The position numbers were made by a program, and so were the translations under genes. Positions 1-47,389 of a DNA stretch of 47,389 nucleotides are shown here, in pieces. This DNA is from Planctomycetaceae bacterium (lineage in GTDB: Bacteria > Planctomycetota > Planctomycetia > Pirellulales > UBA1268). How positions within the stretch are numbered: the first letter of the stretch is position 1; the number at the start of each line of letters is the position of its first letter. The notes under the pieces were generated by a model, which was not told the DNA's origin, made no database searches, and saw only the letters and a program-made list of their open reading frames with translations. The DNA lies in NCBI GenBank assembly GCA_947459185.1, contig CANHCU010000015.1, positions 1 through 47,389 on the forward strand, read 5' to 3'.

Positions 1-18
1 CCCCCCCCCCCCCCCCCC
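1..18. other. poly-C contig edge
   Basis: The first 18 bases are all C. This is most likely an assembly or sequencing edge artefact, or a homopolymer that ended the contig. The next 128 bases up to the first gene hold nothing I can recognise beyond that gene's ribosome binding site. Confidence 0.8.
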
Positions 19-146
19 AATGCCCTAGGCATCGGTCGATTCATTCTTCCCGTCTCGGACCAAGGGTGCCGCCAATCGCGTCATGATGACGCCGCGTCCG
101 GTCGCCTACCGCGTAGGCCGCAGGCACCGTCGAGGGGGAAATCTGC

Positions 147-845
147 GTGGATCATTCACAGCCGCACAGCGGGGCCATGACGACTCGCCCGGCGTCTTGT
201 GGTCGATCCTCGCCAGTCGAATCGCACCTTCTCGACTGGCAGACGACGGGCGATTCAAACTGCCTCACGCTGCTGGTGGAGACGATCCTTCCGCTCGCGG
301 GGCAGACTGCAAAATCCAGACTGCGCCGACTCGGGATTCATGATCCTTCCGCGGTCGATGAGACGATCTCGCTCCTGCTCGATCATCTCCGGCGGCTCCC
401 AAACTCTGCGTCCAACGAGCGAACGGTGGCGCGGTTCGTCCCGAGGCGCGCCACCAGCTGTTACTGCAGTCTGGTCGATTCTGGCCGAGCCTACATTGTC
501 TGGCTAACGAGGGAGCGGGCGGCCGACGTGGCCCGCGCCCGTCGCCGAAGAAGCAGACACACCACCGTCTTCTCACTTCTTGACACACGGATGACGAGCC
601 GTCTGCAAGCATGCGCAGCCTCCCCAGACGCGTCCTCCGACGAGGTGCAGTCGCAGACAGATCTCTGCCTGCGATTGCACGATGCGATCCCACACCTCCC
701 GACCCGCGAGCGACTTGTCATGGAGCTGTTGCTCGAGGGCAAAACCCAGGCGACCATTGCCCACGTGCTCGATGTCTGCGAGGGCACGGTATCACGACTC
801 CGCATGCGGGCCATCGCAACGCTCCGCGATCTCATGGCGGAGTGA
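147..845 (+). CDS. sigma-70 family (ECF-like) RNA polymerase sigma factor
   Basis: This encodes a 232-residue protein whose last 60 residues look like sigma region 4: 'LPTRERLVMELLLEGKTQ' followed by a helix-turn-helix ending in 'GTVSRLRMRAIATLRDL'. That region would contact the -35 element. The N-terminal half should hold region 2, but it is poorly conserved to the eye, so the protein may be a divergent ECF factor or a regulator that keeps only region 4. The GTG start at 147 is supported by a strong Shine-Dalgarno (GAGGGGG) eight bases upstream; an ATG at 180 is the alternative. It is convergent with purU. No anti-sigma gene is visible beside it, and the promoters it serves cannot be told from this window. 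Confidence 0.8.
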   Translation: MDHSQPHSGAMTTRPASCGRSSPVESHLLDWQTTGDSNCLTLLVETILPLAGQTAKSRLRRLGIHDPSAVDETISLLLDHLRRLPNSASNERTVARFVPRRATSCYCSLVDSGRAYIVWLTRERAADVARARRRRSRHTTVFSLLDTRMTSRLQACAASPDASSDEVQSQTDLCLRLHDAIPHLPTRERLVMELLLEGKTQATIAHVLDVCEGTVSRLRMRAIATLRDLMAE

Positions 846-865
846 TGCGATGCGCGTATCGCGTA

Positions 866-893
866 TCCCTCGCTCGCGCGTCGGGCTTCGATG
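866..893 (+). repeat. dispersed intergenic repeat (GCTTGCGC..GGGCTT family)
   Basis: The gap between the convergent sigma-factor and purU genes contains a copy of a motif of the form CCCTCGCTYGCGCGTCGGGC followed by TTcGATG. Related copies in both orientations lie at 12864-12995. It sits in the shared 3' region of two genes, which suits a dispersed non-coding repeat. Confidence 0.55.
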
Positions 894-916
894 AAAGACC
901 CGATGCGGCTCTCACG

Positions 917-1801
917 TCACTCGAACACCACCGTGCGACGGCCGTGCAGGAAGACCCGCTCCTCGAGTACCAGCCGCACAGCCTTCGCGAGCACGAGCTT
1001 CTCCACGTCGCGGCCCGCCTGCGCCATCCGCTCAGGCGTGAAGGTGTGGTCCACGTGAATCACGTCCTGCGCGATGATCGGGCCGTCGTCGAGTTCCGCC
1101 GTAACGACATGCGCGGTGGCACCGATCACCTTCACACCCCGCGCAAACGCCTGCCGGTAGGGGCTGGCGCCCGCAAACGCCGGCAGAAAGGAGTGATGAA
1201 TGTTCACGATGCGGTCGGGATACCGGCCCACGAAGTCTTCCGAAAGCACCCGCATGTAGCGGGCGAGGACAACATATTCCGGCGCGTAGCTGTCGATCAC
1301 CCGGGCCAGCTCCATCTCGTGCGTCTCCCGGGGCAGATCGCTGCCTACCGCGTCGTGATGGGGCAGATGATGAAACGGCAGGCCGAACCGTTCGACGAGT
1401 CCGCGGAGCGTGTCGTGGTTGCTGATCACCGCCACGATCCGCCCCGGCAAGTCGCCAACGGTGTCGAGCAGCAGCAGTTCACCGAGACAGTGCGGCTCGC
1501 GGGTGGCGCAGACCACGATCGGCCGTCGCTCCGCACGGGTCACCCGCACACGGGCCGCCGACGGGAGCACGCGGGTGAGCTCCTCCGCCAACGCACCGCT
1601 CGCCGGCAATACCGCCGCACCGACTGCCGGCGTCACCTCCGCGCGAAAGAAAAAGTGCCGGGCGTCGGTATCAACGAACTCGTGGTTGCTCTCGATGTTG
1701 AGCCGGTGCGCGCCGAGCACGCCCGTGATCCGGTGAATCAGCCCGACGTCGTCAGGACAGTCCACCAGCACGATCTCCCTGGCCACGGCGGAGGCGGCCA
1801 T
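917..1801 (-). CDS. purU: formyltetrahydrofolate deformylase
   Basis: PurU hydrolyses 10-formyltetrahydrofolate to tetrahydrofolate and formate in the cytoplasm, balancing one-carbon pools and supplying formate to purine synthesis. The 294-residue protein has the family's usual length and order. An N-terminal ACT domain ('LVDCPDDVGLIHRITGVLG') is followed by a formyltransferase domain with 'NIHHSFLPAF' near residue 200 and the catalytic Asp in 'ELDDGPIIAQ' near residue 237. The ORF track begins 20 residues earlier, but the ATG at 1801 fits the start of the ACT domain. That ATG overlaps the stop of the upstream ATPase gene by one base (TGATG), so translation is probably coupled. It is the last gene of the dab-containing run. 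Confidence 0.95.
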   Translation of the reverse strand: MAASAVAREIVLVDCPDDVGLIHRITGVLGAHRLNIESNHEFVDTDARHFFFRAEVTPAVGAAVLPASGALAEELTRVLPSAARVRVTRAERRPIVVCATREPHCLGELLLLDTVGDLPGRIVAVISNHDTLRGLVERFGLPFHHLPHHDAVGSDLPRETHEMELARVIDSYAPEYVVLARYMRVLSEDFVGRYPDRIVNIHHSFLPAFAGASPYRQAFARGVKVIGATAHVVTAELDDGPIIAQDVIHVDHTFTPERMAQAGRDVEKLVLAKAVRLVLEERVFLHGRRTVVFE

Positions 1802-4347
1802 CACCAGCCCCCTCTTTCCGCTCTCCGCGTTCCGCTTTCCATCGGCTCCTGCGGAACCCACGCCAGCACCACGTCGTCCACCGCGATGTCGGTCTTGCGG
1901 GCCGGGATTTCCATCTCCTCCAGCTGGATCCGCTCCGGGCTCGACTCCAGCCGAATGCGTTCCAGTTCGGCCGCCACCTCGTCCTCGAGGACTTGCCTTC
2001 GCTCCTCGAGCGTGGCGAGGCTCTCCTCCGCATGCACGACGTCGGCCTGCTGCCGCGCCGATCGGCTTGCTGTCCGCATCGACGTGGCCGCTCGGCCGAT
2101 GTTCGTGGACGTGGCCGCCTTCCGGCCCAAGAGCGCTCCGAGCACCGCCGACCCGATCGACACGTAGGTCTGCATCGACTTGTTCTTCGCCTCGGCCCGC
2201 TCGCGTTCCACCTTCTGGCGGGCCCGATCGATGCGATCGGTGAGCGACACGAGCTTGGCTGCACTGCGATCACGAACCCGATCGATTTCCGCGTCGCGCC
2301 ACTCCCTCACCTTCTGCGCGATTCGCACGCGGAAGTCGGCCTCGCTCTCGCCCGGCCGGGAAACGGCGTCCACCTCGTGGGCCGCCCAGAGCACCAGCCG
2401 CGACGTGCGGCCGAGGTGACTCTTGAGTGCGGTGGCCAGCGACGCATAGCCCTTCGCACCGGCGAGCGCCGAAGGCAGCGACGCGAAGGTGCCGGTCCGC
2501 GGCGCCGGCTCCACCTCTGGCGGGTCCGCGAACTGTTCGGCCTGCTCCCAGGCCGATTCGCCCAGTGAATCACTGGCGGGTGCCAGGCAGTACACCTCCC
2601 GGTTGATGTCGATCCGCGCGGCCGCCTTCGCGAACCGCACCCGGCCACGGCCGAGGATCGCGGGCCGATAGTGCACCACGCCGTCGAGCGGAATGGCATG
2701 CCGCGGCGGGAGAAACACCTCGCGCACGCCCGGTGGCAGCAGCGGACGGGCGCCGCCAGCAGGCCTCGCGTCGCGGTCGCCGCCTGCACCACTGCTGCCA
2801 AACGGCGACCCCTGCGCAGAGGCCGCTGCGGACGCTGGCGTGCTCGTCTGCAGCATCGAGGCCTGCGTGAGCCGCCTGATCTCCTCGCGGAGGAGCGGCC
2901 CGCGGAGGTAGGCCATCGTCCACCGCGACTGAAACACCGTTTCCTCGTCGTCATGCACGCTATGCAGCAGGAACATCCGCTGCTCCAGGCCCGACAAGAG
3001 ACGATCGACCTTGGCCCTGTCGAACGACTTCCCGGCCGACGAGGCCGCCCCTTCCAGACCATCGAGCACGCGGGCCTTGTCGCGGGCCGTCTGCAGGCGG
3101 CCGAGGAACCAGGTGCCGGCGTTCGAAAGCCCCTTGTAGTCGAGGTCAACGGGATTCTGGGTGGCGAGCACGATGCCGAGCCCATAGGCGCGGGCCTGCT
3201 TCAGGAGCGTGAGGATCGGCGTCTTGCTCGGCGGGTTGGCGGTCGGCGGCAGGTAGCCGAAGACCTCGTCCATCAGAAACATCGCCTTGAGCGACGACGT
3301 GCCCCCCTGGGATCGCATCCAGGCCACGGTCTGCCCGGCGAGCAGCGTCACAAAAGCCATGCGCTGGCTGTCGTTGAGATGCGCGATCGAGACGACGGCC
3401 ACCCGCGGCTTGCCAGCCGGCGTCCAGAGCAGGCGGCCCACGTCGAGTGGATCCCCTTCGAGCCAGGCCTCGAAGCCGGGCGCGGCAGCCACGGTGTTGA
3501 GCTTACTGGCCAACTGAAAGCGATCGCCGGCTGGATAGAAGTTCTCCAGATCGAGAAACCCGACCCGTTCGATCGGCGGCGCCGGAATCGCCCGCACCAA
3601 GGCCCCGAAGTCGAGCTTCTGTCCGCTCCGCCACATGCAATCGATGATCGTGGAGAGCAGCACGTGCTCTCGGCTCTTGCCGGGCTCCGTGTCGATGCCG
3701 ACCAGCGCCAGGATGCCCGACACGAGCGACTCGATCCGTTCGCGGCGGGCCTCGGCGTCGTCGAGCACGTGAGCCGGAGGCGGATCGAGACTTTCGAGCA
3801 TCGCCAGCGGCCGGCCCGTGCGGCTGCCCGGCGTGTAGACCGCCATGTCAACCGATTCATGCAGCCGGCGGATCCGCTCGGCCGACTGCCCGCTGGCGGC
3901 AAGACCATCAGACCATTTCTTCGCCGTCCGTTCGGCAAGCTCTTCAACCGTGATCCCGTCTCGCTTCGCGGCGTCGGCTTCGACCCACGGCAGGAAGTCG
4001 GCCGGCGCGAGCCCGGGGAACGAAAGGAGCACGTTGGCAAGGTCCCCTTTGGGATCGATGACAAGCGTTGGGATGCCGTCGATCGCCGCCTCCTCGATGA
4101 GGTCGATAAGCAGGCCCGTCTTGCCGCTGCCGGTCATGCCCACGCAGACGGCGTGAGTCGTGAACCGCCGCGCATCGATCAAAAGGGGCTGTCCGCCCAA
4201 GGAACCGCCAGCTGAGCCGCCGGCCGAACCGCCGCTGGTATCGACCTTGCGTCCCAGATAGAAGACGCCGAGGCCCTCGATATCGGTCGGCGTCTCGATC
4301 GCCCTGCCGCGTGCCGTGTCACCGCCTGCCGACTTTCGCGCTGCCAT
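1801..4347 (-). CDS. HerA-like P-loop ATPase (helicase HerA / DUF853-type)
   Basis: This encodes an ATP-binding protein of about 848 residues. The Walker A motif 'GMTGSGKTG' lies near residue 70, the HerA-like strand 'LVIDPKGDLAN' follows, and a Walker B-like 'FLMDEVFGYLPP' comes later. A glycine/serine-rich linker (GGSAGGSAGG) precedes the ATPase. The C-terminal third contains a charged, probably coiled-coil stretch (about residues 700-830) with a short Ala/Gly-rich hydrophobic piece. HerA/FtsK-type ATPases pump DNA or remodel complexes, but the substrate here is unknown and no NurA-like nuclease is nearby. The chosen start is ATG 4347. A TTG at 4416 would overlap the stop of the NuoM-like gene (TTGA) and add 23 residues with no obvious conservation. 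The gene overlaps purU by one base. Confidence 0.85.
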   Translation of the reverse strand: MAARKSAGGDTARGRAIETPTDIEGLGVFYLGRKVDTSGGSAGGSAGGSLGGQPLLIDARRFTTHAVCVGMTGSGKTGLLIDLIEEAAIDGIPTLVIDPKGDLANVLLSFPGLAPADFLPWVEADAAKRDGITVEELAERTAKKWSDGLAASGQSAERIRRLHESVDMAVYTPGSRTGRPLAMLESLDPPPAHVLDDAEARRERIESLVSGILALVGIDTEPGKSREHVLLSTIIDCMWRSGQKLDFGALVRAIPAPPIERVGFLDLENFYPAGDRFQLASKLNTVAAAPGFEAWLEGDPLDVGRLLWTPAGKPRVAVVSIAHLNDSQRMAFVTLLAGQTVAWMRSQGGTSSLKAMFLMDEVFGYLPPTANPPSKTPILTLLKQARAYGLGIVLATQNPVDLDYKGLSNAGTWFLGRLQTARDKARVLDGLEGAASSAGKSFDRAKVDRLLSGLEQRMFLLHSVHDDEETVFQSRWTMAYLRGPLLREEIRRLTQASMLQTSTPASAAASAQGSPFGSSGAGGDRDARPAGGARPLLPPGVREVFLPPRHAIPLDGVVHYRPAILGRGRVRFAKAAARIDINREVYCLAPASDSLGESAWEQAEQFADPPEVEPAPRTGTFASLPSALAGAKGYASLATALKSHLGRTSRLVLWAAHEVDAVSRPGESEADFRVRIAQKVREWRDAEIDRVRDRSAAKLVSLTDRIDRARQKVERERAEAKNKSMQTYVSIGSAVLGALLGRKAATSTNIGRAATSMRTASRSARQQADVVHAEESLATLEERRQVLEDEVAAELERIRLESSPERIQLEEMEIPARKTDIAVDDVVLAWVPQEPMESGTRRAERGGW

Positions 4348-4412
4348 GATGATGTCCGCTGGGAACGGAACTCCGCTGGAGATGGTGTGGATGCCGAACC
4401 GCCGGCTACCAT

Positions 4413-5873
4413 TCAACGTCCCTGTGGTAAATCCTGCAAATCCCGGTCCGCTCCCGCCGCGGACACGCCGAGCAGACGGCCCGTGGCCCGGTCGAGGGCC
4501 CGGACCAGAGGATCGGGCCAGAGGCCCAGGAGAAACAGCACTGCCAGGAGGATCGTCAACGCCAGCCGTTCGCGCGGCAGGATGGCGTGCCGGATGCCTT
4601 CGGATTCGACCGGTCCGCCAAACACATGAAACCAGCCACGCATCATGGCGATGCCGGAGAGAACGGTCGCCAGGATCACGAGCAGACCGGCGTGCAACTG
4701 CTCATCGAGGCTGCCCGACACGATCAGGTCGTCGGCCACGAACGAGAGCGTGCCGGGAAGGCCGATGCCGGCCAGTCCGAAGAGCAGGAAAAACGCCGCC
4801 AGGGCGGGTGCGTCCCAGAACCGTCCCTGGGGCGTGTCGAGCCGGATCACTCCCGCGCGGCTCTCGAGCGCCCATGACACCAGGCCGATGCCGGTCAGGG
4901 CCAGGCCACTGGAGATCCACACACAGAAGGCGCCGTTGAGCTCCATCGGGAGCGTGCCGGCGAGGCCCGCGAGCACCATCGCCGACTGGCTCATCGCCAG
5001 CGTGCCGATGAGCGATCGCAGGTCGCGTTGCACGATCGCGAGAGCCGCACCGTAAGTCGCCGTGACGAGCGCCAGTTGCGAGAGCACGACCAGTTCGGCG
5101 GCCACTCCCTCCGGATGGTCAACGTGGCCGATGAGCAGCCGCACGGCGGTGTAGGAAGCCACCTGCGGCATCGTGGCCGCGAGTGCCGTGGACATGGTCG
5201 CGCCGGAGAAGAGCGCGGGATACCAAGAGTGAAACGGAAAGATTCCCTTGCGGACCATGACAGCGATCGCCACCAGCCAGCCCCCCGCCGAGCCCACCCA
5301 GCCGGCGGCGGCGGCCCAGGGCGGATCGATGATCAGGAGCACCGTGCCGATCGTCATGCAGATCACCGCCGTGGACATCGCGATGGCAAACACGCGGGCG
5401 GCCGCATAGCCTCCCGGCGTGCTCCGCACGGAGATCCAGGTGGGCAGCGCCGTCGCACACCAGAGCGCGACCAACAGCAGCGGATGCGATGTGAGAAACA
5501 GGGCGAAGGTGGCGGCTGCGCCGAAGAGAAGGCGAGCCACGGCCGACGGCTCGAGCGCCCGCCGCGGCGCCACGAGCAGGATCGCCATTTCCACCAACGC
5601 CACGTAGGGGAGCAGCACGGCGGTGATGCCGTCGATGCAGACGAACCGCCCGCCACCGAGCCGGTCACCGAACAGCCGAGGAGCACCGTCGGTCTGGCTC
5701 CAGAGCGTTGTGACGGCCAGGCTGGCCAGGAGCGACACGAAGGCCATCGCCACCGCAAACGGGCGGGGTTTGCCACGCGTCAGGCCCATCGCAGTGACGG
5801 CGGAGCCGATGAGGGGGGCGGCCACCGTAATCGCAGCCGCGACCAAGAGGCCACGATCGTCGGGTGGGATCAT
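4413..5873 (-). CDS. NuoM-like proton-conducting membrane subunit of the DAB locus
   Basis: This is a polytopic membrane protein of 486 residues, roughly 13-14 hydrophobic segments, belonging to the NuoL/M/N and Mrp antiporter family. Recognisable family features include 'MVRKGIFPFHSWYPALFSG', a buried-lysine region of the proton-channel fold, and 'IGLPGTLSFVADDLIVSG' near residue 375. No other complex I genes are present, so it is not part of a nuo operon. The ATG at 5873 overlaps the stop of the dabB-like gene by four bases (ATGA), implying coupled translation and a joint complex. The usual DabAB (MpsAB) pair has one such membrane subunit, so a second one here is unusual. It may extend the proton or sodium channel that energises DabA. 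Confidence 0.85.
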   Translation of the reverse strand: MIPPDDRGLLVAAAITVAAPLIGSAVTAMGLTRGKPRPFAVAMAFVSLLASLAVTTLWSQTDGAPRLFGDRLGGGRFVCIDGITAVLLPYVALVEMAILLVAPRRALEPSAVARLLFGAAATFALFLTSHPLLLVALWCATALPTWISVRSTPGGYAAARVFAIAMSTAVICMTIGTVLLIIDPPWAAAAGWVGSAGGWLVAIAVMVRKGIFPFHSWYPALFSGATMSTALAATMPQVASYTAVRLLIGHVDHPEGVAAELVVLSQLALVTATYGAALAIVQRDLRSLIGTLAMSQSAMVLAGLAGTLPMELNGAFCVWISSGLALTGIGLVSWALESRAGVIRLDTPQGRFWDAPALAAFFLLFGLAGIGLPGTLSFVADDLIVSGSLDEQLHAGLLVILATVLSGIAMMRGWFHVFGGPVESEGIRHAILPRERLALTILLAVLFLLGLWPDPLVRALDRATGRLLGVSAAGADRDLQDLPQGR

Positions 5874-7219
5874 GAGCGGCCTCCGCCCGGGCCCGCATCG
5901 CCCCCCAGGAAGACGAGCCAGCGACGCTCGAGGTCGGCGGCACATTCGAGCAGCCAGAGGACCGGCACGATGAATAGCCGGCCCACCACCATCTCCTCGA
6001 AACCACGGTCAAGGGCGATGCGATAGATCCGTGACTGGAGTCCCTCCGGGAGCAGCCGGCCAAGCGCCCACCGATCGGCGCCAGGATGCCCACCGAGTGC
6101 CGCTTCCAGTTCGTGGCGGTCATGCAGGGCCGACGGCGACCGGAGGATCTGCAGGCTGCGGAGGATCGCATGGCTGATGACATGCACCAGCGGAATCACC
6201 CGCCAGCCAAAGCCGATCTCCGCGAAGATTAGTCCAGACTGCGTCATCGCGGCATAGGCGAGCATGCTCTTCAAGTCGGTCTGCACGCGGCCCACCACGT
6301 TGGCATGGAGGGCCGTGCCCAGACCGATCGCGATCAGCAGCAGCCGGGCCAGAGGCGCCTGGTCGAGCAACGCCTCGCAGCGGAGCAGCACGTAGGCACC
6401 GGCATGGATCGAGAGGGCACCGTAGAAGATGGCGCTCGACGGCGTCGGCCCCTCCATCGCCTGCGGCAGCCAGCCCGAGAAGGGCACCTGCGCGCTCTTT
6501 CCCATCGACGCAAAGACAAGCAGGAGCGACACGATCGTGGCCGTGGCCGCCGGCACGAGGCAGGTGCCATTGGGCCAGTTCTCGCCGAAGAGCCGATCGA
6601 AATCACCCGACCCGACCGCGCGGTGCACCATAACGGCCGCGGCGAGTAGACCGACGTCGCAGACCCGATAGGTCGCGAAGGCCCGCATGGCCGCCCGCAC
6701 CGCGTTGCCGCGTTCGAGGAAGAATCCGATCAGCAGCGTGGACGAGATGCCAAGCAGCTCCCAGCCGGCAAACAGCACGTCGATACTGCCCGCCAGCACC
6801 ATCAGATTCATGCCGGTGCCAAACACCGCCAACAGCAGGAAGAATCGCGTGAACCCCGGCTCACGATGAAGATATTTTCTCGCGAAGGCGTTGACGAGGC
6901 CGCACAGGCCGGTCGAGAAGCAGACGTAGGGCACGGAGAGCGCATCGGCCACGAGTTCGACGGTGGCTTCGTGGTGCCCCACCGAGAACCACGACCCAAG
7001 ATGAACAATCTCCGGGACGAAGCCACGCGCGACGAGCGAGGCGAGCGTGAGCAGGCCGGCGATGAAGCCGATAGCAAAACCGGCCCCGACGATGCGGGAC
7101 GTGGCCCGTTCTGACGGCGGCCGGCCGAGCAGTGCGGGCACACCCACGAGTGCCACCGTGGCCGCCGGGGCGGCGAGCTGACAGGTGACGAGCAGCGAGA
7201 CGATGTCGTGATTCGTCAT
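5870..7219 (-). CDS. dabB: DabB/MpsA-like NuoL-family membrane subunit
   Basis: This encodes a 449-residue polytopic membrane protein related to NuoL. It carries the conserved block 'PFSGWLPQAMEGPTPSSA' and, before it, 'FASMGKSAQVP' with the family lysine. Later histidine-bearing helices ('HVISHAILRSLQILRSP') are also typical. In known DAB systems this subunit conducts cations and energises DabA for inorganic carbon uptake. It is shorter than the 500-plus residues common for DabB, and the next gene encodes a second channel-like subunit. The ATG at 7219 overlaps the dabA stop (ATGA). The 30 residues upstream in the ORF track are not used, as they lie inside dabA. Confidence 0.88.
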   Translation of the reverse strand: MTNHDIVSLLVTCQLAAPAATVALVGVPALLGRPPSERATSRIVGAGFAIGFIAGLLTLASLVARGFVPEIVHLGSWFSVGHHEATVELVADALSVPYVCFSTGLCGLVNAFARKYLHREPGFTRFFLLLAVFGTGMNLMVLAGSIDVLFAGWELLGISSTLLIGFFLERGNAVRAAMRAFATYRVCDVGLLAAAVMVHRAVGSGDFDRLFGENWPNGTCLVPAATATIVSLLLVFASMGKSAQVPFSGWLPQAMEGPTPSSAIFYGALSIHAGAYVLLRCEALLDQAPLARLLLIAIGLGTALHANVVGRVQTDLKSMLAYAAMTQSGLIFAEIGFGWRVIPLVHVISHAILRSLQILRSPSALHDRHELEAALGGHPGADRWALGRLLPEGLQSRIYRIALDRGFEEMVVGRLFIVPVLWLLECAADLERRWLVFLGGDAGPGGGRS

Positions 7220-10200
7220 GCGCGGTGACTTCCAGCCGGGAAGGCCCGCTTGGGGAGCGCCGCCAGAACGCGGGCAGGGGCGAGGTGATCGCGCCGGCCC
7301 GCGTACCACGACACGGAGCGGTCCACCACCGGAATGTCGTTCAGTTCCGGCACATAGGGCACGAATGTACCGCGGTCATAGACCGCCAACGCCCCCGTCT
7401 GCGGATCCCATGACACCAGATGGACCCAATGATTCTCGACCAGCTGTCTCACTTCAGCCAGCGGCGCCACGGCAGCGACGATCTGCTCCGGCGTGGCGTC
7501 GATCACGACGAGCAGTCGCAGCGGCTCGTGGATCTCGACCGTCTGCCACGGCAGCCCGGTCCGCAGGTCGCTGGCCTGGCCGTCCATCACGCCGATCAGG
7601 CCCGTGATGTTGTGCGGGAGCTTCGTGTTACAGCCGTAGCCGAGCCGATCGACCGCCGAGAAGAAGTAGGCGAGATTGATCCCTGAGGCCACCGGCCCCA
7701 CGGCCGCGAGCGTTCGTGTGAGAATTGCCGAGTCGTCGTCCTCGGTCGGATCGTAGGAAACGAGAAACGCCCGGCGATCGAGAAACAGCCCGCGGGTCCG
7801 CGAACGCCGGCCGATGATGGCGGCGGCATTCGTGGCATGGCCGAGTTCCGGCCGGACCTGCGCGAGGTCCACCGATCTCGCCTCCACATGCTCGCTCGCT
7901 TCCCGGGGCGTGAGGTCGAGCGGAGCCGATTCGAACCGCCGGCACCGTTCGTGCGCGTCGGCGACGCAGGCTTGCTCACAGGCCCGCCGCAGCACGTCGG
8001 CATCACGATGATGGCTCTCGGGCAGCCGGTCCGCGTCGAACCAGGTGACCGTGTCGGCGCAGGTGTCGAGAATTCCGCCGATGAATCGGGTGTCGTCGGG
8101 GATAGGCAGCCCTTCCTCGGCCAGGTGGCCCCGCACGCGGGGGTCGTTGGCCATCATCGCGAAGGCGCGGGCATTGGCGCCGCCAGGTCCACCCCCACAG
8201 GCCCCACAGTCGTAGGCGCTTTCGTGGGGGTTATTGAGGCTCGAGGAGCCGTGCCCGATCACGGCGACCAGCCGGGAAAAACCGCTGGTGAGGCCGATGT
8301 CTTCGAGCACGCGGCGAACGATCCCGACCATCTCGGTGACGTCGAAGCCGGCGTGGGTACCGTCCGGCAGAAAGTCTTCCCCTTCTCGTTCCAGCGCCAA
8401 CCGGGTGATCACCCTGCGGCGTGTGAGTTCGGAGGCGGTCTTGCCCAGCCGGGCCGAGAGCCGCGGAAAAGCGACGCGGGCCACCAGTGGCACGGCCGCC
8501 ACCGCCCCCGCAAACGCCGTGAACAGCCCGCCGCGAAGGAGCGTGCGACTGCCGGTCGAAACACCGCCGGCAAACTGCCCCACCCGCCGCCGGAGGCTGC
8601 GATGAAACTCATGGAGCGAACGCGCGTCATCGACCGGCAACTCGACGACGGTGTGCCTGGGCCGCATCACGATCGGGCACAATGGCGCCGCATGCCAATC
8701 GTCGATGCCGCGATAGTACATCGGCACGCCAAAGAATCCGGCGGTGCCAAAGGTCTCAAAGCCGGGCCCAAGCTCCTCGAAGTGCCGTCGGAACGACTCG
8801 CACCGCTCGTCCATGCAGAACACCGTTTGAAAGAGCGGTCGCGTCTCAGCCGACGGCGTGGCGAAACGGACATGCGAGGCCAACGCGTCGAGCAACTGGA
8901 TCTGATAGCGCCGCTCGTAGGCACGGTGGAAGAGCCGCCGCCGCGAGAAGTCGTCGAAGGCCAAAATGGCGTGCTCGAACCGGAGCAGTTCGTTCTCGTC
9001 GAGGCTGCGGATATCGTGGGCCGTGAGTCCCAGCAACTGCGACACCTGGTGCAGCAAAAAGGCCCGCGCCAGGCTGCCAGGCCCCCGCGTGGGCGGATAG
9101 TGGTCGCGGAGCTCCGTCCAGAGATCGCGGAGGCGGCCGTTGGGCGGCAGGGCGGAGGGGCCGCCGGCCCCGTTGGTCCTGAAGCCGATTTGCCGCGACG
9201 CCCATTCCGCGGCCACGCGATCGCAGACAAGCCGCAGGGCGACGAAGTCGATGAGCCTCGCGGGCACCGGCTCGACAGGCGCACGGTCGGGGCGTTCCTC
9301 GAGATGGCGGATCATCCCGGCCCACCCCCGCAAGGCCAGGCAGGTACGGGTCAGATACTCGTCCCACTCGGCCTCTGGCACGCCAAGCCGGTCGAGTTCC
9401 GCGGCGATCACGTCAACTGCCGGGACGCCGCGGATGAGTCGAAACACCCGCGGAAGGCCTGCGCTCCAGGGGTCCGTCGGGCCGAAGCGGACGGAATAGA
9501 TGCGTGCGACCGCCTCCAGCAGCCCCCGCTCGCGGCCCGGCATCGGCCACGCCGCGACCCCCTGATCCAAAAACGCCGCACAGAATCGGATCAGCAGCGG
9601 ATGGACGAGGGTGTCGGTGTCGAGCGCGGGATCCACCGCCAGCATCAGGTCGCGGTGCCGCACCGGCGGCCTGGTATGGGTGATCGAGGGGCGAGTCAGG
9701 GCGACCGCCTCGACGCAGGCATGCCAGAGTTCGCTCGACGTCCGCCGTTCATCATCGAACTGGCCAACCTCGGGACTCAGGGAAAACGTTGCCCGCCGCG
9801 CAGCCTCGTCATCGACGTCGGGCAATGCCGCATCGGCGTCATCCGTGGCAGCGTCAACGCCGCCGCTGAGGATCCGCCAGCGTGCCTCGGGGCTCAAATC
9901 GTCGCGGAGGCGGTCGACGACGTCCTTTTCCGTGAGCGTCCAACGGACGGCGGCATCGTTCTCCTGACGCACGGGATGCAGCAGCAGCGCCATCCGCAGG
10001 TCGCGCATCGAGAGTCTTCCGTTGGCGAGCAGTTCGCCGGCGTCGCTACGCGTGTCGCCATCGAGAACGGCCTCCAGATCGGCGGCCCGAATGCGTCCGC
10101 GGGCGAGTTCCTCCCGGTACCGTGCCTCCGACAGATAGGGCTGGGTGCCGAACAGACTGGCCGCATGCACCACGGCGTCTTCGAACGGCTCACACTCGAA

Positions 10201-10377
10201 GGCCTGGAGCGCGTTTTGGGCGATGAACACACCGATGGGGCCCTGCGTCGGCAGGAATCTCGCCGCAGACTCAATGGCCGCCCTGATCGATTCCGTCCGG
10301 CGTGCCTGGGCTGCGTCCAGCGGGGCGGCCGTCGCGGAGTCGGGGGGCTCTCGGTGGTGGGTCATGCTGGCAGTCAA
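7216..10377 (-). CDS. dabA: DabA/MpsB (DUF2309), inorganic carbon transporter catalytic subunit
   Basis: This is a 1053-residue DUF2309 protein, the soluble zinc-binding subunit that acts like a beta-carbonic anhydrase. With its membrane partner it converts CO2 vectorially to bicarbonate. The zinc and active-site residues described for the family can be located: Cys521 and Asp523 in 'FCMDERCESF', then His709 in 'GHGSSSLNNP' and Cys724 in 'ESAYDCGACGGGPGG'. The C-x-D spacing and the 15-residue His-to-Cys spacing match the family. The N-terminal 'GVFIAQNALQAFE' block is also typical. The start may be 10377 or an ATG 12 bases downstream. An MpsC/DUF2294 gene lies 186 bases upstream on the same strand and dabB overlaps its 3' end. 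Confidence 0.95.
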   Translation of the reverse strand: MTASMTHHREPPDSATAAPLDAAQARRTESIRAAIESAARFLPTQGPIGVFIAQNALQAFECEPFEDAVVHAASLFGTQPYLSEARYREELARGRIRAADLEAVLDGDTRSDAGELLANGRLSMRDLRMALLLHPVRQENDAAVRWTLTEKDVVDRLRDDLSPEARWRILSGGVDAATDDADAALPDVDDEAARRATFSLSPEVGQFDDERRTSSELWHACVEAVALTRPSITHTRPPVRHRDLMLAVDPALDTDTLVHPLLIRFCAAFLDQGVAAWPMPGRERGLLEAVARIYSVRFGPTDPWSAGLPRVFRLIRGVPAVDVIAAELDRLGVPEAEWDEYLTRTCLALRGWAGMIRHLEERPDRAPVEPVPARLIDFVALRLVCDRVAAEWASRQIGFRTNGAGGPSALPPNGRLRDLWTELRDHYPPTRGPGSLARAFLLHQVSQLLGLTAHDIRSLDENELLRFEHAILAFDDFSRRRLFHRAYERRYQIQLLDALASHVRFATPSAETRPLFQTVFCMDERCESFRRHFEELGPGFETFGTAGFFGVPMYYRGIDDWHAAPLCPIVMRPRHTVVELPVDDARSLHEFHRSLRRRVGQFAGGVSTGSRTLLRGGLFTAFAGAVAAVPLVARVAFPRLSARLGKTASELTRRRVITRLALEREGEDFLPDGTHAGFDVTEMVGIVRRVLEDIGLTSGFSRLVAVIGHGSSSLNNPHESAYDCGACGGGPGGANARAFAMMANDPRVRGHLAEEGLPIPDDTRFIGGILDTCADTVTWFDADRLPESHHRDADVLRRACEQACVADAHERCRRFESAPLDLTPREASEHVEARSVDLAQVRPELGHATNAAAIIGRRSRTRGLFLDRRAFLVSYDPTEDDDSAILTRTLAAVGPVASGINLAYFFSAVDRLGYGCNTKLPHNITGLIGVMDGQASDLRTGLPWQTVEIHEPLRLLVVIDATPEQIVAAVAPLAEVRQLVENHWVHLVSWDPQTGALAVYDRGTFVPYVPELNDIPVVDRSVSWYAGRRDHLAPARVLAALPKRAFPAGSHRA

Positions 10378-10563
10378 CGGGCGGGAGCGCCGCGGAAACC
10401 GTGCGGCGCCGCTTCCAGCCTATCGCGAAGCTTGCAACGGCACTGAGTCGTCCCCTTATTTAGTCCTTGCAATGCCGAAAGCCGCTCCGTGGCCAGTTCC
10501 GAGTGCGACTGGCGGCGGTGGCTGGGACCTGATGGTGGGACCTGACAATGGAGAGGAACCGGC

Positions 10564-10977
10564 TTATCTCCGGCGGCGGTCGGCAGTGCCGCCTCGACAG
10601 CGGCACTGCGGTGCCGCTGCGAGCGTGAAGACGAGCACTTCCTCTCCCGTGGTCGGGCTGATGTCGTGATGCACGCTTACGGGCTGGGAACCGGTGGCAT
10701 TGCGAACGAGCGTGTCGAGCATGGTCTTGCCGGCAAGCACGAGATGGCTGCGGAGTTGCTTGAGCAGTTCCGCCCCCCGGCCGTTCCCGTTGCCGTGCGC
10801 ATCCATGAGCCGTTGCTCCGCCGCCGTCAGCACTCCCTCCAAGTGAACAAACAGCTTGTTGTCGATGAGGTGGGTATGCACGTGCCGGGGGCCACGGCCC
10901 ATGTATTCCTGCTGAAACCGCGCCACGGCATCGCAGACCGCAGCCTCAATCTCGCCCTGCGATTTTAAAGGGTCCAT
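10564..10977 (-). CDS. MpsC/DUF2294 family protein, copy 1
   Basis: This encodes a 137-residue small soluble protein of the DUF2294 family (MpsC; Bacillus YbcI), a family found beside DabAB/MpsAB genes in Firmicutes. It begins 'MDPLKSQGEIEAAVCDAV' and ends its conserved part with 'VSVHHDISPTTGEEVLVF'. ATG 10977 has a strong Shine-Dalgarno (GGGAGGGAG) and is preferred over the 69-residue N-terminal extension in the ORF track. The conserved core is closely similar to the copy at 12362-12802. Its Arg-rich tail is encoded by a sequence that also forms a perfect hairpin, so the tail may be incidental. It is co-directional with dabA and probably co-transcribed. The molecular function of the family is not established. 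Confidence 0.88.
   Translation of the reverse strand: MDPLKSQGEIEAAVCDAVARFQQEYMGRGPRHVHTHLIDNKLFVHLEGVLTAAEQRLMDAHGNGNGRGAELLKQLRSHLVLAGKTMLDTLVRNATGSQPVSVHHDISPTTGEEVLVFTLAAAPQCRCRGGTADRRRR
10583..10609. other. perfect 10-bp hairpin at 3' end of mpsC copy 1
   Basis: GCAGTGCCGC and its exact complement are separated by seven bases, within the last codons of the minus-strand mpsC gene. There is no U-run, so it is more likely an mRNA-stabilising or processing hairpin before dabA than an intrinsic terminator. Confidence 0.55.
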
Positions 10978-11218
10978 GCCAAACTCCCTCCCACCAGCAA
11001 CGAACCCCACTGAGGTGGGGATTGCCTGCGTGAGAGTTGGCTTCGGCAGGAGTCGTCGGAGCCAATGAGTCAAACCGCACAGATACAGATAGGGAGGATG
11101 GCGAACGCGGTCCGCGGCAGACTGCCTTGTGCCGGCAACACCACTCGTAGCGCAAACACATTCCAAAGGACACGCAGACGCCACAAAGCACGCAGTTAAC
11201 GCATATTACGCAGCCCTC

Positions 11219-11246
11219 TTGCATTCGCTAGAACACCACCTACATT
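11219..11246 (+). promoter_or_regulatory. putative sigma-70 promoter for leader/mpsC-csrA
   Basis: TTGCAT and TACATT are separated by 16 bases in the divergent gap between the two mpsC genes. The same layout (TTGCAT-N16-TACACT) occurs before tRNA-Thr at 14351. Transcription would start near 11253, about 270 bases before the next coding start. The gap 10978-11525 otherwise holds only the leader RNA and its terminator described in the next entries. Confidence 0.4.
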
Positions 11247-11252
11247 ACGGGG

Positions 11253-11423
11253 GACGGACGGCCGGTTGCGATTCCGAATCGCGATGGAAGTTCGGCACGA
11301 CAGAATGTGAACGGAAGACGAGTCGAGGGGCATCCCAGCCTTGATCTGGGCGGCCCATCGCAGCGTAAGCCGGCGAGAAAGAGAGCCTTCGGGCCCTCCT
11401 TCTTGCCGGCTTTTTTTGTTTTT
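11253..11423 (+). ncRNA. putative leader RNA or small RNA upstream of mpsC2-csrA
   Basis: This is about 170 bases lying between a plausible promoter and a very strong intrinsic terminator, with no good coding frame. It contains four GGA motifs (11252, 11256, 11286, 11313), the core of CsrA recognition, plus small hairpins such as GCGATTC-C-GAATCGC. The next gene is an mpsC paralogue and the one after that is csrA. It could be a premature-termination leader controlling the mpsC2-csrA mRNA, or a free small RNA that binds CsrA. Both ideas are inferences; only the hairpins, terminator and motif positions are seen directly. Confidence 0.4.
11367..11423 (+). terminator. strong intrinsic terminator with UUCG tetraloop
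   Basis: AAGCCGGC and GCCGGCTT form the base of a stem that continues inward with only A-C mismatches to a C-UUCG-G tetraloop. Seven T, one G and five T follow directly. It lies upstream of the mpsC copy 2 start, not downstream of any plus-strand gene in the window, so it must end a transcript that begins inside the divergent gap. Confidence 0.8.
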
Positions 11424-11525
11424 CCACTCTGGTTTTCCCTTCGTTTTCCCAGGGCAAGTCTCGGTTCGCGACACACACACTCTCTCTGTCGCGGCCTCAA
11501 CCGCAAGCAGCAGGAGAACACCTCG

Positions 11526-11978
11526 ATGAAGAAACAGTTCGACGAACGAGTGGCAAGGCAGGTGGCGCAGGCGGCGGGCTCTTTCGAACACCTGCTTCTC
11601 GGACGCACGCCCAGGAGCGTGACCGTGGTGGCTGACGGCCGTTGGATGGTGGTCAGCATCCACGAGGCGTTCTCGCCCGTGGAGCGGCGGCTGTCAGCCG
11701 ACGAGGAGGGATTGAGCCGGGTGCAAGACTTCCACCGCTACCTGTTCGACAGCTCGCTCGACTCACTCCGCAACCATGTCCGCAGGAGCACGGGAGTCGA
11801 ACTTCGTGGCGCGATCGCGCACGTCGATGCGTCCACTGGCAGCGTGCTCAAAACATTCACGACCAATCCCGCCGTGGAGCTTTTCCTGCTCGGTCAGGGA
11901 CTGCCGACGCTGGGCGTACCGGTGAACGACCATCTGCATTCCAACGGAGCGAACGGCAATGGAGCCGTCCGCAACTGA
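11526..11978 (+). CDS. MpsC/DUF2294-like protein, divergent copy 2
   Basis: This encodes a 150-residue protein. The ATG at 11526 follows AGGAG by nine bases. The longer ORF-track start would place coding sequence across a terminator and is rejected. The pattern matches DUF2294/MpsC: an N-terminal helix ('FDERVARQVAQAAGSF'), a 'LLGRTPRSVTVVADGRWMVV' block like 'GRGPRxxxxHLI', then 'SPVERRLS', and a final strand pair with 'DASTGSVLKTF'. It lacks the 'VSVHHDIS' signature of the other two copies, so it is a diverged paralogue. The tail is Asn/Gly-rich. It is followed 40 bases later by csrA and probably shares its transcript. Confidence 0.72.
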   Translation: MKKQFDERVARQVAQAAGSFEHLLLGRTPRSVTVVADGRWMVVSIHEAFSPVERRLSADEEGLSRVQDFHRYLFDSSLDSLRNHVRRSTGVELRGAIAHVDASTGSVLKTFTTNPAVELFLLGQGLPTLGVPVNDHLHSNGANGNGAVRN

Positions 11979-12018
11979 ACCTACCTGGAAGGATCCACAA
12001 CCATGAAGAAGGTGAACC

Positions 12019-12267
12019 ATGTTGGTACTAACGAGGAAGAATCGCGAGAGCGTGGTGATCGGACGGGCTGAGGATCTCGAGGTGGTTCTTGAGATCACGA
12101 TCCTGGAGATCGAAGGGGGCCGCGTGCGGCTCGGATTCGAGGCCGACACCAGGATGCCGATCCATCGCCGCGAGGTCTGGGACCGGATCCGCAACGGCGA
12201 GGCCGGCCCGAATGGGAATGGGAATGGGAATGGGAACACGCGGTCGGGTCGCACGGCTGCGTCCTGA
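12019..12267 (+). CDS. csrA: carbon storage regulator CsrA
   Basis: CsrA is a small dimeric RNA-binding protein that blocks or promotes translation at GGA-containing leader sites. The 82-residue sequence starts 'MLVLTRKNRESVVIG' and contains 'GGRVRLGFEADTRMPIHRREVW', the usual RNA-contact region. The last 20 residues are an unusual low-complexity tail (NGNGNGN) encoded by a 6-bp tandem repeat (AATGGG). An A/G-rich Shine-Dalgarno (GAAGGTG) lies just upstream, and GGA motifs at 11987 and 11991 could allow autoregulation. It is flanked on both sides by MpsC/DUF2294 genes, which suggests a shared regulatory role with the inorganic carbon locus. Confidence 0.95.
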   Translation: MLVLTRKNRESVVIGRAEDLEVVLEITILEIEGGRVRLGFEADTRMPIHRREVWDRIRNGEAGPNGNGNGNGNTRSGRTAAS

Positions 12268-12361
12268 ATCACCCCTTGTGAAAAATCCCCTGCGGGCGAT
12301 TCCGCGTCTTCACGTTGAGGGCGGCGGGCCAGCGCATACGTCAGCTTTGAAGAGGCCTACC

Positions 12362-12802
12362 ATGAAATCTCAGGGCGAAATCGAGGCGGCCGTCTGCGAC
12401 GGCATCTCGCGATTCCAGCAAGAGTTTCTCGGCAGAGGGCCGCGGGACATTCATGCTCACCTGATCGGATCGCTGCTGGTCGTGCGACTGCAGGGAGTGC
12501 TGACCCCCGCCGAGCGGCAGTTGCTCGCACCGCGTCATGATTCCGTTGCCGGCACTGCCGGTGGCGAGAACCGCGACGACACGACCAACGGGTATGAAAC
12601 CGGCAATGGAAGGGCCCTGCTCAAGCAGGTGCGGACCCACATGGTGGCCAACGGCCGCCCGCGGCTGGAGTCGATCGTGGAGGAGGCCGTGGGCGTGAAG
12701 CTCGTCAGCGTGCACCACGACATTTCCACGGTGACAGGCGAGGAAGTTCTCGTGTTTTCCCTCGTCGAGCCCCCCGCCTGCCGGCCCAAGAAAAAAGCCT
12801 GA
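12362..12802 (+). CDS. MpsC/DUF2294 family protein, copy 3
   Basis: This encodes a 146-residue DUF2294/MpsC protein starting 'MKSQGEIEAAVCDGISRF' and ending with 'VSVHHDISTVTGEEVLVF'. The 'GRGPRDIHAHLI' and 'GVLTPAERQLL' blocks align with copy 1 across the divergent gap. An insertion of about 20 residues rich in Asn, Asp and Gly lies in the middle, where copy 1 has 'HGNGNGRG'. The ATG is preceded by GAAGAGG, and the longer ORF-track start runs back through csrA in another frame and is rejected. The gene is 94 bases downstream of csrA. Function is unknown beyond the family's link to DabAB/MpsAB. Confidence 0.88.
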   Translation: MKSQGEIEAAVCDGISRFQQEFLGRGPRDIHAHLIGSLLVVRLQGVLTPAERQLLAPRHDSVAGTAGGENRDDTTNGYETGNGRALLKQVRTHMVANGRPRLESIVEEAVGVKLVSVHHDISTVTGEEVLVFSLVEPPACRPKKKA

Positions 12803-12813
12803 GGGTGCTGCGG

Positions 12814-12828
12814 ATGGCATCCTGCCAT
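12814..12828. repeat. dispersed palindrome ATGGCATCCTGCCAT
   Basis: A 6-bp inverted repeat with a 3-base centre lies just after the mpsC copy 3 stop. Identical or one-mismatch copies are at 32729, 32857 and 41962, all intergenic. Confidence 0.6.
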
Positions 12829-12863
12829 GCAAACCAACAAGGGTGGGCGTGCTGTCATCCGCT

Positions 12864-12995
12864 TTCCCTTGCTTGCGCTGCGGGCTTGGATGGACACGCG
12901 ATTCCCATGCAAGCCCGAAGCGCAAGCGAGAGGAATCCGCGTCCCAGCCTGTATGGCTACCAGCATTCCCTTGCTTGCGCTGTGGGCTTGGATGG
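12864..12995. repeat. inverted/direct cluster of dispersed repeat (three copies)
   Basis: Three copies of a motif of about 30 bases (core TTGCTTGCGCTGCGGGCTTG) occur between mpsC copy 3 and the response-regulator gene. They are a forward copy at 12864-12893, an inverted copy at 12905-12935 and a forward copy at 12966-12995. The adjacent opposite copies can form a long hairpin. Read through, they give repeated 'LACAxGLDG' peptides in the ORF track, which is why the upstream part of that ORF is not coding. Confidence 0.7.
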
Positions 12996-13080
12996 AGGGG
13001 AGCCCGCCCGGCGCCATGACCAAGATGACCAAGCGTGTGGTACGATCCCGCCTTTCTCCGTGGTTGTTGGCAGACTCGCC

Positions 13081-14274
13081 GTGGACCCCGCCGCCCCGAA
13101 AAACCCGATATCACGCGGCACGACGGTGCTGCTCGTCGACGACCAGCCGATCATCGGCGAAGCCGTCCGCCGCATGCTCGCCGGCGAAGACGGCATCGCC
13201 TTCCACTTCTGCCGCGATCCCACCATCGCCCTCGAGGTCGCAGCCACGGTCGAGCCGACCGTAATCCTGCAGGATCTCGTGATGCCCAACATCGAGGGGC
13301 TCGAACTTGTGAGGCGTTTTCGCGCCGACGAGCGGTTCCGTGACGTGCCGATCATCGTGCTCTCCACGAAGGAGGAAGCGGCCGTGAAGGCCGAGGCCTT
13401 CGCGGTTGGGGCGAATGACTACGTTGTCAAACTCCCTGACCGGCTCGAACTGCTGGCACGCCTTCGCTATCACTCCCGCGGCTACATCGCCCTGCTGGAA
13501 CGGAACGAAGCCTTTTTGGCGCTCCAAGCCAGCCGCGAGGTGCTCGCCAACGACCTCGCCACGGCGGCTCAGTATGTGCGGTCGCTGCTCCCTCCGCCGC
13601 AGCGCATCGGGCCGATCACCGCAGACTGGCGGTTCATCCCGTCGGCGGCACTCGGGGGCGACGCCTTCGGGTATCACAGCCTCGACGACGACCACATCGC
13701 CGTCTACCTGCTGGATGTCTGCGGGCATGGGGTGGGGGCGGCACTCCTGAGCGTGTCGGCGTTGAATTCGATCCGCAGCGAGGCCCTGCCGCAGACCGAC
13801 TTTCACGACCCCGGCAGCGTGCTGGCGGCGCTCAACAAAGCGTTTCCGATGGAGCGTCAAAACGATATGTTTTTCACGATCTGGTACGGCGTCTACCGGG
13901 TCGCGTCGCGAACCCTTCGCTGGGCCGGGGGGGGCCATCCGGCGGCATTGCTGCTGCCGCCAGGCGGTGGCAGCCAGCCCACGTTTCTCGAGTCGGACGG
14001 ACCGCTCATCGGCGCGGTGGAAGGTCTGGAATTCGCCTCCGGCGAGGCTACCGTGCCCGCCGGCAGTAGCCTGCTTGTTTACAGCGACGGCGCCTTCGAG
14101 GTGAGCTACCCAGACGGGGCGATGTGGCCCTTTGCCGACTTCGTCACAACACTTACCACCCCCCCTGCAGAGAGCGTCCGTCGTCTGGACGCCTTGGTTG
14201 CCAGAATTCGGACGATTTCAGCCCGGGATGACTTCAACGACGATTTCTCGATGGTGGAACTCGAGTTTTCATGA
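13081..14274 (+). CDS. response regulator with PP2C-type (RsbU/SpoIIE) phosphatase domain
   Basis: This encodes 397 residues in two domains. Residues 15-135 form a receiver domain with acidic pair D20/D21 ('LLVDDQ'), phospho-acceptor D65 ('LQDLVMPNIEG') and a conserved Lys in 'VVKLPD'. After a short helical linker with 'LLPPP' comes a PP2C phosphatase domain with metal ligands in 'LLDVCGHGVGAALLS' near residue 213, 'YSDGAFE', and the final 'DDFNDDFSMVEL'. Such proteins dephosphorylate anti-sigma-factor antagonists in response to a histidine kinase signal. The kinase and partner-switch proteins are not in this window. GTG 13081 (or GTG 13060) is the likely start because everything upstream is repeat sequence. 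Confidence 0.9.
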   Translation: MDPAAPKNPISRGTTVLLVDDQPIIGEAVRRMLAGEDGIAFHFCRDPTIALEVAATVEPTVILQDLVMPNIEGLELVRRFRADERFRDVPIIVLSTKEEAAVKAEAFAVGANDYVVKLPDRLELLARLRYHSRGYIALLERNEAFLALQASREVLANDLATAAQYVRSLLPPPQRIGPITADWRFIPSAALGGDAFGYHSLDDDHIAVYLLDVCGHGVGAALLSVSALNSIRSEALPQTDFHDPGSVLAALNKAFPMERQNDMFFTIWYGVYRVASRTLRWAGGGHPAALLLPPGGGSQPTFLESDGPLIGAVEGLEFASGEATVPAGSSLLVYSDGAFEVSYPDGAMWPFADFVTTLTTPPAESVRRLDALVARIRTISARDDFNDDFSMVELEFS

Positions 14275-14350
14275 TTTCCCGTGTTTTGTCGCTTTTTTGA
14301 GCCTGGTGGCGTCGCGAGAGGGCCACTCCGGGCCGGCGAATGTGTCCGTC

Positions 14351-14378
14351 TTGCATGGGCTTTTCGAATCCGTACACT
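14351..14378 (+). promoter_or_regulatory. putative promoter of the tRNA cluster
   Basis: TTGCAT and TACACT with a 16-base spacer lie about 30 bases before tRNA-Thr(TGT). Position and spacing suit a sigma-70 promoter for the four-tRNA run. Confidence 0.45.
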
Positions 14379-14390
14379 ACGTGATTCCCC

Positions 14391-14409
14391 GCGGTTTGGA
14401 CCAAACCGC
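14391..14409. other. perfect 9-bp palindrome abutting tRNA-Thr
   Basis: GCGGTTTGG, one A, then CCAAACCGC. The right arm shares its last two bases with the first two bases of tRNA-Thr. It may act in 5' leader folding or processing; no function is shown. Confidence 0.5.
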
Positions 14410-14480
14410 TAGCGTAGCTCAATTGGCAGAGCAGCTGATTTGTAATCAGCAGGTTGCGGGTTCAACTCCCGCCGCTAGCT
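14408..14480 (+). tRNA. tRNA-Thr (anticodon TGT)
   Basis: This is a 73-base cloverleaf. The acceptor pairs GCTAGCG with CGCTAGC, the anticodon stem is GCTGA/TCAGC with loop TTTGTAA, and the T-arm GCGGG-TTCAACT-CCCGC is intact. CCA is not encoded. It is the first of four tRNA genes before tuf. Confidence 0.95.
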
Positions 14481-14671
14481 CAGCATGCCCTGCCAGCCGC
14501 CGGCGCAGGCCCGAATTCAGCACGCACCAGCCTTTCAACACTCCCCACTTGCCAGCCAGAGGTCACGTCCAGCCAACCAACACTGCCAGCGGGCAGCCAC
14601 CACGGGCTCACAACACAGGCACACAACCCAAGCATCCATCGCTGCCCCTGCCCATTCGGGCGCGAGCACGA

Positions 14672-14754
14672 GGGGAGTTTCCCGAGCGGTCAAAGGGGTC
14701 AGACTGTAAATCTGATGGATTTTTCCTTCGCAGGTTCGAATCCTGCACTCCCCA
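14672..14754 (+). tRNA. tRNA-Tyr (anticodon GTA)
   Basis: This is an 83-base class II tRNA with a long variable arm. The acceptor pairs GGGGAGT with ACTCCCC, the anticodon stem is TCAGA/TCTGA with loop CTGTAAA, and the T-arm is intact. CCA is not encoded. Tyr, Gly and Thr tRNAs before tuf are a common bacterial arrangement. Confidence 0.95.
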
Positions 14755-14844
14755 CTGCCCAATGTGCCTTATGAAGTCGTGGCCGGGTGTTTTGACGTCG
14801 TGCCCCGGCCTCAAAATCCTGCTCAGGCCCACGTCTGCTCGTTA

Positions 14845-14876
14845 CGGGTGTAGCTCAATGCGGGTGTAGCTCAATG
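14845..14876 (+). repeat. tandem 16-base duplication of tRNA-Gly 5' end
   Basis: CGGGTGTAGCTCAATG is present twice back to back. The second copy is part of tRNA-Gly; the first is a duplicated 5' fragment directly upstream, and its last G supplies the first base of the mature tRNA. Confidence 0.8.
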
Positions 14877-14930
14877 GTAGAGCAATAGCCTTCCAAGCTG
14901 AAGACGAGGGTTCGATTCCCTCTACCCGCT
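14860..14930 (+). tRNA. tRNA-Gly (anticodon TCC)
   Basis: This is a 71-base tRNA. The acceptor pairs GCGGGTG with TACCCGC (one G-T pair), the T-arm is GAGGG/CCCTC, and the anticodon loop is CTTCCAA. The anticodon stem ATAGC/GCTGA has an A-A mismatch at its outer pair and a T-G wobble next to it, which is weaker than usual. CCA is not encoded. Confidence 0.92.
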
Positions 14931-15070
14931 TCTCATTCTCCGCAGCGATTCAGCCAACCGTCTCCGCCATTTGAAAAATTCCTTCAGCCGAAAATTCCTT
15001 CGTCCACCGCCCAAAACTCTCAAGCCAACCCTTCCAACATGCCGATGGCCCGCCACATCCGCCTACTCCC

Positions 15071-15144
<74 letters not shown>

Positions 15145-15232
15145 CGACCGGCCCTGCCGCAACCCACAATCCACCGCCCAAACAGCCTCAAGACCGACGG
15201 CACAAGACAAAGCCCTTTTTATTTCGTACAAA

Positions 15233-15273
15233 ACAAGCCCGGGAATCCCCATTCTGGGATTTCTTGGGCTTGT
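15233..15273. other. hairpin between tRNA-Thr and tuf promoter
   Basis: ACAAGCCC and GGGCTTGT form an outer 8-bp stem, and GAATCCC/GGGATT pair inside. There is no T-run on the plus strand after it, so it may end or process the tRNA transcript but is not a textbook intrinsic terminator. Confidence 0.5.
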
Positions 15274-15325
15274 TGATCCACAAGACATGTCCGGCCGGGC
15301 CGTTTCCGGCCGGGCGCTGACGGTT

Positions 15326-15355
15326 TTGACCACCAAACGTTGTTCAGACTCATAT
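15326..15355 (+). promoter_or_regulatory. putative tuf promoter
   Basis: TTGACC is followed after 18 bases by TCATAT, about 57 bases before the tuf start. A strong Shine-Dalgarno (GAGGGAG, 15399-15405) and a small inverted repeat (CAGGCC-CAGC-GGCCTG) lie between it and the ATG. The -10 match is weak. Confidence 0.35.
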
Positions 15356-15411
15356 CCGACGCAGGCCCAGCGGCCTGTAGCCACCAGAGAGGAAGATCGA
15401 GGGAGTAAAGC

Positions 15412-16611
<1,200 letters not shown>

Positions 16612-16756
16612 TTAAGTCCGGGGTCCCAGCCCCGGAAGTGTTAAGTCCGGGGTCCCAGCCCCGGAAGTGTTAAGTCCGGGGTCCCAGCCCCGGAGGTGTT
16701 AAGTCCGGGGTCCCAGCCCCGGAAGTGTTTAGTCCGGGGTCCCAGCCCCGGAGGCG
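16612..16756 (+). repeat. five tandem 29-base hairpin repeats after tuf
   Basis: Five uninterrupted 29-base units begin on the base after the tuf stop codon. Each contains AGTCCGGGGTCCCAGCCCCGG, in which CCGGGGT pairs with GCCCCGG around a CCCA loop. Copies differ at only a few positions (GGAAGTG or GGAGGTG; TTAAG or TTTAG). The unit resembles dispersed palindromic repeats of planctomycetes rather than a CRISPR array, as there are no spacers. In RNA it would give five consecutive stem-loops between tuf and tRNA-Trp. Confidence 0.9.
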
Positions 16757-16761
16757 ATTCG

Positions 16762-16796
16762 GTTGCCGGGCTCCGACGGCCTCGGAGCCCGGCAAC
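16762..16796 (+). terminator. 15-bp perfect stem-loop before tRNA-Trp
   Basis: GTTGCCGGGCTCCGA pairs perfectly with its complement across a 5-base loop, and the arm ends five bases before tRNA-Trp. It is not followed by a T-run, so it is either a factor-dependent or processing structure or a barrier separating tuf from the downstream operon. Confidence 0.55.
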
Positions 16797-16801
16797 AGTA
16801 C

Positions 16802-16874
16802 AGGGGCGTAGCTCAACTGGCAGAGCGCTGGTCTCCAAAACCAGAGGTTGCGAGTTCGATCCCCGCCGCCCCTG
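16802..16874 (+). tRNA. tRNA-Trp (anticodon CCA)
   Basis: This is a 73-base cloverleaf. The acceptor pairs AGGGGCG with CGCCCCT and the anticodon stem is CTGGT/ACCAG with loop CTCCAAA. The T-stem GCGAG/CCCGC has one A-C mismatch. It lies between tuf and secE, the conserved bacterial position for this tRNA. Confidence 0.95.
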
Positions 16875-16941
16875 CATGAGAGTGATGATGGGCGCGACGG
16901 ACCGCACCCGGATCGGAACATAACCACGGACGTCAGGAACA

Positions 16942-17454
16942 ATGGCAGGCATTCAACACAATCAGACCGCGAGCGGCACGCTCTGGAGAGATCTCCTGAG
17001 CTTCGCCGTCTATAAGCGGAATCAGGGCAAGGTGACCCGGCAGGTCACCTTTGCTGTGCTTGCCATCACACTTGCTACCGGCGTGTGGCGGCTCGCGCAA
17101 CTGCTGCCCGCCTGGTTTGCCGGAGTCGATGGTTTTGCCGGCATCGGTGATGCCACGCTCGCCACGGGTGGTGCTGCCTATTCGCCCGACTTGGGCGTGC
17201 TCCGCTTTCTGGTGCCTGGTCTGCTGCTTGCCGCCGGGCTGTGGTTTCTGTTCCGACTTGTCAATTATCCGACATTCGCCGACTTCCTCATCGCCGTGGA
17301 AACGGAGATGACGAAGGTGTCGTGGCCCTCTGTCGACGAGGTCATCCGCAGCTCGGCCGTGGTTATCTTCCTGATCTTTGCGCTCGCGGCCATCCTCGCC
17401 GCCTACGATCTCTTCTGGTGGTTCGTGCTCCGAGCGATCCAGGGTCCGCGTTAA
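16942..17454 (+). CDS. secE: preprotein translocase subunit SecE
   Basis: SecE clamps SecY in the inner-membrane Sec channel. The 170-residue protein is longer than the single-span form. It has hydrophobic segments at about 35-55, 90-115 and 140-165, and the conserved cytoplasmic amphipathic helix 'ETEMTKVSWPSVDEV' just before the last span. A basic N-terminal stretch ('YKRNQGKVTRQ') precedes the first span. The three-span layout resembles the enterobacterial protein. It follows tRNA-Trp and precedes nusG by 36 bases, as in most bacteria. Confidence 0.95.
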   Translation: MAGIQHNQTASGTLWRDLLSFAVYKRNQGKVTRQVTFAVLAITLATGVWRLAQLLPAWFAGVDGFAGIGDATLATGGAAYSPDLGVLRFLVPGLLLAAGLWFLFRLVNYPTFADFLIAVETEMTKVSWPSVDEVIRSSAVVIFLIFALAAILAAYDLFWWFVLRAIQGPR

Positions 17455-17490
17455 GTCCCCAAGGGGAATCCCGAAGGCAGTCCGAAGTCC

Positions 17491-18279
17491 ATGAACGTTT
17501 CAAATCATCCGCACGACTCAGTCACGCCCGGCGACGAATCGGCCGCCATGGCTGCCGATTCGCATCGCCCTGCTGCCGACGACCACGCCGCGACCGCCGG
17601 CGGCTCCGTTGGCCACGAGCAAGCCGCCAGGGCCGATGACGATGATGATGACGGCACGCCCGCTGAACTGGCTGACCCGTTCTCGGGCAGCGAAGATGCC
17701 ACGCCGGTCTCCAGCTCCAACGATGACGCCGACCAGGAGATCGTCGGAGACCGCCATTGGTACATCCTGAAGGTCCAAAGCAATCGCGAGGATTCGATCC
17801 GCGAGACGCTTCTGCGGCGGATTCAGATGCAGGGCCTCGACAAATTTTTTGGCGAGGTGGTCGTTCCCAAGGAGCAGGTCACCGAGTTCAAGGGCGGCAA
17901 GAAGCGGGTGGTCTGGCGGAAGCTGTATCCCGGATACATCCTGGTGAACATGCTTCTCAACGACGAGACCTGGTATCTCGTGAGGGAAACCGGCGGCATC
18001 GGCGACTTCACTGGCTCAGCGGGGCGACCAAGCCCGATGCTGCCGCAGGACGTTGCCAAACTCCTCAACAAGGCCGAGGTCAAGGCCGATGAAGCGCCGC
18101 GGCTCAAGATCGCCTTCAAGAAGGGCGATCGCGTGAAGATCAACGAAGGCACCTTCGAAAATTTTGAAGGCGAGGTCGAGCAGATCGACGAGGCGAACGG
18201 GCGGGTTACGGTGATGCTCAGCATCTTCGGCCGCTCCACGCCGGTGGACATTGAATACTGGCAAATCGAGTCGGTGTAG
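17491..18279 (+). CDS. nusG: transcription termination/antitermination factor NusG
   Basis: NusG binds the RNA polymerase clamp and modulates elongation, Rho action and coupling to the ribosome. Residues from about 88 onward form the NGN domain ('HWYILKVQSNREDSIRETL' to 'YPGYILVNM'). A C-terminal KOW domain follows ('FKKGDRVKINEGTFENFEG'). The first 85 residues are an acidic, low-complexity extension with a DDDDD run that most bacterial NusG lack. At 262 residues it is well above the usual 180. Downstream in-frame ATGs exist but none gives a clean short form, so the extension is probably real. Confidence 0.96.
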   Translation: MNVSNHPHDSVTPGDESAAMAADSHRPAADDHAATAGGSVGHEQAARADDDDDDGTPAELADPFSGSEDATPVSSSNDDADQEIVGDRHWYILKVQSNREDSIRETLLRRIQMQGLDKFFGEVVVPKEQVTEFKGGKKRVVWRKLYPGYILVNMLLNDETWYLVRETGGIGDFTGSAGRPSPMLPQDVAKLLNKAEVKADEAPRLKIAFKKGDRVKINEGTFENFEGEVEQIDEANGRVTVMLSIFGRSTPVDIEYWQIESV

Positions 18280-18307
18280 GGATCGGTAGCAACGAAAGGG
18301 CAGGAAG

Positions 18308-18733
18308 ATGGCGAAGCAGATGGTTGGTCAGGCGAAGTTTCAGGTACCCGGTGGGCAGGCCACGCCGGCGCCCCCGGTCGGCACATCACTCGGCCGTTTT
18401 GGCATCAACCTTGGCCAGTTCGTCTCGCAGTTCAACGACCGCACCCGCGAGGCGGCAGGCATGCCGATCCCGGTGGTTGTCACCGTCTACAACGACCGGT
18501 CGTTTGAATTCATCACCAAGAGCCCGCCTGCAGCGGCGCTGCTGAAAAAAGCCGCAGGGCTTGCCAAGGGCTCGGGCGTGCCCAATAAGGACAAGGTCGG
18601 CAAGGTCACCAAAGCCCAACTCGACGAGATTGTCCGCCTGAAAACGCCCGATCTCAATGCCCGTGACGGCGAATATGCCCGCCGGATGATCGAGGGCACC
18701 GCTCGTAGCATGGGCATCACCGTCGAGGGTTGA
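18308..18733 (+). CDS. rplK: 50S ribosomal protein L11
   Basis: L11 binds the GTPase-associated centre of 23S rRNA. The 141-residue protein has the usual length. The N-terminal Pro-rich segment '[20 protein letters not shown]' and the C-terminal rRNA-binding domain with '[20 protein letters not shown]' are both complete. It starts 28 bases after nusG, preceded by a GAAAGGGCAGG-like ribosome binding site, and is followed 78 bases later by rplA. Confidence 0.98.
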
Positions 18734-18811
18734 GTAGTCCGTCTTCCGAAGTATCGTTGTCGATCGTTTTATTCTCCACGTTTTTCAAGAGCACCTTCCA
18801 GGATTTCCGCC

Positions 18812-19492
18812 GTGTCCCTCTCCAAGCGCATGCGGGCGATGCTCGCCCTGAAGCCGAAGACCGACGACCCGATCCCGCTGGCTGACGCCGTGGGCGTCAT
18901 CAAGAGCTATCCGCCGGCCAAGTTCGACCAGACCGTCGAGATCCACATGCGTCTCGGCATCGATCCCAAGCAGGCCGATCAGATCATCCGAGGTTCGCTC
19001 GTTCTTCCGCACGGTATCGGCAAGGCCAAGCGAGTGGTCGTGTTTGCCAAGGGCAACCTTGCCGAAGACGCGAAGGCGGCTGGCGCCGAGGCGGTTGGCG
19101 GCGACGAACTTGCCAAGCGGATCAAGGAGGGTTGGACCGACTTCGACGTCTGCATCGCGGCTCCCGACATGATGGGTCTGGTCGGCCCGTTGGGTAAGGT
19201 ACTCGGCCCCAGAGGCCTGATGCCCAGCCCCCGCGCCGGCACCGTTACGGCCGACATCGGCAAGACGGTCAGCGAATACAAGGCGGGAAAGGTTGAGTTT
19301 CGCAACGATCCGACGGGCATTGTTCATGCCGTCGTCGGAAAGGCGAGCTTTGATGCCACGCAACTCGTTGCGAACATCCGTGCTTTCATCGACCACATTC
19401 AGGCCCTGCAGCCGTCGAGCGTACGAGGCCAGTTCGTCCGCAGCGTCTCGATTTCGGCCACCATGACACCAGGCGTCATGGTGGCTGCGTGA
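18812..19492 (+). CDS. rplA: 50S ribosomal protein L1
   Basis: L1 forms the mobile stalk near the tRNA E site and often represses its own operon. The 226-residue protein starts at GTG 18812 (AGGA upstream) and carries the signature '[20 protein letters not shown]' around residue 125. Its last codons ('[12 protein letters not shown]') lie within a perfect 11-bp inverted repeat. The mRNA therefore folds into a hairpin just before the stop, and a second small hairpin follows the stop. This could affect L10 translation downstream or mRNA processing. Confidence 0.97.
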
Positions 19493-19512
19493 CGCCTGCC
19501 GCCCGCGGCGGC
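19457..19512 (+). promoter_or_regulatory. two tandem hairpins at rplA end / rplJ leader
   Basis: GCCACCATGAC and GTCATGGTGGC form a perfect 11-bp stem with a 7-base loop across the last rplA codons. GCCGCC-CGC-GGCGGC follows the stop. Neither has a T-run. They lie in the 5' leader region of rplJ, where L10 autoregulation acts in other bacteria. Confidence 0.45.
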
Positions 19513-19579
19513 TAGAGCGTGCACGTGATTCCCGTTCAAACAGCACCCCGGTAACACCCTTGGTAAGAGCGATTTCGAC

Positions 19580-20131
19580 ATGAGCAAACTCGTCAAAGAC
19601 ATGTTGGTGGACGACCTGAAGAAGCGGCTCAACAACGTGGGCGATGTGGTCGTTGTCAGCCTCGGCAGGCTCGATGCCCAAAAAACGTCGCAGCTGCGCA
19701 ACACGCTGCGGAAGAAGAAGATTCAGCTGCAGCTGATCAAGAACAGCCTGGCACGCAGGGCCACGCTCGACACCCCTCTCGCGCCGGCTTTCTCCAAGAC
19801 CGAAGGCATGCTGGCGATCGCCTGGGGTGGAGAGGATGTCGTCGATCTCGCCAAGGAACTCGACCGGCTCTCATCCGTCAAGGACTTTGAGGGGCTCGAG
19901 TGCAAGGGTGGCGCTTTGGACGGCGCCCGCCTCGACGCTGGCGACATCAAGCGGGTCGCAAAGTGGCCCACCCGTTCGGAACAGCTCTCCATTCTCTCCG
20001 GCCAGATTTCTGGACTGGCGTCGACGCTTTCCGGCCAGATTCTGTCGGTCGGAGGCACGATCGCCGGTCAGATATCGTCTCGCGTAGAGGATCTGGAGAA
20101 GGCTTCAGGCGGAGAGGCTCCGGCTGCCTGA
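19580..20131 (+). CDS. rplJ: 50S ribosomal protein L10
   Basis: L10 anchors L7/L12 dimers to the ribosome stalk base. The 183-residue protein opens with 'MSKLVKDMLVDDLKKRL' and contains 'KIQLQLIKNSLARRA', the rRNA-binding part. The C-terminal helix with several hydrophobic heptads ('QISGLASTLSGQIL..') is the L12 docking region and looks somewhat extended and repetitive (SGQI/AGQI). The ribosome binding site is weak (GGTAAGAG at 13-20 bases upstream). Confidence 0.96.
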   Translation: MSKLVKDMLVDDLKKRLNNVGDVVVVSLGRLDAQKTSQLRNTLRKKKIQLQLIKNSLARRATLDTPLAPAFSKTEGMLAIAWGGEDVVDLAKELDRLSSVKDFEGLECKGGALDGARLDAGDIKRVAKWPTRSEQLSILSGQISGLASTLSGQILSVGGTIAGQISSRVEDLEKASGGEAPAA

Positions 20132-20142
20132 GCGGTCTTCCT

Positions 20143-20200
20143 GTGAGTGGCCTCAATTTCCACGGTCTATTCCGTGAATTTTGAGGTGGCCTTCACTCAC
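20143..20200 (+). promoter_or_regulatory. 58-base hairpin between rplJ and rplL
   Basis: GTGAGTG pairs with CACTCAC at the base. Inside, CCTCAA/TTGAGG and CACGG/CCGTG continue the stem with small bulges to a TCTATT loop. It is a strong mRNA structure in the 248-base rplJ-rplL gap and could tune the L10:L12 ratio by attenuation, processing or stabilisation. Confidence 0.55.
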
Positions 20201-20245
20201 GCAAAGTTCATGGTATGACATTGGGTTCCCCTCAAAGCTATTCAG

Positions 20246-20285
20246 GGCGATTCAAGGCGATTTAAGGCGATTTAAGGCGATTTGG
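20246..20285 (+). repeat. 10-base tandem repeat GGCGATTTAA, four copies
   Basis: Four copies in phase (GGCGATTCAA, two of GGCGATTTAA, GGCGATTTGG) lie in the rplL leader about 95 bases before its start. A 10-base period is close to a DNA helical turn, but no function is shown. Confidence 0.75.
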
Positions 20286-20379
20286 GTACGGCCCCAACCC
20301 TCAATCATTCAATTCACATCACACCTGACTGGTCGTGCCTATCGACCGTCATTTTTTCGACAGAAAGGGATCTCGAGCG

Positions 20380-20799
20380 ATGGCAACGGCTGAAGCAACG
20401 CGTGAATTCACGAAGGACACCAAGGATCTCGGCGACAAGATCGTCGGCTTGACTCTGAAGGCTGCAAAGGAACTGTCGGACTACCTCGACGAGGTTCACG
20501 GCATCAAGCCGGCGGCCGGCGGCGCGGTGATGATGGCCGCTCCTGGTGCAGGTGGTGCAGGCGGTGCCGCCGAGGCCGCCGCTGAGAAGACCGAATTCGA
20601 CGTCGTTCTCGATGCCTTTGGTGACAACAAGATCGGTGTCATCAAGGTCGTCCGTGCGGCAACGGGCTTGGGCCTTAAGGAAGCCAAGGATCTGGTCGAG
20701 GGTGCTCCGGCGAAGGTCAAGGAAGGGATTTCCAAGGCCGATGCCGAGAAGCTGAAGAAGGAACTCGAGGATTCGGGCGCCAAGGTTTCCATCAAGTAA
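20380..20799 (+). CDS. rplL: 50S ribosomal protein L7/L12
   Basis: L7/L12 forms the flexible stalk that recruits translation GTPases. The 139-residue protein has an N-terminal dimerisation domain, an Ala/Gly-rich hinge ('[17 protein letters not shown]') and the conserved C-terminal domain ('[20 protein letters not shown]', then '[12 protein letters not shown]'). It is longer than the usual 120-130 residues, mainly at the N-terminus. The start is ATG 20380, with AGAAAGGGA upstream, rather than the ATG at 20335. Confidence 0.98.
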
Positions 20800-20817
20800 A
20801 ACCAGCAAAAACAAGCC

Positions 20818-20853
20818 ATTGGCAGGCGGAGGCTTGGTCTTCCGCCTGCCAAT
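20818..20853 (+). promoter_or_regulatory. 13-bp perfect hairpin between rplL and rpoB
   Basis: ATTGGCAGGCGGA and its exact complement flank a 10-base loop 18 bases after the rplL stop. No T-run follows. In enterobacteria the rplL-rpoB gap carries a partial terminator and an RNase III site, and this hairpin is placed to do something similar. Confidence 0.6.
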
Positions 20854-20862
20854 TGGTATAGT
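20834..20862 (+). promoter_or_regulatory. possible internal promoter for rpoBC
   Basis: TTGGTC and TATAGT are separated by 17 bases, overlapping the hairpin. They lie about 215 bases before the rpoB start. This rests on consensus matching only. Confidence 0.3.
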
Positions 20863-21078
20863 ATTTGCTGTTCAGTTGCCGCGCCCTCTTGCCCTGCCTA
20901 TCTGCTCTTCTCTGTCCTGTCGGTGCCGCTGCGTTCAATGGCCCCCGCTCGATAGCCATGCCTTGGGATTTGTTTGTCCCAAGCCAGGCTTTTTTGAACG
21001 GTGCGGGCGTCTGACCGAGCCAGTGCCGCCTTCAGTTTACACACAGTCTCAGACGCCCCGTTCAGGAGCCTTTCCTCT

Positions 21079-24000
21079 ATGGCAACTCGCGCCGTCCGCC
21101 GTCTCCAGCCCACTGAGGTTCGTCACTTCGGCAGCCGCCGCGTCAGCCACTCCATTCCCGATCTCACCGAGATCCAGACTCGCTTCTACGATGCGTTTCT
21201 CCAATACGACGTGCCGTCGAACAAGCGGAAGGATCACGGGATCGAGGGCGTGCTCCGTGAGATTTTCCCGATTGAGAGCTATGACAAGACCGTCAAGATC
21301 GAGTACCTGCGGTACGAACTCGGAAAGCCCCGGTATGATCCAGACGAGTGCCGCCAGCTTCGACTGACTTACGGCCGCCCGCTCCGCGTCACGCTGCGCC
21401 TCACCCGGGAACAGCCGATCGAGGAAGAGGTCTATCTCGGCGACATCCCGATCATGCTCGGTGGTGGTGAGTTCATCATCAACGGTGCCGAGCGTGTCGT
21501 TGTCAGCCAGTTGCATCGCTCCCCTGGTATCGACTTCGTCGCCGACACCGAGTCGAGCGATCGCAAGACGTACAACTGCCGAATCATCCCGGAGCGTGGC
21601 AGCTGGATCGAGCTCAACGTTTCCAAGAAGGACACCCTCCAGGTACGCATCGATCAGAGCGGCAAGTTTTCAGCGCTCACGCTGTTGCGGGCCATGGACC
21701 CGAAGTTCAGCCGTGACTCCGAGATTCTCAAGCTGTTCTACAAGACGTCGGTGGAGAAGGTCGCTGGTGGCCGCAGCGTGCCGAAGCTCGAGGGCCGGAT
21801 CGCTGTCGACGACATCGTCTACCCAAAGGGAAGCGAGCGGGCTGGCGAGATCATTGTCGATGCCGGCGTGAAGATCTCGCACGACATGGCCGAGTTGATC
21901 TGCACTTCCGGCCTGAAGGCGGTCGAGGTGATGCAGGAGCAGAAGGTTCCGCTCCTGATGAACAGCCTCAAGGAAGACTCCGACGAATCGAAGAAGCGGA
22001 CGGCAGTCGCCCCCAGCCACGAAGATGCGCTGGTGCGGATCTATCAGCGGCTCCGACCGGGCAATCCGCCGGCGCTCGACAAGGCGCGGACGCTGTTCGA
22101 CGAGAAGTTCAAGGACACCAACCGGTACCGTCTCGGCAGGGTTGGTCGCTTCCGAATCAATCGCAAGCTCGGGCTGTCAGTGCCGGAAACCGAGATGACG
22201 CTGCGGCCGGATGACCTGATTGCCGCCATCAAGTACATGCTGCAACTCAGCGAAGGAGAGGGCGAGGTTGAAGTCGACGACATCGACCACCTCGGAAACC
22301 GCCGCCTTCGCACGATCGACGAACTCGCCAGCGACGAATTGCGGAAGGGCTTTCTCAAGCTCCGCCGCACTGTGCAGGAGCGAATGAGCCTCAAGGACGT
22401 GGCGGAAATGTCGCCCCGGACGCTCATCAACCCCAAGAGCATTTCGGCCGCGATCGAATACTTCTTCGGCCGGGGTGAACTTTCGCAGGTGGTTGACCAG
22501 ACGAACCCGCTCTCGATGCTCACGCACGAGCGACGCCTCTCCGCGCTCGGCCCGGGCGGCCTGAATCGGAAGCGAGCCGGCTTTGAAGTCCGCGACGTTC
22601 ATATTTCGCACTACGGCCGCATCTGCCCCATCGAAACACCGGAAGGCACGAACATCGGTCTGATCTCGAGCCTGGCCATTTACTCCGGGGTCGATTCGTA
22701 CGGCTTCCTCGTCACTCCGTACCGCAAGGTCTCGAAGTGCAAGTTGACCGACGACGTGGTCTGGCTCCGCGCCGACGAAGAGCATGACGCTCACCTTGCG
22801 CCGGCGGATGCGACGGTGGTGGACGGCAAACTGGAGGGCGACACCATCATCGCCCGGTATCGCGGTGACTTCGTCCTCGTGCCCGCCGACGCCATCGAAT
22901 ACATCGACGTCGCGCCGAGCCAAATGGTGGGCGTGTCGGCCGGCCTGATTCCGTTCCTCGAGCACGACGACGCCAATCGCGCCTTGATGGGCTCCAACAT
23001 GCAGCGGCAGGCCGTGCCGCTCCTGGTGACCGAGCCGCCGATCGTAGGCACGGGAATGGAGCGGGATGTGGCGGTCAATTCCGGCCTGATCGTTCGGGCA
23101 GCCAAGAAGGGGACTGTCTCCTACGTCGATGCCGAATCGATCGAGGTGACTCCGGCGTCCGGGTCGGTGGACAGCTACAAACTCCGGAAGTACGTCGGAC
23201 TCAATGAGCGGACGTGTCAGAATCAAAAGCCGATCGTGCAGCTCGGCCAGAAGGTGGACAAGGGCGATGTACTGGCTGACGGTGCCGCCACCTACAAGGG
23301 CGAGTTGGCCCTCGGCCGCAACGTGCTCGTCGGCTTCATGGCCTGGGACGGCTTCAACTTCGAAGACGCCATCATCATCAGCGAGGAACTGGTGGAAGAC
23401 GATGTCTACACCTCGATCCACATCGAGGAGTACGACATCGAGATTCGTGACACGAAGCTTGGTCGCGAGGAATTCACTCGCGACATACCCAATGTCGGCG
23501 AACGTGCCCTGCACAATCTCGATGAAAGCGGCATCGTCCGCATCGGCACCTATGTCAGGCCTGGTGACATCCTCGTCGGTAAGGTTTCGCCAAAGAGTAA
23601 AACTGAACTGACTCCTGAAGAGAAACTGCTGCACGCCATCTTCGGCCGTGCTGGCGAGGACGTGAAGAACGACTCGCTGGAGGTTCCCTCCGGTGTCGAA
23701 GGCATCGTGATCGCGGCCGAGAAATTCTCCCGGCGGATGAGCCTCTCCGAAGAGGAGCGCCGCGAGTTTGAGAAACAGCTCAAAGAGGCGGAGAACATCG
23801 GCAATGCGGAGATCGCCGAGGTGTTTGCCGCGATGGTCGCCGAACTGGAGAAGGTGCTCCAAAAGCCGCTGACCGCGGCAGACGGCAGCCCGCTGGTACG
23901 AAATCAGGATCATAAGGTCGTGGCCGAGCGGGCAGCCGCCTTCAAGCTCGACGACCTCGACATCCGCTCTCCTCAACGGAAGACCGAGGTCGAGAAGGTT

Positions 24001-24831
24001 GTCAAGACAATGTGGCCTGCTGTTGATGCTGCAGTGGACGCCCGCGATCGCCGTCTCAACAGCATGAAGCGCGGCGATGAGCTGCGGCCAGGTGTGCTGC
24101 AGATGGTGAAGGTCTACGTCGCTGCACGCCGCGTGATTTCGGTCGGCGACAAGATGGCCGGCCGTCACGGCAACAAGGGTGTGATCGCCAAGATCCTGCC
24201 AAAGGAGGACATGCCCTTCCTGGCTGACGGGACTCCGATCCAGATCCTGCTGAATCCCCTCGGCGTGCCAAGCCGCATGAACGTGGGACAGATTCTGGAG
24301 ACGCATCTGGGATGGGCTGGCATGAAGCTCGGTTTTCAGGCCATCACACCGGTGTTCGACGGTGCCAGCGAGGAAGACATTAACGACGTGCTGGATACCG
24401 CCGGCCTGCCGCGGCACGGCAAGGCCCAACTCTATGACGGTCGCACCGGCGAAAAGATGGAGCAGGAGACAACCGTCGGCTACATCTACATGCTCAAACT
24501 CCACCACCTCGTTGACGACAAGGTGCATGCCCGGTCGACCGGCCCCTACTCGCTCATCACGCAGCAGCCGCTGGGTGGCAAGGCCCGGTTCGGCGGTCAG
24601 CGATTTGGCGAGATGGAAGTCTGGGCCTTGGAGGCTTACGGCGCTGCCTACATCCTCCAAGAACTCCTCACCGTCAAGAGCGACGACGTGGAGGGCCGCA
24701 CCAAGATTTACGAGAGCATGGTGAAGGGCGAGAATACGCTCGAAGCGGGCACACCTGCCAGCTTCGACGTGCTCACCAACGAAATTCGCGGCCTGGCCCT
24801 CAACATGCAACTGGAAAAACGACGGGTGTAG
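21079..24831 (+). CDS. rpoB: DNA-directed RNA polymerase subunit beta
   Basis: This is the 1250-residue beta subunit of the core polymerase. Conserved blocks include '[19 protein letters not shown]', the rifampicin-region helices around '[22 protein letters not shown]', 'GRHGNKGVI' and the C-terminal clamp '[24 protein letters not shown]'. The ORF track starts 26 residues early. ATG 21079 with CAGGAG about ten bases upstream is the better start and gives '[14 protein letters not shown]'. The length suits a beta subunit lacking the large enterobacterial insertions. It is followed after 164 bases by rpoC. Confidence 0.98.
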
Positions 24832-24995
24832 CAGAGAACCACGTCATCCAACGGCAGGACACCGCCGGGGCGGCAGAAGCCTCCTCGCGGTGGCCGAGGC
24901 GGCCAAAAGCTCGTCGAGCTTCAGCCGACCCCGGCTCCCCCGATTCAACAGCAGACGATTGATCGCAAACGGTACTGAACAAGAGGAGCATCCAC

Positions 24996-27900
24996 GTGAG
25001 CATCGGCGAATCCACCTACGATCGCGTCAATGACTATTCGGCCGTGAAGATCAGTCTGGCACGTCCGCACGACATTCGCAGTTGGTCGTTCGGCGAGGTG
25101 AAGAAGCCCGAGACGATCAATTACCGCACCTACCGTCCTGAGAAGGACGGACTGATGTGCGAAAAGATATTTGGACCCGAGAAAGACTGGGAGTGCTCCT
25201 GCGGCAAGTATCGCGGGATGAAGTACAAGGGGATGATCTGCGATCGATGCGGCGTGAAGGTGACGCACAGCCGCGTCCGTCGAAAGCGCATGGGCCACAT
25301 CGAATTGGCCGCCCCGGTGGTTCACATCTGGTTCTTCAAGGCGATGCCGAGCCGCTTGGGTGCGTTGCTCGACATGAAGACCTCGAGCCTGGAGAAGGTG
25401 ATCTACTTCCAGGACTACGTAGTGCTCGACCCCAAGGATACGCCGCTGAAGAAGCAGCAACTCCTGACTGAGGAAGAGTTCCGCGAGGCCCGCAACACCT
25501 ACGGCGAGACCGGCTTCGAGGCCGAAATGGGAGCCGAGGCGGTTCGCAAACTGCTCCTCTCGCTCGACCTCGTGACCCTCTCGAAAGACCTCCGCGTCGA
25601 ACTCGCCACGACCAACAGCAAGCAGAAGAAGAAGGATCTCGTCAATCGCCTGAAGATCGTCGAGGCGATCCGTGACAGTGAGAACAAGCCCGAGTGGATC
25701 GTGCTTGATGTGATCCCTGTCATTCCGCCTGACCTGCGGCCGCTTGTGATGCTCGACTCGGGCAACTTCGCCACCAGCGACTTGAACGATCTCTACCGCC
25801 GCATCATCAATCGCAATAACCGCCTCAAGAAACTCGTTGACTTAAACGCTCCCGAGGTGATCATTCGCAATGAGAAGCGGATGTTGCAGCAGTCTGTCGA
25901 TGCGCTCTTCGACAACAATCGCTGCAAGCGGCCGGTGCTGGCATCGAGTAACCGCCCGCTCAAGAGCCTCACCGACATGATCAAGGGCAAGCAGGGCCGC
26001 TTCCGCGAGAATCTGCTCGGCAAACGCGTTGACTACTCCGCCCGGAGCGTGATCGTGGTGGGGCCCAACCTGCGGCTCCATCAGTGCGGTCTGCCGAAGA
26101 AGATCGCCCTCGAGCTCTACCAGCCCTTCATCATCCGGCGGCTCAAGGAACTCGGCCATGCCGACACCATCAAAAGCGCCAAGAAGATGCTTGAGCGCAA
26201 GGATGCCGAGGTGTGGGACATCCTCGAAGAGGTGATCCGCAACCACCCGGTGCTGCTGAATCGCGCTCCCACCCTGCATCGCATGGGCATTCAGGCCTTC
26301 GAGCCGATGCTCGTCGAGGGCAACGCGATCAAGCTTCATCCACTGGTCTGCAAGGGCTTCAACGCTGACTTCGACGGCGACCAGATGGCCGTGCATCTGC
26401 CGCTCTCCATCGAGGCACAGGTCGAGGCCCACACGCTGATGCTGTCCACCAACAACATCTTCAGCCCTGCCAACGGCGCCCCGATCATCAGCCCGTCCCA
26501 GGACGTGGTGATGGGTTGCTACTACCTCACGATGCTGCTACTCGGCCGCAAGGGCGAGGGCATGGTCTTCAAGAACGTCGAGGAGGTGGAACTGGCACAC
26601 TCGCTTGGCAAGGTCGACACCCATGCCAAGATTCGGGTCAAGCTGCCAGCCGGTCGTCGCCTGAAGACAGACGTCGAAGCGCTCGGCAAGCCCGGCGCTG
26701 TGATTGAGACGACCGTCGGCCGCGTGTTGTTCAATTCGATCCTGCCGGAAGGGATGCTCTTCTACAACATTCCGATGCGATCGAGCGAACTCGCCCGAGT
26801 CATCTCCGACTGCTACCAGGCGCTTGGTCGCCGCAAGACGATCGATCTGCTCGACAACATGAACCGCGTCGGCTTCAGTTGGAGCACGCGGAGCGGCCTC
26901 TCCTTCGCCACGGACGACCTGATCACGCCCGCAAACAAGGGGCGGATCATCGGGAGTGCGGAGAAGGACGTTTTGAAGATCATGAAGCTCTACCAGCGTG
27001 GCGTGATCACCGACGGCGAACGCTACAACCAGGTGCTTGACGCCTGGACGCACGCCCGCGAGCAGATCACCAAGGAGATGATGGACGAACTCGAGCAAGA
27101 CACCGACGCCCGGGATACGCGTTACGCCGGCTACGTGAACCCGATCTTCCTGATGGCGCATTCCGGTGCCCGAGGCGGCGTTGAGCAGATCCGGCAACTC
27201 GCTGGCATGCGAGGCCTGATGGCCAAGCCGTCTGGCAAGATTATCGAGACGCCGATCAAGGCGAACTTCCGTGAAGGCCTCACCGTGCTCGAGTACTTCA
27301 GCTCCACGCACGGTGCCCGCAAGGGTCTCGCCGATACGGCACTCAAGACGGCCGACTCGGGATATCTCACCCGCAAGTTGGCCGACGTGGCGCAGAACGT
27401 GGTCGTGACCATGCACGACTGCGGCACCACGCAGGGCATCGACAAGACGGTCATCTATCGTGGCGAGAAGGTCGAGGTCAGCCTCGCCGACAGCATCCGC
27501 GGCCGTACCAGCCGTGCCAACATCGTGAACCCGATCACCGATGAGGTGGTCGTGCATGAGGACGAACTGATCACCCGCACCATGGCCCGGCAGATCGAGG
27601 AACTCGGGCTTGAAAAAATCCAGGTTCGCAGTGCCCTCACTTGCGAAGCGCCCCTGGGCGTCTGCCGCCTCTGTTATGGCATGGATCTCTCCACAGGCTC
27701 GATGGTGGAAGAGGGCATGGCTGTCGGCATCATCGCGGCCCAGAGCATCGGCGAACCGGGTACGCAGTTGACGATGCGAACGTTCCACATCGGTGGTGTC
27801 GGTCAGCGTGCCATCGAGGAGAACGAGAGCCGTTCCAAGCGGGCTGGAACCGTCAAATTCACGCGTCTTCGGACGGTCCAGAACGAACAGGGTGAGCAGA

Positions 27901-29330
27901 TCGTGCTCGCACGGAACGGTGAAATCGCCGTCGTTGATCCGAAGGGCCGCGAACTCGAAAAGTTTGAGATCCCGGCCGGTGCGATCCTGAAGGTCGCTGA
28001 TAATGACGAGGTCAAGGCCGGAACCGTTCTCGTGCAGTGGGACCCGCACTCGATCCCGATCCTGTCAGAAGTGGCTGGCAAGGTGCGGTACGAGGACGTC
28101 ATCGAAGGCGAGACTCTCCGCGTCGAAAAGGATCCCAGCGGGCACTTGCGGCGAATGGTGATGGAGCACAAGGGCGTCTACCATCCGCAGGTCGTGCTGG
28201 AAGATGAGTCGGGCAAGATCCTCGACTTCTACTACCTGCCCGAAAAGGCCTACATCGAAGTTTCGCCGGGCGAGAAGGTGGCTGCTGGTCACGTTCTTGC
28301 CAAGACGCCTCGCGAGGCGTCGGGCACTCAGGACATCACCGGCGGTCTCCCCCGGGTCACCGAGATCTTCGAGGCTCGGAAGCCGAAGGATCCCGCCATC
28401 ATGGCCGAGATCGACGGCAAGGTCGAACTGCTCGGCGAGAAGCGTCGCGGCAAGCGGACCATCGTTGTGAAGAACGAGAGCGGCGTCGAGCGCGAGCATC
28501 TTGTCACGCACGGCAAGCATCTTCGCGTGCACGCAGGTGACATCGTCAAGGCCGGCGAGGCGTTGGTCGATGGACCGCTGGTGCCGCACGACATTCTTCG
28601 CATCTCCGGTGAGGAAGAGGTGCAGCGGTATCTGGTGCGTGAGATTCAAAATGTCTACCGCAGCCAACGGGTGGACATCGACGACAAGCACATCGAGATC
28701 ATCGTGTCGCAGATGCTGCGGAAGGTGAAGATCGAGACGGTCGGCGACACCGACCTGCTTCCCGGCAGCGTGCTCGACAAGTTCGAGTTCAAGCAGGCCA
28801 ACGACAAGATCGCAGCCGGTCTGCGGATCACGGAGAAGGGCGACAGCGAGTTCGCGGTGGGCAGCGTTGTTCCAAAGGACGTGCTGAGCCAGGCGAATGC
28901 CCAGATCGAGGCGCTGGGAGGCACTCCTGCCAAGGGCGCGAAGCCGAAGCCTGCGTCGGCGAGCACGCAATTGCTGGGCATTACCAAGGCCAGCGTGCAG
29001 AGTTCGAGTTTCATCTCGGCTGCGAGTTTTCAGGAGACGACAAAGGTGCTCACCGAAGCGGCGCTCGCCGGCAAGGTGGACAATCTCGTCGGCCTCAAGG
29101 AGAACGTGATCCTGGGCCACCTCATCCCTGCCGGCACCGGTTTCAACACCTTCCAGTCGGCAGAGGTCCGCGTGCGTCCCGAGGCGCTCGATGCCCTGCG
29201 TATTGATCGCGACAACGTGCTGACGCGGCAGTTTCCGTTGCTGGAGGCAGCCCCCCTCGGCGGAGACGTCCTGTCGGCGGGAGACTCTGCAGGCCAGGCC
29301 GCCATTGAAAGCGGTTCGGACGCCCTGTAG
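24996..29330 (+). CDS. rpoC: DNA-directed RNA polymerase subunit beta'
   Basis: This is the 1444-residue beta' subunit. It has the N-terminal zinc ribbon ('[19 protein letters not shown]'), the catalytic Mg-binding '[16 protein letters not shown]', the second zinc site ('[12 protein letters not shown]') and the C-terminal '[20 protein letters not shown]'. The GTG start at 24996 follows AAGAGGAG. Residues after the conserved C-terminus form a short Gly/Ala/Ser-rich tail. A likely intrinsic terminator lies 50 bases after the stop. No rpsL/rpsG follows, so the block ends here. Confidence 0.98.
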
Positions 29331-29381
29331 CCCCCCCTTCGATCGTCGTAAGCACGGCAGCATGGAAGCGTTTTGACCGTT

Positions 29382-29421
29382 AAAAACAGCACCGCCCGCC
29401 TTTTGGCCGGCTGGCTGTTTT
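29382..29421 (+). terminator. intrinsic-type terminator after rpoC
   Basis: AAAACAGC and GCTGTTTT form an 8-bp base that brackets a GC-rich inner hairpin (GCCCGCC-TTTT-GGCCGGC). The right arm itself ends in TTTT. It is well placed to end the rpoBC transcript. Confidence 0.6.
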
Positions 29422-29529
29422 GATCCGGAAGGAACGCCGAAGTATCGTCGAAGGCAGGAACACGCCGGCTGTCGCCGATGAAGCCGAGGCTGTGCTTCCA
29501 CCGCCCTCCCTCCTTCCGCGGGAGTCCCG

Positions 29530-30450
29530 ATGCTACGACCTTACTCCGTTCGCCGTGCCCGCCTGCCATGGATGGTGAGGCTGCTCTCCTGTTTCATGCT
29601 CGGCGCCTGCTCCACGCCCGTGCTTGCCCAGCCCTACAATCCCTACGCCGACGGACACGATCCGCTGCCTCCCGTCGCGGCGGACGGCACCCTCCACTGG
29701 GGCACGTTCTACAAATCTGCCGCCATCCAAAAGAGCTACGAGCGGCTCTGGGGGCTGGGGGCCTGCCGCGGAACGAACAAGGCAATCACGGTGCCGGTCG
29801 AACGAAACAAAATGGTCATCGACAACCTTCCCGAGGAGTCGTTCACCGGCCGGGTGCGAGCGACAACAGGCTCGCTGGCCGGCGGCATGGTGGCCTTTAC
29901 CGAAGGCGGCTCGGTCGATCCGTCCGCGGCCGTGCTGATCGCACAACTTCACCCGGCCGGCGTCACGCTGATGCAGGTGGGAGGCCGCACATCGGTGGCC
30001 GCCATCAAGCCTGGCACGACGGTCCGTCTGCGGGCACAGGTGGATGACAAGGGCCGTGCTGCGGAGCCGATCCAGGCGATCGAAATCGTCACACCACCTC
30101 GCGACTTTACGCCCGATCCGGTTCGCGTTCGCACACTTACCACCGTCGTTGGCACGGTGGTGCAGGTTCGCAACAAAACGCTTCAAGTGAAGGTGGACGC
30201 GGGCCGCATCCGCCGTCTCACCCTGCCGCTCGCCGACGACGCGGAGGTCATGATCGTCGATGCTGCGGAGGTCGATCTCATCGCGCCGGGAGACGAGGTG
30301 GAAGTTACTGGCCGACGATGGAGCGGCGAGGGGGCCATGGGGGCCGGGACAGTCTTCACTTCTCGGATCATCGTCACCAAAGCGCCGCTGAAATCGCCGT
30401 TGCCCGCCCAGCCGGGGCCAGACCAGCTGGGTCTCAAGAAAGCTCCGTGA
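29530..30450 (+). CDS. exported protein of unknown function
   Basis: This encodes 306 residues. The N-terminus has basic residues, a hydrophobic core ('WMVRLLSCFMLGACSTPVLAQ') and a plausible signal peptidase site after 'VLA', so it is probably secreted or periplasmic. The possible lipobox reading ('LGAC') is an alternative. The middle contains a segment rich in Asn/Tyr/Pro ('PYNPYADGHDPLPP') typical of planctomycetal exported proteins. The rest looks like beta-strand repeats of the form 'GTVVQVRNKTLQVKV' and 'DAAEVDLIAPGDEVEVTG'. I do not recognise a named family. It stands alone between the rpoC terminator and the CHAD gene. Confidence 0.7.
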   Translation: MLRPYSVRRARLPWMVRLLSCFMLGACSTPVLAQPYNPYADGHDPLPPVAADGTLHWGTFYKSAAIQKSYERLWGLGACRGTNKAITVPVERNKMVIDNLPEESFTGRVRATTGSLAGGMVAFTEGGSVDPSAAVLIAQLHPAGVTLMQVGGRTSVAAIKPGTTVRLRAQVDDKGRAAEPIQAIEIVTPPRDFTPDPVRVRTLTTVVGTVVQVRNKTLQVKVDAGRIRRLTLPLADDAEVMIVDAAEVDLIAPGDEVEVTGRRWSGEGAMGAGTVFTSRIIVTKAPLKSPLPAQPGPDQLGLKKAP

Positions 30451-30598
30451 TCCAGGCCGCCTCCCGCCAACACTTTGGCCACCCTGCTGGAACCGGGGCC
30501 CCTGAAACCGGTAGAGTGTCACCGGCGGCGCCCTCGACACGGCGTTCGTCCGGCAACAGTGCCGCGCGGCGAGTGTCGCATCGTGCGGATCGGTTCAG

Positions 30599-31504
30599 AT
30601 GGCGGCATCGAAGAAATGGCTCGTGAGCGACGACCACCGCCTGCCCGTGGGGCAGATAGCGGCCCAAACGCTCCGCACACGCTTCGATGCCGTCTGGACG
30701 GAACTCCGGGCGTCCTGCACGATGTCGGACAACGCCGACCATGTTCATCAATTACGGGTGGCGACGCGACGCACCCTGGCCGCGTTCGATGCCTTTCACG
30801 CCATACTCCCCGCCAAACGCCGCGACTGGTTCGAAAAAAGGCTCCGGCGACTGCGTCGCGCGGCCGGCGAGGCCCGCGATCTCGACGTGCTCACCGCGCG
30901 TCTGGCAAGCAACAACGCGGTTCGGGCGCGATCCCGGCTGATCGCGATGCTTTCCAAACAGCGACGCAGGTCACGCGGTCCGATTCAGGAGCAGTTCGAA
31001 AAGCTCGTTGAAGCAGGCTGGAGGTCACGGGTCGATCGACTTCTCGAGGATGTCTGCAGCCGGCGACGTCGGCTCGGCTTTCGGACCTTTGCACGCCGGC
31101 GGTTCAAGCCGATGATCGCCTCGTTCTTCCAGCGTGCCGACCACAAACTGCACGACCCGGATGAGATCCATTCGCTGCGAATCGAAGGCAAAAAGCTTCG
31201 CTACTCGCTGGAGATCTTCGCCTCAATCTTTCCAGCCCGCGCCCTCGCCCGATGCCAGGAGTCTCTCGAGCAACTCCAGAAGACGCTGGGGGAGTTCACC
31301 GACCATGCGTCCGCGGCAAACCGCTTCGAACGCTGGGCACGAACCGCCGACGCAGGCCCCAATCGCGACATGCTCATCTCATTGTATGACGATGAGAACA
31401 GGCAGGCCGATATCGCCCGCAAGGCTTTTTCGAAGTGGTGGAGTCCTGTCCGCCGCCGGTCACTCCGCCGCCGCTTCGAACGCACCCTGCGGCGTTCCGC
31501 ATGA
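30599..31504 (+). CDS. CHAD domain protein
   Basis: This is a 301-residue, Arg-rich, all-helical protein of the CHAD family (conserved histidine alpha-helical domain), whose members bind inorganic polyphosphate. The two halves of the internal repeat carry the signatures 'VHQLRVATRRTLAAF' (about residues 43-57) and 'IHSLRIEGKKLRYSLE' (about 190-205), with the conserved His and basic residues on matching faces. No CYTH triphosphatase domain is fused to it. The stop overlaps the start of the formylglycine-generating enzyme gene (ATGA), so the two form an operon with coupled translation, although no functional link between these families is known to me. Confidence 0.9.
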   Translation: MAASKKWLVSDDHRLPVGQIAAQTLRTRFDAVWTELRASCTMSDNADHVHQLRVATRRTLAAFDAFHAILPAKRRDWFEKRLRRLRRAAGEARDLDVLTARLASNNAVRARSRLIAMLSKQRRRSRGPIQEQFEKLVEAGWRSRVDRLLEDVCSRRRRLGFRTFARRRFKPMIASFFQRADHKLHDPDEIHSLRIEGKKLRYSLEIFASIFPARALARCQESLEQLQKTLGEFTDHASAANRFERWARTADAGPNRDMLISLYDDENRQADIARKAFSKWWSPVRRRSLRRRFERTLRRSA

Positions 31505-32658
31505 AACGACCTGCCCCCCGCGACACCCCCTCCTCCGACGTCACATTCTCGCGCCGCCTGCCTGCCGTGGCCGTGCAGATCGGAATCGCTCTGGCCGCAG
31601 CGGCGCTTGTGTGGGCGATCAGTTCGACAGCCCTCGACCGCGCCGACGGGAGGCCTCGGGCTGGCATCGGTGGGTTTCAGCCGACCGCAGCCGACTCCCA
31701 GTCGGCACCACGGGAATCGCCTGCGGATATGGCCTGGATTCCTGGAGGCGAGTTCTCGATGGGCTGCGCCGACCCACGCGGGCAGCCGTTTGGTGGCCCC
31801 GACCCGATGCGGGACGCACGTCCGATTCATCCTGTGCGTGTCGATGGCTTTTGGATGGATCGCACGGAGGTGACAAACGACCGCTTTGCTGAGTTCGTTG
31901 CCGCGACAGGCTACGTCACGGTGGCGGAACGACCGCCCAGACAAGAGGATTTTCCTGATGCACCCCCTGAAAACCTTGTCGCTGGCTCTCTGGTCTTCAC
32001 ACCACCGTCAGCCCCCGTCCCGCTGACCAATCATTACGTCTGGTGGAACTACGTGGTGGGGGCGGACTGGCGGCATCCCACCGGCCCTGCGAGTTCGATC
32101 GAGGGCCATGGCAACGATCCCGTGGTGCAGATCGCGTACGAAGACGCGACGGCGTTCGCGGCGTGGGCCGGCAAACGGCTCCCCACGGAAGCCGAGTGGG
32201 AATTCGCGTCCCGCGGCGGGCTCGCTGGCAACCTGTATCCCTGGGGCAATGCGTTCCGCCCCGGCGGCCGACACATGGCCAACACCTGGCAGGGGCGGTT
32301 TCCACTGGAGAATACCGCCGCTGACGGCTACGCCGCCGTGGCGCCGGTGGGATGTTTTCCGGCCAATGCCTACGGACTCCACGACATGTCGGGGAACGTC
32401 TGGGAGTGGTGTTCCGATTGGTATCGCCACGATGCGTATGCCACGGCCTTCGCCGCGGGCAAGCCCGAGCGAAATCCGATCGGTCCAGCCGACAGCTTCG
32501 ACCCCCAGGAACCGCACGAAAAGAAACGCATTCTACGTGGCGGTTCCTTTCTCTGCTCCGACGAATACTGCGCCCGCTACATCGTGGGCACCCGCGGCAA
32601 AGGCGAGCCCTCGAGCGGCTGCAACCACATCGGCTTCCGGTGCGTGAAGCCTCGGTAG
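31501..32658 (+). CDS. formylglycine-generating enzyme (SUMF1-type)
   Basis: These enzymes oxidise the active-site cysteine of sulfatases to formylglycine. The 385-residue protein has an N-terminal membrane anchor or signal (about 22-42) and then the FGE-sulfatase domain: 'WIPGGEFSMG', 'RLPTEAEWEFASRGG', 'MSGNVWEWCSDWY' and 'ILRGGSFLCSDEYC'. Both catalytic cysteines of true FGE are present as C352 and C357, five residues apart, followed by the conserved 'NHIGFRC'. Many SUMF1-fold proteins lack these cysteines, so this one probably is a real sulfatase activator. Planctomycetes carry many sulfatases, but none lies in this window. Confidence 0.93.
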   Translation: MKRPAPRDTPSSDVTFSRRLPAVAVQIGIALAAAALVWAISSTALDRADGRPRAGIGGFQPTAADSQSAPRESPADMAWIPGGEFSMGCADPRGQPFGGPDPMRDARPIHPVRVDGFWMDRTEVTNDRFAEFVAATGYVTVAERPPRQEDFPDAPPENLVAGSLVFTPPSAPVPLTNHYVWWNYVVGADWRHPTGPASSIEGHGNDPVVQIAYEDATAFAAWAGKRLPTEAEWEFASRGGLAGNLYPWGNAFRPGGRHMANTWQGRFPLENTAADGYAAVAPVGCFPANAYGLHDMSGNVWEWCSDWYRHDAYATAFAAGKPERNPIGPADSFDPQEPHEKKRILRGGSFLCSDEYCARYIVGTRGKGEPSSGCNHIGFRCVKPR

Positions 32659-32674
32659 CTCGGTGGTGCTGCGC

Positions 32675-32871
32675 CGCCGGGGACAGCAGAAGTACTTCGT
32701 CCGCCGTTCCCCGGCTACCCAAGACGGCATGGCAGGATGTCATGCGCAGCACCAGCAAACTGCGTTTGCCAAGAAAAAACGACACGATGTCGTGTTTTTC
32801 GTAGAGGCAGCTCCTCGAGCTTCCGCCGATCCCCGGCTCCCGTCTACACGCGAAACATGGCATCCTGCCAT
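32675..32871. repeat. composite intergenic repeat, copy 1
   Basis: This 200-base stretch after the formylglycine-generating enzyme gene shares several blocks, in the same order, with 41779-41976. They are a 32-base block containing GGCAGAAGTACTT-like sequence (here GACAGCAGAAGTACTTCG), a 29-base block CTCCTCGAGCTTCCGC..., and the palindrome ATGGCATCCTGCCAT. A hairpin at about 32772-32799 (ACACGA-TG-TCGTGT flanked by A and T runs) could also end transcription. It contains no gene. Confidence 0.75.
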
Positions 32872-32954
32872 TTTCGCTTGGCGGGCCTCCGCCCGCTGGT
32901 GCTAACCCGGCCCTCCGGGCCTGGCGCTGTATCGCTATGCGTCCTGCTGAATCC

Positions 32955-33091
32955 GTGAGGGGCTGCCCATGCCACGAGAGCCGGCGTTGCTGACAAGCGC
33001 AGGCAGGATGCCGGAGCGCAGTCAGCATCGAGTGAGCGAAGGCAGGATGCCGTAGCGAACGTCCGGCGACGTGGCATGGGCAGCCCCTCAC
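32955..33091. repeat. 137-bp element with perfect 22-bp terminal inverted repeats
   Basis: GTGAGGGGCTGCCCATGCCA plus CG at 32955-32976 is matched exactly in reverse complement at 33070-33091. The 93-base centre holds an internal direct repeat (GCAGGATGCCGNAGCG, twice) and no ORF. The right arm overlaps the stop codon of polX. It resembles a miniature inverted-repeat element or a very long mRNA hairpin. The stretch between it and copy 1 of the composite repeat (32872-32954) shows nothing else. Confidence 0.8.
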
Positions 33092-34857
33092 CGCTTCATC
33101 AGTTTTCGGAGGCCGGCGAGGGTTCGGGTGTTGGCAACGTCGCTGGCCTCGAGGCCGGCGCGGCGGGCCTGAAGCACGCCGCACCGCATCATGTCGAGTC
33201 CCCGCGTCGAATGCGCATCGGTGGAGATCACGATCTTGACGCCCGCTTTTTTCGCGGCGGCTGCGTGATGCTCGTTGAGGTCGAGTCGCCACGGGTTGGC
33301 ATTGATCTCCAGAAACGTTCCCGTCCGCGCCGCGGCGGCGATCACCGCCTCGATATCGACGTCGTACGGCGGACGACGGTTGAGTAGCCGCCCGGTGGGA
33401 TGGCCGATCACGCTCACGTGAGGGTTCTCGATCGCCTCGATGATCCGGGCCGTGATCTGCTCCCGGGGCTGATTCTGCCCGTAATGCAGACTGGCGACCA
33501 CCCAATCCGCCTTCCCCAAAACGTCATCGGGAAGGTCGAGCCCCCCCTTCTCCAGCATGTCAACCTCGATCCCCTTCAGCACCACGATCGGCGGGCTGCC
33601 TTCCTCGGCCAGTGATTCATTGAGCCGATCGATATCGTCCCATTGTTTCAAGAGCCGACCTTTGTCGAGGCCGCGGGCCATCGTCACCCGCTGGCCATGA
33701 TCGGTGATCGCGATGTAGTGAAGCCCGCGGGCGATCGCCGCACGGACCATCTCCGCGAGCGTGTCCTCGCCGTCGGTGGCAGTGGTGTGCATGTGGAGAT
33801 CGCCGCGCAGATCGGCCAGTTCCACCAGCGCAGGCAGCGTGCCGCGTTCGGCCTCTTTGATTTCGTCGCGAGCCTCGCGAAGTTCTGGCGGCACCCATGG
33901 CAGCCCCACCGCACCGTAGACGTCCTGCTCGGTGGCACCAGCGACCAACGCTCTTTTGCTGGGCTTCGTGTCGCCCTCGGCTTCCGAGCCAAGTGTAAAG
34001 ACGCCGTATTCGTTGATCGTCAGCCCCCGGTCGCGGGCCAACGATCGTAGCCGCACATTGTGCTCCTTCGAACCGGTGAAATACTGGAGCGCCGCCCCGA
34101 ATGAGTCGTGTTCGACGACCCGTAAATCGATTTGCACGCCCCGTGGCCCGCGGACGCTCGTCTTTGTCTCCCCACGGAGCAACACCGCCGACGTCTCGTT
34201 CCAGGCGTGCAGCCTGTCCATGACGGCGACGGAGTCGTCACTGTCCACGACAAAATCGAGATCGCCCACCGTCTCCCGGCCCCGCCGCCAGCTGCCTGCC
34301 CCTTCGATCCGTCGTACCTGCGGGCACCCGCGCATCCAGACAAGCACGTCCTGCACGATCGCGTCGGCTTCCTGCCAGAGCAGCCGGGCATGCTCAGGGT
34401 CCTTGGCAAAGGCGATGTTTCCCAGAATCGCCGCTTGGGTTTTCGCCCCAAATCCTTTCACGCCCGCGACCTGTCCATCACGACAGGCTTTTTCCAACGC
34501 GTCGAGGGAGTCGATACCCAACTGATCGACCAACAGCTTCACCTTCTTAGGGCCAAGCCCAGGCACCCGCATCAGCTGAAACACCACAGCCGGCACCGCC
34601 TTTTGCAGGTCGGTCAGCAGCGGCAGCCCGCCCGTGTCCAGAAGCGTGCCGATCTTCTCCGCCAGGTCGCTTCCGACGCCCTCGAGGTCAGTCAGGGAGC
34701 GACCGGAATCGTCCCGGACGGCGGCCAGCGACTCGACCATGCCGTCGATGGTCCGGGCGGCGTTGCGGTATGCCCGCACGCGGAAGACATTGCCCCCCTG
34801 ATACTCGAGCAGATCGGCGACCTGCTCGAACGTGGCTGCGATCTCGGCATTCGTCAC
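33088..34857 (-). CDS. polX: DNA polymerase/3'-5' exonuclease PolX
   Basis: This is a family X DNA polymerase of 589 residues with a C-terminal PHP domain, linked to gap filling in base-excision repair. The N-terminal 8-kDa-like part has helix-hairpin-helix motifs ('LEGVGSDLAEKIG', 'VPGLGPKKVKLL'). The palm carries catalytic acids in 'VGDLDFVVDSDD' and 'GVQIDLRVVEHD'. The PHP nuclease domain starts at 'LRGDLHMHTTATDGEDT', with 'IAITDHG' and later His/Asp metal ligands ('STDAH'). The start is GTG 34857 ('MTNAEIAATFEQ'). Its stop codon lies inside the right arm of a long inverted-repeat element, which may serve as its 3' hairpin. Confidence 0.95.
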   Translation of the reverse strand: MTNAEIAATFEQVADLLEYQGGNVFRVRAYRNAARTIDGMVESLAAVRDDSGRSLTDLEGVGSDLAEKIGTLLDTGGLPLLTDLQKAVPAVVFQLMRVPGLGPKKVKLLVDQLGIDSLDALEKACRDGQVAGVKGFGAKTQAAILGNIAFAKDPEHARLLWQEADAIVQDVLVWMRGCPQVRRIEGAGSWRRGRETVGDLDFVVDSDDSVAVMDRLHAWNETSAVLLRGETKTSVRGPRGVQIDLRVVEHDSFGAALQYFTGSKEHNVRLRSLARDRGLTINEYGVFTLGSEAEGDTKPSKRALVAGATEQDVYGAVGLPWVPPELREARDEIKEAERGTLPALVELADLRGDLHMHTTATDGEDTLAEMVRAAIARGLHYIAITDHGQRVTMARGLDKGRLLKQWDDIDRLNESLAEEGSPPIVVLKGIEVDMLEKGGLDLPDDVLGKADWVVASLHYGQNQPREQITARIIEAIENPHVSVIGHPTGRLLNRRPPYDVDIEAVIAAAARTGTFLEINANPWRLDLNEHHAAAAKKAGVKIVISTDAHSTRGLDMMRCGVLQARRAGLEASDVANTRTLAGLRKLMKR

Positions 34858-34949
34858 GGCGTGCCTCTGGACAACGATCTGGGAACCATCACCGCGGATG
34901 CGGGCGGCATCTCGCAGAGTCCCGAGTCGTCATCGTATCAGGCCAGACG

Positions 34950-36122
34950 CTACTGCACGCGGCCGGGCAGCGAGGCCGTCGGGTAGCCCGTGGGCCGTGC
35001 CATCTGCGACGGATGCCATCCAGTGGTGTGCTGCCATGATGGAGTGTGTCCGGTCGGTTCGAGCAGTTTCGGGAATGCGCCCGTGGCAGGGTTGGGGCCT
35101 CCGCCAGGGAGAACCGGCATGCCATTGCTGTCAGTGGTGCTCGTGCTGCCCGTGCCATTCCCACTCATGGGGGCCAGCGACGGAGCCGGCGTGCCGTTGG
35201 CGGGGGCCCGATACGGCTGCATCATTGGCGCGGTGATTCCCGGGCCAACGGGAGTGGTGGGTGCGGTCGAAGCTGCGGAGCCAGCTCCATTCGCTGCCGG
35301 CGTCCGCTGCAGTTCGGGAATCGGCTTCAGCGACGGTGTCGGCGAGAGCATCGGCGGGGCGGTGGGCTGAGGCTGCACAGCAGCAGGCGCGGGTGCCGCG
35401 TACGTGCCGCTCTGTGGCACGACCGGCTGCTGGAAGGTCGGCTGCTGGTAGACAGGCTGTTGCATGCCCTGCTGCGGCACCATAGCGGGCGCCATCGCCG
35501 GGGCTGCGATGTTCTGCGGCTGCCCAGGCTGGATCATTTGCTGCGGCACATCGGCTCCGGCAGCGCCCCAGGCCTGCGGAGTCGTCTGGACGGTAGAAGC
35601 GAACGGACTCGACACCGCGCCTGCGGTGGTGGGCGCCATCATCGGCGCCGTCGCCGCTCCCGGCACGCCGTAGGCACCAGGCGCCGAGTATCCAGGCTGC
35701 ATCTGCACGTACTTGGTCGAGTAGACCGCCCGATACTGCGTCACCGGCACATTCACCGGCTGCTGCACGTACTGAGTTACCTGCTCCATGCAATCCCGCG
35801 GGCATCCGGTGCAGGGATCAATTTCGCTCGACGGCTTGTAGCTGGTGACAGGCACGCACTGGTACTGCGTCCGGTAGGTGGTCTCGGGCACGTAGCTCAC
35901 CTGCTGCACCGGCACGACGACTGGCGGCGGCGGTGCCGGGATCGGAGCCGCGACGGGCGCGTAGATCGGCGCAGGGACCGGCGCCACCGCATATGCCGCC
36001 GGCGCCTTGCGGCAGCCCGCAAAAAGTTCGGAGAGGCAGCACTGTGCCTCGCACGCGGACGGCATCATGCATGCCGTACCGCCTGCCAACAGCACAATAA
36101 AGAGGGGACGCCGGATTCTCAT
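34950..36122 (-). CDS. secreted Pro/Gln/Ala-rich protein of unknown function
   Basis: This encodes 390 residues with a clear signal peptide ('LFIVLLAGGTACMMPSACEAQ'). A Cys-containing segment follows ('CCLSELFAGC'), then a Pro/Val-rich stretch, and a core with Tyr/Gln/Val repeats such as 'YVPETTYRTQYQCVPVT' and 'DPCTGCPRDCMEQVTQYV'. The last 200 residues are low-complexity Pro/Gln/Ala/Met. Similar repeat-rich exported proteins are common in planctomycetes and may belong to the cell surface. ATG 36122 follows CAGGAGTG. I cannot assign a function. It is co-directional with polX, 92 bases upstream of it. Confidence 0.75.
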   Translation of the reverse strand: MRIRRPLFIVLLAGGTACMMPSACEAQCCLSELFAGCRKAPAAYAVAPVPAPIYAPVAAPIPAPPPPVVVPVQQVSYVPETTYRTQYQCVPVTSYKPSSEIDPCTGCPRDCMEQVTQYVQQPVNVPVTQYRAVYSTKYVQMQPGYSAPGAYGVPGAATAPMMAPTTAGAVSSPFASTVQTTPQAWGAAGADVPQQMIQPGQPQNIAAPAMAPAMVPQQGMQQPVYQQPTFQQPVVPQSGTYAAPAPAAVQPQPTAPPMLSPTPSLKPIPELQRTPAANGAGSAASTAPTTPVGPGITAPMMQPYRAPANGTPAPSLAPMSGNGTGSTSTTDSNGMPVLPGGGPNPATGAFPKLLEPTGHTPSWQHTTGWHPSQMARPTGYPTASLPGRVQ

Positions 36123-36184
36123 CTCACACTCCTGAAGCTCGGTGGGCCGACCAGCCGGTCACGCCGGCTCGATCACCATCTTCC

Positions 36185-36901
36185 CTAGCCTAGGTTGCGC
36201 TCTGGTGCGCCTGCGTAAGAAAAGCCGTCTGCGAATTCATGAATTCCGTGACGGCCGCCGTCAGAACCGTCATGGCCGTCAGGACCGGTGCCCACGACCG
36301 CACGGACGCGGCGTCGGCCCGCCTCGAACCGGTCATAGAGCGCGTAGAGCGACTCGCGAAGATTGCCGCTGTGGTTGGCAAATGCCGCATCGATGTCGGC
36401 CTCGCAGATCAGCGTCCCGTGCCAATCCGGGTAATGCGGAAGGCTGCGGACAATGGCACGCAGCAGGCTCGCACTCGTGCCGCACCGCGTGAGTTCCGGC
36501 ATGCCCACTCCACGGTGCGACGTCACAAGCAGCCCACAGCCCGAGAGGCGGGCGGCCAGTCGCAGCAGGATCCGGGTGGCAGGGCCAATGCATTCCCAAC
36601 TGTCGATGCAGATCGTCGCACCGGCCACCGACTGGCAGATCGCCCGCCAGGCCGCCAGGCCGTCCCGCCACGAACGCAGACGGAAGCGCGGCGACTGACC
36701 ACCACGGCGTTCGATCGCCTCGGCGAGATGCGCCAGCAGCGTCGACTTGCCGCTGCCGTGAGGGCCGACGATGGCCGCCGTGCCGCCGAGATCCCGGAGC
36801 CGTTCAAGCAGCCCTTCGACATCGACAGGCCGGCCCGCGTCATCGAGCTGCTCGATCCTTCCCGGCCGAGTGAATCGTGTTGAAAATGGGTTCGACACCA
36901 T
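36185..36901 (-). CDS. P-loop ATPase of the DUF3592/arrestin-like operon
   Basis: This is a 238-residue AAA-like P-loop protein. It has Walker A 'GPHGSGKSTLLAHL' near residue 45 and a Walker B-like strand 'TICIDSWECIG' near 95. A sensor-like 'GLLVTSHRGVGMPEL' follows, and a short helical lid ends in 'NLRESLYALYDRFE'. The C-terminal 40 residues are low-complexity and Gly/His-rich. It begins 12 bases after the arrestin-like gene and so is probably the last gene of a three-gene operon. The small size and the absence of DNA-binding or transporter parts suggest a regulatory or remodelling ATPase. The substrate is unknown. Confidence 0.75.
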   Translation of the reverse strand: MVSNPFSTRFTRPGRIEQLDDAGRPVDVEGLLERLRDLGGTAAIVGPHGSGKSTLLAHLAEAIERRGGQSPRFRLRSWRDGLAAWRAICQSVAGATICIDSWECIGPATRILLRLAARLSGCGLLVTSHRGVGMPELTRCGTSASLLRAIVRSLPHYPDWHGTLICEADIDAAFANHSGNLRESLYALYDRFEAGRRRVRAVVGTGPDGHDGSDGGRHGIHEFADGFSYAGAPERNLG

Positions 36902-36913
36902 GGCACGCTTCCG

Positions 36914-37342
36914 TCAGGCCCTCGATTCCGAAAGACGGGCGGGTGGAATCCGCCCGAGGACGAAGACGTGCTCCGACACGAAGTCGCGGGAGCCGTCAAA
37001 GAACAGCCGCACCCGGACGCACCAGCGGACCTTGACGATCAGCCCTTCGTAGGACAGCGGGCTCTGTGGCAAGGGCGTTGAGAATGCGCCGGTCGACAAT
37101 GCCGGTGGCATCATTGCACGGTCCGTGATCCGCTGGAAGAAATGCACCCCGAGATCCTCCTCGCCCTTTCCCTCGGTGTACCACAGGACGGAGTGCTCGA
37201 TCGCACGGATGCGTTCTCCATCACAGCCCTCGATGCGGTAACGGACGGCGACCTGGTCACGGGGCTCATGCTGACGATGTGGCCTGTCAAACTGCACCTC
37301 GACTCTCGGCATGGCCTGGCTGCGGTCGGCTGCGGTGTTCAT
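36914..37342 (-). CDS. small arrestin-fold-like protein
   Basis: This encodes a 142-residue protein made of beta-strands. The segment 'PLPQSPLSYEGLIVKVRWCV' followed by 'RVRLFFDGSRDFVSEHVFVLG' resembles the strand pattern of arrestin-like (Spo0M/arrestin-N) domains, which bind other proteins. The start is ATG 37342, overlapping the stop of the upstream DUF3592 gene by four bases (ATGA). The 51-residue extension in the ORF track lies inside that gene. The upstream protein ends with a similar arrestin-like region, so the two may form a complex. The family call is from pattern memory and is uncertain. Confidence 0.65.
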   Translation of the reverse strand: MNTAADRSQAMPRVEVQFDRPHRQHEPRDQVAVRYRIEGCDGERIRAIEHSVLWYTEGKGEEDLGVHFFQRITDRAMMPPALSTGAFSTPLPQSPLSYEGLIVKVRWCVRVRLFFDGSRDFVSEHVFVLGRIPPARLSESRA

Positions 37343-38745
37343 CGTGTCACCTCGGTCGATCGCAACGCATCGCGGGACGCCAGCGGTCGAGGCGGTGGCG
37401 CAGCCAACTCGGCATTGGGAGGAAACACGACGACCGGGAAAATCCGGGAAAACGCAGGCCAGCGTTCCGGTGTGCCGCGCACGACGAGCCGCCAACGGAC
37501 GGCGTTATGGGCTGATGTGAAGGAATGCATGGCGTCCTGGGGAACTTCGACCACCGCCCGCGCCTCGAACCGGGAATGGGGCTCCGCGCTGACATCATGA
37601 AAATCCGCCACCGGCTGTTTCCAGACCACCACGTGCTCCGTGCGGGTGTCGGTTCCCTGCCGGAACGTTGCCTGCTCTTCCAATTCGAGCGACAGGGTGA
37701 GTGATCGAATCGTACCTGTGCCTCCCTGTGCAAGGAGAACGTCATACCGCCGACCGGGGAGCATCGGATGATCCGAAATTTCGAGTTGCGTCGGACCAAT
37801 AGCCGTCGCGAAAACGAGACTTCTTGCAAAGAGGACGCCTCCACCGATGCCAACGCCCAGAAACGGCACCAGAAGAGCAAACAGCCACCAGTCAATTCTG
37901 CCCCCCAACAGGTCCAAGCCGGCCCCCACGGCGAGCACGACGACAACGGCATTCCAGAGCACGGCGAACAATCCAAAGCCCACCAATGTCCAACTCTCAG
38001 GGCTTTCGATCGGCAGCCGATACCGCAGAATCGTCCCCGGTGAATTGACCAGATCGTCCCACACGGGAACGGCTGGATAGCCGGGAGCTGCCTGCGCCGG
38101 CTGGGCCAGCGGATCGAGCAGTTCGGAAAGTCCGACGGACGCAGCCCGGTGTTCCTCCGACTTGCCCCAGGCACGCAGGCCGCGGACCAGGCCCGTTCCA
38201 CCGATGAGAACGAGGGCGCCCGGCAGCAGGAGCGACAGCAGCCAGAGCCACCAGCTATAGCCACGCTGCAGCACCACCGTCTGGGGTGCCGATGGGTCAT
38301 ACCAGCACGTCGTCTCTTCACCGAGCTTCCATTCAGCGAGCCGACGCAACGCCGCCTCTCGGTCGGGGGTGTTCTCGGCGGACGGGCCGTGGCTCCACGA
38401 TTCACGCACGGTGCCGTCGGTCAGATACCGGACGCGGAGACAGGGTCGCCAACTCGTGATCACCGTGCCGGGAGGATCGGCGACGGTCGTTCGCGCCAAT
38501 CCCTTGGCGAGGATCGTGCCTTTGCTTTCACGAAACTCGTGGTTGATCCGCCACTCCGGAGCAGCCACGCCAGACACGAGGATCGCGCCGAAACAGAGGC
38601 CGGCCACCAGCAGCGTCCCGTGGAACAGACCGTCGCCAAAGACTCCCCAGTCCCGAGAGCCAGTCCGCCGATGGCCGCGTTTTTTTGCGAAAAATCGCGG
38701 CAGCCTCACGATCGATCTCCTGCGGGCCGACATGTCTATGTCCAT
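37339..38745 (-). CDS. DUF3592-type membrane protein with C-terminal arrestin-like region
   Basis: This is a 468-residue membrane protein. A basic N-terminus is followed by a first span (about 43-63) and a DUF3592-like extracellular domain with 'CLRVRYLTDGTVRES' and 'TTCWYDPSAPQTVVLQRGYSW'. A second span follows directly (about 170-190), and then a pair of spans near 255-310. The C-terminal 150 residues form a soluble beta-rich region ('SLTLSLELEEQATFRQGTDTR', then 'HNAVRWRLVVRG') like an arrestin fold. It heads a three-gene operon with a small arrestin-like protein and an ATPase. DUF3592 has no known biochemical role. The start could also be ATG 38733. Confidence 0.8.
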   Translation of the reverse strand: MDIDMSARRRSIVRLPRFFAKKRGHRRTGSRDWGVFGDGLFHGTLLVAGLCFGAILVSGVAAPEWRINHEFRESKGTILAKGLARTTVADPPGTVITSWRPCLRVRYLTDGTVRESWSHGPSAENTPDREAALRRLAEWKLGEETTCWYDPSAPQTVVLQRGYSWWLWLLSLLLPGALVLIGGTGLVRGLRAWGKSEEHRAASVGLSELLDPLAQPAQAAPGYPAVPVWDDLVNSPGTILRYRLPIESPESWTLVGFGLFAVLWNAVVVVLAVGAGLDLLGGRIDWWLFALLVPFLGVGIGGGVLFARSLVFATAIGPTQLEISDHPMLPGRRYDVLLAQGGTGTIRSLTLSLELEEQATFRQGTDTRTEHVVVWKQPVADFHDVSAEPHSRFEARAVVEVPQDAMHSFTSAHNAVRWRLVVRGTPERWPAFSRIFPVVVFPPNAELAAPPPRPLASRDALRSTEVTR

Positions 38746-38806
38746 GCAACGTCACACGCGGTGCATCTCCGCGCACCCGACGCTGCCCGCCTCCGAACCG
38801 TTCTCG

Positions 38807-39157
38807 TCAGGCCTGACTGCAGCTTTCTTCACGTGTCTCTTGGCTCCCGGCAACGCTGCCGACCATGCCGCGCAGCGACCGTGGCCCAGTGGAGCCGGCC
38901 GGCGACGCGGGGCTAGTGCGATAAAAACCGATTTTTTCGAGCGCGCGATAGACCTCTTCCAACGTTTTCTCACCGAAGTTGGAAATGGAAAGAAGGTCGG
39001 CCCGGGTGCAGTTGAGCAGGTCGTGCACCGTGAAGATGCCTTTTTCCTCGAGGCAGTTGGTGGTGCGGACAGACAGTCCGATTTCAGCCGTACTCATTTC
39101 GAGCTTCTCGGCCATTTCGTCCGACTGTGTCAGGTTCTTGTAAGGAATGCGGGGCAT
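38807..39157 (-). CDS. stand-alone RNA polymerase alpha C-terminal domain protein
   Basis: This encodes 116 residues with a clear alpha-CTD: 'IGLSVRTTNCLEEKGIFTVH' followed by 'LLNCTRADLLSISNFGEKTL', the double helix-hairpin-helix that in RpoA binds UP elements and activators. There is no N-terminal dimerisation domain, so it is not RpoA itself. A short N-terminal piece ('MPRIPYKNLTQSDEMAEKLE') precedes the domain and a Ser/Arg-rich tail follows it. ATG 39157 has a strong GGGAGGG site and is preferred over ATG 39178. It could compete with RpoA for DNA or activators. It is divergent from the helicase gene, sharing an AT-rich promoter region. Confidence 0.9.
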   Translation of the reverse strand: MPRIPYKNLTQSDEMAEKLEMSTAEIGLSVRTTNCLEEKGIFTVHDLLNCTRADLLSISNFGEKTLEEVYRALEKIGFYRTSPASPAGSTGPRSLRGMVGSVAGSQETREESCSQA

Positions 39158-39228
39158 GGGGTCCCTCCCGTGCGACATGAATTCTGCGGTCTACCGGGCG
39201 AATGTGCCCGTGACTGGTGAGCACTGAA

Positions 39229-39234
39229 TATAAT
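39229..39234 (+). promoter_or_regulatory. TATAAT -10 element of the uvrD-like gene
   Basis: A perfect TATAAT sits in the divergent region between the alpha-CTD and helicase genes; the -35 is not clear. On the minus strand the same bases give TATATT, so the two promoters may overlap. Its position downstream of GTG 39217 argues that the long ORF-track start of the helicase is wrong. Confidence 0.45.
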
Positions 39235-39324
39235 CCAAATGTCCGGAATCCGGCTACCTGTGGACCGTCCGAAGCGCCACGCCGTCGCCGGGGCACACGG
39301 CCCCGCCACCCCCCCGAAACTCCC

Positions 39325-41745
39325 GTGCCCGCCCATCCTTCACCTCTTTCTCTGGACTCGCTCAACCCGTCGCAACGGCTCGCCGCCACGCATGTCGAGG
39401 GACCGCTGCTGGTGCTAGCAGGGCCAGGGAGCGGCAAGACACGCGTCGTGACACACCGGATCGCGCACCTGATCTTTGCCGGTGTCCCGGCCGAGCAGAT
39501 CGTGGCGCTGTCGTTCACGAACAAGGCCGCAGACGAGATGCGTCGCCGTGTGTCGGAGCTCGTCGGACCGCAACCGGTCGAGATGGGAACATTCCATCGG
39601 TTCGCCGCCCGTCTCCTCCGCCGACACGCCCGGCTCGCCGGCCTCACGAGCGACTACTCGATCCTCGACCCCGACGACGCCGGCTCGTTGCTCAAGCGGG
39701 CCGCCAAGAAACTCGGACTGTCGCTCACCCACACGCCGATCGATCGTGTGGCAGGGGTGATCAGCCGGGCCAAGAACGATCTCCTCACGCCCGATTCGTT
39801 CGAGCCCCGCTGGGGCCGTCCGGTGGATGAGGTAGCCCAACGGGTTTGGCCCGTGTACCAGCAGATGCTCCTCGCGGCGAACTCGGTCGATTTCGACGAT
39901 CTGCTCGTGCACGTGGCCCGCATGCTGATGGACAATGCCGACCTGCGGCACATGCTCGACGCCCGACACCGCTGGATCCTGGTTGACGAATACCAGGACA
40001 CGAACGCGGTGCAATATTGCATTGTGCGTGGACTCTCGATCGATCACCCCAACCTCGCGGTGACAGGCGACCCCGATCAGGCGATCTACGGTTGGCGGGG
40101 GGCGAGCATCCGCAACATTCTGGAATTCGAGCGAGACTACCCCGCAGCCACGGTCGTCACGCTCGAACACAATTATCGGAGCACCTCCAATATTCTCGGC
40201 ACCGCCGACCGGCTCATCGCCCACAACAGCCGTCGGAAACCGAAGCGATTGATCACAGACGCTCCCCCGGGCCCGCCGGTTCGGATCGTGCTCGATGCAT
40301 CCAGCCACGACGAGGCTGATCGCATCGCGGATGAGATTGCCATTGCCCTGGCGGGCGGCGCCCGCACGCCCAGGGATTACGCCATCCTGTTTCGCACGAA
40401 CGCCCTGTCGCGGTCGCTCGAGGTGGCATTGCGTAGTCGCGGCGTTCCCTACGCGCTCGTGCGCGGGCTCGAGTTCTTCAAGCGTCGCGAGATCCGTGAC
40501 GTGGTCGCATGGCTGCGCCTCCTCAAGAATCCCCGCGACGACGAGGCGCTGCTGCGAGTGGTAAACGTGCCGCCGCGCGGCATCGGCAAACAATCGCTCG
40601 ACAGGTTGCTGTCGTGGGCCGGTGACCACCGGGCCAGCCTCCTGGAGGCGGCCGCCGTGGCGGCCACAATTCAAGGCATCTCGAAGCGGTCCGCCACGGC
40701 GCTGGTCCAGTTTGGACGGCTCTACGGCGAGCTGGCAGAACTGGCCGGGGGGGCGGCGAGCAGCGTGGCCGCCTTGCTCGATGCGGTGCTCGACAAGACA
40801 GGCTATCGCACGATGCTCGCGGCGGATGGGGGAGACGAGGGCGGAGAGGATCGTCTGGCCAACGTCGAGGAACTCGTGACCGCAGCCCGGCAGTGCGACG
40901 AGTCATTCCAGCCCATTGTTCCCGGCGACGACGCCCTGGGGGCGTTCCTGGAATCGACAGCCCTGGTGGCTGACACCGATGCCTGGGATGCGCAGGAAAA
41001 CCGCGTCTCGCTGATGACGCTCCATGCCGCCAAGGGTCTGGAATTCCCCGTGGTCTACCTGGTGGCGATGGAAGACGGCATCCTGCCCCACGAGCGGAGC
41101 CTCGATCATCCAGATCAGTTAGAGGAGGAACGGAGGCTGGTGTTCGTGGGCATCACGCGGGGCCGTGAGGAGGTGCACGCCAGTGCCTCCCGAATGCGTG
41201 ATTACCGCGGCACCCGCCGCATCTCGGCCCCGAGCCTGTTTCTCACCGAAATGACCGGCACCGAGACGGTGGTCACAGGTGCCGAGGCCCCGACGTTGGG
41301 CGTTCCCTGGGCCGGCCCCGGCCGGGAGCGGAGCGACGAGTATGCACAGGTCGCCGGAGATGACGAACCGGACGCCGACTCAGCCGGATTACCGGTCCGC
41401 GGCCCCACGACGCTTCGGGCGGATGGCCTCGTGCTGGAGCTGGAAGACTCGGACGCGTCGGCAGGGATCGAAATGCGGCCACGACCGCGGCAGAAGGACG
41501 CGGCCTCCCGCCGACGCGGCCTCGATGCGGCGATCGGGCGGGCGTCCGACCTCGCAAGCCGGTTGGGTGGCCTGCCGCCGGTCAAGCGAACCTACGAGGT
41601 CGGACAGCGGGTACGGCACGCCGAGTACGGCGAGGGCAGCCTCACGGGAATCAGCGGCACCGGCCCCCGCGCCGTCGGCATCGTGATCTTCGACGGCCCG
41701 GCCGGCACACGAAAATTCATCCTCGGCCATGGGGCTTTGGAGTAA
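39325..41745 (+). CDS. UvrD/PcrA/Rep-type ATP-dependent DNA helicase
   Basis: This is an SF1A 3'-5' DNA helicase for repair and replication restart. The 806-residue protein shows motif I 'AGPGSGKTR' (about 30-38), motif Ia 'LSFTNKAADEMRRR', motif II 'VDEYQDTNAVQY' (about 220), motif III 'GDPDQAIYGWRGA', motif IV 'HNYRST', motif V 'TLHAAKGLEFPVVYL' and motif VI 'VGITRGREEVH'. The C-terminal tail ends in a PcrA-like Tudor-type domain ('VGQRVRHAEYGEGSL'), a candidate RNA-polymerase-binding region. GTG 39325 is chosen because the earlier GTG 39217 lies upstream of a TATAAT and encodes an Arg/Pro-rich stretch with no similarity. Confidence 0.95.
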   Translation: MPAHPSPLSLDSLNPSQRLAATHVEGPLLVLAGPGSGKTRVVTHRIAHLIFAGVPAEQIVALSFTNKAADEMRRRVSELVGPQPVEMGTFHRFAARLLRRHARLAGLTSDYSILDPDDAGSLLKRAAKKLGLSLTHTPIDRVAGVISRAKNDLLTPDSFEPRWGRPVDEVAQRVWPVYQQMLLAANSVDFDDLLVHVARMLMDNADLRHMLDARHRWILVDEYQDTNAVQYCIVRGLSIDHPNLAVTGDPDQAIYGWRGASIRNILEFERDYPAATVVTLEHNYRSTSNILGTADRLIAHNSRRKPKRLITDAPPGPPVRIVLDASSHDEADRIADEIAIALAGGARTPRDYAILFRTNALSRSLEVALRSRGVPYALVRGLEFFKRREIRDVVAWLRLLKNPRDDEALLRVVNVPPRGIGKQSLDRLLSWAGDHRASLLEAAAVAATIQGISKRSATALVQFGRLYGELAELAGGAASSVAALLDAVLDKTGYRTMLAADGGDEGGEDRLANVEELVTAARQCDESFQPIVPGDDALGAFLESTALVADTDAWDAQENRVSLMTLHAAKGLEFPVVYLVAMEDGILPHERSLDHPDQLEEERRLVFVGITRGREEVHASASRMRDYRGTRRISAPSLFLTEMTGTETVVTGAEAPTLGVPWAGPGRERSDEYAQVAGDDEPDADSAGLPVRGPTTLRADGLVLELEDSDASAGIEMRPRPRQKDAASRRRGLDAAIGRASDLASRLGGLPPVKRTYEVGQRVRHAEYGEGSLTGISGTGPRAVGIVIFDGPAGTRKFILGHGALE

Positions 41746-41778
41746 GTGGCTGGCTTCACGAAAAACACGACATCGCGT

Positions 41779-41976
41779 CGCCGGGGACGGCAGAAGTACT
41801 TTGTCCGCCGATCCGACGGCGGAAGGGCTCGTCGCGTTGGCTTTCAGGCCTCGGGCCGTGCGGCCAAGTCTCCTTCCACGACCTACGGCAGCGCAATCCT
41901 CAGAAGGTCGAAAAATCCAAAAGCTCCTCGAGCTTCCGCGGATCCCCGGCTCGTCAACCGCATGGCATCCTGCCAT
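41779..41976. repeat. composite intergenic repeat, copy 2
   Basis: This lies in the 250-base gap between the helicase and fcl genes. It shares ordered blocks with 32675-32871: the 32-base GGCAGAAGTACTTTGTCCGC block (41779-41810), the CTCCTCGAGCTTCCGC block (41924-41952) and ATGGCATCCTGCCAT (41962-41976). Both copies follow a plus-strand gene end. A short A-rich motif related to the hairpin in copy 1 lies at 41758-41780. No coding capacity is apparent. Confidence 0.75.
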
Positions 41977-41995
41977 GCCATCCAGATAGGGCGGG

Positions 41996-42946
41996 CTACC
42001 GCCGTCCGCCATGGTCACGCCACCAGGCAACGGCGGCGGCGAGGCCGACGTCGAAGTCCTGCTTCGGCTCCCACCCCAGCAGCCGGCGGGCGCGTGAGAT
42101 GTCGAGGCCGCGGCGAGGCTGCCCATCGGGCTTCGTGGTGTCCCATTCGATCCGGCCCTGGAAATTGCAGGCCTTGGCAATCCGGCCAACGAGATCGCGG
42201 ATCGGAATCTCCTCACCCCCACCAAGATTGATCGGCACCGGTTCTTCCATCACCTCAGCCGCCCGCACGATGCCCTCCGCGGCATCGTCAACATAGAGAA
42301 ATTCCCGGGTTGCCGCACCGGTTCCCCAGCAGACGATCTGGGGCTCTCCAGCCAGCCTGGCCTCCTCGCACTTGCGAACAAGCGCGGGGATGACGTGGCT
42401 CGATCGGGGATCGAAGTTGTCACCGGGGCCGTACAGGTTCACCGGCACGAGCACGGCGCTCTTCAAGCCATACTCGCGGCGATACCCGTCGAGCATCACG
42501 AAGACCGCCTTCTTGGCAACGCCGTAGGGGGCATTCGTTTCCTCCGGGTACCCATTCCAGATATTCTCTTCGCGAAAGGGAATCGGAGAGTGCTTGGGGT
42601 AGGCGCAGACAGTGCCCGTATGCACGAACTTCTCGAGGCCGCGCCGCCGGGCGTGCTCGACCAGATGCAATCCCATCGCCATGTTCGCGTAGAAGAATCG
42701 GCCAGGGTGCTCCATGTTGGCGCCGATGCCACCCACCTCGGCCGCGAGATGGAGCACGACATCCGGCCGGGCGGTTTCGTAGAGCCGTTCCACGTGCGAC
42801 TCGACCGTGAGATCAAAATCCCGGCGGCGCGGCACGACGATCTGCTCGTCCGCCACGCCCCGCTGGCGGAGCACGCGGAGCACGGCCTGCCCCAGAAAGC
42901 CTGCGCCGCCTGTCACGACGATCCGTTTTTTCGCAAGGTCGGTCAC
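41996..42946 (-). CDS. fcl: GDP-L-fucose synthase
   Basis: Fcl is the epimerase-reductase that turns GDP-4-keto-6-deoxymannose into GDP-L-fucose using NADPH. It is a 316-residue extended SDR protein with the nucleotide motif 'VVTGGAGFLGQAV' at the N-terminus, 'HLAAEVGGIGANMEHPG' and the catalytic 'NAPYGVAKKAV' (YxxxK). The conserved 'NLYGPGDNFDP' and 'ATREFLYVDDAAEG' complete the family pattern. GTG 42946, with GAGGAA ten bases upstream, puts the Rossmann motif at the usual distance from the N-terminus. ATG 43003 would overlap gmd by 26 bases and lacks a binding site. It follows gmd by 31 bases and completes the GDP-fucose pathway. Confidence 0.94.
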   Translation of the reverse strand: MTDLAKKRIVVTGGAGFLGQAVLRVLRQRGVADEQIVVPRRRDFDLTVESHVERLYETARPDVVLHLAAEVGGIGANMEHPGRFFYANMAMGLHLVEHARRRGLEKFVHTGTVCAYPKHSPIPFREENIWNGYPEETNAPYGVAKKAVFVMLDGYRREYGLKSAVLVPVNLYGPGDNFDPRSSHVIPALVRKCEEARLAGEPQIVCWGTGAATREFLYVDDAAEGIVRAAEVMEEPVPINLGGGEEIPIRDLVGRIAKACNFQGRIEWDTTKPDGQPRRGLDISRARRLLGWEPKQDFDVGLAAAVAWWRDHGGRR

Positions 42947-42977
42947 GGTGGGCTGTTCCTCACGACGCTCCAGGCCG

Positions 42978-44788
<1,811 letters not shown>

Positions 44789-44846
44789 ACCATGTGCCTC
44801 AATGTCCTTGTGCGACAGGCCGGGTCGATCCGGATGATTCGAATCC

Positions 44847-47093
44847 TCACGCCGGCACCGGCAGAGCCGACCGTCGCCGCGACGGGGCAGCGGCGCCGCC
44901 GTGCACGACCACACCCAACAACCGCCCGCCGACCGACCGCAGCCGCTCGACGGCATCCGCCACCTGCGGCACGCGACTGACGTTCAGCATGGTGGACAGG
45001 ATCACCGCATCGCTCTGCTGGCCCAGCAGCAGCGGATCGGACACATCCAGCACGGGGCCCGCGTCGATCACGACATGGTCGAACGAATCACGAAATCCCT
45101 GGATGATCCTGGCCAGCTCCGGCCGCGACAACGCCGAGATCGCAGCATAGTCGCAGGTGCCGCCGGTCACGGCGAACAGGCCCTCGATGCTGGTGGGCTG
45201 AACGGCTTCGTCATTGCCAAGTTCACCGCGAAGGAGTTCCGGCAGTCCGGCACGCAACTCCAGCCCCAAGGCAAGGTGCGCTCCGGGGTGGCGCAGGTCA
45301 CCGTCGAGAAGCAGGGTGCGTTTGTCGGCGCGGGCGAGGCTGGCAGCGAGCTGGGCGGCACAGGTCGTCTTGCCCTCCCGCTCCACGGCACTGGTGACGA
45401 GGATCACCTTCGGCGCCTCGCGGCCGGTCTGGGCAATGAGGGTCCGGATCGTGTCGCCGCGCTCGGCCATCACGGCACCCGGATCCTGTCGCCTCCCCAG
45501 CCTCGAAGCCAGAGGGAACGTGCCGAGCACCCGCACGCCAACGCGTCGCAAGACATCGTCGGCCGCGTTGACGTGGTCCCTCAGATACTCCCTCAACACG
45601 ATCCCACCGCCCCCGAGCGTGACTCCAGCCATTCCCGCCAGCATCGTGAGCGCGACACGAAACAGCCTGTCGTTCCCCCGGGGCACGCCCGCCGGCTCGA
45701 CCAGGGTCACGCGATTAGGCATGTTGAGGTCGATTGCCGAGCTTTCGAGTTCGATGCCGATCTGATCGGTCACTTTCTGCAGGTGTTCGAGTTCCACCTT
45801 TCTCGCGTCCATGTCCGCATTGGCCTTGCCCAGTTCGGTCACTTCCTTGGACAGCTTGTCGAATTCCTTCGATGTGTCTTCGAGGGTTTTGACCAGCATT
45901 TCCCGACGTTTCTTGAGCACGACCGGTGTCTCCGACCGTCGGCCGATCTGGTCGATCATGAGCTGGGAGACGATCGCCGGGCGAAGCTGGCGACGCCGGT
46001 TCTCGATACGCTCGGCCAACTCCTGCCCCTGCGCCCTCAGCCTCCGCACGGCTGGTTCACTGCCTGCACGGGAGCTCCGCTGCTCCTGGAAAGAGATCGC
46101 CTCCTCGATGCCAGCGAGTCGGTCATTCAACTCGGCGATCTGGGGATCTCGCGACAGCGTCGCCTCGATCATCTCCTCTGGCAGCGATTCCTCCGGCGAG
46201 ATCTCACCGTTCTCCCGAGCCTCGGCGATCCAGAGCTCGGCGTCGATGGCGGCGATGTCCCGCTGCGTGTGGACGAGCAGCCCTCGGAGGGTGCCCACGT
46301 GATCCATCAGCAAACCGCGCTGGGTGGCGACCTCTGAGCTGTCCCGTGTGCCCAACGTCCGCGCCAGGTTGTTGAGCGTCTCGCGACGGCTCCGCAACTC
46401 CGACATATTTTCCTTGAATTTTTTCTCGAGCGCATCGCGACGGCCGAGACGCTCGGTCCGCTCCTTGTTGACCACGTCATCGAGAAACGACGTTGTCACT
46501 GCGTTGAGAATCTTGGCGACGTCTTCCGCTTTCTTGCCCCGCAGCCTGACCTGCACGACCTCCGACTCCGGCGAAGCGGAAACGATCAACCCTCGCGAGA
46601 GCCAGCCGATCGGATCGCCCCCCGCCTCGCGGAGCGTTTCCAGGTCCTCAATCCCCGGCTTTCGCAGCGCCGCCTGCAACACATACGGGCTCTTCATCAG
46701 CTGCAGCTGAGTCTTCTTATACGATTCGTATTCGGCACTGTCGCGGCCGCGGCTGAGCATGCCCCCCTTGTCCCGCACCCGGAGCCAGGCCACCGCCTCG
46801 TATCCCCGGGGCATGAAGATCCACGCCGGCACGGCTGTCATCAGCCCCAGAAGCAGTCCCAATGCCGCAGCTGGCAGCCAACGCCGACGAAACGCATGAA
46901 CCAGACGGACATAATCGACTCCGACAGACGCGTGCTCGCCTCCGCCCTGAGGCGGGAGCAGCATCGGGCCCATCTGCGGCTGGAGCGGCGCAATCCCACC
47001 GTCCCTGCCGTCCCTGACAACGAGCGCTCCCGCCAACGCCCTCGCCGCGGCGGGTGCCTGTTGCTCGTCCACGGCTGTGTTCGGATCGCTCAT
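44847..47093 (-). CDS. Wzc-like polysaccharide chain-length determinant / BY-kinase-type ATPase
   Basis: This is a 748-residue inner-membrane protein that controls chain length and export of an exopolysaccharide. It has an N-terminal Wzz domain with a first span (about 66-90), a long coiled-coil periplasmic region (about 210-460) and a second span (about 476-500, 'ALTMLAGMAGVTLGGGGIVL'). The cytoplasmic ATPase domain has Walker A 'SAVEREGKTTCAAQL', Walker A' 'TLLLDGDLRHPG' and Walker B 'HVVIDAGPVLD'. The C-terminal tail ('HGGAAAPSRRRSALPVPA') has no tyrosine cluster, so autophosphorylation of the usual type is doubtful. ATG 47093 or 47102 could be the start. It heads the operon epsI-gmd-fcl. 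Confidence 0.92.
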   Translation of the reverse strand: MSDPNTAVDEQQAPAAARALAGALVVRDGRDGGIAPLQPQMGPMLLPPQGGGEHASVGVDYVRLVHAFRRRWLPAAALGLLLGLMTAVPAWIFMPRGYEAVAWLRVRDKGGMLSRGRDSAEYESYKKTQLQLMKSPYVLQAALRKPGIEDLETLREAGGDPIGWLSRGLIVSASPESEVVQVRLRGKKAEDVAKILNAVTTSFLDDVVNKERTERLGRRDALEKKFKENMSELRSRRETLNNLARTLGTRDSSEVATQRGLLMDHVGTLRGLLVHTQRDIAAIDAELWIAEARENGEISPEESLPEEMIEATLSRDPQIAELNDRLAGIEEAISFQEQRSSRAGSEPAVRRLRAQGQELAERIENRRRQLRPAIVSQLMIDQIGRRSETPVVLKKRREMLVKTLEDTSKEFDKLSKEVTELGKANADMDARKVELEHLQKVTDQIGIELESSAIDLNMPNRVTLVEPAGVPRGNDRLFRVALTMLAGMAGVTLGGGGIVLREYLRDHVNAADDVLRRVGVRVLGTFPLASRLGRRQDPGAVMAERGDTIRTLIAQTGREAPKVILVTSAVEREGKTTCAAQLAASLARADKRTLLLDGDLRHPGAHLALGLELRAGLPELLRGELGNDEAVQPTSIEGLFAVTGGTCDYAAISALSRPELARIIQGFRDSFDHVVIDAGPVLDVSDPLLLGQQSDAVILSTMLNVSRVPQVADAVERLRSVGGRLLGVVVHGGAAAPSRRRSALPVPA

Positions 47094-47316
47094 TTGGTCC
47101 ATTCGCCCGTGCTGAGGCACCACACCGTCGCAAGACAGTGGCATGTGCACCACGCCTCGCAACAACGCAGCCGCCGGTCAGAACCGATTCTAACCTGTCT
47201 TGTCGTTCCCATGGCCGGCAGCGTCACTCTTTCGACCAGACATGAGCATCCCGGCCTGAAACACCGGGCCCGCCGCAGCCTGACCACTCGGTCGATGGCG
47301 GCCGCCCCCGTCAACC

Positions 47317-47388
47317 GTTGTTCCCAGCGTTGTTCCCAGCGTTGTTCCCAGCGTTGTTCCCAGCGTTGTTCCCAGCGTTGTTCCCAGC
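47317..47388 (+). repeat. 12-base tandem repeat GTTGTTCCCAGC at contig end
   Basis: Six perfect copies run to the last base but one of the window. The array lies about 220 bases upstream of the Wzc-like start and very likely caused the contig to end. Its true length is unknown. The 223 bases between the kinase start and the array show no gene. Confidence 0.9.
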
Positions 47389-47389
47389 G

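Follow-up and report, generated by a model that had tools for sequence, protein, structure and literature searches.

A conserved planctomycete gene trio that most likely encodes a split, membrane-anchored arrestin and a P-loop ATPase

The window analyzed here is a stretch of 47,389 nucleotides from contig CANHCU010000015.1 of a Planctomycetaceae bacterium of the order Pirellulales. It contains three consecutive genes, A, B and C, that follow each other in this order on the minus strand. They are listed in Table 1 with their features and neighbors. The first-pass annotation of this DNA had described a membrane protein with a DUF3592 domain whose gene overlaps a small gene by ATGA, followed 12 bases later by a P-loop ATPase. 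The overlap and the spacing were both confirmed, the ATPase is recognizable by its Walker A motif (GPHGSGKST), and DUF3592 was found in A with PF12158 (E 3.6e-9; 37.6 bits against a cut-off of 25.3). Gene A probably starts at the GTG at 38709 (residue 13, MRLPRFF...) rather than at the annotated position, because most relatives begin at the corresponding codon, with either GTG or ATG. The earlier description of A as the head of an operon is not supported, as a gene on the same strand ends 61 nt upstream of it and no promoter-like site was found. This neighboring gene encodes a stand-alone protein resembling the C-terminal domain of the RNA polymerase alpha subunit (PF03118, E 1.6e-19), and across much of the order a relative of it precedes A in the same orientation. 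At the other end, 62 nt after C, there is a gene for a proline-rich, secreted-looking protein without a Pfam match.

Table 1. The trio, its neighbors and the features within the three genes, with positions in the window.
Feature	Position	Strand	Remarks
RpoA-CTD-like gene	38807-39178	minus
Gene A	37339-38745	minus	468 aa as annotated; open frame confirmed
A, TM1 (residues 44-62)	38560-38616	minus	hydropathy
A, DUF3592 (residues 90-163)	38257-38478	minus	PF12158 match; predicted extracytoplasmic
A, TM2 (residues 169-187)	38185-38241	minus	hydropathy
A, TM3-TM4 hairpin (residues 255-302)	37840-37983	minus	hydropathy (helices 255-273 and 284-302); position matches hairpin of fused arrestins
A, arrestin C-lobe-like domain (residues 318-448)	37402-37794	minus	profile-profile match to fused C lobe
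ATGA shared by A stop and B start	37339-37342	minus
Gene B	36914-37342	minus	142 aa, soluble, arrestin N-lobe-like; open frame confirmed
B-C gap	36902-36913	minus	12 nt
Gene C	36185-36901	minus	238 aa P-loop ATPase; open frame confirmed
C, Walker A GPHGSGKST	36740-36766	minus	G46, H48, G49, G51, K52 invariant in family
C, Walker B-like ICIDSWE	36593-36613	minus	D100 invariant, E103 nearly so
C, Arg182 in GNLRES	36356-36358	minus	invariant; sensor-2-like position
Gene for proline-rich protein	34950-36122	minus

From its N-terminus onward, the A protein consists of a segment with the motif KKRGxRRTG, TM1, the DUF3592 domain, TM2, the TM3-TM4 hairpin and the arrestin C-lobe-like domain; hydropathy analysis predicted no transmembrane helices in B or C. 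The N-terminus of A is taken to be cytoplasmic because KKRGxRRTG is conserved and the segment is positively charged (mean net charge of about +6 in the family). Combined with the number of helices, this places DUF3592 outside the cytoplasm and the arrestin lobe of A inside, alongside B and C, as a prediction for which the loop between TM2 and TM3 lacks the charge bias that would confirm it. DUF3592 appears to be an optional accessory outside the constant core of the system, because it is missing in 14 relatives of the window's family (L018-L031), which retain the lobes and the ATPase, and is doubled in two distant loci (L130 and L132).

The B protein is characterized by the motif VLWYTEGKGEEDL ... 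LPxSPLSYEGxIVKxRW. It has no match of its own in Pfam or NCBIfam, and neither B nor the C-terminal domain of A from the window reaches an arrestin Pfam cut-off, so that the link with arrestins runs via relatives. Of 45 B homologs, nine match Arrestin_N (PF00339) directly (best 8.9e-10) and 11 match Arrestin_C (PF02752). A search of the PDB with the B profile gave 13 sequences at E <= 1, all from the arrestin clan and all weak (best 0.0065). Structure prediction, which had been proposed earlier as a check, was carried out with AF2 for B (strands only, pLDDT 37.8) and C (pLDDT 44.6), each from three near-identical sequences, and gave models too poor for a fold search.

Evidence on what A and B are comes from distant planctomycetes, on whose wider loci profiles of B and of the C-terminal domain of A were run. 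Both profiles match one and the same frame in L142-L144 and L146-L149 (in two copies in L144), and L145 gives a strong match to the B profile and a weaker one to that of the A C-terminus (E 2e-5). The order within these fused chains is a B-like lobe, a transmembrane hairpin and a lobe like the C-terminus of A. The hydrophobic helix pair between the lobes is present in nearly all of them (only one helix is called in L149), and the C-terminal domain of A likewise sits after a transmembrane pair. The fused proteins match Arrestin_N above its cut-off, down to E 1.2e-17, several also match Arrestin_C above cut-off, down to 9.2e-13, and some match PF07070 (Spo0M). With a profile of nine fused proteins, 14 distinct PDB sequences were found at E <= 0.1, all of them from the arrestin clan, including TXNIP (1.5e-10), ARRDC3 (8.9e-10), an arrestin-domain protein, Vps26A/B/C and Spo0M. 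In profile-profile comparisons, B aligns with the N lobe of the fused arrestins (99.5%, E 1.6e-22) and the A C-terminus with their C lobe (99.2% probability, E 2.1e-19), the crosswise matches being far weaker. The N and C lobes of the fused chains match each other at 96%, which is what an internal repeat would give. Compared directly, the profiles of B and of the A C-terminus gave a non-significant 1.9%, so that the kinship of these two lobes rests on the fused forms. Via these fused relatives, assignment of both the A C-terminus and B to the arrestin clan (Pfam CL0135) is supported, as the first-pass annotation had supposed.

That annotation had treated the two arrestin-like genes as separate adaptors, a part of its claim that can probably be refined. 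Because the A C-terminus and B match the C and N lobes of a single chain in relatives, the window most likely encodes a split arrestin, with the C lobe on a membrane hairpin and with DUF3592 as an optional extracytoplasmic part. The two lobes, which lie on two genes in the window, are joined in one protein in L142-L149. They are also joined in L041 (602 aa) and L130 (738 aa), but in the reverse order, with A and B in a single frame and the C lobe coming first. L057, L059, L150 and L151 carry a split pair without DUF3592. We read these forms as a series, i.e., fused with a transmembrane hairpin, split without DUF3592 and split with DUF3592 (the type found in the window), with no direction implied. 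Two of the fused arrestins (L144 and L149) have an additional conserved C-terminal stretch (GGQTVVGQPVGL...TVAVQFD...). PF00339 also picked up further members of the clan in the phylum (L176-L182), which seem to represent a different type.

The C protein has the hallmarks of AAA+/STAND-type ATPases, namely a Walker A motif, a Walker B motif and a conserved distal arginine. Since GxHGxGK[ST], D100, R182 and a TxH motif (T127, H129) are conserved throughout, or almost throughout, a set of 39 C homologs, the ATPase is probably active. The C protein of the window matches no curated P-loop family above cut-off (26.6 bits for AAA_16 against 32.6, others also below), and it falls in the AAA_16/STAND-like neighborhood. 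The ExeA/AAA_22-type and STAND-type ATPases share their broad P-loop class with C, and the N-terminal NPF stretch ahead of the P-loop of C resembles, by eye, ExeA-like proteins. Membership of the ExeA/AAA_22 family, which this stretch had suggested, was rejected, as the profiles of C and of 25 ExeA-like relatives could be aligned over no more than 39 columns around the P-loop.

The partner of this ATPase appears to be the arrestin and not DUF3592, because C-like ATPases are also encoded beside fused arrestins and beside split pairs that lack DUF3592. With a profile built from the order only, a C-like ATPase was found directly upstream of the fused arrestin in L146 (E 4e-7) and L149 (E 9e-9); that of L147, in the same position, became clear only after iteration of the profile. 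In L057 and L059, it lies downstream of the short split pair. The fused loci with an adjoining ATPase are thus only three, some fused loci being situated at contig ends. A C-like ATPase domain also occurs in a protein of 470 aa (L191, G340:C67), with no arrestin partner detected nearby.

The three genes form a real, conserved unit. A is present in 54 of 59 relatives, and the order and strand of A, B and C are kept in dozens of genomes. Of the 51 relatives examined, 40 retain the 4-nt overlap between A and B (ATGA or GTGA), and B and C overlap by 4 nt in 19 of 45. Among 118 genomes of the order, many of the surveyed genomes being metagenome-assembled (MAGs), 104 carry B (E <= 1e-8) and 103 carry C (E <= 1e-12). 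The two genes occur together in 100 genomes and are both missing from 11, B stands alone in four and C alone in three (Fisher p 5e-10, relatedness ignored). The earlier proposal had hinged on the three genes staying together in related Planctomycetota, and they do: in 94 of the 100 genomes with both, C follows B on the same strand at a distance of at most 700 nt. In four genomes (G039, G048, G057 and G043) C is not adjacent and a strong C is present elsewhere. In two of the genomes counted as having C only (G008 and G017) A runs to the contig end, and the C matches of G017 and G354 lie at contig starts. Altogether the trio is kept in about 85% of the genomes of the order, vertically and mostly in one copy, and it is wholly absent from one genus (G014, G022, G028 and G035) and from G019. 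A locus titled Candidatus Kuenenia stuttgartiensis (L032, CAMCQY010000013.1) carries a trio 92-98% identical to that of the window and apparently belongs to a mislabeled MAG.

The association extends beyond the order. Of 294 genomes sampled from the phylum and tallied by hand from listings, 23 have both split-type B and C, two have B only and one has C only, and the co-occurrences span several families outside the order and the class. Weak matches to the C profile (E above about 1e-6), present in 220 of these 294 genomes, were regarded as P-loop cross-matches and left uncounted. In three of the 23 genomes (G082, G194 and G250), A-B and C are all present but at separate places, and a few genomes, e.g., G068 and G156, have A and B with no C detected. 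A contig search with C yielded three close loci only. Beyond the phylum, the survey covered plasmids and viral contigs, in which no relatives of B were found.

The reading that best explains the arrestin homology, the fusion of the lobes, the co-inheritance with C and the conserved motifs, and which we hold to be fairly probable, is that A and B are the two lobes of one membrane-anchored arrestin adaptor on which the ATPase C acts. The C-terminal domain of A would be the C lobe, which the transmembrane hairpin keeps at the cytoplasmic side of the membrane, and B would supply the N lobe as a distinct polypeptide, translationally coupled to A. A cytoplasmic location of both lobes fits the positive N-terminus of A and the hairpins. 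The two-lobed adaptor would be expected to form as a 1:1 complex of A and B, and it may bind other proteins, probably those of the membrane, by their cytoplasmic regions. DUF3592, when present, may sense or contact something outside the cytoplasm. As a dedicated P-loop ATPase, C would most likely switch the adaptor between an open state, with the lobes apart, and a closed, client-bound state, or else release clients. To call the trio an envelope or sorting module, as was done in the first-pass annotation, is a guess, although its attachment to the membrane is predicted. A bolder form of this idea, rather improbable as it stands, is that of an ATP-driven, membrane-anchored arrestin machine that chooses membrane-protein cargo for sorting, internalization or turnover. 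It would be a prokaryotic counterpart of the arrestin/Vps26 trafficking adaptors, closer in sequence to alpha-arrestins than to Spo0M. The phylum is known for its inner-membrane invaginations.

Alternatively, the trio might serve one-way transmembrane signaling, in which DUF3592 senses a condition outside the cytoplasm, the arrestin lobes relay it and C acts as an ATP switch of the STAND-like kind, with an output that is regulatory and does not consist in handling membrane proteins. The variability of DUF3592 (absent, single or double) against constant lobes and ATPase is what would be expected of a sensor, and nSTAND_NTPase5 and NACHT are among the weak Pfam matches of C. However, the relatives without DUF3592 keep the rest of the system, which means that sensing by DUF3592 cannot be the core function, and C has no output domain, so that we consider signaling unlikely. 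It is quite unlikely that the trio forms a scaffold for division or for the shape of the envelope, the assembly of which the ATPase would control. The model for such a scaffold is Spo0M of Bacillus subtilis, which co-precipitates with FtsZ (PMC5325327); no other bacterial protein of the arrestin clan was found to have been studied. In favor of this reading, A is a membrane protein and the module occurs almost throughout the order, as would be expected of a housekeeping function. Yet the matches to Spo0M are weaker than those to alpha-arrestins, whole genera lack the module, which is thus not essential for division, and no recurrent division gene lies beside it. Signaling and scaffolding would rely on the same components with different outputs, and nothing in the data decisively tells these readings apart.

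That A, B and C are neighbors by synteny only, with no joint function, is very improbable and largely refuted. A UvrD-like helicase, the RpoA-CTD-like gene and a PolX-like polymerase do show synteny with the trio in some parts of the order, but only A, B and C remain together in other classes, A and B can be fused, C is present where it is unlinked, and all three are commonly absent together. An anti-phage or conflict system, for which a small ATPase with a membrane protein is a common layout, is scarcely credible given the vertical, mostly single-copy retention in the order, the lack of B matches in plasmids and viral contigs, the lack of PADLOC matches for A and B (C having only short, weak ones over the P-loop) and the mere P-loop noise in PHROGs.

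Eukaryotic members of the arrestin clan have been studied thoroughly, and the arrestin fold is best known for controlling membrane receptors in our own cells. In prokaryotes, the clan is known mainly as Spo0M, with little mechanism attached. Spo0M was placed in the clan by Alvarez and listed in several bacterial phyla, planctomycetes being unmentioned (Alvarez, 2008; PMC2515105). The open-access literature on planctomycete arrestins, DUF3592 and arrestin-like bacterial proteins yielded no description of the A-B-C module, in line with its having been called undescribed. Here, the clan would take the shape of a membrane-anchored protein in two pieces that has an ATPase of its own, retained by most of an order and present in several other groups of the phylum. 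The natural fused, split and reverse-fused forms are a natural experiment on how two lobes cooperate, and the trio provides a concrete three-gene system for asking what arrestins did before receptors.

Compared with known systems, the extracytoplasmic part of A is a member of the DUF3592 proteins (PF12158) and, unlike the lobes and the ATPase, varies among relatives. Vps26 of the retromer also belongs to the arrestin clan and has two lobes, and it is weakly matched by the fused profile (E about 6e-4); the cut-off of PF03643 is not reached, two of the 45 B homologs matching at E no better than 0.0017. Vps26 is soluble and works with Vps35/Vps29, and the recurrent neighbors of the trio suggest neither partner. 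Spo0M (PF07070) represents the clan in bacteria and archaea, and its structure 5cl2 is matched by the fused profile at E 4.2e-4; PF07070 does not match A or B of the window and matches one of the 45 B homologs (1.2e-4). Spo0M is not known to have a transmembrane hairpin, DUF3592 or an ATPase partner. The fused planctomycete arrestins score better against TXNIP and ARRDC3 than against Spo0M or Vps26, the PDB containing one Spo0M only. These eukaryotic alpha-arrestins are the best PDB matches of the fused homologs (E 1.5e-10 to 1.2e-9) and share with the planctomycete forms the presence of two arrestin-clan lobes. Whereas arrestins of eukaryotes consist of one soluble chain that has a short hinge, the planctomycete forms have a transmembrane hairpin between the lobes or are divided over two genes, and have a linked ATPase.
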